This document shows, one piece after another, positions 1 through 35,425 of a stretch of 35,425 nucleotides of DNA (position 1 is the stretch's first letter; each line of letters starts with the position of its first letter). The position numbers were made by a program, and so were the translations under genes. Origin of the DNA: a virus; the IMG/VR virus record IMGVR_UViG_3300049733_000280, positions 1-35,425 of that record. One strand, 5' to 3'. The notes below the pieces were generated by a model. The model was not told the origin of the DNA. It did not search any database and saw nothing but the letters and a program-made list of their open reading frames with translations.

Positions 1-127
1 ACCGCGTATCCTTCAATCGTGATATATCGATTCGCATACCCGGCGAGCCAAGAGACGCGAGTGTCATAAGATAGCGCCCGGTCTTCGAGCATCTTGGCCA
101 TGTCTTCAAGATCGAGTTGATAAGGAA
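1..127. repeat. Terminal direct repeat, left copy (circular closure)
   Basis: These 127 bases are identical to 35299-35425. A perfect overlap of exactly 127 nt is what a de Bruijn assembler leaves when it closes a circle with k=127, so the two ends are one locus and the molecule is about 35,298 bp. A gene reads through the join in a single frame, which supports circularity over two separate copies. A true short terminal redundancy is the alternative. Confidence 0.93.
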
Positions 128-299
128 CTAAAAGACCCTCGTTAAAACCGAACTGAAACGGTGACCCACCGCCGATAGCCGGTAACTGTTGTGGTATTGC
201 GCCCATCAGGCCATTAAGACCGGACAGCCCGTACAAGCCCGCGAGATCGTGACTGTCACAACAGCCCATCCCCGATTGACAACCTTGGCAGCAAGACAT
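1..299 (-). CDS. Cys-rich tail-anchored virion-type protein, N-terminal part (continues at 35298-34956)
   Basis: This is the first part of a 213-residue protein whose gene crosses the artificial ends. The ATG at 299 overlaps the upstream stop as TGATG, so translation is coupled. About 66 residues precede the methionine at base 101, and the reading frame joins the 34956-35425 segment exactly. The N-terminus is rich in cysteine (MSCCQGCQSGMGCC), followed by a Gly/Leu-rich stretch. The whole protein ends in a single membrane segment and a two-residue basic tail. It sits in a run of similar tail-anchored proteins, so a role in a virion membrane or vertex is plausible; I do not recognise the family. 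Confidence 0.85.
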   Translation of the reverse strand, partial: MSCCQGCQSGMGCCDSHDLAGLYGLSGLNGLMGAIPQQLPAIGGGSPFQFGFNEGLLVPYQLDLEDMAKMLEDRALSYDTRVSWLAGYANRYITIEGYA

Positions 300-1237
300 C
301 AAGAGGCCCTCCTATATCTGACTGTCGTTGTTCTGCCGTCGTCACTTTTGCCCAATAGCAGCAGGCCCCCGAGGGCGAGCCATATCCACCACGGCAGTTT
401 TTTCAATTCATCGAAAAGTCCCCCTGCCCCCTCTGGCAACGGCGAAACGGCCTGCGTTTTTGGCACGCAAATCCCCCTCGCTTGATCAAACACAGTTCCT
501 GGAGTAGTGCATCGAGGGATGGGCTTACACTGGCGTGTTACCGGATCGAGGTAATAACCCGTAGGGCATTTCTGTTGCTGTGGCGCTGGCGGCTTCTGTT
601 GAGGCGCTGGTGGTTTGGGAGCCGGAGGTGGAGCCTGTTGTTGCGGCGGCTTCTGTTGTTGAGACGGTCCCGTTTGCGCAGGCGGAAATGGGACACACTT
701 GTTTTGATCGGGATGCCCTATCGGGTAAGGGTGATAAGTCCCACCTGGACATGCCGGAGGAAGATTTGGTTGCTGTGTCGATGGTGACGTCGGTAATGGT
801 TGTTGTGGCGCAGGCGGTACAGGCAATTCGTAAAAGACCGGATTGTAGGGCGTCAGAAATGGATCGGGGATATAGGGCAACCCGTAAAACGGGAAAGAAA
901 CATCAGGTAATAGCCCCTGCTCAAGAGTCGGAATTTCGAACGATCCCGCCGAGGCGTCTTCAGCCGCAAAACCAGCGGCCTGCGCAGGATCGAGGCCCAT
1001 GCCCAAATAAAAATCATAGTAAGCGCCAAATAGATCGGATTCATTACCGCCTGAAGAGTAGCCGGAGTCTCCGTACTCCGCGCCTGTATCGAAGCCATAG
1101 CCATAATAGAAATCACCGCCCGCGCCGTAATCGAAACCTCCCCCGCCATAATCACTAGTCCCGTACTCAATGACCGCGCCATTGTCGTAGTAGCTGCCAT
1201 CGTCGGAGTAATCGTAGTAATCGTAGTCTTCGTACAT
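299..1237 (-). CDS. Tyr/Gly- and Pro-rich tail-anchored protein (312 aa)
   Basis: Residues 1-80 are dominated by Tyr, Asp and Gly. A Pro/Gln-rich linker (about 145-225) follows, then two short Cys motifs (CPTGYYLDPVTRQC and a CTTPG...GICVP copy). A membrane segment near residues 282-298 (WWIWLALGGLLLLG) is followed by a short basic tail. No signal peptide is visible, so it is a predicted C-terminal anchor with a long extra-membrane region. The start overlaps the preceding small gene as TGATG, and the stop overlaps the next gene. The composition suits a surface or vertex structural protein, with the Pro-rich part as a stalk. The function is inferred from composition and neighbours, not homology. 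Confidence 0.8.
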   Translation of the reverse strand: MYEDYDYYDYSDDGSYYDNGAVIEYGTSDYGGGGFDYGAGGDFYYGYGFDTGAEYGDSGYSSGGNESDLFGAYYDFYLGMGLDPAQAAGFAAEDASAGSFEIPTLEQGLLPDVSFPFYGLPYIPDPFLTPYNPVFYELPVPPAPQQPLPTSPSTQQPNLPPACPGGTYHPYPIGHPDQNKCVPFPPAQTGPSQQQKPPQQQAPPPAPKPPAPQQKPPAPQQQKCPTGYYLDPVTRQCKPIPRCTTPGTVFDQARGICVPKTQAVSPLPEGAGGLFDELKKLPWWIWLALGGLLLLGKSDDGRTTTVRYRRAS

Positions 1238-1407
1238 CAGCGCCTCTTAAAAAGCCAAATCAACAGACCGACAAAACCAAGCGTCAGAAGCCCTGAAAAC
1301 ATTGGCCGTTCGCAGCGTTGAGTCTCGGGATTCCAGATAAGCCCATGTCTTGAACAATCTGGAATCGGCTTTTCCCTTCCCTCTCGCTTGTTGTAATAAG
1401 TCGCCAC
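1237..1407 (-). CDS. Small Cys-motif tail-anchored protein, GTG start (56 aa)
   Basis: The frame opens at a GTG at 1407, five bases past the upstream stop (TGA 1414-1412), and ends in a TGATG overlap with the 312-aa gene. The protein has a basic Tyr/Lys/Arg-rich start and a Cys motif (DCSRHGLIWNPETQRC) that mirrors the Cys motifs of the next gene. A membrane segment (LLTLGFVGLLIWLF) and a KRR tail follow. The shared motif, the membrane segment and coupling on both sides support a real gene. There is a weak GAGGGG about 11 bases upstream, so initiation probably depends on coupling. Confidence 0.72.
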   Translation of the reverse strand: MATYYNKREGREKPIPDCSRHGLIWNPETQRCERPMFSGLLTLGFVGLLIWLFKRR

Positions 1408-1411
1408 ACGC

Positions 1412-1804
1412 TCAACGTCCCCTCTTTCCCAGCATGAACAACAAGACCCCGCCGACTAACAGCATGAGTGTTGTTTGTGAAAGTTGAATCCCGCTCCCCG
1501 GTGGTTGCGGCTGAACTCCGGGCATAGGCGCGGGCATGGGAATTGGTTGCGGCGACGGAGTTGGATAGCTTGGATAAGGCGGATAGCCGGCTACTTCTAA
1601 AGTAGCCACTTGAGCGGCCCGCTCTATCGCTCGATTGATTGAGTCCGCGTACCACGGTTCTTCATAGTTTGTCGTCGCTGTAGGTGTCCCCGTTGTTCTT
1701 GGCGTGGTCGTGTCTTCAACAGGGACAATGCCGTAGTCATAAGAAACATAAGGCAATTGAAAAAATTGATCGGCAATGGGTTCGATCTCTAAATAGTTGT
1801 TCAT
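1412..1804 (-). CDS. Pro-rich tail-anchored protein (130 aa)
   Basis: I chose the ATG at 1804 because it overlaps the protease stop as ATGA and has GGGAG upstream; a longer in-frame start exists at 1819. The N-terminal 80 residues are acidic to neutral. A Pro/Met-rich linker of alternating PxP units precedes a single membrane segment (LMLLVGGVLLFMLG), and the protein ends KRGR. The architecture matches the neighbouring 312-, 213- and 56-residue proteins: soluble domain, Pro-rich stalk, one C-terminal membrane helix, very short basic tail. Likely a virion membrane protein; the family is not recognised. Confidence 0.8.
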   Translation of the reverse strand: MNNYLEIEPIADQFFQLPYVSYDYGIVPVEDTTTPRTTGTPTATTNYEEPWYADSINRAIERAAQVATLEVAGYPPYPSYPTPSPQPIPMPAPMPGVQPQPPGSGIQLSQTTLMLLVGGVLLFMLGKRGR

Positions 1805-2388
1805 TGAAAAATCTCCCATGCGAGTTCAAACCCGCCGTCTAAAGTTTTTTGTCTCCATCCCATCGGTTGGTCTTTTGCTACCGCATCGAGCGCGATTGTT
1901 TCTCCGTTCGGTAAAAACACTTCGACATACACGTGTGAAGCCTCTTCACCGTTGACCCACTGAGCGACGAATCGAGGCCGAATGCCGAGACACAGCGCCA
2001 GCGTTGCGAGCAATACTGACAGGCTTACGCAGTCGCCTCTCTTCAATTCGAGCGTGCGTCTTGCGTCTTGTAGTGTCTGTTGATTTATTGGGTGTGGCTC
2101 ATAGGTGATGTTCTGAATCACCCAATTGAACAGAGAGCGTATGGCGTCTCGGCTGTTGTAATCAGGTGCTATTCGATAGGCTGTCTTGATATTTTCTGGA
2201 TCGTTGAAGCCGCTGTAGTCAGGCCCGATTCGCCCTAGTACAGCGTCTCGCATTGCGTCGAGCGTTTGAAATGTTCCCGCGTCACCATCAAGTAACGCTC
2301 GATATTCGATAGAAGGGGAGACGGCGGGCGCTGCGACATCAGCGAGTTGATAGTTGCCGGTCGTGGGAAGCGCCCTTTGTGCCGTCAT
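1801..2388 (-). CDS. Transglutaminase-like cysteine protease (195 aa)
   Basis: The fold is recognisable by its three catalytic blocks: Cys120 in KRGDCVSLS, His152 in EASHVYVEV and Asp168 in IALDAV, in the order and spacing of the transglutaminase-like (arylamine-transferase/papain-like) superfamily. The ATG at 2388 has GAGG upstream; ATG 2418 in the same frame is an alternative. It is the first gene of the structural module and is coupled by ATGA to a membrane-protein gene. In viruses such domains can act in capsid protein processing or in peptidoglycan hydrolysis during entry. The position ahead of virion-type genes favours one of these, but the substrate is unknown. Confidence 0.82.
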   Translation of the reverse strand: MTAQRALPTTGNYQLADVAAPAVSPSIEYRALLDGDAGTFQTLDAMRDAVLGRIGPDYSGFNDPENIKTAYRIAPDYNSRDAIRSLFNWVIQNITYEPHPINQQTLQDARRTLELKRGDCVSLSVLLATLALCLGIRPRFVAQWVNGEEASHVYVEVFLPNGETIALDAVAKDQPMGWRQKTLDGGFELAWEIFQ

Positions 2389-2430
2389 AGTCAAGACCTC
2401 AATCGGCCTGGCAACCATCAACGGGCGCAA

Positions 2431-2619
2431 GAAACCACAGAAGATTGTAAGGTGTCAAGCCCTATAAAGGTTGACAGATATTAGATTTAAGGCGTATATG
2501 CTTTATGTTCGTTAAGTGGATTCAACGATTGATCAATCGTGTTTCAATCTGAAGTCCTCTGAAGATTCTAGCTAAACTCAGCGAAAAATATTTTTCGCTC
2601 TTATGTGGGAAGGAGCCAA
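2431..2619. promoter_or_regulatory. Divergent control region with promoter and two palindromes
   Basis: This gap separates the minus structural module from the plus block. A plus-strand sigma70-type promoter is visible: TTGACA at 2471-2476 and TATATG at 2495-2500, spaced 18 bases. Downstream are a perfect 16-bp palindrome at 2525-2540 (ACGATTGA and its complement) and a perfect 20-bp palindrome at 2580-2599 (AGCGAAAAAT and its complement), the latter ending eight bases before the Shine-Dalgarno site. Either could be an operator; in RNA the second would form a hairpin just before the ribosome site. I could not pick a convincing minus-strand promoter. Confidence 0.6.
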
Positions 2620-4023
2620 ATGCCAAGAAGAAAAGCCGCTGAAGTTGAATTGCTCCCGCCTGAAGAAGACCAACCAATCCGAGGCCGCAAGAAATTGGTC
2701 GAAGCCGAGCACACTATCAAATATTCCGCGCCCGTTCCTGTCACTGTCGAAGATGAACCGGCAGAAGACGAATCTTTTTCTGACGTGGACATTGTTGAGA
2801 CGGAGAGAAAACAAAAGCGTAAGACTGCGAAGACCGAACGAGACGAGCTGCGCAAGAAAATGCTGAGCCATGGCGTAACGGCAGCTAGTCCGTTGAAACT
2901 TATCATCGAGAAATACGCACACAGCGATGGTCCTGATTCCGGTACAACAGCAGAAAAATCCCATTGCACAAAATACGGTTGTGATGAAGCGCATCTTTTA
3001 AGCCAAGACTACATGAACGTTGCGGCAAGATGGGGCGCAGGCCGTTACTGGTTTACCCTCTACAAAGATGGAACGATAGTTACCCAATGGGAAAAAAAAC
3101 TAGAACTGCCCTCTGGCCCGGTGATTCAGCGCGTCAATCCGAATGATCCCAATTCCCCGCAAGTAATCGTCCAGACAACCAACGGCGACGGCCAAGCGCA
3201 GCAAATCCCGATGTCAATCAAAGACATCATGAAAACTCAACGCGAGGCTTTGAAAGAACAACTCGAAATGGCCAAGCTCATGCGCGAGGCTTATGGTTTC
3301 GCGCCTGAGCAATCACAACAGCAACAGCAAACAACCGACCCCGAGTTGGCCGCATTACAACTAATCACAAAAAATCCCGACGTGATGGAAAAGATCGCCG
3401 GAGGCATCGCTAAATCGATCTTCGGTGGCAAGGGGGTTGCCGACGACACGCCCTGGTGGGCCGACATCCTGAAAGACTCAATAACGACAGGCCAATTAGC
3501 GCCAACAGTTCAAGGAGTCGTCAAGGCTCTATTCCCTAACGGTCTGTTTGGAGGTCTATTCCCCGGAGGAAATAATGGGCAAGCGCAGGTGGCTACGGCG
3601 CCACTTCAGACAAACAGACCCGTTGATAATCAACAATCAACCGATGGGCGAACTGTTATTGCTCAAGAAATCCCGCAAGGCAATCAGAGTCTACAACCGG
3701 CAAATGGAGAAGTTGATCAGCAAGGCGGAATGCCGTTAGCGCCCCAAGATCCCTACGCGCAAATGTTGACAGGCGTTATTACGACGCTCGCCAATAACGG
3801 TCCGGTCGAAGACGCCGTTAGGCGCGTTGACGGTTTCTTGCTCATGGCGCCGCAATACACCGAGACCATTGACGCTCAATTCTCACAACCCGCTGAAAAT
3901 TTACTTGGCGCAATTTCGACAATCCCCGGATGCGAACAGATCGCACAGACCGAACACGCAAAGGGATGGATTGAGAGTTTTCAAGCAAAGTTCTTTGAAG
4001 AGAGTCAGGAGGGCGAAGAATGA
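2620..4023 (+). CDS. Unrecognised large protein, possible virion or scaffold component (467 aa)
   Basis: The ATG at 2620 is preceded by GGAAGGAG at 2608-2615, which beats the upstream GTG at 2605. The N-terminal 95 residues are charged and look disordered. A compact region around residues 105-190 contains two Cys-containing motifs (CTKYGCDEAH) and a predicted beta-rich segment (RYWFTLYKDGTIVTQW). A helical, Gln-rich segment follows, then Gly/Pro-rich loops and a helical C-terminus. No membrane segment or catalytic motif is seen. It leads a compact operon of overlapping genes behind a good promoter. The function is unknown. Confidence 0.85.
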   Translation: MPRRKAAEVELLPPEEDQPIRGRKKLVEAEHTIKYSAPVPVTVEDEPAEDESFSDVDIVETERKQKRKTAKTERDELRKKMLSHGVTAASPLKLIIEKYAHSDGPDSGTTAEKSHCTKYGCDEAHLLSQDYMNVAARWGAGRYWFTLYKDGTIVTQWEKKLELPSGPVIQRVNPNDPNSPQVIVQTTNGDGQAQQIPMSIKDIMKTQREALKEQLEMAKLMREAYGFAPEQSQQQQQTTDPELAALQLITKNPDVMEKIAGGIAKSIFGGKGVADDTPWWADILKDSITTGQLAPTVQGVVKALFPNGLFGGLFPGGNNGQAQVATAPLQTNRPVDNQQSTDGRTVIAQEIPQGNQSLQPANGEVDQQGGMPLAPQDPYAQMLTGVITTLANNGPVEDAVRRVDGFLLMAPQYTETIDAQFSQPAENLLGAISTIPGCEQIAQTEHAKGWIESFQAKFFEESQEGEE

Positions 4024-4193
4024 AGAGGGAAACCAAGCAAAGACTGTGCGGCCTGTTTGGTCACCGGGCAATTGTTCCGTTGACACTTTCCTCGCTATTC
4101 ATCGCGTTATGCAGATATAGGGATGAGCAAGGCTACGCCTATCGTTGTTTTCGCTGTATCTGTGGCGGCGCAATTGGAAAATTTGGGAGATAA
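4020..4193 (+). CDS. Small Cys-rich zinc-finger-like protein (57 aa)
   Basis: The ATG overlaps the upstream stop as ATGA, with AGGAGG seven bases before it. The product has a hydrophobic patch near residues 18-30 and a cluster of cysteines at the end (RCFRCICGG), plus CGLFGH near the start. This spacing suggests a small metal-binding fold. It ends three bases before the next start, so it is part of the operon. Confidence 0.68.
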   Translation: MKRETKQRLCGLFGHRAIVPLTLSSLFIALCRYRDEQGYAYRCFRCICGGAIGKFGR

Positions 4194-4196
4194 ATT

Positions 4197-4592
4197 ATGA
4201 ACCTCGACATCGGCTCTCTCTTCCCCGACCTCGAAGCCCTCACGCCTGATGGCCGATGGAAGATGCTTCAGGATTGGCTTGCGAAGAATCCCGAGTATGG
4301 AGAACGGGTTGATAGATGGTCAACACAGACGGTTGACAGAGTATTTACCGAAATCTGTCTTATGGCGACTGAAAGATATGGCGCGATTGCCGGCATGGTC
4401 CTCAGTTATCCAACAACGCAATCCAAACTCAAACGATCGATCGAAATCTTACAAGCCTGCTATCGAGAGAGAGCGGGGATAAATAATCAATCAGAAAAGG
4501 AGATCAAGAATGTCAGAAGAAAACAACAACCCAAAGGGCGAAGCGGAAAGAATCCCCCAAAGCCCTGGACTCGAAGGAAGCGGACAGGTTGA
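4197..4592 (+). CDS. Unrecognised protein (131 aa)
   Basis: The start follows the previous stop by three bases. The first 90 residues look like a compact helical domain with regular hydrophobics; the last 40 residues are basic and low-complexity. The basic tail overlaps the start of the next gene by 83 bases in another frame, so it may be a by-product of that overlap rather than a selected domain. No family recognised. Confidence 0.65.
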   Translation: MNLDIGSLFPDLEALTPDGRWKMLQDWLAKNPEYGERVDRWSTQTVDRVFTEICLMATERYGAIAGMVLSYPTTQSKLKRSIEILQACYRERAGINNQSEKEIKNVRRKQQPKGRSGKNPPKPWTRRKRTG

Positions 4593-4920
4593 GATCGAGA
4601 CTGGAGGTGTTTTCAATCAAGACTATCTCGAAGAGTCTGGCGCTTTCATTGACAATCCAATGCTCGCGCTTCTGAAGCCGCTCACTCAATATTTTGATTC
4701 AATCAAGCCAAAGGTTTTTAAGCCTCCGAAGACAGAACACAAGGTCAAAATCTTTTACTTACCCCCAGTGGCCCCCTTGGAACACATCGAAGCCATAGCG
4801 ACGACAATGGAAGCTTTTTTGAACGACGGCTATTGCTGTCATGGCCCAACGATCATCAACGATTACGTAATCATGGATTTTTCACGAAGGAAGGAGATCG
4901 AAGAGAATGAAAAGATATAG
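4510..4920 (+). CDS. Unrecognised protein, paralogue of the next gene (136 aa)
   Basis: AAAGGAGATCAAGA precedes the ATG. The first 60 residues are polar. The C-terminal half predicts alternating strands and a helix, and ends in DFSRRKEIEENEK. The next gene ends in a very similar stretch (VVSREKETEENEQ), and the bases there double as the Shine-Dalgarno site of the following gene. This suggests a tandem duplication of a roughly 60-residue domain. Function unknown. Confidence 0.72.
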   Translation: MSEENNNPKGEAERIPQSPGLEGSGQVEIETGGVFNQDYLEESGAFIDNPMLALLKPLTQYFDSIKPKVFKPPKTEHKVKIFYLPPVAPLEHIEAIATTMEAFLNDGYCCHGPTIINDYVIMDFSRRKEIEENEKI

Positions 4921-5131
4921 GCGCAGAAATTCCAGAGTCGAGATTGAGTACGAACACAAGCAAATTGTTGTCGATGTCAGCGACAAGAAGTCAATCCCGG
5001 ACCTGACGGAATATCTATCAGACGATAGCGGATGGTTTGTAGATACCGAGATCGTTTGTCCGCCAATCATTATTTTGGTTGTTAGCCGAGAAAAGGAGAC
5101 TGAAGAGAATGAGCAACAACAACAATCTTGA
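4907..5131 (+). CDS. Unrecognised small protein, paralogue of the previous gene (74 aa)
   Basis: The start lies inside the end of the previous gene, with AAGGAG about 13 bases upstream. After a basic start (MKRYRRRNSR) the body matches the pattern of the preceding protein: strand-rich, a DDSGWFV turn where the paralogue has NDGYCC, a hydrophobic strand, then SREKETEENE. It ends in a short Gln run that overlaps the start of the next gene. Confidence 0.7.
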   Translation: MKRYRRRNSRVEIEYEHKQIVVDVSDKKSIPDLTEYLSDDSGWFVDTEIVCPPIIILVVSREKETEENEQQQQS

Positions 5132-5498
5132 AATTGAACAGATAGCCTTAGAGCCTGAAGTCATGGAGTCTTTACCGTTTGATTTCGAGTTTATCACGTT
5201 TGCCTTGGGATTGGTCCCGATCTGCAACGGAGACGCCGCGATTAGTCTCGGGAATATTTCGAGCATCGCAAAAGCTGAAGAGGGCGACGGCTGGACACTA
5301 ACCATGGCCAACGACGAAGAATACGACCTGGGTCTTGACGACATGATCACCCTCGAACGGCTTTTGAAAGATCGAAAAGCCAAACGAAAAGAGAATATCA
5401 AAGACGAAATCAGCGCGCAGTTACAAGCCCAAAGCGAATTACAAAACAATGTCTCACCGGGCCGAATCGTCGGAGTTGGCAAGAAAGGCTTTCACTGA
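5109..5498 (+). CDS. Unrecognised acidic protein (129 aa)
   Basis: I chose the ATG at 5109 because AAGGAGACTGAAGAGA precedes it; the same leader serves the upstream paralogue. The protein is acidic, starts with an Asn run, has a predicted mixed alpha/beta core to about residue 85 and ends in a Lys/Glu-rich helix. It is the last gene before a terminator. No family recognised. Confidence 0.72.
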   Translation: MSNNNNLEIEQIALEPEVMESLPFDFEFITFALGLVPICNGDAAISLGNISSIAKAEEGDGWTLTMANDEEYDLGLDDMITLERLLKDRKAKRKENIKDEISAQLQAQSELQNNVSPGRIVGVGKKGFH

Positions 5499-5532
5499 CA
5501 ATCTGATTGTTGGCGAATCCTCCTACCGATAA

Positions 5533-5560
5533 GGGGCCGACTCTTCGGCCCTATTTTTAT
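5533..5560 (+). terminator. Rho-independent terminator
   Basis: A 7-8 bp GC-rich stem (GGGCCGA / TCGGCCC) with a CTCT loop is followed by ATTTTTAT. It closes the plus operon that starts at 2620. Confidence 0.85.
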
Positions 5561-5637
5561 TCCCACCAAAGATTCTTAGGCAATATCTATCAATCGCCTA
5601 AAGATCACTGTTTTCTCGATCTACCGTGATTTTTCTA

Positions 5638-5666
5638 TTGATTCAAACGCGAGTTTGATTTATATT
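5638..5666 (+). promoter_or_regulatory. Promoter with an operator-like palindrome in its spacer
   Basis: TTGATT at 5638-5643 and TATATT at 5661-5666 are 17 bases apart, a good sigma70 match. The spacer holds an inverted repeat, TCAAAC-GCGA-GTTTGA (5643-5658), placed where a repressor would block RNA polymerase. It would drive the 5716-6804 genes. The stretch 5561-5637 has no gene, only a weak hairpin (TTAGGC/GCCTAA). Confidence 0.65.
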
Positions 5667-5715
5667 CTTTTCATCGCAGCGGCAGTTAAGCCGCCGATAA
5701 TCGGAGGAAAAGAAA

Positions 5716-5928
5716 ATGGCATATTGCGACTCAATCCAAATCACTAAAGCGGCTCGGGAGATGGGCGGTCGGCCCGAGTTTGAAAAGACCGTTGGAATCG
5801 GTGACGAGCGCTTGACCCTGTTCCGACTCCCCAACGGGAGCTACGTGATTGAAACCAACGGCGATCCGATTTTTGAAGATGAAAATCAAGAGGCTTTCGC
5901 GGAAGCTCTAAGCACGTTCAAGAAATAG
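5716..5928 (+). CDS. Unrecognised small protein (70 aa)
   Basis: GGAGG lies nine bases before the ATG. The product is a short mixed alpha/beta protein, slightly acidic, with no Cys cluster or membrane segment. Its stop codon overlaps the first base of the hammerhead ribozyme that follows, so its mRNA would be cut about 24 bases after the stop. Confidence 0.75.
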   Translation: MAYCDSIQITKAAREMGGRPEFEKTVGIGDERLTLFRLPNGSYVIETNGDPIFEDENQEAFAEALSTFKK

Positions 5929-5984
5929 CCGAAACGCCCTTTACTGGGCGTCTGCGTGAGCTGACTCCCACGCACTGATGAGGC
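5928..5984 (+). ncRNA. Type II hammerhead ribozyme (candidate)
   Basis: All conserved core parts are present in circularly permuted order. GAAA is at 5931-5934. Stem III is A5934-U5951 plus five GC pairs (CGCCC/GGGCG) with loop TTTACT. The cleavage triplet GUC ends at 5952. Stem I is TGCGTG/CACGCA (5953-5958 with 5969-5974) with a 10-base loop. CUGAUGA is at 5975-5981. Stem II is open and short: GGC 5982-5984 with GCC 5928-5930, only three pairs. With stems I and III closed and II open this is the type II layout known from bacteria and phages. It lies between two genes and would split their transcript after C5952. The weak point is the short stem II. Confidence 0.72.
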
Positions 5985-5996
5985 AAGTCAACAACT

Positions 5997-6011
5997 GCGG
6001 CCCACGCCGCG
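5997..6011 (+). promoter_or_regulatory. GC hairpin downstream of the ribozyme
   Basis: GCGGC-CCAC-GCCGC forms a stable short stem-loop in the leader of the next gene. After ribozyme cleavage it would lie near the new 5' end and could protect it. No U-tract follows, so it is not a terminator. Confidence 0.4.
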
Positions 6012-6038
6012 ATAACGCCGAGAGGCAAAGGAGAAATT

Positions 6039-6242
6039 ATGACGAACATGGAATTTAAAGAGAACCCCTACGACAGCAACGGAATCGTGCTGATTCCTGC
6101 CGACAGTGATAAGAATATTCCGACCACGGCGCAAGTTGAAAAGTTTATGGCGTCGGAACAAGGCGGCCAGTGGAAAGCGTCAGGCGGCTGGCACGCGACC
6201 GGCGACAGCAACGAAGTCTACATTCGTGTCGAGAAACGATAA
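6039..6242 (+). CDS. Unrecognised small protein (67 aa)
   Basis: AAAGGAGAAATT precedes the ATG. The protein has a mixed composition with a Trp/Gly-rich turn (QWKASGGWHATG) and a final strand. It is the first gene after the ribozyme and may be translated from the cleaved downstream RNA. Confidence 0.7.
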   Translation: MTNMEFKENPYDSNGIVLIPADSDKNIPTTAQVEKFMASEQGGQWKASGGWHATGDSNEVYIRVEKR

Positions 6243-6282
6243 GCGACGCCTCAATAATTTCCTTTGATACCGCGAGGAGAGA

Positions 6283-6567
6283 ATGTCAACTAGATACATG
6301 GTGACAGTAAAGTATGGCTTGTACCCGCTTGATCCTGAATGTCGTGGGGGCGGTGAAGTCCTCTACGACGGCTACGACAGCCAAGACGCAGCTTACGAGG
6401 CGACTCGCGCTCAGGAAGGAAAATTCCCCTACCAGAGGGTCGAGATCGACCGCAAGGTAGACGGTCGCTGGGTCCCGTTGACTGGGGGCCGCCGGAAACG
6501 CTTCCTGGCAGTGAGGGAGCGACGGTGGTTAAAATCCGCGGCGCAATTAATCAGTAGGACAGATTGA
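6283..6567 (+). CDS. Unrecognised protein (94 aa)
   Basis: GAGGAGA precedes the ATG. The first 65 residues look like a small alpha/beta domain (VTVKYGLYPLDPECRGGG), and the rest is basic. It lies seven bases before the next gene. No family recognised. Confidence 0.68.
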   Translation: MSTRYMVTVKYGLYPLDPECRGGGEVLYDGYDSQDAAYEATRAQEGKFPYQRVEIDRKVDGRWVPLTGGRRKRFLAVRERRWLKSAAQLISRTD

Positions 6568-6573
6568 AGCAAA

Positions 6574-6804
6574 ATGAAAATCACCAATCTCGAATTTTCC
6601 ACTATTGAAAAAGCGATTCTCTACGCACGCGCCGTGTCGGTCTTGATCGATCAAGGCGAGTCGAAGAAGCAAGCCAGAGGGATTGTTTCAAAAGAAAATC
6701 CCCAAAATATTCTCCGGCTAGCTCTAGGCTTCGAGAGACGAACGAGGGGCGGCGCCAGAGAGAACGCAGGTAGACGGAAAGATCAAAAGCAAAAGCCGGA
6801 GTGA
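6574..6804 (+). CDS. Small basic protein with RGGARENAGRRK tail (76 aa)
   Basis: A short helical domain is followed by RTRGGARENAGRRKD. This resembles the RGGARxGAGRK motif seen near the ends of many short phage and plasmid DNA-associated proteins; its role is uncertain. No strong Shine-Dalgarno is seen, so translation may be coupled to the gene seven bases upstream. A strong terminator follows at once. Confidence 0.68.
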   Translation: MKITNLEFSTIEKAILYARAVSVLIDQGESKKQARGIVSKENPQNILRLALGFERRTRGGARENAGRRKDQKQKPE

Positions 6805-6823
6805 TCTACTCCGGCTTTTTCTT
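6791..6823 (+). terminator. Rho-independent terminator
   Basis: An 11-bp stem (AAAAGCCGGAG / CTCCGGCTTTT) with a seven-base loop runs into TTTTTCTTTCT. It ends the plus block and overlaps the last codons of the gene. Confidence 0.92.
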
Positions 6824-7093
6824 TCTCCCGCTCTCTCCTATACCCCACGGCTTTCAAACAGAACCAAGCCGATTTTAGAGTTTTCCGCCTTGCCCTACCC
6901 TACCCTATGGCCTGACGATTCCGATTCAGCCACGGTCAATTGTGGGCAAAATCTGGACAGTGAAATTCTCAGGCCCAAGTCTAAGTGTAACTATTTGGTG
7001 ATTTACAAGATTTAAACCGGATTATCGGTCAGAATTTGGTGGGAATATTTATACCGTTCGAGGACCGTTGAAACCATTGATATTATAAGACTT
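6824..7093. other. Gene-free stretch beside the integrase, possible attachment region
   Basis: This gap lies between the terminator and the 3' end of the integrase gene and becomes AT-rich towards 7093. I see no gene or tRNA in it. A short CCCTACCCTACCCTA repeat lies near 6892-6906. In many temperate elements attP sits next to the integrase, so this is the best place to look, but I cannot define a core site without the host junctions. Confidence 0.3.
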
Positions 7094-8209
7094 CTAACCA
7101 AATGCTTGCTTATCAAATGTCGCTCCCGACATCGAAAACTCGACTTTTGTAGCAAGAAACCCGTCAATATCTCGACACCAAGATTCAAGAGTCTCGATAG
7201 CTCTCCTGAGCGTGTCTAGTTGGGCATGGGTGTACGTGGCCGTTTGATCTTTGCGCTTGTGGCCTAATATCGCGCTGACTGCTGAGTATGGGGTGCCGGC
7301 ATTCTCAAGAACAGTAGCCGCTACGTGGCGCAGATCGTAAATCACCCATCCCTCGTCAATATTGTCTCCGTAAGCCACGCCTGAGCTTTCGCCTATTCGA
7401 TTCAAAACCCTATAGAGCTTGTCTCGATTGATCGAGAAGAATCTCTTCTCTGGTCGAGATCGCAAAATCTCAAGAGCCGTTTCAGACAATGGGACAACGC
7501 GAATAGACCCACCACCTTTCTTCGAGACAATCTTGATGGTTTTCCAGTCCCAACTGACCTGGCTTGATTTCAAATTCAAAATCTCCCCTTCCCTAGCGCC
7601 TGTCAGGAGCATGAGCCTGAAGAGGTCAAAGACCTCGACTCTATTTTTGACCGACAAATATTGCTCATAGTGCTGGCGTTCAGCTCTCAGAGCGAACAAG
7701 ATTTTTGAAATCTCTTCTCTCGGTAAAACTCGGTTTCTTCCTGGGGCATAAGTCAGCCACGGGATTTTTGGACATCGCCATTCGCCCAGATCGGGAAAGC
7801 GTTCTAAAGCTGAAGACAAAATAGCCGAGACTTCAGCCATATAGCGATTGATCGTTCCAGGCTTGCATTGTCGGGCTTTGAGAGAGTCAACATAGTTTTT
7901 CCAATCGGCTCGCGTGAGGTCTCTCAATAACATCTCCGGGCCAACCAGCCTGACAAACTCTGTAAAGATTCGCAAATCCTTCTTGTCTTTCGTCAGGCTG
8001 GTTTTCAAAGCCCCGAGAGTGACCTTTGTCTTTGGCTTCGCCAATCCGTAGCGTTTTGCCCTGGCGTTCAGACGCAAAGCCGATATGGCTTCTTCGGCTT
8101 CCTGCTTTGATTCAAAATCCGAATGCCTATATCTGCGACCATCAACAGTCACGTCAATTTTCCAACGCCATTCGCCAAGGTCTTTGCGCCAGACTTTTTT
8201 GATGTCCAT
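7094..8209 (-). CDS. int: Tyrosine recombinase / phage integrase (371 aa)
   Basis: The layout is that of a phage integrase: an N-terminal arm-binding-like region (DGRRYRHSDFESKQEA), a SAM-like core-binding domain and a catalytic domain. Visible catalytic residues are Arg206 (LTGAREGEIL), the box II motif, His317 (LGHKRKDQ) and the nucleophile Tyr326 (ATYTHAQL). Box II reads YDLRH: Arg294 is present, but the usual first His of HxxR is Tyr. I chose the ATG at 8209 with GAGAG upstream; the frame extends to a TTG at 8224. It would integrate and, with the excisionase-like protein at 11073, excise the element. Confidence 0.95.
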   Translation of the reverse strand: MDIKKVWRKDLGEWRWKIDVTVDGRRYRHSDFESKQEAEEAISALRLNARAKRYGLAKPKTKVTLGALKTSLTKDKKDLRIFTEFVRLVGPEMLLRDLTRADWKNYVDSLKARQCKPGTINRYMAEVSAILSSALERFPDLGEWRCPKIPWLTYAPGRNRVLPREEISKILFALRAERQHYEQYLSVKNRVEVFDLFRLMLLTGAREGEILNLKSSQVSWDWKTIKIVSKKGGGSIRVVPLSETALEILRSRPEKRFFSINRDKLYRVLNRIGESSGVAYGDNIDEGWVIYDLRHVAATVLENAGTPYSAVSAILGHKRKDQTATYTHAQLDTLRRAIETLESWCRDIDGFLATKVEFSMSGATFDKQAFG

Positions 8210-8285
8210 GTCTCTCAACGACAAAAGCCGGAGTCATCCCCCGGCCTTGTCGCCCCCGTCTTTACTGGGTTGTCGCTCTTGTCGC

Positions 8286-8666
8286 TCAATGGTCATGCTC
8301 TGTGATCCATTGAGCGATTGCTTTGTTGAGAGCCGCCCCCTTGTGGCGCTCTTTCATCTGTCGAAACGCCTCGCCGCTCAGGTGGGCGACGTATGGCCGC
8401 TTTCGTTTCCTGACGCCGTTCTCTTCGACGTAAACGGCCTTTCTAAGTTCCCACCCTGCGCCTTCCTGCTGCCAGTGATACCCCGTAACAGTCGGCGGCT
8501 TTTTCGTTCGTCTTGATACGGGCATGCGAACTTTCTTTGTTCTTTCACTTGTCGTTCGCGTTGTTTTCTGTTTTAAAGGCTTTATACCCATGTTGTCCGG
8601 GGTAGCAGCAACAGATATTGTCGGCGCAACGAACGGGGCAAGTACGGGGGCGCCACGCGCCTTCAT
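8286..8666 (-). CDS. Basic protein beside the integrase (126 aa)
   Basis: The N-terminal half is Thr/Lys/Arg-rich and looks disordered. The C-terminal half has a clear pattern (YHWQQEGAGWELRK, RKRKRPYVAHLS, HKGAALNKAIAQWI) that I associate with a short conserved protein often found near integrases; its function is unknown to me. The ATG at 8666 has GGGGGC upstream; internal ATGs at 8591 and 8525 are possible starts without a good ribosome site. Confidence 0.7.
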   Translation of the reverse strand: MKARGAPVLAPFVAPTISVAATPDNMGIKPLKQKTTRTTSERTKKVRMPVSRRTKKPPTVTGYHWQQEGAGWELRKAVYVEENGVRKRKRPYVAHLSGEAFRQMKERHKGAALNKAIAQWITEHDH

Positions 8667-8683
8667 TTCGACGCCCCCGGTCG

Positions 8684-9373
8684 TCAGTCCAAGCGGTCAT
8701 CTTCGACTTGATAACCGACCCTTCGGGGCATCTGTCTTGTCGTCTGACCATAAGCCGGGGCAATGCCATGACGCCCCTGATCAAGAATGCGAGTCGCTAG
8801 GGCGTCCGCCTCGACATCGGCTCTCTCTTCCATTGCCGCTTGGAGTTTTTGATTATTGAGAGCCGCCGTTTTAGCTTCCAAGATTTTCTCTTCCTGTTTG
8901 CCCTTATACCGAAGCTCCAACCGGACAAGACGAATCACCGGATCGGCCAGAGTGATAAACAGGACAATCAGCAAGACCGCGATGAAGACAGACACAGCCC
9001 CCCAGGCTATCCATCCCTCTTGAAACCCCGAAAGGGAATAGCCTTTGACCATCATGAAATGCGTGATCAAGTTGATCAGCATCACGACGACCAGAAAGGC
9101 CATGCCTGCAAGACAAATCAAGCGCTCCATCCCAGAAGAGAAGGCCCGCGTAAAGCCGTACACAAGCCAGACAAACGCGCCCTCGACTACCACCACGGCA
9201 AACATAGCGAGTGCCACTTGAAGCTCGCGGGGGAAATCCGCGAAGCCGTCTTTGTAAATCTGGTAAGAACTAACGCACGAAAGAGCCGTGATGGCCAGCA
9301 AGATAACCATGCCTCCAACGATCACGTTCTTTCGAGCTTGGTTGTATTTGAACGCTTCTTGAATGTTGTTCAT
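8684..9373 (-). CDS. Four-pass membrane protein with cytoplasmic coiled coil (229 aa)
   Basis: Four hydrophobic segments lie near residues 17-38, 50-72, 84-105 and 120-145, followed by a charged helical region (about 150-195) and an Arg-rich tail. It belongs to the minus-strand block with the integrase, not the structural module. Membrane proteins at this position in temperate viruses sometimes block superinfection, which is a guess here; a virion membrane role is also possible. Confidence 0.78.
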   Translation of the reverse strand: MNNIQEAFKYNQARKNVIVGGMVILLAITALSCVSSYQIYKDGFADFPRELQVALAMFAVVVVEGAFVWLVYGFTRAFSSGMERLICLAGMAFLVVVMLINLITHFMMVKGYSLSGFQEGWIAWGAVSVFIAVLLIVLFITLADPVIRLVRLELRYKGKQEEKILEAKTAALNNQKLQAAMEERADVEADALATRILDQGRHGIAPAYGQTTRQMPRRVGYQVEDDRLD

Positions 9374-9445
9374 TTCGCCTCACTTTTGTTTGAGGCAGGC
9401 AAGAAAGGGGGTTGCTAAGTCTAAGTCTATGGCTTAAAAACAACT

Positions 9446-9517
9446 GCCCATTGCGTACCTGCCAATCCCAGGTTTTAGGCCGGGCGAGGATTTGAGCCTC
9501 ACCGGCCCGCGATGGGC
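9446..9517 (-). ncRNA. Three-way-junction RNA structure, possibly a structured terminator
   Basis: Three helices pack into 72 bases. The outer stem is 9446-9455 with 9508-9517 (ten pairs, one GU). Hairpin A is ACCTG/CAGGT (9457-9461 with 9469-9473, loop of seven). Hairpin B is 9478-9507 (GGCCGG...CCGGCC over GAGG/CCTC, one bulge). Read on the minus strand it is followed by a U-rich run (TTGTTTTTAA), so it could end the transcript of the 182-aa gene. It is not a tRNA: the outer stem is too long and there is no anticodon arm. The U-run favours the minus strand. Confidence 0.55.
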
Positions 9518-9535
9518 GCCATCCTACCTTAGAAT

Positions 9536-10084
9536 CTACGGCGACACCAAATGTTCGTATTCAATTCTCAGATCAAGAGTCACGGCTTTATTTGCAAAGA
9601 TCGAAAACGCGTTGCTCAAAACGAAATAACTTTGACCGTTTGGTAGTGCGGCATTGATCGTATCCACAGTCACGCGCCCATTCGATTGATACCAGGTGTT
9701 GAATCCATGACCGTTCTTTAAATTGATCAAGCCATCTTGATTTGTCACACATGCATAAACATCGTTGCCCCCACCGCCTTGCGCTGTAAATCTCCCAACC
9801 AATCGCGCATTACGCCATACAGGACTAATCCATAAAGGTTGCGTCCAGATCCGACCCGGACCAAGCGCGATGGCGTTTGTTTCAATTTGCCGTATTTCAG
9901 TTTTCCAATAGGGAGTTGGTTTCGGTGTGGGAGTGGCCAGGGGAAGGGAGAGCTTGATTTCCGTAAGAGCTTTAACAGGTTGTTTGGTCAAATCTTTCAA
10001 AACAGGCGCCAGTGAAAGCAATCCTGCAAAGGCAATGAAAGAACAGGCCGCAGTCGCGGCAATAATGGCAATGGTTTTCTTCAT
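9536..10084 (-). CDS. Secreted or membrane-anchored beta-sandwich protein (182 aa)
   Basis: The N-terminus is a signal sequence or signal anchor (MKKTIAIIAATAACSFIAFAGLL). A Pro/Thr linker (ATPTPKPTPYW) follows, then a strand-rich domain of about 120 residues with Trp and Gly turns (GGGGNDVYACV, NGHGFNTWY, GRVTVDTIN). The domain recalls, from memory, a small extracytoplasmic family common in Acidobacteriota; that is a weak host hint. Sitting between the regulator and the integrase block, it may be a lysogenic-conversion gene acting at the host surface. Confidence 0.72.
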   Translation of the reverse strand: MKKTIAIIAATAACSFIAFAGLLSLAPVLKDLTKQPVKALTEIKLSLPLATPTPKPTPYWKTEIRQIETNAIALGPGRIWTQPLWISPVWRNARLVGRFTAQGGGGNDVYACVTNQDGLINLKNGHGFNTWYQSNGRVTVDTINAALPNGQSYFVLSNAFSIFANKAVTLDLRIEYEHLVSP

Positions 10085-10114
10085 GGCTGTAAAACTCCTA
10101 TAGGGGCAACTGGA

Positions 10115-10384
10115 TTATGCGGTCTTTTTCAATCGAGGCTTAGATGTAGACCGCTCTTCTGATTTTAAAGCCTCTTCGTCAATATTGACGCTTGATTCGA
10201 CGCCATAGTACAGCACAAGAATGGCCTCGATTTGTTTATTCATAGATCGCCGACAACGCTTGGCGTCTTTCTCCACTATGTCCCAGAGATACATGGGGAG
10301 GATGATCGATCTGGGTTTCGGCTCTTCATTTCGATCTTCGATTTGCACAGGGTTGTCCTTCTTTAGAAAAGGCAGGACAGTCAT
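10115..10384 (-). CDS. Ribbon-helix-helix DNA-binding regulator (89 aa)
   Basis: The ATG at 10384 is preceded by AAGGAG; the frame extends upstream without a ribosome site. A strand (RSIILPMYLWDIV) is followed by two helices (EKDAKRCRRSMNKQIEAILVLYY), the pattern of Arc/CopG-type ribbon-helix-helix proteins. Acidic and basic tails flank it. It faces a second regulator of the same type at 10590, with repeated operator-like sites between. It is a candidate repressor or activator of the lysogeny switch. Confidence 0.7.
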   Translation of the reverse strand: MTVLPFLKKDNPVQIEDRNEEPKPRSIILPMYLWDIVEKDAKRCRRSMNKQIEAILVLYYGVESSVNIDEEALKSEERSTSKPRLKKTA

Positions 10385-10489
10385 CGGATACACTCCTTCT
10401 TGGTTTATTGTCTGTGTCAATACCCGCGTTGTTCCCACGACGCCCGGCCAATAGTTTTTCTGGGAAGTTCGCCGACTTAATACTAAAAA

Positions 10490-10579
10490 ACACTGAATGA
10501 GTCATCTATTATTAAAGCGGTCTTTCAGTGTGAAACAGTGCTTTTTTACTTGACTCGGTGTGAGGCGGTGTCGTATATC
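10490..10579 (+). promoter_or_regulatory. Switch region: promoter with operator repeats
   Basis: Two 15-base direct repeats, CAGTGTGAAACAGTG (10526-10540) and CGGTGTGAGGCGGTG (10556-10570), lie 30 bases apart, close to three helical turns. An inverted half-site, ACACTGAA (10490-10497), matches TTCAGTGT (10524-10531). The second repeat fills the spacer of a promoter, TTGACT (10550-10555) to TATATC (10574-10579). Transcription would start near 10586, four bases before the ATG at 10590. No minus-strand promoter is convincing. Confidence 0.62.
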
Positions 10580-10589
10580 TCTCTCCGTT

Positions 10590-10805
10590 ATGACACACAA
10601 AATTCTCTCTATTCGTATTCCGATAGAGGTCGCTGATTCGTTGGAAACTGAAGCTGCCAAAGAATCGCGCACTCTCAACCTGCAACTTACGCATATTTTA
10701 CGAGATCGATACAAAATTCATGCGCCCCCAGTCCCCGTACGCTCTGCTGAAAAATCCCGCAATGGTCTTAAAGCCAATCGCAAGACAAAGGCCGAAATCA
10801 GCTAG
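10590..10805 (+). CDS. Ribbon-helix-helix regulator, leaderless start (71 aa)
   Basis: The N-terminus reads as one strand and two helices (HKILSIRIPIEVADSLETEA, then SRTLNLQLTHILRDRY), the Arc/CopG pattern. A basic tail with Lys and Arg follows. No Shine-Dalgarno precedes the ATG, but a promoter ends ten bases upstream, so the mRNA should be leaderless or nearly so, as for the lambda cI repressor from PRM. It faces the similar regulator at 10115. It is likely the repressor or its antagonist and probably controls its own promoter. Confidence 0.72.
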   Translation: MTHKILSIRIPIEVADSLETEAAKESRTLNLQLTHILRDRYKIHAPPVPVRSAEKSRNGLKANRKTKAEIS

Positions 10806-10892
10806 CCGATAACCCGCGCTACAAAGCCGCTCCCCCACAAAGCGACTCGATGGCGCGCGTAGAGACGTGTCTGCAAACAGAGGAGAAAAGAC

Positions 10893-11057
10893 ATGCAGTA
10901 TCCGAAATGCCCATTTTGCGCTGAACTCGCCCGCAACATTCTGGACACTGGCGAATCGCATCCCTATTGGCCCGCTTACCAATTATGGCTTGCTAAGGTC
11001 GCCATATGGGAAGCGTGGTACGCGAACGAAATTGATAAGCGATTCGACATCTATTGA
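10893..11057 (+). CDS. Small protein with CPFC motif (54 aa)
   Basis: GAGGAGAAAAGAC precedes the ATG. The protein begins MQYPKCPFCAELA, half of a zinc-ribbon-like motif, and continues as an aromatic helix rich in Trp and Tyr. It sits between two regulators in the early operon with a short gap on each side. With only one CxxC pair, metal binding would need a dimer. Confidence 0.68.
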   Translation: MQYPKCPFCAELARNILDTGESHPYWPAYQLWLAKVAIWEAWYANEIDKRFDIY

Positions 11058-11072
11058 TCATAGGAGTAGGCC

Positions 11073-11345
11073 ATGCCCTCTAAAACGCCTGACCGCTTTC
11101 TGAGCTTCAAAGAAGTCGCTGAATTGATTGGCATCAGTTGGACAACGATCCGTGATGGCAAGGCGGGAACGAAAGAAATCCCCCGCATAAAACTTGGTGG
11201 TCGCGTGGTCTTCAGTTTCAACGCCGTTCAACGCTGGATGGAGAGAAAAGCCAGAGAAGCCGAAGAGAGAGCGGCTTATCAAGAGATGGCCGTGATTGAT
11301 TTACTCAGCGAGAGGCAGAGAAGACGGAGGACGAATGGCCAGTGA
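11073..11345 (+). CDS. Excisionase-like / MerR-fold HTH protein (90 aa)
   Basis: The ATG at 11073 has AGGAG upstream. Residues 8-60 match the small winged HTH family of excisionases and AlpA-type regulators: FLSFKEVAELIGISWTTIRD, then IPRIKLGGRVVFSFNAVQRWM. A charged coiled tail follows. With an integrase in the same genome it is the best Xis candidate, though it could also be an activator of early genes. It overlaps the next small gene. Confidence 0.82.
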   Translation: MPSKTPDRFLSFKEVAELIGISWTTIRDGKAGTKEIPRIKLGGRVVFSFNAVQRWMERKAREAEERAAYQEMAVIDLLSERQRRRRTNGQ

Positions 11346-11439
11346 TTTCAAAGTCTGGCGAGCAATAGCTATCAGCGCAATCACCGGAGCTTTTATATGG
11401 GCGACGGTAATTTTCACAGGTTGGAGGGTTTCTCAATGA
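11335..11439 (+). CDS. Single-pass membrane microprotein (34 aa)
   Basis: The ATG lies in the end of the HTH gene with CGGAGG just upstream, and the stop overlaps the next start as ATGA. The product is MASDFKVWR followed by a membrane segment (AIAISAITGAFIWATVIF) and a short tail. Coupling on both sides and the clean hydrophobic segment support it. Confidence 0.6.
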   Translation: MASDFKVWRAIAISAITGAFIWATVIFTGWRVSQ

Positions 11440-11675
11440 TCACGCATGAGCAAGAGATGGAGATCAAAAACAAAATGATCGAAGTGAAAAACAGACAAAT
11501 AGTCAAACTCGAAATGGAGATCATAAAACTTCGCAGCGAGCTTGAGAACATCGCCCTCGCAAAGAAACGAAGCTTTGAAAACGACAGAGAGTTTCGTGTT
11601 TGGGCGCAGAACAGAGCGCGCCATGCGCTTGGACAGAAGCCCGGAGAATTGACAATCAGGAAGGAGGGAGCATGA
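11436..11675 (+). CDS. Coiled-coil protein (79 aa)
   Basis: GGAGGG precedes the ATG at 11436, which overlaps the stop of the membrane microprotein. Residues 5-50 form a charged heptad-repeat helix (KNRQIVKLEMEIIKLRSELE), followed by a short basic domain. A phage Rz-like partner role for the microprotein and this protein is not supported, because there is no signal sequence here. Function unknown. Confidence 0.72.
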   Translation: MITHEQEMEIKNKMIEVKNRQIVKLEMEIIKLRSELENIALAKKRSFENDREFRVWAQNRARHALGQKPGELTIRKEGA

Positions 11676-11851
11676 CGAATTGGGAGACGTTCAGAATCCG
11701 CCGTGACCGCAAAGATAGAAAGCGCCGCGAAAGACTCTTGATCAAACTTCAGAAGGCCCAGGCGATTGATAGGCGTGAAGAAGTTGAAAGCCTTTCAACT
11801 TGGGGCAAACGCTTCGGCCAAGTCTGCCGCCTCCGATCACAAAGACATTGA
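11672..11851 (+). CDS. Small very basic protein (59 aa)
   Basis: AAGGAGGGAGC precedes the ATG, which overlaps the previous stop as ATGA. The first half is mostly Arg, Lys and Asp (FRIRRDRKDRKRRERLLIK); the rest is a short helix. Nucleic-acid binding is possible. It is the last gene before a hairpin. Confidence 0.6.
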   Translation: MTNWETFRIRRDRKDRKRRERLLIKLQKAQAIDRREEVESLSTWGKRFGQVCRLRSQRH

Positions 11852-11857
11852 AAGCTC

Positions 11858-11890
11858 TCCCTCTCCGGTCGAGCGCCCATCGGAGAGGGA
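11858..11890 (+). terminator. Hairpin between operons, terminator-like without U-tract
   Basis: A perfect 10-bp stem (TCCCTCTCCG/CGGAGAGGGA) with a 13-base loop follows the basic-protein gene by six bases. The sequence after it (AGTAAACGG) lacks a U-run, so it may be a processing or Rho-assisted site. The remainder of the gap to 12060 holds an 8-bp inverted repeat (TCCCGCCG near 11938, CGGCGGGA near 12014) and no clear promoter. Confidence 0.5.
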
Positions 11891-12060
11891 AGTAAACGGG
11901 GCGCTACTGGTCTTTGAATCTTAGTCGGAAATGACAATCCCGCCGTGTTGTTCTTACAGTTTGGTCTCAAGCACTGTAATCGAGAAAAGCAAATCGGAGT
12001 GATCCTCCGTCGCGGCGGGAATTATTCAATCAACAATCTCAACTCACCGGAGATACGCCC

Positions 12061-12276
12061 ATGAATATTTACGACATATCAAACGCCCCGACAGTAGGCC
12101 TATCAACACACCGAATCGCCACGCTCGGCGGCAATCAAATCAAATGCGACCCTTATAGAACGGCCATTTTGCCTCGCATCCCTCGAAAGAGAACGTGGCA
12201 AAAGATCGCCGCGGATTTGATTCGGCGAAAAACAAAGGGGCTACGGCGATTGATCACCACAGCCCTGAGTGTTTAG
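12061..12276 (+). CDS. Unrecognised small basic protein (71 aa)
   Basis: CCGGAG lies about nine bases before the ATG. The product ends in a basic helix (RKRTWQKIAADLIRRKTKGLRR). It precedes the annealing-protein gene by 48 bases. No family recognised; codon context is ordinary for this genome. Confidence 0.55.
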   Translation: MNIYDISNAPTVGLSTHRIATLGGNQIKCDPYRTAILPRIPRKRTWQKIAADLIRRKTKGLRRLITTALSV

Positions 12277-12324
12277 CGATATTGATTAACAACCATTCTA
12301 GCCAACCGAAAGGAGATTTCAAAT

Positions 12325-13275
12325 ATGAGCCAGTCAACAGCATTACAGAAACCAGACAAAAACAAGATTCTCGAAACGGTCATCATCAAAGGAGACCTGT
12401 CCGAACTTTCGCCCGCTGATCGAGTGAGTTATTACAATGCCCTTTGTCATTCACTCAAACTCAACCCTCTGACCAAGCCTTTCGACTTTATCGAAATCGA
12501 AGATAAGAGAACCGGAAAAAAGCGGGTTGTTATCTACGCCAACAAAGATTGTGCGGCCCAATTGAAAACCAATCATGGCGTCTCGGTTTTCAAGACTGAA
12601 AGCAAAATTGAAGACGGTTGCTTGGTCGTCACTGCTTACGCGAAAACCCCCGATGGCCGAGAAGACATTGACGAAGGCGCGGTATTCGTCAAGGGGCTTG
12701 TCGGAGAATCTTTGTGCAATGCCCGCATGAAGGCGCTTACTAAAGCCAAGCGTCGTGTAACTCTCTCTATCTGTGGCCTGGGCTTTCTCGATGAATCCGA
12801 GATTGATTCAATCCCCGGAGCGCAGCGAGTCGCCAATCCTGAAGACGCCGCCGTAATGACTGAGCAAGAGGCTTTGAATTTGTCTCACAGAGCTATCGGC
12901 CTTGACCAATGGAAATGCGGGCGAGCTTTGGCCATGCGGATAATCGGTCTTTCAACAACTCTTAAAACCAGAGGGATTGACGATCAGACTATCAAGTCAT
13001 GGCTCCCATCTGGAATCACTTCTCGGAAAGACCTGACCGAAGATCAAGCGAACGATTTTATCTACGCACTCGAACGCCGCTTAGACCTATTCAACGTCTG
13101 CGGAGAATTGGCCGCGAAGGGCGTTGATAGCGACACGATGAAAGGCCGTCTGCCCAATGGCGCCCAATCCCTCAAAGACCTGAGCCTGCCGCAAGTCGAA
13201 GATGCCTTAAAAGCCTTCACCCACTGGTTCAAGTCTTACAACGAAGTCGTAGAAGGGAGCGTGATCAATGGCTAA
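12325..13275 (+). CDS. RecT/Red-beta-like single-strand annealing protein (316 aa)
   Basis: AAAGGAGATTTC precedes the ATG. The N-terminal 160 residues carry a pattern I associate with RecT/Bet-like phage recombinases: LNPLTKPFDFIEI, VVIYANKDCAAQL, HGVSVFKTE, FVKGLVGESLCNARMKALTKAKRRVTLSICGLGFLDESE. The C-terminal 140 residues contain two similar helical units (ITSRKDLTEDQANDFIYALE and AQSLKDLSLPQVEDALKAF), probably a DNA- or partner-binding repeat. It would anneal single strands in replication and recombination and sits with SSB-like and primase-helicase genes. Exact family uncertain. Confidence 0.68.
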   Translation: MSQSTALQKPDKNKILETVIIKGDLSELSPADRVSYYNALCHSLKLNPLTKPFDFIEIEDKRTGKKRVVIYANKDCAAQLKTNHGVSVFKTESKIEDGCLVVTAYAKTPDGREDIDEGAVFVKGLVGESLCNARMKALTKAKRRVTLSICGLGFLDESEIDSIPGAQRVANPEDAAVMTEQEALNLSHRAIGLDQWKCGRALAMRIIGLSTTLKTRGIDDQTIKSWLPSGITSRKDLTEDQANDFIYALERRLDLFNVCGELAAKGVDSDTMKGRLPNGAQSLKDLSLPQVEDALKAFTHWFKSYNEVVEGSVING

Positions 13276-13702
13276 AGACAATATCGGAAAATACTTTGTA
13301 GTTAGAGGCGCACAGCCTCACACGAAAGAGCAAGAACCGGAGCGCGTGTATATCACCATTAACGGATGCTTCCCGCATTCACTCAGCGATGAAGCCGTGG
13401 CGCAATTACGACAGGGCTTCAAAGAAGACGCTGAGAAATTATTTCAAGCCTTGATGTCTCTCCCCGGTGGGACGTTCTGTCAATTGCTGGTCTTGATGCT
13501 TCAGGAGAAAGCTTCACGGTTCATCGTCTCGCATAAACCAACGGCTGAGTATCGAAAGATGGAAGCGGCGAATGATCTTCTGAAGGCTCTCGAAGATGAA
13601 CATGGATGGGATGATCCATTCCATCAAAACGCTCAGCCGAATTGCTGGAAATGCAAAGCAATCCTGATGGCGCGTGGAGAAAGCGAGGGGCAAGATGGAT
13701 AA
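13268..13702 (+). CDS. Unrecognised protein (144 aa)
   Basis: The start overlaps the annealing-protein stop by eight bases. The product is mostly helical with a strand near the start (RVYITINGCFP) and a final single CxxC (NCWKCKAIL). It may be an accessory recombination protein by position. No catalytic motif seen. Confidence 0.72.
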   Translation: MAKDNIGKYFVVRGAQPHTKEQEPERVYITINGCFPHSLSDEAVAQLRQGFKEDAEKLFQALMSLPGGTFCQLLVLMLQEKASRFIVSHKPTAEYRKMEAANDLLKALEDEHGWDDPFHQNAQPNCWKCKAILMARGESEGQDG

Positions 13703-14066
13703 CTACATTTCAGGCGAATGGAAAGCGGAACATTTCGAGGCTTATTCACAGGTTGTTAGCTACGGCGCCCATGAACGGCATGAGGGGTGTACGGGTAATT
13801 TGGTCGTCGTCAACAAGATCATTGGCAATCCAGACGTTCGCAAAGCCATTGGTGAATTAATCGCCCGCGCCCCTTCAATGCTCGCCCTTCTCGAAAAGGC
13901 TTACCCAATAATCGAAGAAGAAGCCGAAAGACGGGACATGGCCATGCATGGAGACTCAGACAGAATTTATACGGCGGGCGATTACTGGTCAGAAATGCAC
14001 GAACTTGCAGACGAGATCAGCGCGGAGATTGATCGCGCGAGAGGGAAGGAGGCGCAAGATGTCTGA
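13695..14066 (+). CDS. Unrecognised protein (123 aa)
   Basis: I chose the ATG at 13695, eight bases inside the previous gene, after GAGGGGCAAG. Residues 30-60 (CTGNLVVVNKIIGNPDVRKAI) and a helical C-terminus recall short phage early proteins of unknown role. It is chained by overlap to the genes on both sides. Confidence 0.68.
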   Translation: MDNYISGEWKAEHFEAYSQVVSYGAHERHEGCTGNLVVVNKIIGNPDVRKAIGELIARAPSMLALLEKAYPIIEEEAERRDMAMHGDSDRIYTAGDYWSEMHELADEISAEIDRARGKEAQDV

Positions 14067-14292
14067 GCCTTTCGACCTGATTGACTTGCTGAAATATCCA
14101 ACCGTTCGCATCACCATCGGGCATGTTGGTTATTTGTGGATGTGTTACGTCGGCGGAAATTGGAATGTCTATTCAGCGAAGAAAAGTCGATCAATCGTCC
14201 ATATCGTTGTCTCCACGCCGAATATCAACGAAGCCATAGCCGCATTCGTCAGAGAAGCCGGAATCAGAAAGGAGGATCAACAACATGGTTGA
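14059..14292 (+). CDS. Unrecognised small protein (77 aa)
   Basis: The ATG lies in the end of the previous gene (GGAAGGAGGCGCAAG upstream). The protein has strand-rich segments (VRITIGHVGYLWMCYVGG, SIVHIVVST) and a helix. It overlaps the DnaJ-domain gene by eight bases. Confidence 0.68.
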   Translation: MSEPFDLIDLLKYPTVRITIGHVGYLWMCYVGGNWNVYSAKKSRSIVHIVVSTPNINEAIAAFVREAGIRKEDQQHG

Positions 14293-15190
14293 TTTCGCCA
14301 AACGCATTCAACAGAAGCGAGAGCAATACAACATCGAGAACAGGCCAAAGACTCATCCCACTGTTTCAATCACTGTCGCTGGGGCTGATTATGCGATCAA
14401 ATTTGGCTATGACGCCACTTTGTTGAAAAAGCTCAAAGACGCCATCCCCGAGTCAGAGCGCACATGGCACAAGACCCAAAAGGCCTGGCTTATCTCTCCC
14501 GAAGAAATCGGCATGGCGATAAACGTTATCAGGCTTCACACGGGCTACCCATTAGACTTGCCCGTTGAGAAGCCTTTAGCGCTAGAAGTCATGGAGAAGA
14601 CTTTTATTCTCGAATACCTGGGCGCGACTAAAGACCGAGGCAAAACCAAATCCGCTTACGGCTCTGTTAATAGTCAATGGGCTTCTGAATTTCCCGAAGA
14701 GGTCTTGAAAAACTTCTTCGAGGGAAAGGAAACCAATCAATCACCGTCAGATCTTCAGACGCTTTATCAAGTGCTGTGTGTTCTAGAAAAGGCTTCTCCT
14801 GAAGAGATCAAGAAAGCCTATCGTCGTCTCTCCCTGCAATGGCACCCGGATGTCTGCAAAGAGCCGGATGCGCAAGAGATGTTCGTCAAAATCAATAACG
14901 CCTACAAAGCCTTGAGCGATCCCGAACAGAAGAGACGCTATGACGCTGGATTGTATTTTGAGAGGCAAGGCCAATCGCAAGGCTATACAAGGCGAGTCGT
15001 CACACGGCCTATATATGGCTATCGAGCGCCATTGAGATGCGGTCAAGTGACCGCTCGGGGAACGGTCAGGCTTATGCGCTTTGTCGTCTCTGAGATATTG
15101 AAATGGGACGACATTACGAACAGAGAAGGCAAGACGATGTTTTCACAGTGGCCGACCGGCGCGGACACTTTTCAAATCCTTTGGGTTTAG
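14285..15190 (+). CDS. DnaJ-domain protein with N-terminal HARP-like module (301 aa)
   Basis: Residues 158-222 are a J domain: LYQVLCVLEKASPEEIKKAY, WHPDV with the HPD triad at 187-189, then FVKINNAYKALSDPEQKRRY. HPD is what stimulates DnaK ATPase, so it could recruit host DnaK. Residues 25-90 (VSITVAGADYAIKFGYD, WHKTQKAWLISPEE) resemble the HARP-like module of some helicases. The last 70 residues are unassigned. In lambda the host DnaJ/DnaK pair remodels the replication complex; a virus-coded J protein in a replication operon suggests a similar job. Confidence 0.85.
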   Translation: MVDFAKRIQQKREQYNIENRPKTHPTVSITVAGADYAIKFGYDATLLKKLKDAIPESERTWHKTQKAWLISPEEIGMAINVIRLHTGYPLDLPVEKPLALEVMEKTFILEYLGATKDRGKTKSAYGSVNSQWASEFPEEVLKNFFEGKETNQSPSDLQTLYQVLCVLEKASPEEIKKAYRRLSLQWHPDVCKEPDAQEMFVKINNAYKALSDPEQKRRYDAGLYFERQGQSQGYTRRVVTRPIYGYRAPLRCGQVTARGTVRLMRFVVSEILKWDDITNREGKTMFSQWPTGADTFQILWV

Positions 15191-15202
15191 AAAGGGAGAA
15201 TC

Positions 15203-15466
15203 ATGGATTTAGAAGCGAAGAAAGCAATTGAAACATCAGGGATAGATACATCAAGCAAGCCGCGAAGGCCGACCGATAAAGAAGTCAATGAATCATGCGT
15301 GAGTTTGTTGCGGACATTTCAAGCAAAGGTGAATAGCGCGGTGAAAGAGCGGGGTCTGAAGGGCGACGAACCGCACGTCTTGAACGTCATCAACAACGGC
15401 TTATTTGGGCTGCTTTGTCAGGCCCGGCTATTCGTTCCCGACAAAAAGGAGGCCAAGAAATCATGA
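15203..15466 (+). CDS. Unrecognised protein (87 aa)
   Basis: AAAGGGAGAATC precedes the ATG. The N-terminal 35 residues are polar and the rest is helical (SLLRTFQAKVNSAVKERG, VLNVINNGLFGLLC). It overlaps the next gene as ATGA. Confidence 0.7.
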   Translation: MDLEAKKAIETSGIDTSSKPRRPTDKEVNESCVSLLRTFQAKVNSAVKERGLKGDEPHVLNVINNGLFGLLCQARLFVPDKKEAKKS

Positions 15467-15825
15467 CCAGACACGAACTGGCAGACGTGATGATCAAGGG
15501 ACTACATACGCCCAATGTGAGAGAGGAAAGAATGACTTACATTTCAGCCTCGGAAAAGCGCCCGCCTTGTAAAGCCTGCGCTTTGGGTTGCGCCCTGATT
15601 GGCAAGCTCGATGGGAACATCAGAGAAGCCGAAAGAATCTACCATTACAAAGATCGCACAGAGACAGTCAAAACTACATACGACATCTTTGGTGATCTTC
15701 TCGGAATCTCTCCCGAGCTTGCCCTTGAAATCGAGTTTAAACACCTGAACGGCATGCCCATCCAGCAAATCGCCACATGGCTGAAGACTTCAGAAGGGGA
15801 GGGGGAGAAATGGCAAAAGGACTAG
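15463..15825 (+). CDS. Cys-cluster protein (120 aa)
   Basis: The ATG at 15463 has AAAGGAGG upstream. A cluster CKACALGC at about residues 36-43 could bind a metal. The C-terminal part is a helical domain (FGDLLGISPELALEIEFKHLNG). No known family recognised. It overlaps the next gene by 16 bases. Confidence 0.7.
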   Translation: MTRHELADVMIKGLHTPNVREERMTYISASEKRPPCKACALGCALIGKLDGNIREAERIYHYKDRTETVKTTYDIFGDLLGISPELALEIEFKHLNGMPIQQIATWLKTSEGEGEKWQKD

Positions 15826-16058
15826 GAGAGCCGCCCATGCAAGAACTAGCCAGACGGCGCACTCAAATTGAGGGGCTTATTGCCGACAATGGCAAGCTCA
15901 GAGGTGAGCGCGATGAGGCGCGCAAGATGATCAAGCAACTCATGGAAGCCTTGCGAGATTTTGCCTTTAGCGGAGAAGGAGGACCCACAAAGAAGATCGC
16001 GCAAAGAACGCTTAACAGAATAGAGAAAAAACTAGAACAGGAGGGCATCCATGTCTAA
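15810..16058 (+). CDS. Coiled-coil protein (82 aa)
   Basis: I chose the ATG at 15810 because AGGGGGAGAA precedes it. The product is largely a charged coiled coil (residues 10-50 and 60-80). It overlaps the vWA gene by eight bases and may be its partner, which is inferred only from coupling. Confidence 0.68.
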   Translation: MAKGLGEPPMQELARRRTQIEGLIADNGKLRGERDEARKMIKQLMEALRDFAFSGEGGPTKKIAQRTLNRIEKKLEQEGIHV

Positions 16059-16614
16059 CACCCAACTTGTTTACGGCTCACTTCAAGATGTCGCTCAGCG
16101 GGAAAAGAAATCTATAGCAGAGGCTTTTCTATCTGTTGACACCTTGGTAATGGTCGACACATCCCGCTCAATGTCCATGAATGACTGCCAGAATGGACGA
16201 ACAAGATACGACCTGGCCTGTGAACAATTGATCAGGCTTCAGCGCGATCTACCTGGAAAAGTCGGAGTCATCAGCTGGAATAGCGAGCCAAACTTTTGCG
16301 CCGGAGGAATCCCGACAAGCCCATGTGGTGGAACTGACATGGCGGGAGTTTTGAAGTTTGTTAAGCCTGCCGACAATACGTCGATCAAGTTGATTCTTAT
16401 CTCAGATGGCGAGCCGGACGATGAAGACAAAGCCCTGAATCTGGCCAGTCAATTCAAATCAAAGATCCAAACAATCTATATCGGCCCGGAATCCGGCTAT
16501 GGCCGCGAGTTTATGCGCAAGCTCGCAATGGCAACCGGGGGAGTCTCAGTCAGCCAATCAGTTGCAGACATTGCCAATCTTCAACAGACAGTCACTAAAC
16601 TTTTAACAGTGTAG
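16051..16614 (+). CDS. von Willebrand factor A domain protein (187 aa)
   Basis: A complete MIDAS is visible: D36TSRS40, Thr95 in CGGTDM and Asp119 in ILISDGEPDD, in the right order for a vWA fold of about 160 residues. It has no signal sequence or membrane segment, so it is cytoplasmic. Intracellular vWA proteins usually bind partners, often MoxR-type ATPases, through the metal site; no such ATPase is present here, so the partner may be a host protein or the coiled-coil neighbour. Unusual in a viral replication operon. Confidence 0.88.
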   Translation: MSNTQLVYGSLQDVAQREKKSIAEAFLSVDTLVMVDTSRSMSMNDCQNGRTRYDLACEQLIRLQRDLPGKVGVISWNSEPNFCAGGIPTSPCGGTDMAGVLKFVKPADNTSIKLILISDGEPDDEDKALNLASQFKSKIQTIYIGPESGYGREFMRKLAMATGGVSVSQSVADIANLQQTVTKLLTV

Positions 16615-16626
16615 GAGGAAAACATC

Positions 16627-16920
16627 ATGGCCAAACTGATAATCACAATCGAAGAGAAGGCCCAACCAATCGAGAACGATAAAACTATGGTCGCCTTCGG
16701 AGTCACGCAAGATATGGTCTGGGAGGGCGAGACGAAATCTTTACTCCCATCAATGGGGCCATTCCTTACCGAACTAGTCTTAAAAGCTATTTCGCTTTTT
16801 CAGCAACAGACCGGAGGGACGCTGCACAAAGCCGCCACTTGCGATAGATCAATCCCTCTCGAATCACACATGGCCGAACTGAAGGCCGATCTAGCGCAAC
16901 CATTCCCGTCAGAACTTTAA
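16627..16920 (+). CDS. Unrecognised protein (97 aa)
   Basis: TAGGAGGAAAACATC precedes the ATG. The product starts with a strand (KLIITIEEKAQPI) and continues as a helical domain. It lies 12 bases after the vWA gene and may be functionally tied to it. Confidence 0.7.
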   Translation: MAKLIITIEEKAQPIENDKTMVAFGVTQDMVWEGETKSLLPSMGPFLTELVLKAISLFQQQTGGTLHKAATCDRSIPLESHMAELKADLAQPFPSEL

Positions 16921-16965
16921 CCACAACAATCTAAAACCTAAAACTCGAAAAGGAGATTTCAAACT

Positions 16966-17532
16966 ATGGCATATGAAAACGACAATGAATTGATCATTTC
17001 ATGGGAAGCTCCGCTTGAACCATGCCCCGAAGGGCGACATCCAATTGTCTGTGTCGACATCTTCAGGACTGACCCGGAGGAGGCCACATACGATGGCGTG
17101 ACGCGGCTCTATGAAAAAGTCATGCTCGTCTTTCAGGCTTTTCCCGAAGATGGATCAAGAGATAGCAAGGGCAGACCATTTCAGATCGAGCGTAAGTTTA
17201 CATGGTCGCTTGATCCGCAAGGGAAGCTCAGGCCGGCTCTTGAACGCTGGCGCGGTCGAGACTTCATAGAAGAAGAGTTGAAGCGCTTTGACCTATCAAA
17301 GCTCAAAGGCGTCTCGGCCTGGGGGTCCGTTGTTCACAATACCCGCTTTGTGAATATCCAAGACATTGAGCCTTACAAAGACGACGCGGGTAATCCTCTT
17401 CCCGCTCTGAAGCCTGAAGCCTACACCCGGAGAAACTACAAGAAGCCGAAGAAGCAAACACTCTCACAGGAAGCAACGCCGGCAATGGCCCCGGCTTCTT
17501 CCGGTAGTGACAACAAATGGATGCCTTTCTAA
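16966..17532 (+). CDS. SSB-like replication protein (188 aa)
   Basis: AAAAGGAGATTTCAAA precedes the ATG. The core (HPIVCVDIFRT, YEKVMLVFQAF, GRPFQIERKFTWSLD, KLRPALERWRGRDF) matches a phage protein type often coded beside annealing proteins and primases, likely an OB-fold DNA binder. The C-terminal 40 residues are a basic then Gly/Ser linker, ending DNKWMPF. This recalls the acidic Pro-Phe tip that single-strand-binding proteins use to recruit partners. Family assignment is from pattern memory. Confidence 0.55.
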   Translation: MAYENDNELIISWEAPLEPCPEGRHPIVCVDIFRTDPEEATYDGVTRLYEKVMLVFQAFPEDGSRDSKGRPFQIERKFTWSLDPQGKLRPALERWRGRDFIEEELKRFDLSKLKGVSAWGSVVHNTRFVNIQDIEPYKDDAGNPLPALKPEAYTRRNYKKPKKQTLSQEATPAMAPASSGSDNKWMPF

Positions 17533-17555
17533 ACACCCCGTATTCGCTTCCAATT

Positions 17556-17585
17556 GGGCTAGGTTGGATTTTTCCGGCCTAGCCC
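17556..17585 (+). terminator. Hairpin before the primase-helicase gene
   Basis: GGGCTAGG pairs with CCTAGCCC and the stem extends through TTGG/CCGG around an ATTTTT loop. Only two T follow it, so it may attenuate or shield the 3' end of the SSB-like mRNA rather than stop transcription fully. Confidence 0.5.
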
Positions 17586-17610
17586 TTACCTCACAACGGA
17601 AAGTCGCCCT

Positions 17611-19524
17611 ATGGCAACAATAGATCAAACACTAAACGACATCATTGCAGCGACGAAGGCGAAACCAAATCAAGGGAGTAGCGGCTGGAAAGGCCATTGC
17701 CCCGCACATAAAGACAAATCACCGTCACTCAGTATCAGTCAGGGCGCAGATACCCGCATACTTCTTAACTGTCATGCTAAATGTCATATTGATTCAATCT
17801 GCGCGGCTTTGAATATCACTCAGGCTGATTTATATCCTCCGAAACAGACACAGGCCAAGCAAACAACAGGCAAACCGTCATACAGTATTGATAAGGTTTA
17901 CGATTATAAAGACGAATCCGGGACGTTGCTTTTCCAGGCCGTTCGCAAGCGATTGACAGACCCCGCGAAATTTCCGAATGAGCCACGTAAACAATTCAGA
18001 CAGCGCCGGCCAGATGGGAAAGGAAATTGGGCTTGGTCGCTTCAAGGCGTTCGGCGTGTTCTCTATCGCCTGCCCGAATTGTTGACCGCGGCTCCTGGCG
18101 CAATCGTCTGGATTGTTGAGGGCGAGAAAGACGTTGACAGACTACGCTCGCTCGGTCTGACGGCAACTTGTAATCCGATGGGCGCCGGGAAATGGCTTGA
18201 TGATTTTTCTAATTTTCTCGCAGGCCATGATTGCGTGGTCATCGAAGACAATGACAACCCCGGACGCGCCCATGCCGAGGGGGTTTGTCAAAGTCTGTTC
18301 GGCAAAGCTCAGAAGATTCGCAAATTGTCTTTTCCGACTCTCCCCGAGCATGGCGACGTTTCAGATTGGCTTGACACCGGAGGGGATGAGACGACTCTTT
18401 ACCGGCTAGCCCAGGCATTGCCCGAATGGGCGCCGCTTGCCGGCAATCAACAGCAACAACAATCAACATCGAAGCCGCAAAAGATTCAAGCGGTCTGCAT
18501 AGCCGATGTCCAAATCAAAACAATTGATTGGCTTTGGGTAAATCGCATTCCCCGAGGAACATTGACCATCGTTGAGGGAATCGAAGGAGAAGGGAAGTCG
18601 ACAATGCTTTGCGCTATCGCTGCGGCTGTCACGCGGGGAAAGGGATTGTTTGATATGGCGATAACTTCCCCTGGAAATGTTCTATGGCTCTCAGCTGAAG
18701 ACGATCTAGGAAGAGTCTTGAAGCCCCGATTGCTGAGTGTTGGGGCGGATGTGACAAAAGTATTTGGCGTGAGCGATCCGTTCACCTTTGACGATAAGGG
18801 CGTTGAACTTGTTCGAGAGTGGGCCGAGGCGTTCACTCCGATAATGATTGTGATTGACCCCATATTCGCCTACGTGAAAGGCGATCCGAACAAGGGCGCA
18901 GATGCTCGCATCACGACCAATCAACTGAAGATAATTTCTGAGGCCCACAATTCCGCAATTGTCATGGTTCGCCACGTCGGAAAGTCGAAGGGCTTTGGCG
19001 ATCCTCGCGCCGCTGGCTTGTACTCGATTGAATGGAGAGCTTCAGCGCGATCGGTTTTGCTCTGTGGTTCCGACCCGGACAATCCTCAACGCCGAGCATT
19101 GACCCAAAGCAAAAATCAGTTTGGCCCGATTTCGGATGCCATCGGTTACGAGATTACGAAAGACCCATCTTCGCCGACCGGAGCCAAGTTTAGTTGGGTG
19201 GGCGTCTCGGATCTGACCGCTTCTCGAATCCTCTCCGGGATGGCTTCGGACGACGATCGAGCGGCTATGTCTACTGCCTGCGATCTCTTGAAAGAGTCTC
19301 TTTCGAGCGGTGAGCGTCTCGCAGATGATATTAAAGCCGAGGCGAAGGCGGTAGGCGTCTCAGAACGCACTTTAAAACGCGCAAGATCAAACATGGGAAT
19401 AGTTTGGAGGCGCGAGGGGTTTGGAACAGGGGCTATTTATTATTGGAAGCTCCCGGACGCCTCAAAGAACGGTTTAAACGGCTTTCATACTGGACCATTG
19501 GCACAGAATGATCTCGCCTTTTAG
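17611..19524 (+). CDS. Primase-helicase: CHC2 zinc finger, TOPRIM, RecA-like ATPase (637 aa)
   Basis: Residues 24-70 form a CHC2-type zinc finger (Cys30, His33, Cys54, Cys58). Residues 164-222 are a TOPRIM domain (VWIVEGEKDVDRL with Glu170; VVIEDNDNPGR). A Gln-rich linker (279-290) leads to a RepA/DnaB-type RecA fold with Walker A GIEGEGKST (323-331), Walker B (IMIVIDPIFAYVKG) and a conserved His/Arg motif (VMVRHVGKSKG). The end is a helical DNA-binding-like tail (VGVSERTLKRARSNMG). It should prime and unwind at the adjacent iteron origin; the first iteron lies inside its last codons. No Shine-Dalgarno is obvious at this start. Confidence 0.93.
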   Translation: MATIDQTLNDIIAATKAKPNQGSSGWKGHCPAHKDKSPSLSISQGADTRILLNCHAKCHIDSICAALNITQADLYPPKQTQAKQTTGKPSYSIDKVYDYKDESGTLLFQAVRKRLTDPAKFPNEPRKQFRQRRPDGKGNWAWSLQGVRRVLYRLPELLTAAPGAIVWIVEGEKDVDRLRSLGLTATCNPMGAGKWLDDFSNFLAGHDCVVIEDNDNPGRAHAEGVCQSLFGKAQKIRKLSFPTLPEHGDVSDWLDTGGDETTLYRLAQALPEWAPLAGNQQQQQSTSKPQKIQAVCIADVQIKTIDWLWVNRIPRGTLTIVEGIEGEGKSTMLCAIAAAVTRGKGLFDMAITSPGNVLWLSAEDDLGRVLKPRLLSVGADVTKVFGVSDPFTFDDKGVELVREWAEAFTPIMIVIDPIFAYVKGDPNKGADARITTNQLKIISEAHNSAIVMVRHVGKSKGFGDPRAAGLYSIEWRASARSVLLCGSDPDNPQRRALTQSKNQFGPISDAIGYEITKDPSSPTGAKFSWVGVSDLTASRILSGMASDDDRAAMSTACDLLKESLSSGERLADDIKAEAKAVGVSERTLKRARSNMGIVWRREGFGTGAIYYWKLPDASKNGLNGFHTGPLAQNDLAF

Positions 19525-19753
19525 AACCATAGAGTTACATCCATACTGGGCCAAATTCTAGCATGTGGAACAGTATGGAGCGTTCATAGTGGTCCATACG
19601 CTGTAATTTGGCCCAGTATGGAGCTAAGTATAAGAGTTTAAAAGCCTGCCCCATACTGTACCAATGGTCCACTATGAGGAGAGCGAAAAGAGAGATTTCA
19701 GAGCCGATAATTAGAGAAATAATTTTAACATTAAAAGAGACGTTTCACGCTTT
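19486..19753. other. Putative replication origin with iterons
   Basis: Seven related sites share the core CATA(C/G)TGGnCCA. They start at 19486 (in the gene end), 19540, 19568 (reverse), 19585, 19605 (reverse), 19650 and 19661 (reverse). The copies at 19540-19557 and 19605-19622 form a perfect 18-bp inverted repeat around a 47-base centre. The site at 19661-19676 read in reverse matches the first iteron at 15 of 16 bases. An AT-rich tract at 19700-19740 follows and could be the unwinding element. The position directly after the primase-helicase is typical for such origins. Confidence 0.72.
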
Positions 19754-20065
19754 ATGAAACAAATGAAACACGAAAACGAAGTCGAAAACCTACTTTCCTT
19801 GATCTTCCAAAGTAGGGGAGAGGTCGCCGTGAAAGACGGCCGGCTCTGGGTCGCTCCGGTCGGGATCGCCCGCAAGTTCGGAGATCAGATTCGCAAACTC
19901 AAGCCAGAGATTTTGATCGCCCTCGGGCATTGTCCGGTGTGCGCTGGGAGTCTGACTATAGAGGTCAGAGTGATTGAGCCAGCCACAGAGAATTCAACAA
20001 CAGGTAGAACCGGGAGGCATGCTTATTGTGCGGCTCCCAGGCATCACGACAGTTGGCAATTCTGA
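19754..20065 (+). CDS. Small protein with TubC-N-like helix-hairpin and Cys motif (103 aa)
   Basis: The first 60 residues (GEVAVKDGRLWVAPVG, FGDQIRKLKPEILIALG) resemble the short docking domain at the start of TubC-type synthases that also occurs as an N-terminal domain of some phage and plasmid replication proteins. A zinc-ribbon-like CPVC and a second His/Cys group follow. ATG 19754 and 19763 are both possible; GTTTCA/TGAAAC repeats span the start. It overlaps the next gene as TGATG. Confidence 0.65.
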   Translation: MKQMKHENEVENLLSLIFQSRGEVAVKDGRLWVAPVGIARKFGDQIRKLKPEILIALGHCPVCAGSLTIEVRVIEPATENSTTGRTGRHAYCAAPRHHDSWQF

Positions 20066-20529
20066 TGAGGCAGCTCCAATTCCAATTTGGTCCGGTCTGG
20101 GTCGAGGTCAAAGACGGCGACGACACAGCGCGGGCTATCTTCGATGGTCATTATTCGCGGCGTCGTTATGCCGATGGCCGCAAGCCTCTCTTGTTTGTCG
20201 GCCCCGGTGAAAAGATGGTTTTGATTACGCCTGACGCTCTCGCTCTCTTTATCTGGCGCAAGTTCATCAGTGACGATGATCAGAAGGGAATCAATTGCGC
20301 CGTATTTCGCAACGAAGGCGCGAGTCGGAGTAGCGATTTGATTTTGAAAGCCGAAAGCCTGGCATGGGGGAGGTGGCCACAGGAACGGCTTTATACCTAC
20401 ATCAATCCTCGCAAGATCCGCTCAATCAATCCTGGCTGTTGTTTTCTCAAAGCTGGATGGAAGAAATGCGGATTGACACAGCGGGGATTGATTATCTTGG
20501 AGAAGCATTTCGACAGTTGGAAGTTTTAG
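20065..20529 (+). CDS. GNAT-like phage protein, possibly Mom-like (154 aa)
   Basis: The ATG at 20065 is coupled by TGATG to the previous gene. The C-terminal half has a motif order like an atypical GNAT acetyltransferase: SSDLILKAESLAW, RLYTYINPRKIRSINPGCCF and LKAGWKKCG, where N...C..KAGW matches the usual GNAT motif B. The N-terminal half (ARAIFDGHYSRR, LLFVGPGEKMVLITPDALAL) is part of the same conserved phage family. The Mu Mom DNA modifier is also an atypical GNAT protein, so base modification is an attractive but unproven role. The next gene is a PP-loop enzyme. Confidence 0.62.
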   Translation: MRQLQFQFGPVWVEVKDGDDTARAIFDGHYSRRRYADGRKPLLFVGPGEKMVLITPDALALFIWRKFISDDDQKGINCAVFRNEGASRSSDLILKAESLAWGRWPQERLYTYINPRKIRSINPGCCFLKAGWKKCGLTQRGLIILEKHFDSWKF

Positions 20530-20544
20530 GAGAAGGGAAGCCAT

Positions 20545-21369
20545 ATGCTACGAATCATCAGTCTGGGCGCAGGGGTTCAATCGTCAACTATGTTTCTGAT
20601 GGCGTGTCAGGGCGAACTTACGCCTAAGCCTGACGCCGCGATCTTCGCCGACACCCAGTGGGAGCCGAAAGAGGTCTATCAATGGCTCAGCGAGTTGGCG
20701 CGGATCGGTAGTCTATACGGCATCCCGGTGATTCAAGCCACGCGCGGAAATATCCGCGATGACATGCTGCGCGCCACGGTCCGTGGCGCGCAGCGGGATG
20801 GTCAGCGTGCAGCCTCGATGCCTCTCTACACCTCAGACGGAGGCCAGCGAGAGGGAATGATTCGCCGCCAATGCACGCGCGAATACAAGATCGAGGTCGT
20901 CCAAAAAGAAGTGAGGCGCTTGCTGGGTTTGAAACCGCACCAGCGCGCGAAGGCGGACAGCGCTCAACTGTGGATTGGGATCAGCGCTGACGAGGCAAGC
21001 CGAATGAAGACGAGTCGGAAGCGCTGGTACTCGCATCACTACCCGCTGATCTTCGATTGCGAGCCTCCAATGACCCGTCGCGATTGCATAGCCTGGCTCG
21101 AAGCGCACGGCTTCCCGATCCCGCGCAAGTCTGCCTGTCTGGGATGCCCTTATCACTCGAACACTGAATGGCGAGCGATCAGAGAGAACGTCGAAGAGTG
21201 GGCTGACGTGATCGACTTCGATGAACGAATCCGCAACCGAGGCGGACATCGCGGAACGCTTTATGTACACCGCACTTGTAAACCGCTAGCCGAGGTCGAT
21301 CTTTCAACCGCCGAAGAAAGAGGCCAACTCAATTGGATCAATGAATGCGAAGGGATATGCGGAGTCTAA
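20545..21369 (+). CDS. PP-loop ATPase / PAPS-reductase-like enzyme (274 aa)
   Basis: AGGAGAAGGGAAGCC precedes the ATG. The nucleotide-binding PP-loop is visible as SLGAGVQSSTMFLM, with FADTQWEPKEVYQWL after it. Cysteines follow in RRQCTREYKIE, and a CLGCPYHSNTEWRAI motif near the end could hold a metal or iron-sulfur site. The family activates a substrate with ATP (adenylation) and occurs in sulfur transfer and in DndC-like DNA modification; phage members have unknown substrates. The pairing with a GNAT-like gene suggests a nucleic-acid-modifying set. The coding region contains a 29-base near-perfect palindrome. Confidence 0.85.
   Translation: MLRIISLGAGVQSSTMFLMACQGELTPKPDAAIFADTQWEPKEVYQWLSELARIGSLYGIPVIQATRGNIRDDMLRATVRGAQRDGQRAASMPLYTSDGGQREGMIRRQCTREYKIEVVQKEVRRLLGLKPHQRAKADSAQLWIGISADEASRMKTSRKRWYSHHYPLIFDCEPPMTRRDCIAWLEAHGFPIPRKSACLGCPYHSNTEWRAIRENVEEWADVIDFDERIRNRGGHRGTLYVHRTCKPLAEVDLSTAEERGQLNWINECEGICGV
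20766..20794. repeat. 29-base palindrome inside the PP-loop gene
   Basis: GCTGCGCGCCACGG and its exact complement flank a single T. In mRNA this is a 14-pair GC-rich stem with almost no loop; in DNA it may extrude. It encodes LRATVRGAQR with no disruption of the frame. It is more GC-rich than its surroundings. Confidence 0.75.
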
Positions 21370-21392
21370 AAACAGAAAGGAGATTATCAATC

Positions 21393-21680
21393 GTGGGAAA
21401 TCATAACGGCACTAAACTTGATTACAAGCAAGAAAGCTCAGACGACATCATGGCCAGAGCCAAAGCCGAATGCTCATTCACAGACCGGCTCTATGACATC
21501 CTGTTGGCTTATCAAAATGGTCAGCCATTGGGAGGTCGTCCGCCTGGGACGCCTGAAGGCAACGTAGGGGATTTAAACTTTCAGATGTCGCGGCTCTATA
21601 ACCTGATATGGTCCGCGGCGATTGATCTGAACGGCAAAGGGAAAATCTGGAAGAAGAATAAACAGGAGGTGATTACGTAA
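21393..21680 (+). CDS. Unrecognised protein, GTG start (95 aa)
   Basis: A GTG at 21393 follows AAAGGAGATTATCAATC; the upstream ATGs in frame lie inside the PP-loop gene and lack a ribosome site. The protein has a polar start and a helical core (FTDRLYDILLAYQNG, LYNLIWSAAIDL). It overlaps the next gene as TAATG. Confidence 0.68.
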   Translation: MGNHNGTKLDYKQESSDDIMARAKAECSFTDRLYDILLAYQNGQPLGGRPPGTPEGNVGDLNFQMSRLYNLIWSAAIDLNGKGKIWKKNKQEVIT

Positions 21681-22027
21681 TGGGAACGAATTTTTATTAC
21701 AGGCGGAGCGGGATACTCGGAATAGGAACAGTCGAAGAAAAGCACATCGGCAAGAAATCGTCCGGATGGCAATTTTCTTTCCGCGCCCATAAAGATGAAA
21801 ACGGAAAGATCGAGATCGGATCATGGAAAGATTGGAAAGAACTTTTGACCCGAGAGAAGGCCGGCAGGATTTATGACGAATATGGCGAGGAATGGACCGC
21901 ACAAGAATTTATCGCAATGGTTGAAGCCAGCAAGACCGGAAAGAATCATGGCGAGTATTGCGGCTTTGCAGATGGAACATGGAACGACTCAGAGGGATGG
22001 AGCTTTTCACTTACAGAGTTTTGCTAA
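21680..22027 (+). CDS. Conserved phage-type protein starting MGTNFYY (115 aa)
   Basis: The protein begins MGTNFYYRR, continues with HIGKKSSGWQFSFRAH, and has a WKDWKELL helix and a DEYGEEWTAQEFIAMV segment. I recognise this as a common small phage protein of unknown function (first Met-Gly-Thr-Asn-Tyr/Phe-Tyr, then His-Ile-Gly-Lys). Start is coupled; AGGAGG lies upstream. Confidence 0.75.
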   Translation: MGTNFYYRRSGILGIGTVEEKHIGKKSSGWQFSFRAHKDENGKIEIGSWKDWKELLTREKAGRIYDEYGEEWTAQEFIAMVEASKTGKNHGEYCGFADGTWNDSEGWSFSLTEFC

Positions 22028-22037
22028 AGGAGAGATC

Positions 22038-22289
22038 ATGAAACGACGATTTGCAAACATCCTATTGCGCCTAGCCTTCAGAATCTTCCGGCGCTATCAC
22101 GAACAGTTGCCGAAAGAATTGAACGGGATTATCTGGGGAGAGATGACGAGAAAGCATGGGAGAGATCACTACACCGCGAATGAATACTCCGGTTTCGATC
22201 CCGAATGCTCAACATGCGTGCGTGAGCTTGAAGAAGACCAGGCCAATCAAGAGACAATCAAACGATGGTTGAAAGGAGAGATACGATGA
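22038..22289 (+). CDS. Unrecognised basic protein (83 aa)
   Basis: AAAGGAGAGATC precedes the ATG at 22038. A basic amphipathic helix (MKRRFANILLRLAFRIFRRY) starts the protein, and a CSTC pair lies near residue 62. It overlaps the next gene as ATGA. Confidence 0.65.
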   Translation: MKRRFANILLRLAFRIFRRYHEQLPKELNGIIWGEMTRKHGRDHYTANEYSGFDPECSTCVRELEEDQANQETIKRWLKGEIR

Positions 22290-22603
22290 CCGTTGAAGAG
22301 AGAGCGAAAACCGTAACTGACGAAGTTGGAACGGCGACAACAGGCGCAGAACTGCGAGCGCTGATTATTCAAGCCCTCCGCGATCAGATTGAAGATTGCG
22401 CGAAGCTCACAGATGACGAAACAATGCGTTTAGAAAAATTCGTAACTGAATACAAACGAAAGGGCGATAAAGATGCCGCTCTGCGATTTCAAGGCTCAAT
22501 AGTTACAGTTGCAAAACTTGGCCGAGAAATCCGCGCCCTGGCCAATCAGACAGAACAAACAGAAGGGAAGGGAGATAAACATGCGTGTAACAATTCTATA
22601 TGA
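22286..22603 (+). CDS. Unrecognised helical protein (105 aa)
   Basis: I chose the ATG at 22286 after AAAGGAGAGATAC. The protein is almost fully helical and acidic at first (AELRALIIQALRDQIEDCAKL), with a basic end. It overlaps the next gene by 23 bases. Confidence 0.65.
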   Translation: MTVEERAKTVTDEVGTATTGAELRALIIQALRDQIEDCAKLTDDETMRLEKFVTEYKRKGDKDAALRFQGSIVTVAKLGREIRALANQTEQTEGKGDKHACNNSI

Positions 22604-22763
22604 GCAAGGAGCGCCGAAAGAAGTGACCTATGAATCTACGGAATACAACGACAATTTATTGATCGCAAAGATTGCCGAGAAAACCGTAGGCGACAATTTT
22701 GATTCTTTAAAAAAAGAGATCCTAGAAGAAATAACGCCTAAAATAGAAGGGAAGGAGGGTTGA
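22581..22763 (+). CDS. Unrecognised small protein (60 aa)
   Basis: AAGGGAGATAAAC precedes the ATG. The product begins with a strand (MRVTILYEQG) and ends in an acidic helix. It sits in a tightly packed run of early genes. Confidence 0.6.
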   Translation: MRVTILYEQGAPKEVTYESTEYNDNLLIAKIAEKTVGDNFDSLKKEILEEITPKIEGKEG

Positions 22764-22766
22764 GAG

Positions 22767-23060
22767 ATGACGCCGAGAGAAAGAGCGGGATTATTTATCG
22801 ATCAGCATTGCGCCACAATGGATTATGACCGAAGAGAGAAAGCCTTTTATGCCGTCTGGAATCTCTTGGAGGAAGTTACGAAAGCCGCAATCGAAGAAGA
22901 CCGCAAATCGCGGGAGTGTTGCAAACAGGAGCGGGAAGCCTGCGCGATGATTGCCCATGAAGAATTGGACATTGAAAGAGACTTTGCGGAATCACGCTCA
23001 GGCGAAGATGTTGCCGAATATATTGAGGCCAGAATCCGCGCCCGGTCGGAAGGGGAATAA
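22767..23060 (+). CDS. EREACAMI-motif protein, copy 1 (97 aa)
   Basis: GGAAGGAGG lies upstream. The C-terminal half carries EREACAMIAHEELD, then about 20 residues later VAEYIEARIRARSEG. The same pair of motifs ends two further proteins in this genome. The N-terminal half (FYAVWNLLEEVTKAAIEED) is helical. I have seen the motif in other phage proteins but know no function. Confidence 0.72.
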   Translation: MTPRERAGLFIDQHCATMDYDRREKAFYAVWNLLEEVTKAAIEEDRKSRECCKQEREACAMIAHEELDIERDFAESRSGEDVAEYIEARIRARSEGE

Positions 23061-23063
23061 AAC

Positions 23064-23375
23064 ATGGGAATAAAACGACAAATCATAGACGACATCACAA
23101 CGGCCCGTGCTTGGGCTGAACTTGTGGAGAAGGGCGGCTGCACGGCCAAAGTGTTAGATCAAGCCGGGGAGATGATCGGACGCCTTTATAACGCTGAGAG
23201 ATTGCTTGACAGGCTAGTAACTGAAGAAAGAGAAGCGTGCGCGATGATTTGTGAAGGCCATGCCAAAGATCATCGGTCAGCGCCAGAAGACAGCCCGGTT
23301 CAGTACGCAGCATCGGAAGCCGAGACTTTAGCGGCGGCAATCCGCGCCCGGTCGGAGTCGGGGAAAGGGGAGTGA
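23064..23375 (+). CDS. EREACAMI-motif protein, copy 2 (103 aa)
   Basis: The gene starts three bases after copy 1 ends. EEREACAMICEGHA and LAAAIRARSESG match the C-terminal module of copy 1, while the N-terminal half differs (ITTARAWAELVEKGGC). The shared module with different fronts suggests a duplicated docking or oligomerisation unit. Confidence 0.72.
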   Translation: MGIKRQIIDDITTARAWAELVEKGGCTAKVLDQAGEMIGRLYNAERLLDRLVTEEREACAMICEGHAKDHRSAPEDSPVQYAASEAETLAAAIRARSESGKGE

Positions 23376-23378
23376 GAG

Positions 23379-24200
23379 ATGGAATTTCATCCAATTGCAA
23401 ATCTATTTCCAATGATGAGTGTCGAAGAATTCAAAGCGCTTAAAGAAAGCATTCGGAAGCATGGCCAACGAATACCAATCTATACCCACGAAGGCAAGAT
23501 CGTAGATGGCCGCAATCGATATCAAGCCTGTAGGGAGCTTGGCATTAAGCCCTACCTTGAAGGGTGGGACGGTAAAGGCCTGCTTGTTGATTTCGTATGG
23601 GATTTGAATGCTGAGCGGCGACAATTAACAGGTGGCGCTCTTCATATTGCCGCAGCCAAATATGCAATTGAACGCCAGACGGAGGCAAAACAAAGGCAAG
23701 GGGCGAGAACAGATTTGACTTCGGGTCCAATTGGACCCGAAGTCAGTTTTGGCAAGTCAACCGATAAAGCGGCTGAAAAATTCAATCTTGGACGTACAAC
23801 AGTGAAGCGGGCTGTTAGGGTTGTCAAGCATGGCGCATCAGAATTGCTTCAAGCCGTCGAATCCGGTCAAGCCTCAGTTCATAGCGCCGCTCAAATAGTC
23901 GCGCTCCCAATCGAAAAACAAAAAGAGATTGTTGCGCGTGGCAAGAATGAAATTCTAAAAACAGCAAAAGAGATTGAGCGCCAACAGATTCAAAAGCGCG
24001 CACATGGATTAAACGGCGTCCCCAAATCTATCTCACAACAACTAAGAGAAAAGGAGGAAAACAAGGAAATCAAAGTGCAAGGTGTGGGCGTTACCCATGC
24101 GCATGAGGCTATTAACTGTTTGAAACGAATCCCTAAAAACGATGGGCTAAGAAAGCGCGGCTTTCAGATCGTAACGGATTGGATCAAACACAACCAGTAA
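23379..24200 (+). CDS. ParB-like domain protein (273 aa)
   Basis: Residues 1-85 have the ParB N-terminal fold: FPMMSVEEFKALKESIRKHG, IVDGRNRYQACRELG, then a helical part and an HTH-like segment (KAAEKFNLGRTTVKRAVRVVKHG). DGRNR is the ParB box II-like motif that binds CTP in true ParB proteins. A 30-base palindrome sits between the two domains. Such proteins in phages act as regulators or nucleases as often as in partition; no ParA is seen nearby, so partition is unlikely. Confidence 0.82.
   Translation: MEFHPIANLFPMMSVEEFKALKESIRKHGQRIPIYTHEGKIVDGRNRYQACRELGIKPYLEGWDGKGLLVDFVWDLNAERRQLTGGALHIAAAKYAIERQTEAKQRQGARTDLTSGPIGPEVSFGKSTDKAAEKFNLGRTTVKRAVRVVKHGASELLQAVESGQASVHSAAQIVALPIEKQKEIVARGKNEILKTAKEIERQQIQKRAHGLNGVPKSISQQLREKEENKEIKVQGVGVTHAHEAINCLKRIPKNDGLRKRGFQIVTDWIKHNQ
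23716..23745. repeat. 30-bp perfect palindrome inside the ParB-like gene
   Basis: TGACTTCGGGTCCAA is followed at once by its exact reverse complement. It encodes LTSGPIGPEVS in a linker between the ParB domain and the HTH-like region, where an insertion would be tolerated. It may be a small mobile palindrome or a self-binding site. Confidence 0.85.
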
Positions 24201-24209
24201 GGAGTAAAT

Positions 24210-25028
24210 ATGTCAAAAAAGATCGAGAGCACCAAGAACTACCGCATGTTCCATAACAACAGCGGTGAGAATCGGCCTCTTGAAATTAAAAAACACAGGC
24301 AGCTTATAGAATCCATGAAACTGTATGGATTCCTAGACTGCTACCCCATCATTGTTTATCGGGACAGTAAAGGCCAATGGATTGTCAAAGAAGGTCAGCA
24401 CCGATTGGCTATCGCTGAAACGCTTGGGCTTCCTGTCCATTATGTCGAAACAACAGTTGATTTCGATATAGCCCTTGTCAACAACACACAAAAAACTTGG
24501 TCGTTGATTGACTACGCTCGAAAGCATGCCGCCAATGGTATTAAGACCTATCAAGAAGGATTGGAGTTCATAGAACAATATGGACTACCGGTCAGCAAGG
24601 CTTTTTCACTGCTTGCCGGTACGGCTGTTTTCAGCAACTTTGAAGACTCTTTTAAGGACGGCACATTTAAGATTAAGGACAGGCCCTGGGCGAATGCTGT
24701 TGCGGGTATCTATGCGCCTCTTGTTGAAATGTCAAAGGCAATAAAGAATGACAGAATGATTGAAGCCTGTATGGCGGTCTGTCGAATCCCCGACTTTGAT
24801 TCACACAGATTGCTTTCAAACGCTGAACGATGCCGTGACAAGTTGGTCTCATATTCCACGCGTGAAGCTTACTTGGAGATGTTGGAGGACATCTACAACT
24901 TCCATCGCAGCAAATTGGTCGGCCTAAAAGCCGCCGCGATGATGGCGATGCGCGAACGTAATCCAGCCAAAAAGAAAACGCCGCTTGGAAAGAGACGCTC
25001 ACCTGAACAGATCGGAGCGCGTCCATAA
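24210..25028 (+). CDS. Second ParB-like domain protein (272 aa)
   Basis: AAGGAGTAAAT precedes the ATG. The N-terminal 90 residues are ParB-like: LEIKKHRQLIESMKLYGFLD, PIIVYRD, WIVKEGQHRLAIAETLG and a final hydrophobic strand. GQHR replaces GRNR of the upstream neighbour. The rest is helical, with a basic end (KKKTPLGKRRSP). The tandem of two ParB-domain proteins suggests they act together or are ancient duplicates. Confidence 0.78.
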   Translation: MSKKIESTKNYRMFHNNSGENRPLEIKKHRQLIESMKLYGFLDCYPIIVYRDSKGQWIVKEGQHRLAIAETLGLPVHYVETTVDFDIALVNNTQKTWSLIDYARKHAANGIKTYQEGLEFIEQYGLPVSKAFSLLAGTAVFSNFEDSFKDGTFKIKDRPWANAVAGIYAPLVEMSKAIKNDRMIEACMAVCRIPDFDSHRLLSNAERCRDKLVSYSTREAYLEMLEDIYNFHRSKLVGLKAAAMMAMRERNPAKKKTPLGKRRSPEQIGARP

Positions 25029-25035
25029 GATACTT

Positions 25036-25087
25036 AAGCAGGGCTTATGTAGAGACAGACTCTTTACAAAGCCCTGCTTTTGTAAAG
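25036..25087 (+). terminator. Two mutually exclusive hairpins, terminator / anti-terminator layout
   Basis: Hairpin 1 pairs AAGCAGGGCTT (25036-25046) with AAGCCCTGCTT (25069-25079) around a 22-base loop and is followed by TTTTG. Hairpin 2 pairs CTTTACAA (25062-25069) with TTGTAAAG (25080-25087) around ten bases. The two share base 25069 and the right arm of hairpin 1 is the loop of hairpin 2, so both cannot fully form together. This could attenuate transcription into the recombinase gene. Confidence 0.6.
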
Positions 25088-25119
25088 ATTGATCGAAAAT
25101 AGCGTAATTTTCGATCAAT
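25088..25119. repeat. 13-bp perfect inverted repeat with 6-base spacer, possible recombination core site
   Basis: ATTGATCGAAAAT (25088-25100) and its complement (25107-25119) flank AGCGTA. Two 11-13 bp arms around a 6-8 base spacer is the geometry of a tyrosine-recombinase core site (loxP, dif), and it lies 48 bases before such a gene. An operator or hairpin is the alternative. It does not resemble dif in sequence. Confidence 0.55.
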
Positions 25120-25167
25120 AAAATCAAGGGATGACAAATCGGAACCAATGAAGATAATGTAAAGAGT

Positions 25168-25722
25168 ATGAGCGAAACCAGAAAATATCTGACCGAATCT
25201 GAGATCGAGGCTTTCTTGAAAGCCTCGAAGAAGACCCGCAACGGTATCAGGAATTATTGCATGGCGATCATGGCCTATCGTCATGGATTTCGAGTGTCAG
25301 AACTGATCAACGTTCGGATGGATGAAATCCACTTGGACATGGCCCGGCTCGAGGTTCGGAGGCTCAAGAAGGGGCTAGACGGCCATCATCCAATCGAAGG
25401 AGATGAACTACGGGCAATTCGGGCATGGCTCAAAGAAAGAACCGTTCACAAACTTTCAGGCTCACCCAACCTCTTTCTCAGCGAGCGTGGGCCATTCACA
25501 AGGCAAGCGGTCAACTATCTTTTCGAGGTCATAGGCCAGAAAGCCGGCCTGACAATCAAAGTCCATCCCCATATGCTTCGCCATTCCTGCGGCTACAAAC
25601 TGGCCAACGACGAAAGGACGACCAGAGACATTCAAGACTATCTTGGCCATCGAGACATCAGGCAGACGGCCAAATACACAGCCCTCAACGCCGAGCGATT
25701 CAGAAACTTTTGGAGGAAATGA
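25168..25722 (+). CDS. Small tyrosine recombinase, FimB/Xer-like (184 aa)
   Basis: Only the catalytic domain is present, as in FimB-type invertases. All key residues are visible: Arg42 (HGFRVSELI), His135 and Arg138 (HMLRHSCG), His161 (LGHRDIRQT) and the nucleophile Tyr170 (AKYTALN). The start has AAAGAG upstream. Together with the large integrase this gives the element two recombinases; a small one could resolve dimers, invert a segment or act at the 25088-25119 site. No obvious invertible gene is seen nearby. Confidence 0.9.
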   Translation: MSETRKYLTESEIEAFLKASKKTRNGIRNYCMAIMAYRHGFRVSELINVRMDEIHLDMARLEVRRLKKGLDGHHPIEGDELRAIRAWLKERTVHKLSGSPNLFLSERGPFTRQAVNYLFEVIGQKAGLTIKVHPHMLRHSCGYKLANDERTTRDIQDYLGHRDIRQTAKYTALNAERFRNFWRK

Positions 25723-25726
25723 AGAG

Positions 25727-26101
25727 ATGACAAAAGAAGATGTATACATAAGAGCGGGTAATCAAGCCCGACTACGCGCAGCGAAAAGCATCCTTGAAGA
25801 GATGATCCCAAGATCACCGGAGATCGGCGCCACAAAAGAAGAATTACGAGAGATTGTGAGAATGATTGAGACAATTGATGATCGCATTTCCGGCGAAGGA
25901 TTCATACAGATGGGGCAAGAGATATTGGAGCGTAATACAACCATCCAAGCCGCCATCGAGGAAGAAAGGGAAGCCTGCGCGATGATTGCTGATGAAATGA
26001 AAGCGGAGCTAAGCCAGAGACCTGAAAAGCTTCAGTATGGTCGCACTCAAATTGAAGTTGCAGAATACATCGGGCAACAGATTCGCGCCCGGTCTTCATG
26101 A
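25727..26101 (+). CDS. EREACAMI-motif protein, copy 3 (124 aa)
   Basis: I chose the ATG at 25727, five bases after the recombinase stop; GGAGGAAATGAAGAG lies upstream. The N-terminal half is a helical domain of its own; the C-terminal half has EEEREACAMIADEM and VAEYIGQQIRARSS, matching copies 1 and 2. It ends just before a terminator. Confidence 0.72.
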   Translation: MTKEDVYIRAGNQARLRAAKSILEEMIPRSPEIGATKEELREIVRMIETIDDRISGEGFIQMGQEILERNTTIQAAIEEEREACAMIADEMKAELSQRPEKLQYGRTQIEVAEYIGQQIRARSS

Positions 26102-26148
26102 TATACTCCCCGCCATTGGGTGCATAGATTCTGTTACCAAATCACTTT

Positions 26149-26179
26149 AAGCCCTGGCGCGAGTCGGGGCTTTTCTTTT
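26149..26179 (+). terminator. Rho-independent terminator
   Basis: AAGCCC and GGGCTT pair around a 12-base loop, and a TTTTCTTTT run follows. It separates the early operon from the tRNA-like gene. Confidence 0.75.
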
Positions 26180-26203
26180 GTGATAGAATCATTCTGTCAT
26201 TTA

Positions 26204-26278
26204 GCCGGGGTCGCGAAATTGGAAAAAGCACCGGGCTCAGAGTTCGGCACATTGTGGGTTCGAATCCCACTCCCGACA
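26204..26278 (+). tRNA. Degenerate tRNA-Leu-like gene, CAG anticodon
   Basis: A cloverleaf can be drawn. The acceptor stem GCCGGGG/TCCCGAC has one mismatch (2-71). The anticodon stem CCGGG/TTCGG encloses loop CTCAGAG with anticodon CAG. The T arm GTGGG-TTCGAAT-CCCAC is perfect. The sequence resembles a standard tRNA-Leu, but the D stem has only two pairs, the long variable arm of Leu tRNAs is missing (six bases) and no CCA is encoded. It may be decayed, a non-canonical tRNA, or an attachment-site relic. Confidence 0.6.
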
Positions 26279-26294
26279 TAAAATAGGAAACTCC

Positions 26295-26534
26295 ATGATC
26301 AAACCAGAAAAGCCGCCGAAGAAAGACCGAAAGCAGCGAATCAAAGATCAGAACGCAAAGAGAAAACTGATAAACCCGCTACGCGACCCAAAGACGCCTG
26401 AAGAGCTTGAACAGCAGATGCAAGGATTCACCATGATCTGTCTCGGCTTTCTGAAAGTCGCAGGCATTGATCCGACAAAGCTGATCGAAAAGGCTCAGGC
26501 TGATGAGTTTCCATCTGAGATTGATTTGGAGTAG
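26295..26534 (+). CDS. Small basic-to-acidic protein (79 aa)
   Basis: The ATG follows the tRNA-like gene by 16 bases with a weak AGGAAA. The first 35 residues are very basic (KPPKKDRKQRIKDQNAKRK); the rest is a helical acidic domain. It is the last plus-strand gene before convergent terminators. No family recognised. Confidence 0.62.
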   Translation: MIKPEKPPKKDRKQRIKDQNAKRKLINPLRDPKTPEELEQQMQGFTMICLGFLKVAGIDPTKLIEKAQADEFPSEIDLE

Positions 26535-26586
26535 ACTGAAATCCTCAATTCATATGGTTCCTCCTTTGAGTTGGGATTTGTCACAG

Positions 26587-26618
26587 CCCCCGGCGAAAGT
26601 CGGGGGTTTTACTTTTCC
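26587..26618 (+). terminator. Rho-independent terminator
   Basis: CCCCCG/CGGGGG with two inner pairs and a GAAA tetraloop is followed by TTTTACTTTT. It ends plus-strand transcription. Confidence 0.92.
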
Positions 26619-26726
26619 AGACTCGCCCACAGTAGGCCATTTCAAGCCGCAGGCCCGTCACTGTCAAAAGACATGAAACTTGTCCGACCCCTGATAAGGG
26701 CAAATTCAATGGCAGGCGTTTAAACG

Positions 26727-26760
26727 CAAAAAAGAAGGCCATGAAGATCATTCATGGCCT
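26727..26760 (-). terminator. Rho-independent terminator of the structural module
   Basis: On the minus strand a perfect 9-bp stem (AGGCCATGA/TCATGGCCT) with a seven-base loop is followed by TCTTTTTTG. The stretch 26619-26806 contains no gene on either strand. Confidence 0.9.
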
Positions 26761-26806
26761 CAGAAGGGGTATCGTAGGAAAGATCAGTGGAAGTAAATCG
26801 AGAACA

Positions 26807-27313
26807 CTAATCACTAAGCGCAAACCAGACCAGCAGGCCAATACCGCCGATTAATAGCCATAGAGGGAAGTCTGAGGGAGCGACGTCGATCTGATCAAGG
26901 TTGACGACAGAGCTTTGAGTAAAGCCGGCCCGTGAGTAGATTGCTTGGGCATAGGCTTTTGCCGCGGCTGATGGAGGTCCATATCTCACCGGATCGGTCA
27001 GGTGGCCCGGTCCTCCGTTGTAGCCTATCAAGGCTTTGAAATAGTCGCCATTGAACAGGGCTATAAGAGCAACCATGTACTTGCCCCACGCGTCGAGATT
27101 GGCTACAGGATCAAAAGCGTTATCGAAAGACCCGGAGCCGTAGTCAGCCCATGTCGGCTGCGTGAATTGCGCCAATCCGCGCTCTCCATATGGTCCCACC
27201 GCCCGAGGGTTGAAACTGCTCTCCCGTTGGATCTGAGCAAAGGCAATCCCTGGATTGATCCCGTACTGATTGGCCTTGCTGACAACTAATTGTTTGATTT
27301 CGTCAGTTGTCAT
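26807..27313 (-). CDS. Membrane-anchored lytic transglycosylase (168 aa)
   Basis: The SLT fold is clear: catalytic Glu31 in QRESSFNP, GLAQF, and the GYNGGPG motif near residue 98. A membrane segment (PLWLLIGGIGLLVWFAL) ends the protein, so it is anchored by its C-terminus. I chose the ATG at 27313 with GGAGAG upstream; it overlaps the previous gene by 11 bases. It would cut peptidoglycan during entry or exit. A membrane-bound virion transglycosylase is what PRD1-type viruses carry (P7), which fits the other tail-anchored proteins here. Confidence 0.9.
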   Translation of the reverse strand: MTTDEIKQLVVSKANQYGINPGIAFAQIQRESSFNPRAVGPYGERGLAQFTQPTWADYGSGSFDNAFDPVANLDAWGKYMVALIALFNGDYFKALIGYNGGPGHLTDPVRYGPPSAAAKAYAQAIYSRAGFTQSSVVNLDQIDVAPSDFPLWLLIGGIGLLVWFALSD

Positions 27314-27491
27314 GGTCTTCGGTTTCTCTCCCAGAGATTGCCCATCTATGACCGTTCTCGCACACCACAAACAGCAAGCCCGTAATTGCCACTTTGAAGC
27401 CTTCAGGGGCCGCCCACACCCCGCCTTTGCCGCACTCGGGACAAAGGATCAAAAGTCGATCACGATAGATTGCCTCTTTTGGTTCTTCCAT
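27303..27491 (-). CDS. Small zinc-ribbon protein (62 aa)
   Basis: CPECG and VCENGH form a plausible zinc ribbon around residues 17-48. No good Shine-Dalgarno is seen before the ATG at 27491. It overlaps the transglycosylase gene and lies after a large hairpin, so it may be made from a short separate transcript. Confidence 0.6.
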   Translation of the reverse strand: MEEPKEAIYRDRLLILCPECGKGGVWAAPEGFKVAITGLLFVVCENGHRWAISGRETEDHDN

Positions 27492-27508
27492 AACGAATCA
27501 ATCAAAAA

Positions 27509-27593
27509 CGTTGCGGTCGGCTCCCCCACTAGTTGTTCTGGCCCATTGCGCCCCGAGTGCTATAGGACAGAAGCCCCGTGACCGACCGCAACG
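27509..27593 (-). terminator. Long-loop terminator-like hairpin before the lysis genes
   Basis: CGTTGCGGTCGG and its complement (27582-27593 and 27509-27520) make a perfect 12-bp stem around a 61-base insert. On the minus strand TTTTTG follows. The insert has its own short pairing (TTCTG/CAGAA) and contains CGCAATGGGC, the same ten bases that close the three-way junction at 9446. It probably reduces transcription from structural into lysis genes. Confidence 0.62.
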
Positions 27594-27636
27594 GCTTCTC
27601 ATGCGCTTCACCCAAGACACATGAAAATCAAAGACC

Positions 27637-28218
27637 TCAGTTTTGAACAATCTCGATGATTGATAGATTTTGAAACACATCTCCCGCCACCGCCCCTGCC
27701 GCAACCACCGAGCGCACGCGCATGGTGATGGCGTTTGAGCTTAAATTCGCAACAGTCAAACCAGTGCTTCGCGTGAAGATGTTGCTGCCCGTCCCGAAGC
27801 TTCCCGCCACCCCTGCTGCAGTTATGCCCATCGCGTTCTCAAGCAAAAAATGTGAGATTTGAACAGTGGTCGCCGTCAGTCGCGCTATCCTGACGACCAT
27901 AGCCCATCCCACTGCCGCCTGTATATCGACTGGTCCCGCGGCTTCATAGTCCTGCCCGTCAAACTGTGCCTGTACGCTCTTTGGTCTGGCATTGGCTGCG
28001 AAGTTGCCGCCGTACCAGACGGCTAGATAATCGCCGTTGGTCCGAAGTGAGTCAGCAGGCAATGAAAAACTGTGCAGCACATCTGGTCCTACCCCGACGC
28101 TATTGACCGTTGTTGTATTGACCTCTATGTTGCGAACTAAACCCATAAAACTAAATCCCTGACTTGGGCGCCCATGCAGCCCTAATATGTCTCGATGTCT
28201 TCTCTCATATGAAAGCAT
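27637..28218 (-). CDS. Spike-like beta protein, shared N-terminal anchor (193 aa)
   Basis: The body is strand-rich with Ser/Thr/Gly turns (VNTTTVNSVGVGPDVLHSF, LAVWYGGNFAANARPKSV), a pattern seen in phage receptor-binding or fibre domains. The first residues (MLSYERRHRDILGLHG) match the start of the upstream gene (MSLSYDRRKSWGFGAG). This hints at a common docking peptide. It is the last gene of the beta-rich set. Confidence 0.72.
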   Translation of the reverse strand: MLSYERRHRDILGLHGRPSQGFSFMGLVRNIEVNTTTVNSVGVGPDVLHSFSLPADSLRTNGDYLAVWYGGNFAANARPKSVQAQFDGQDYEAAGPVDIQAAVGWAMVVRIARLTATTVQISHFLLENAMGITAAGVAGSFGTGSNIFTRSTGLTVANLSSNAITMRVRSVVAAGAVAGDVFQNLSIIEIVQN

Positions 28219-28224
28219 TTCATT

Positions 28225-28935
28225 TCATGGCCTGATCGCTATAAGTCCCGTCGCCCACGGCTCTGTGGGAGCATTGGGCAATCCCGTTGCGATCTTCGCT
28301 CCGGTCGCTCCCGCGGCGCCTAAGACCCCCGTAGACGTAAAAAGCAGCGTCACGGTCCCATCAAGTCTAGTTGTCAATACCGGAGTCACGCCGCCCGGGG
28401 GAGTGATGCCGGGGAAATTCCATTTAGAACAAAAATACACAATCAAACTATTATTGATCGCCGTTGTAATAGTTGGCGCCGTAGCTGTCGCACCCAAACC
28501 TGTAGCCGTTGAGATTTCGCCCGGATCGACAGGCGTTACAAGATCAGCCCCAAATGCCGACATCATCCAGGCGTTGCTTGAAGCGTTCGCATGGGTGATT
28601 GTGTAGTTCGCAGGCTCAGCCGCGGCAATTTTTATCCAGGCGTAAGTATCAACCGTGAATGGATTGAGGTCGGCCCGCGTCAAGGGGAATCCGGGCAAAA
28701 TCGAAAAGCCCGCTGGGGGCGTAGCGACCGGAGCCGCGGCGCCAGCCAGGCCGTCTTCAAAGATCAGTAAAAGAAGATCGTCATCAGCCACGCCAGCCGG
28801 AGCGTTGATCGTCGTGTTGACTCGCCCTCCGGCATAGGCAACAGACGAATCAGACCGGAATGTGACAGCGCCGATTGATCCGCCCCCGCCCGCGCCGAAG
28901 CCCCATGATTTTCTCCTGTCGTAAGACAAAGACAT
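28225..28935 (-). CDS. Spike- or fibre-like beta protein (236 aa)
   Basis: A Gly-rich hinge (GFGAGGGGSIGAV) follows the N-terminal LSYDRR motif. The main domain (INAPAGVADDDLLLLIFEDG, PPAGFSILPG, YAWIKIAAAEPANYTITHA) is a jelly-roll-like domain found in many phage tail-fibre and spike proteins. Here, without any tail gene, it may form a vertex spike for receptor binding. The next gene carries a related N-terminus and a different body. Confidence 0.78.
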   Translation of the reverse strand: MSLSYDRRKSWGFGAGGGGSIGAVTFRSDSSVAYAGGRVNTTINAPAGVADDDLLLLIFEDGLAGAAAPVATPPAGFSILPGFPLTRADLNPFTVDTYAWIKIAAAEPANYTITHANASSNAWMMSAFGADLVTPVDPGEISTATGLGATATAPTITTAINNSLIVYFCSKWNFPGITPPGGVTPVLTTRLDGTVTLLFTSTGVLGAAGATGAKIATGLPNAPTEPWATGLIAIRP

Positions 28936-28939
28936 GTGA

Positions 28940-29473
28940 TCATGAACTTAGCGTGCTGAAATACGTTGACTCATTTCCGCCTATCCTGTCGGCGATTTTT
29001 GCTCCAATCATATAACCGTAGACCAGAGTGCGAATAAAACGAGCGTTCGCATCAGGAGCGGCGCCAAGCGTAACAGTGAGCGAAAGATTGTGATCGCCTT
29101 TGGCGAACAAGATTTCATCGGTATCGCAGAGAATGTGTAACGGTAAAGTCGGCGTCAGTTGGTAAGACGCGTTCGTTCCTAGCGCGATGTCGGTGTATTC
29201 CCAAAACCCTGAAGCGAACGGAGGCGGGGCAAACATTCCAAAGCCTGGAGCGGCGGCAACTTCTGTAAACACGTAGCATTCAGTCCGTAAGACCAACATA
29301 TACGCCGCGTCTTCAGGTATTTGATAACTTGCAAAAGAAACTGTCCCCGCAGCCCATCCAATACGATCTCCAAATTTGACCGGTCTGATGTTGTGTTGAA
29401 TCTCGATAGCCTCTTCGAGAGAAGCTAGATGGCACATCTCAACGATTCTTTTTATGTGAAGTGTTTGCAACAT
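28940..29473 (-). CDS. Beta-rich capsid-type protein (177 aa)
   Basis: After a short helical start the protein is strand-rich. Its last third (LHILCDTDEILFAKGDHNLSL, then RFIRTLVYGYMIG) follows the same pattern as the ends of the two upstream proteins: a hydrophobic strand, a K/RG turn, alternating strand, loop, then a final strand. It starts one base after the previous stop. It is a candidate minor capsid or penton-type protein. Confidence 0.68.
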   Translation of the reverse strand: MLQTLHIKRIVEMCHLASLEEAIEIQHNIRPVKFGDRIGWAAGTVSFASYQIPEDAAYMLVLRTECYVFTEVAAAPGFGMFAPPPFASGFWEYTDIALGTNASYQLTPTLPLHILCDTDEILFAKGDHNLSLTVTLGAAPDANARFIRTLVYGYMIGAKIADRIGGNESTYFSTLSS

Positions 29474-29474
29474 A

Positions 29475-30548
29475 TCAGTACTCGCAGAGCCGAACGCCCC
29501 GGAGCGTCACAGTTCCTTGATTGACCTGGCCCGCAACCGCTGTCGTGTTGTTCTGCGCGGTCATGGCCGTCCGATGGCCCTTCTCCAGATAAACAGGCTT
29601 CAGGAAAGGCATCACAGGTTCAGTGTCGGTTTCTTTGCCCAACAATGCCGGAGTCGGAGACAGTCCAGGCGTCCAATCGTTTTCAGCGCCCATGTCCGTG
29701 AATTTCATTGTTAGGAATGTCGTGTCAAAGCCTGCCCCAGCCAACCCGTCATACGCCGTGGGAGAAACTAAAAAATTTCCGTAGGTATTATGCAGCTCGA
29801 CGTTGCAATCAATCGGCGGGAAGAATTGCATCAGTTGTCGGCCAATTGGCAAAGTAAAATTGTCAAAGCCTCTTATCACGCCCGTTGAAAGCCTTCCACC
29901 GAACGGAACACAGCTAAACCACGGCATACGAGAGCCGACCGGAATAGTATTGCCATTCGGCATAGTCACATGAGATGGCGCTTTACTTCCCTGATTCGGA
30001 TTGATCAATTGGACGCCGATCATGGTCAATGTCGCGTTTTTATTGACGGGAGCGGCACCCCCAACCTGTATCCAATCGAGTTTTAGTTGTACGCCTCTCG
30101 GTAGGAAAAACGCTTCAGGCAATTTGATAATAGGCGTTACAGACAGATTAGCGAGCGACGGGCCAACCGTAGGCAGATTGACCCCTGCGAACGCTGGCAG
30201 AGGCGCAAAACCGATTGTGTTCGGAGCGACCCATGGAATACCCGTTTCTTTGTCCGTAATGTTGAGATAAATGAAATTTCCGTTGTCGTTTTGCAATGGC
30301 GTGTTGAAGACCAAAGCCGACATTCCCAATATCAGCACGTCATACAATTGTGGGCTAGTAATCTGAGTTACACGTGTATCAGCCACGACCGGTAAATTGA
30401 CCGTCTTCGTCAGATACCACAGGACTTGAATAGGATAATGATCCGCGATGGCCTGCGCGTAGGGTGTCCATTCCGGCCCGCGCAGCATCGATGTGACAAG
30501 ATCGCCCGTTTCTATTCGACAAGTTTTAGTCGCTTGATTGCCGTTCAT
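29475..30548 (-). CDS. Double jelly-roll-like capsid protein with two related halves (357 aa)
   Basis: I chose the ATG at 30548, overlapping the upstream stop as ATGA. Two copies of one pattern are visible: residues 147-183 (AFFLPRGVQLKLDWI, then ATLTMIGVQLINP) and 319-354 (VYLEKGHRTAMTAQN, then GTVTLRGVRL). The upstream 158-residue protein has one copy. Two similar beta domains in tandem is what a double jelly roll looks like, though structure prediction is needed. It may be a major or a vertex capsid protein. No membrane segment is present. Confidence 0.72.
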   Translation of the reverse strand: MNGNQATKTCRIETGDLVTSMLRGPEWTPYAQAIADHYPIQVLWYLTKTVNLPVVADTRVTQITSPQLYDVLILGMSALVFNTPLQNDNGNFIYLNITDKETGIPWVAPNTIGFAPLPAFAGVNLPTVGPSLANLSVTPIIKLPEAFFLPRGVQLKLDWIQVGGAAPVNKNATLTMIGVQLINPNQGSKAPSHVTMPNGNTIPVGSRMPWFSCVPFGGRLSTGVIRGFDNFTLPIGRQLMQFFPPIDCNVELHNTYGNFLVSPTAYDGLAGAGFDTTFLTMKFTDMGAENDWTPGLSPTPALLGKETDTEPVMPFLKPVYLEKGHRTAMTAQNNTTAVAGQVNQGTVTLRGVRLCEY

Positions 30549-31021
30549 GAAGTTAGCCCTATGTTGTAATCCCAACCTGCGCCATTAACCGGATTGGTCA
30601 ATCGAAGACCATGCAGCGTTACAAAGCCACCCGTAGTCGGCCCAGCCGCGCTGTTGGTCCATTGCAATTGCAATCGGCCTTGCTTTTTGACAAAGAACGG
30701 CGACACCCACGGAATTACCGGCAACGCTTGGGAGAATACGCCAAATACCGCATTGGCCGGAGTGTCCTGCGGTGTGGAATCATCGTTGACCATCCATTCG
30801 TATTGAGGACTGATTGATCTGATTCTAACCAGCACGCCAGCGTTTGAAAAACTCAATTCCCCGCCAAAATACAAAACGTCTTCTGAAACTTCGTTCGTGG
30901 ACGATGGGGCTGGACGTTCACTTGCGACTCCGGCAAAACCAATCGGGATCGTGTCGAAGAAGATCAGATGTGTTTGATAGAAATCGAGGATTCGATAAAT
31001 ATACTTGGTGAAAAAATGCAT
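30545..31021 (-). CDS. Single jelly-roll-like protein, paralogue of the next gene (158 aa)
   Basis: AGGAGAAGCG precedes the ATG. The C-terminal part (SPFFVKKQGRLQLQW, then GGFVTLHGLRLTNP, residues 108-144) matches the repeated unit of the 357-aa protein. The N-terminal part is strand-rich, with an aromatic start (FFTKYIYRILDFY). One unit here against two next door suggests a minor capsid or penton protein related to a duplicated one. Confidence 0.7.
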   Translation of the reverse strand: MHFFTKYIYRILDFYQTHLIFFDTIPIGFAGVASERPAPSSTNEVSEDVLYFGGELSFSNAGVLVRIRSISPQYEWMVNDDSTPQDTPANAVFGVFSQALPVIPWVSPFFVKKQGRLQLQWTNSAAGPTTGGFVTLHGLRLTNPVNGAGWDYNIGLTS

Positions 31022-31063
31022 CGCTTCTCCTGCGCATCGCTCTACGGCGATGATTAATAAATC

Positions 31064-31387
31064 TTACGTGCGAAGCCCCAGCCCTTTGGCCATCCCGTAG
31101 ACCTGCATGACGGTTTCATGCGTTTCCCGCTCTCGGTCTAGTTGGGTCTTCTCTTCTTCGGTCAGATGGATTACGTGGCCATTGATCAATGTGGCGTCAT
31201 AGCCTGGGCTATCTAGAAATCTGGCTTTCCATGCTTCATCTGGTGAGTAGCCAAAGATTCTGTAGATGATCGCTAGTAAAGAAAACTTCAGCAACGTCAA
31301 TACCGTCTTGATTCCCTGCCTCTCCTGAATCGCCACGACGTTAAGAATGGGCAATTGATAGCGTCCGATTTGTTTAACGGGATTCAT
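31064..31387 (-). CDS. Protein with membrane-associated segment (107 aa)
   Basis: The ATG at 31387 has AAGAGAGATC upstream. A hydrophobic stretch at about residues 28-45 (VLTLLKFSLLAIIYRIFGY) may enter or lie on a membrane. The rest is helical and charged (LTEEEKTQLDRERETHETV). It lies between the capsid candidate and the jelly-roll set. Family not recognised. Confidence 0.68.
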   Translation of the reverse strand: MNPVKQIGRYQLPILNVVAIQERQGIKTVLTLLKFSLLAIIYRIFGYSPDEAWKARFLDSPGYDATLINGHVIHLTEEEKTQLDRERETHETVMQVYGMAKGLGLRT

Positions 31388-31395
31388 GATCTCTC

Positions 31396-31629
31396 TTATT
31401 TTGTAGCGGGCTTTTTAGGCTCTGCCGGTGCTAGTTCTTGAAACGCTCCTTTTTCATCAATGCCGACAACGGAAAGCCGAAGACAACTCGGGTTCGTTTC
31501 ATCGAGTATGAGCCGGTGTCTAAACTTGTCGTTTAGTTCTTGGAGCCGCTTGTTTGCGTCTTCGATTGAATCGTAGCTCTGTTGAATAAAAGGGCTTTTC
31601 TTTTTGCTGTCGATGATCGTGTATTTCAT
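31396..31629 (-). CDS. Unrecognised small protein (77 aa)
   Basis: I chose the ATG at 31629 because AGGAGAAAGAC precedes it; the longer frame runs into the terminator upstream. The product has mixed strands and helices (YTIIDSKKK, SIEDANKRLQELND) and a Lys/Pro/Ala tail. It is the first gene after the capsid terminator. Confidence 0.7.
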   Translation of the reverse strand: MKYTIIDSKKKSPFIQQSYDSIEDANKRLQELNDKFRHRLILDETNPSCLRLSVVGIDEKGAFQELAPAEPKKPATK

Positions 31630-31644
31630 GTCTTTCTCCTGTTG

Positions 31645-31688
31645 AAAAAAAACTGTGGGGCGAGACAAGGCAAAAGCCCCGCCCCACA
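31645..31688 (-). terminator. Strong terminator directly after the capsid candidate
   Basis: On the minus strand TGTGGGGCG pairs perfectly with CGCCCCACA around a 17-base loop and is followed by G and eight T. It lies 29 bases after the stop at 31718. A leaky terminator here would make the 276-aa protein the most abundant product, as expected for a major capsid protein. Confidence 0.92.
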
Positions 31689-31717
31689 AATAATGGTTAA
31701 GAACCGAACGCCAGAAA

Positions 31718-32548
31718 TCAGCCGGTCACAGGTTGCACACCGATTCCGCCGAGCGTGACGACCACGCGCACAGGCCCGGTGAGAGCCGTCGTGAACGGAT
31801 TTTGAACGCTCATCTTGATTCCGAATTTGGTCAAGTGCGGGATGTGACGCATGACCGGCATCTGATACGCCCAACCAAAGCCATTATTGGCATAGCCGTC
31901 TTCGACGCCGAAAGCCGGAGCGGTCGCGCCAGAATATGCAGAGGCATAGCCAGCGGCGCCATAGCACCCGGCAGGAAATCTCCAACCTGGCCCCAACTCG
32001 AAATTGGTTTGATTGATGAAGAAACTGAAAAACAAGCTCTCTTGGAAAGCCCGCATCACGTTCCCGGTCAAGACCGCGTCAGCGGCAACAGCGGTTGTAT
32101 GCGTCCCTGGATCGAGAGGCAGATTGATGAAGTTGCCCGTTGTCTGAACGCTGTTATCAAGCGAGCCGACTACATGGAATTGCACGCCGATTTCCCATAT
32201 CAGGGCTTCATACCCTTGGGACAACTGACCGCCCGTTGTGACCCACTGATGCACGTCGATGTCCTGCTTTGTGTACTGAGTACCGGCGACAAAAAGGCCC
32301 TGAGTTGAATTGACGGGATTCGTAAAGAAGGTGAAATCCCGCGTGGGCAATACGCCCGCGTCAACTCTCAACGTGTCGTAAAGAATAAGACCCGAGAACG
32401 ACGCCAAGCGGCTCTGTGGCTTGCTGGCGATGAACGCCGCGATCTGTTGGTAGTAACCGGGATTGACCTGATCTAGCACAGTCGGCATGCCCGGCATGTT
32501 TGACCCCGTAAAGCCGAGGTTTGGAGGTGTATCGTATCCACCGTACAT
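31718..32548 (-). CDS. Candidate major capsid protein (276 aa)
   Basis: AGGAGAAGGAGAATAAAT gives a very strong ribosome site. The protein is strand-rich with Gly, Thr and Phe (ILYDTLRV, LPTRDFTFFTNPV, HQWVTTGGQL, LIWEIGVQFHVVG) and ends in RVVVTLGGIGV, similar to the ends of the other beta proteins. The pattern of an FFT-NPV strand, a Gly-rich loop and WEIGVQFHV recalls tailless-phage capsid proteins, but I cannot name the family. Length near 270 residues, strong translation and the terminator support capsid. No HK97-type features are seen. Confidence 0.68.
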   Translation of the reverse strand: MYGGYDTPPNLGFTGSNMPGMPTVLDQVNPGYYQQIAAFIASKPQSRLASFSGLILYDTLRVDAGVLPTRDFTFFTNPVNSTQGLFVAGTQYTKQDIDVHQWVTTGGQLSQGYEALIWEIGVQFHVVGSLDNSVQTTGNFINLPLDPGTHTTAVAADAVLTGNVMRAFQESLFFSFFINQTNFELGPGWRFPAGCYGAAGYASAYSGATAPAFGVEDGYANNGFGWAYQMPVMRHIPHLTKFGIKMSVQNPFTTALTGPVRVVVTLGGIGVQPVTG

Positions 32549-32606
32549 ATTTATTCTCCTTCTCCTGCTTGATTGATTTGATCAATCTTTGTTTTTCAGT
32601 TCGGGC

Positions 32607-33356
32607 TTAGCGCGGCATCCCCGGAGGAATGGCCGTCATTACGCCAATGCCCTGCATGCCTTGTTGATTAGCCACTGGCGGCAACGCCGCCATACCCGGC
32701 GGGATACTGGTCATCACACCAATGCCGGACATCCCCTGACGTGGGTAACGCCGGCCCATTCCGTTTCCCCTCTGCCCTCCAAGACGGATCATCGGAGCGA
32801 CGTAGGCCGAGAACAGTTGGCCTCCTGCCAAGATCGCGCCCGCAAGCAAGATGTCGTCTTTCCACTTGCGAGTGAACCCAAACATCCCCGCGATTGCGCT
32901 CAGACCCCAGCCCGTGCCGAATGTTGTTGCAGCAGCGCCGATTGGAGTCCCAAGAAGCTGCGGAGCGAAACGCCCGACAAGTTGAGCCGTGAACGGAGCG
33001 GCCATTCCGATTGCGGCTGAGCCCAACACGAGTGGCACAGCACGGCTGAACAGACCCGACACCGGGTTGCGATGGCGCCTGCGACCGTAACGTCTGCGGC
33101 GTCTCACCGGATTGACCGGATTGCGCCTGTGACCGCGAGCGTAAACACGACGCCTGCGGGCCGGATTGACCGGATTGCGTCGTCTGCGCCGCCGCCGAAC
33201 AGGATTGACAGGATTGACCGGATTACGACGGGCGCTTGCGCGTCGAGTTCCCCGGCGTTTCCTTCTCCTTGTAGCCATATTCCTTCTCCTTTTATATCTA
33301 GTGACGGTTACCAGCGATTTCACCGGGTTCGCCGTCATTCTTCGTACAAGAGCCAT
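32607..33356 (-). CDS. Arg-rich NPV-repeat protein with hydrophobic core (249 aa)
   Basis: Two in-frame ATGs have strong ribosome sites: 33356 (AAGGAGAAGGAGG) and 33278 (AAAGGAGAAGGAAT), giving 249 or 223 residues. The N-terminal 110 residues are Arg tracts broken by repeated RRNPVNPV units, ideal for binding DNA. Two hydrophobic segments follow (VPLVLGSAAIGMAAPF and LLAGAILAGGQLFSAYV). The C-terminus repeats GIGVMTSIPPGM and GIGVMTAIPPGM. It likely links packaged DNA to a membrane or shell. Confidence 0.78.
   Translation of the reverse strand: MALVRRMTANPVKSLVTVTRYKRRRNMATRRRKRRGTRRASARRNPVNPVNPVRRRRRRRNPVNPARRRRVYARGHRRNPVNPVRRRRRYGRRRHRNPVSGLFSRAVPLVLGSAAIGMAAPFTAQLVGRFAPQLLGTPIGAAATTFGTGWGLSAIAGMFGFTRKWKDDILLAGAILAGGQLFSAYVAPMIRLGGQRGNGMGRRYPRQGMSGIGVMTSIPPGMAALPPVANQQGMQGIGVMTAIPPGMPR
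33278..33295 (-). promoter_or_regulatory. Internal ribosome site and alternative start
   Basis: AAAGGAGAAGGAAT lies directly before the ATG at 33278, in frame with the longer start at 33356. The ribosome site itself is read as Lys-Arg-Arg-Arg in the longer form. Two isoforms differing by 26 basic residues are possible. Confidence 0.55.
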
Positions 33357-33426
33357 GTGAATAGCCCTCCTTCTCCTTGCTTGCTTCGTGACCCGTGGCG
33401 GCGGCAAGCAGCGCACGTCCACAAAC

Positions 33427-34959
33427 TCAATTCACAATTCCCTCGGGAGTGATACGGTAATTCCCGCCTTTGAACTTCAAGCCGCCTTTACCATCGGCGT
33501 AGAGCCTTGGGCGCACACCATCTTCTTCGCCCATGAAGTGATAGAAGCCCTGCGGCCTGTCGTAACCGAGATGTTTCTTTACATCCTCGTATTCGATCCG
33601 TCGCACATGGCCGAAGTCTTCAGCCGGCCCTGACCAGATGAGGCCGTCTTTGCTGGTCGTCCCTATGTGGAGCTTTCCTTTCAAGTCGCGGACAAGCCAT
33701 GTCTGATTGTTGATTGGCGTGATTACGGCGCGGTCTGTTTTGATCGTCAGAAGTTTGCCGAGCTTCGATAGTCCTGTAGGCGTCCCTTCGGGATAGCGCA
33801 GCGGCAAATCTTTTCGATATTCGCCAGCGAATTCTTTTCGATTCTGCGCGGCTTTCGATTTCGTTCGATTGACAATGGCCAGCACTTGCGGCGCAGGATT
33901 GCGCCTCTTCCCTCCCTTCAATAGCCCGGAGCTTTTCTTGAGTGATCGACCTGCAAGTCTTGAAGTCGTTTTCTTGCGCCTCGCAACCATTGATCGTGTG
34001 CGAGTCGTCGAAGAAGCCTTGCTCTTTGCCGCAACTCTCTTACGCGACCGTGTACGCCTAGACTTGCGTCCAGTTTCACCTGCAACACTGGGACTGTAAT
34101 CCGACGCCGACCGAATGGGATGAAAAGTTCCTGAAGCATCATAGAAACCCTCAGAGATATTGCGGCGTCTGCGAGTTTTCACTGTCTTCTTGATTGCTCT
34201 CGACGCAAGACGCCCGGTTGTTTTCTTTCGAGAAGAGACTTTTCTTTTGTGCGAAGCCGTGGCCGTCGCTTTTCTCTTTGCAACTTTTGCTTTCTTGCTG
34301 CGTGATGGCCTTTGGCCTTCGGAGTAATCACCGCTCGCCCTGATTGGGTGAAAGCCTGAAGCGTCATAAAAGCCTTGCTCAACATTTCTCTTTCGAGATT
34401 TATTTCTCTCCCGCTTCGCGTAGACAAGCCCTGTGTGCTTATCGAGGTAATAGCCAGATGAAACGCTGACAGTCCCGCGCCCCTGGGCGAACGTCTTCTT
34501 TCCCACCTGCCAGCCTTGTGGCGTCTTCTTCGCCTGGCCTTTGATAACCAGGTCGATGTATTTGTTTTTGACCTTGCGTCTCACTGGATTCAACGCCATC
34601 GCTCCCGCTCCTAGAATTTCAGCGCCGGATTGAAGCGCTCCTCGGGCAAAGCCCTTTAGCGCCCGGCCTGCGCGCTTTGCCGCCACTTTACCTTTCGATT
34701 GTTTAGGGTTTCTTTTCATCACGCTTACCGCGCTGTAATAGTCGCTCCCGATCTTGACCATGAACTTGCGTTGCTCAGGCTTTAGTGAGCTCGGCCAATC
34801 GTGGTGATGGAGAGCTACAACGCCCTTCTCTGAAAGCCTGACCAACACTTTCTTTACTGCCGCCTTCGGATAGCCGACCGCTCGAATCACGCGAGAGACT
34901 TCAGCCACGCCTAAGCCAATCGCTTTCAAAATCACTTGTTCTTGGTCGGTCAATTTCAT
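33427..34959 (-). CDS. Histone H1-like basic protein with wHTH and tandem repeat (510 aa)
   Basis: Residues 1-60 look like a winged HTH (QEQVILKAIGLGVAEVSRVI, VLVRLSEKGVVAL). A long Lys/Arg/Ser/Ala-rich region follows, with two copies of a 23-residue unit around GFYDASG-FHPIR-DYS (191-213 and 266-289). The last 130 residues form a separate domain with strands (VITPINNQTWLVRDLKGK). A globular DNA-binding head plus basic tails is the layout of H1-type condensing proteins. It overlaps the upstream gene as ATGA. A virion nucleoprotein is the best guess. Confidence 0.75.
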   Translation of the reverse strand: MKLTDQEQVILKAIGLGVAEVSRVIRAVGYPKAAVKKVLVRLSEKGVVALHHHDWPSSLKPEQRKFMVKIGSDYYSAVSVMKRNPKQSKGKVAAKRAGRALKGFARGALQSGAEILGAGAMALNPVRRKVKNKYIDLVIKGQAKKTPQGWQVGKKTFAQGRGTVSVSSGYYLDKHTGLVYAKRERNKSRKRNVEQGFYDASGFHPIRASGDYSEGQRPSRSKKAKVAKRKATATASHKRKVSSRKKTTGRLASRAIKKTVKTRRRRNISEGFYDASGTFHPIRSASDYSPSVAGETGRKSRRTRSRKRVAAKSKASSTTRTRSMVARRKKTTSRLAGRSLKKSSGLLKGGKRRNPAPQVLAIVNRTKSKAAQNRKEFAGEYRKDLPLRYPEGTPTGLSKLGKLLTIKTDRAVITPINNQTWLVRDLKGKLHIGTTSKDGLIWSGPAEDFGHVRRIEYEDVKKHLGYDRPQGFYHFMGEEDGVRPRLYADGKGGLKFKGGNYRITPEGIVN

Positions 34960-35425
34960 CGTTTCAACACGGCCACAAGCACCAATGTCCCGAGGCCTAC
35001 GGCGAGCAACGCCCCGACAGTTCCGGTTGCCATGCCTCCGAGGGGCGATTCAATTCCGAGTTGGCATGCGATCCAATTGCCGGGACTCATCCCCGCGCAT
35101 TTCGAGGGCTGCTGTGGCGGCTTGATCTGTGGTTGACCAGTGTTCGGGTAAGGCGTGCCTACCATTTGTGGCCCGCTTGGTTGCCCAGACATCGGCTCAA
35201 AGCGAAACTGGATTGAAGCGTAATCAATATCGAAACCGGCATCCTTTAGCGCCTGATAAATCGCCTGACCGAAATCTGACCCAGATTGCCATGTAGTGAC
35301 CGCGTATCCTTCAATCGTGATATATCGATTCGCATACCCGGCGAGCCAAGAGACGCGAGTGTCATAAGATAGCGCCCGGTCTTCGAGCATCTTGGCCATG
35401 TCTTCAAGATCGAGTTGATAAGGAA
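34956..35425 (-). CDS. Cys-rich tail-anchored virion-type protein, C-terminal part (begins at base 299)
   Basis: This is the rest of the 213-residue protein that starts at 299; bases 35299-35425 repeat 1-127. A compact domain (DTRVSWLAGYANRYITIEGYAV, then FGQAIYQALKDAGFDIDYA) is followed by a Pro/Gln-rich stalk with one Cys pair and a C-terminal membrane segment (GTVGALLAVGLGTLVLVAVL) with a KR tail. The stop overlaps the histone-like gene as ATGA. The start at 35399 in this copy is only an internal Met. Confidence 0.88.
   Translation of the reverse strand, partial: PYQLDLEDMAKMLEDRALSYDTRVSWLAGYANRYITIEGYAVTTWQSGSDFGQAIYQALKDAGFDIDYASIQFRFEPMSGQPSGPQMVGTPYPNTGQPQIKPPQQPSKCAGMSPGNWIACQLGIESPLGGMATGTVGALLAVGLGTLVLVAVLKR
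35299..35425. repeat. Terminal direct repeat, right copy
   Basis: Identical to bases 1-127; removing one copy gives the circular genome. Confidence 0.93.

Follow-up and report, generated by a model that had tools for sequence, protein, structure and literature searches.

A candidate type II hammerhead ribozyme at the stop codon of a small gene in a moron-like phage operon

The window analyzed here is the whole 35,425-nucleotide (nt) stretch of IMG/VR virus record IMGVR_UViG_3300049733_000280, a 35.4-kb virus record with few recognizable phage genes. Four small genes lie on its plus strand within a block of about 1.26 kb (positions 5553 to 6816), encoding proteins of 70 amino acids (aa) (5716 to 5928, with GGAGG before the ATG), 67 aa (6039 to 6242, with AAAGGAG before the ATG), 94 aa (6283 to 6567), and 76 aa (6574 to 6804). 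A promoter-like site on the same strand (TTGATT-17-TATATT, 5638 to 5666) precedes the 70-aa gene; it is a weak match, with 9 of 12 consensus positions, and such sites occur at background number. The block follows a plus-strand terminator (5533 to 5552) and ends in a bidirectional terminator hairpin consisting of a 13-pair stem and a T-rich tail (6791 to 6819). Between the 70-aa gene upstream and the 67-aa gene downstream lies a predicted type II hammerhead ribozyme (5928 to 5984, plus strand), and no open reading frame (ORF) of ≥50 aa crosses positions 5929 to 5987 on either strand. All four genes belong to no known family, with no matches to Pfam or PHROGs. Relatives were not found for the 70-aa protein in viral contigs or plasmids, for the 67-aa protein in viral contigs, or for the 94-aa protein in phages or plasmids, and the DNA from 5500 to 6600 showed no similarity to phages.

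Searches with the primase and the integrase returned one and three related records, respectively, with one record shared, giving three relatives (L212, L213, and L214). Over the left arm, where they were compared, L213 and L214 matched at the same coordinates and with the same identities, so that the three relatives represent two lineages. Each relative is collinear with the window and lacks the ribozyme together with the surrounding block, while the terminator in front of the block is conserved in these records. In L213 and L214, the positions corresponding to 5562 and 6817 of the window immediately adjoin each other, within the T-tract of a terminator; in L212, 243 nt stand in place of the block, and the continuity of the flanks is less sharp than in L213 and L214. 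A gain of the cassette in the lineage of the window is the simpler reading and the one we prefer, the alternative being a loss in the others. Judged from its layout, the ribozyme-bearing block appears to have the anatomy of a moron, and we term it a moron-like operon. Like a phage moron, which has its own promoter and terminator, it is a block between two terminators that is missing in relatives and contains small unknown genes; unlike a moron, it carries a ribozyme inside the operon, and its promoter matches the consensus only weakly.

The complete set of hammerhead elements could be read directly from the sequence. The 5′ strand of stem II (GCC, 5928 to 5930) is followed by the GAAA core element (5931 to 5934), the stem III hairpin ACGCCC-UUUACU-GGGCGU (5934 to 5951), the GUC cleavage triplet (5950 to 5952), the stem I hairpin (5953 to 5974), the core CUGAUGA (5975 to 5981), and the second strand of stem II (GGC, 5982 to 5984). 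Stem III comprises 6 bp (A5934-C5939/G5946-U5951), counting the A15.1-U16.1 pair, and is closed by the loop UUUACU; stem I pairs UGCGUG (5953 to 5958) with CACGCA (5969 to 5974) around the loop AGCUGACUCC; and stem II has 3 bp (G5928-C5930/G5982-C5984). The invariant core is intact, with CUGAUGA, GAAA, A15.1-U16.1, and a UH cleavage site. According to the order of the elements and the minimum free energy (MFE) fold, stems I and III are loop closed and stem II is open. Based on hammerhead chemistry, cleavage is predicted after C5952 (between 5952 and 5953), which is 24 nt beyond the UAG stop codon of the 70-aa gene (5926 to 5928). Stem II and this stop codon share G5928 and thus overlap by 1 nt.

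The Rfam covariance model Hammerhead_II (RF02276) matched positions 5927 to 5992 over its whole length (model positions 1 to 66) with 40.3 bits and an E value of 5.2e-5; this score exceeds the gathering score of 37 by only 3.3 bits. No second hammerhead turned up in the record at an E value of ≤10, and no type I hammerhead was matched. Apart from one tRNA, neither further self-cleaving ribozymes nor other Rfam families exceeded their thresholds in the window. The MFE fold of positions 5926 to 5992 is exactly the hammerhead (−21.9 kcal/mol), and 2 of 200 shuffled sequences gave folds as good. Stem III had a pairing probability of ≥0.978 in all contexts tried. When longer contexts were folded without a pseudoknot, other pairings of stem II were favored, and the probability of stem II ranged from 0.03 to 0.73. 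One competing fold in these contexts pairs the coding end of the 70-aa gene with stem I; a special significance of this long-range pairing was rejected, since it is no better than that of shuffled sequences (z = −0.64). A second copy of the stem I sequence CCCACGC (5967 to 5973) lies about 34 nt downstream, within the leader of the next gene (6001 to 6007), and might pair with the 5′ strand of stem I in its place.

In addition to the elements listed in an earlier note on this DNA, we found a pseudoknot between loop I and the 3′ tail, in which UGACU (5962 to 5966) is the perfect complement of AGUCA (5986 to 5990), giving five Watson-Crick pairs. Type II hammerheads typically have such a contact between loop I and the tail, which gives them speed at low magnesium (PMC3088659), and a pseudoknot of at least four pairs, a majority feature of RF02276, is present here. 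Among the matches listed, 63% of the nonredundant viral ribozymes had at least five loop/tail pairs, compared to a mean of 44% and a maximum of 52% when tails were swapped (100 swaps); in the bacterial-genome set, the same test gave a weak contrast (63% versus 53%). By our own estimate, a five-pair match in one given ribozyme has a chance probability of perhaps a few per cent, and we therefore take the match as support rather than proof.

The earlier note had proposed a type II core in this order between two small genes, a predicted cut site 24 bases past the stop of the 70-aa gene, and an overlap of stem II with the stop codon, and had asked for the covariance-model search; coordinates, MFE fold, and model score bear out each of these proposals, and the type II class is upheld by the agreement of model, core, topology, and pseudoknot. 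Its suspicion that the three-pair stem II would be the likeliest weakness did not hold. Two pairs are common in stem II of type II hammerheads, and in one active example the pseudoknot holds a stem II of just one pair (PMC3088659), so a three-pair stem II is ordinary. By its sequence, the element at 5928 to 5984 is a genuine-looking type II hammerhead and would be another example of an already known ribozyme type, since type II hammerheads were described in phages by Perreault et al. in 2011 (PMC3088659).

A chance resemblance to a hammerhead is very improbable. Stem II or the pseudoknot alone is short enough to arise randomly, but the E value of 5e-5 holds against all of Rfam, and a loose core pattern that matched once in the window was expected 0.01 times in shuffled windows; furthermore, the motif is intergenic, on the correct strand, and in the right context. 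At least 120 viral stretches matched the intact-core pattern, compared to 3 that matched a control pattern altered at two core bases, and 14 control genomes contained no Hammerhead_II match above the gathering score. It also seems improbable, if somewhat less so, that the element is a degenerate or inactive relic carried along with the cassette. Such a reading could draw on its single copy, its score of 40.3 bits, and the lack of a conserved ortholog (no orthologous copy was found, the three related records being without the ribozyme), but every core base, each of the three stems, and the pseudoknot have been retained, whereas losses would be expected in a relic.

We consider it likely that this type II hammerhead cleaves in cis and thereby processes the mRNA of a small moron-like accessory operon in a temperate phage. 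Transcripts could originate at the cassette promoter or by readthrough from upstream. Once the last ribosome has finished the 70-aa gene, the RNA would fold in its wake, with ribosomes kept out of the ribozyme fold by the placement of the stop, and would be cut after C5952. The upstream product would be a short mRNA of a single gene, terminated by hairpin III 24 nt past the stop and carrying a 2′,3′-cyclic phosphate; the downstream product would carry the 67-, 94-, and 76-aa genes and begin with a 5′ hydroxyl directly at the fully paired hairpin I. A 3′-terminal hairpin and a paired 5′ end without a phosphate slow exonucleases and RNase E. Because both new RNA ends are structured, the stability and dosage of gene 1 would probably be uncoupled from those of genes 2 to 4, and the simplest role is the splitting of a single transcript into two RNAs with lifetimes of their own, given that structured ends slow decay. 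We infer cleavage in the cell, the chemistry of the ends (with the 5′ hydroxyl following from hammerhead chemistry), and the effect on stability. Circularization or excision by paired ribozymes was rejected for this locus, which has a single copy.

Processing of one transcript into separate mRNAs has been proposed for prophage hammerhead arrays; cleavage by type II hammerheads of prophages has been seen in vitro and, for a clustered set, in Escherichia coli (PMC3088659). According to a 2017 review, the role of prokaryotic hammerheads is an open question (PMC6155905). The ribozyme in the window shares with the RF02276 type II hammerheads described previously (PMC3088659) the core, an open stem II of two to three pairs, closed stems I and III, and the loop I/tail pseudoknot, as well as its setting, that is, an intergenic position in a temperate phage, near an integrase gene and alongside small unknown genes. 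It differs from them in being a single copy rather than an array, in its pseudoknot sequence (UGACU/AGUCA), and in lying on a cassette that is missing in relatives. The prophage hammerheads clustered with ardA in Agrobacterium tumefaciens likewise lie between genes of one phage transcript, which they are thought to cut into gene-sized mRNAs (PMC3088659). That cluster has three ribozymes with tested activity, whereas the window has one predicted ribozyme among unrelated small genes.

We then asked where hammerheads lie relative to upstream stop codons, measuring the distance between stem II and the stop of the longest upstream open frame. The viral-contig set, obtained with a type II pattern, comprised at least 143 nonredundant ribozymes, 138 of which had enough upstream sequence; the viral sets were selected by a GCC/GGC stem II, and genes were mechanically called open frames. 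For bacterial genomes, a different pattern that left the outer stem II bases unspecified gave at least 78 ribozymes, of which 77 were usable. Among the matches listed, the stop ended between −3 and +1 nt of stem II in 80 of 138 type II hammerheads of phage contigs and in 38 of 77 of those in bacterial genomes. Random positions in the same loci lay at a stop in 1.6% (phage contigs) and 1.8% (bacterial genomes) of cases. The upstream proteins are nearly all unrelated, forming 121 clusters for 124 viral proteins and 57 for 72 from bacterial genomes, and the stop placement was found in 78 of the 121 viral clusters (matches listed in each case). Stop placement is therefore the rule and not a peculiarity of the ribozyme in the window, and, being found downstream of unrelated genes, it is convergent. 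Single phage contigs also carried arrays of 4 to 11 type II matches along strings of genes (G004 [L010], with 11; G005 [L066], with 9; G006 [L107]; and G007 [L113]).

The type I hammerheads of phages are also anchored at stops. The UGA of CUGAUGA is itself the stop of the upstream frame in about two dozen cases; most of these ORFs are unrelated, and a few may be spurious. Examples in which the first UGA serves as the stop include L234, L242, L243, L249, L274, L279, L288, and L312, among others; in seven other type I cases, the frame stays open across the core (..DEA), and its stop lies within the stem II loop. Type I and type II phage hammerheads thus start where coding ends, whichever module forms their 5′ edge. 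The term “stop codon” does not occur in the main texts of PMC3088659 and PMC6155905, and the search for earlier reports covered openly licensed papers only.

One possible explanation, from which we lean away, is that the anchoring reflects only the compactness of phage genomes, with the ribozyme occupying the minimum room between genes. The next start codon is also near, at a median distance of 27.5 nt in phages (quartiles, 21 to 36 nt) and 17 nt in bacterial genomes. If placement within the gap were uniform, however, 25 phage ribozymes would be expected at the stop, and 60 were observed among the matches listed (43 versus 27 with the strictest setting of the test). Moreover, terminator-like hairpins of the same phage loci lay at a stop in only 4%, and type III hammerheads did so in only 1 case in a set of just 15.

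A further reading, which we regard as doubtful, is that translation gates the ribozyme. A terminating ribosome covers about 12 nt beyond the stop, and a ribosome terminating at the UAG at 5926 to 5928 would cover stem II together with the 5′ strand of stem III, delaying cleavage until its departure. Cleavage might then, again tentatively, report translation of gene 1 and spare ribosomes capture on a cut message. Gating would be compatible with the processing of the operon mRNA described above and could add to it. It is favored by the overlap of stem II with the stop in the window; by an anchoring that recurs widely, is convergent among genes without kinship, and is tighter than the spacing to the following start, which in phages varies more than that to the stop; by the type I core's own UGA as the stop of largely unrelated ORFs; and by the ability of the gene 1 coding stretch to pair with stem I. 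Against it, the same placement would be expected if a ribozyme merely has to avoid coding sequence and yet stay near the stop, and the competing fold, as noted, does no better than shuffled sequences. Extended to phage hammerheads at large, it would make them stop-linked elements in which ORF and ribozyme form one unit and the terminating ribosome times the cut, with the ribozyme of the window as a moron-borne instance; we offer this as speculation. For type I and type II phage hammerheads, the anchoring is a clue to function that makes the question of their role experimentally simple, and its generality is the part most worth following. With its single ribozyme, four small genes, and relatives without the cassette, the window provides a small test case.

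Elsewhere in the record, an integrase gene lies on the minus strand (7094 to 8224), about 1.1 kb from the ribozyme, and a primase/helicase gene lies at 17611 to 19524. Two neighboring ParB-like genes (23379 to 25028) are located upstream of a second, shorter integrase gene (25168 to 25722), and the right-hand minus-strand block has no PHROGs matches. Because of these ParB-like genes and this block, we regard the record as an unusual temperate phage or phage-plasmid. The primase/helicase is only 25 to 30% identical to the versions of Arthrobacter and Microbacterium phages; the closest relatives are three uncultivated virus records. A phosphoadenosine phosphosulfate reductase-like gene, a frequent auxiliary gene of phages, is present at 20545 to 21369 (PHROG 424), and a tRNA-Leu (CAG) gene (26204 to 26278) adjoins the second integrase gene.
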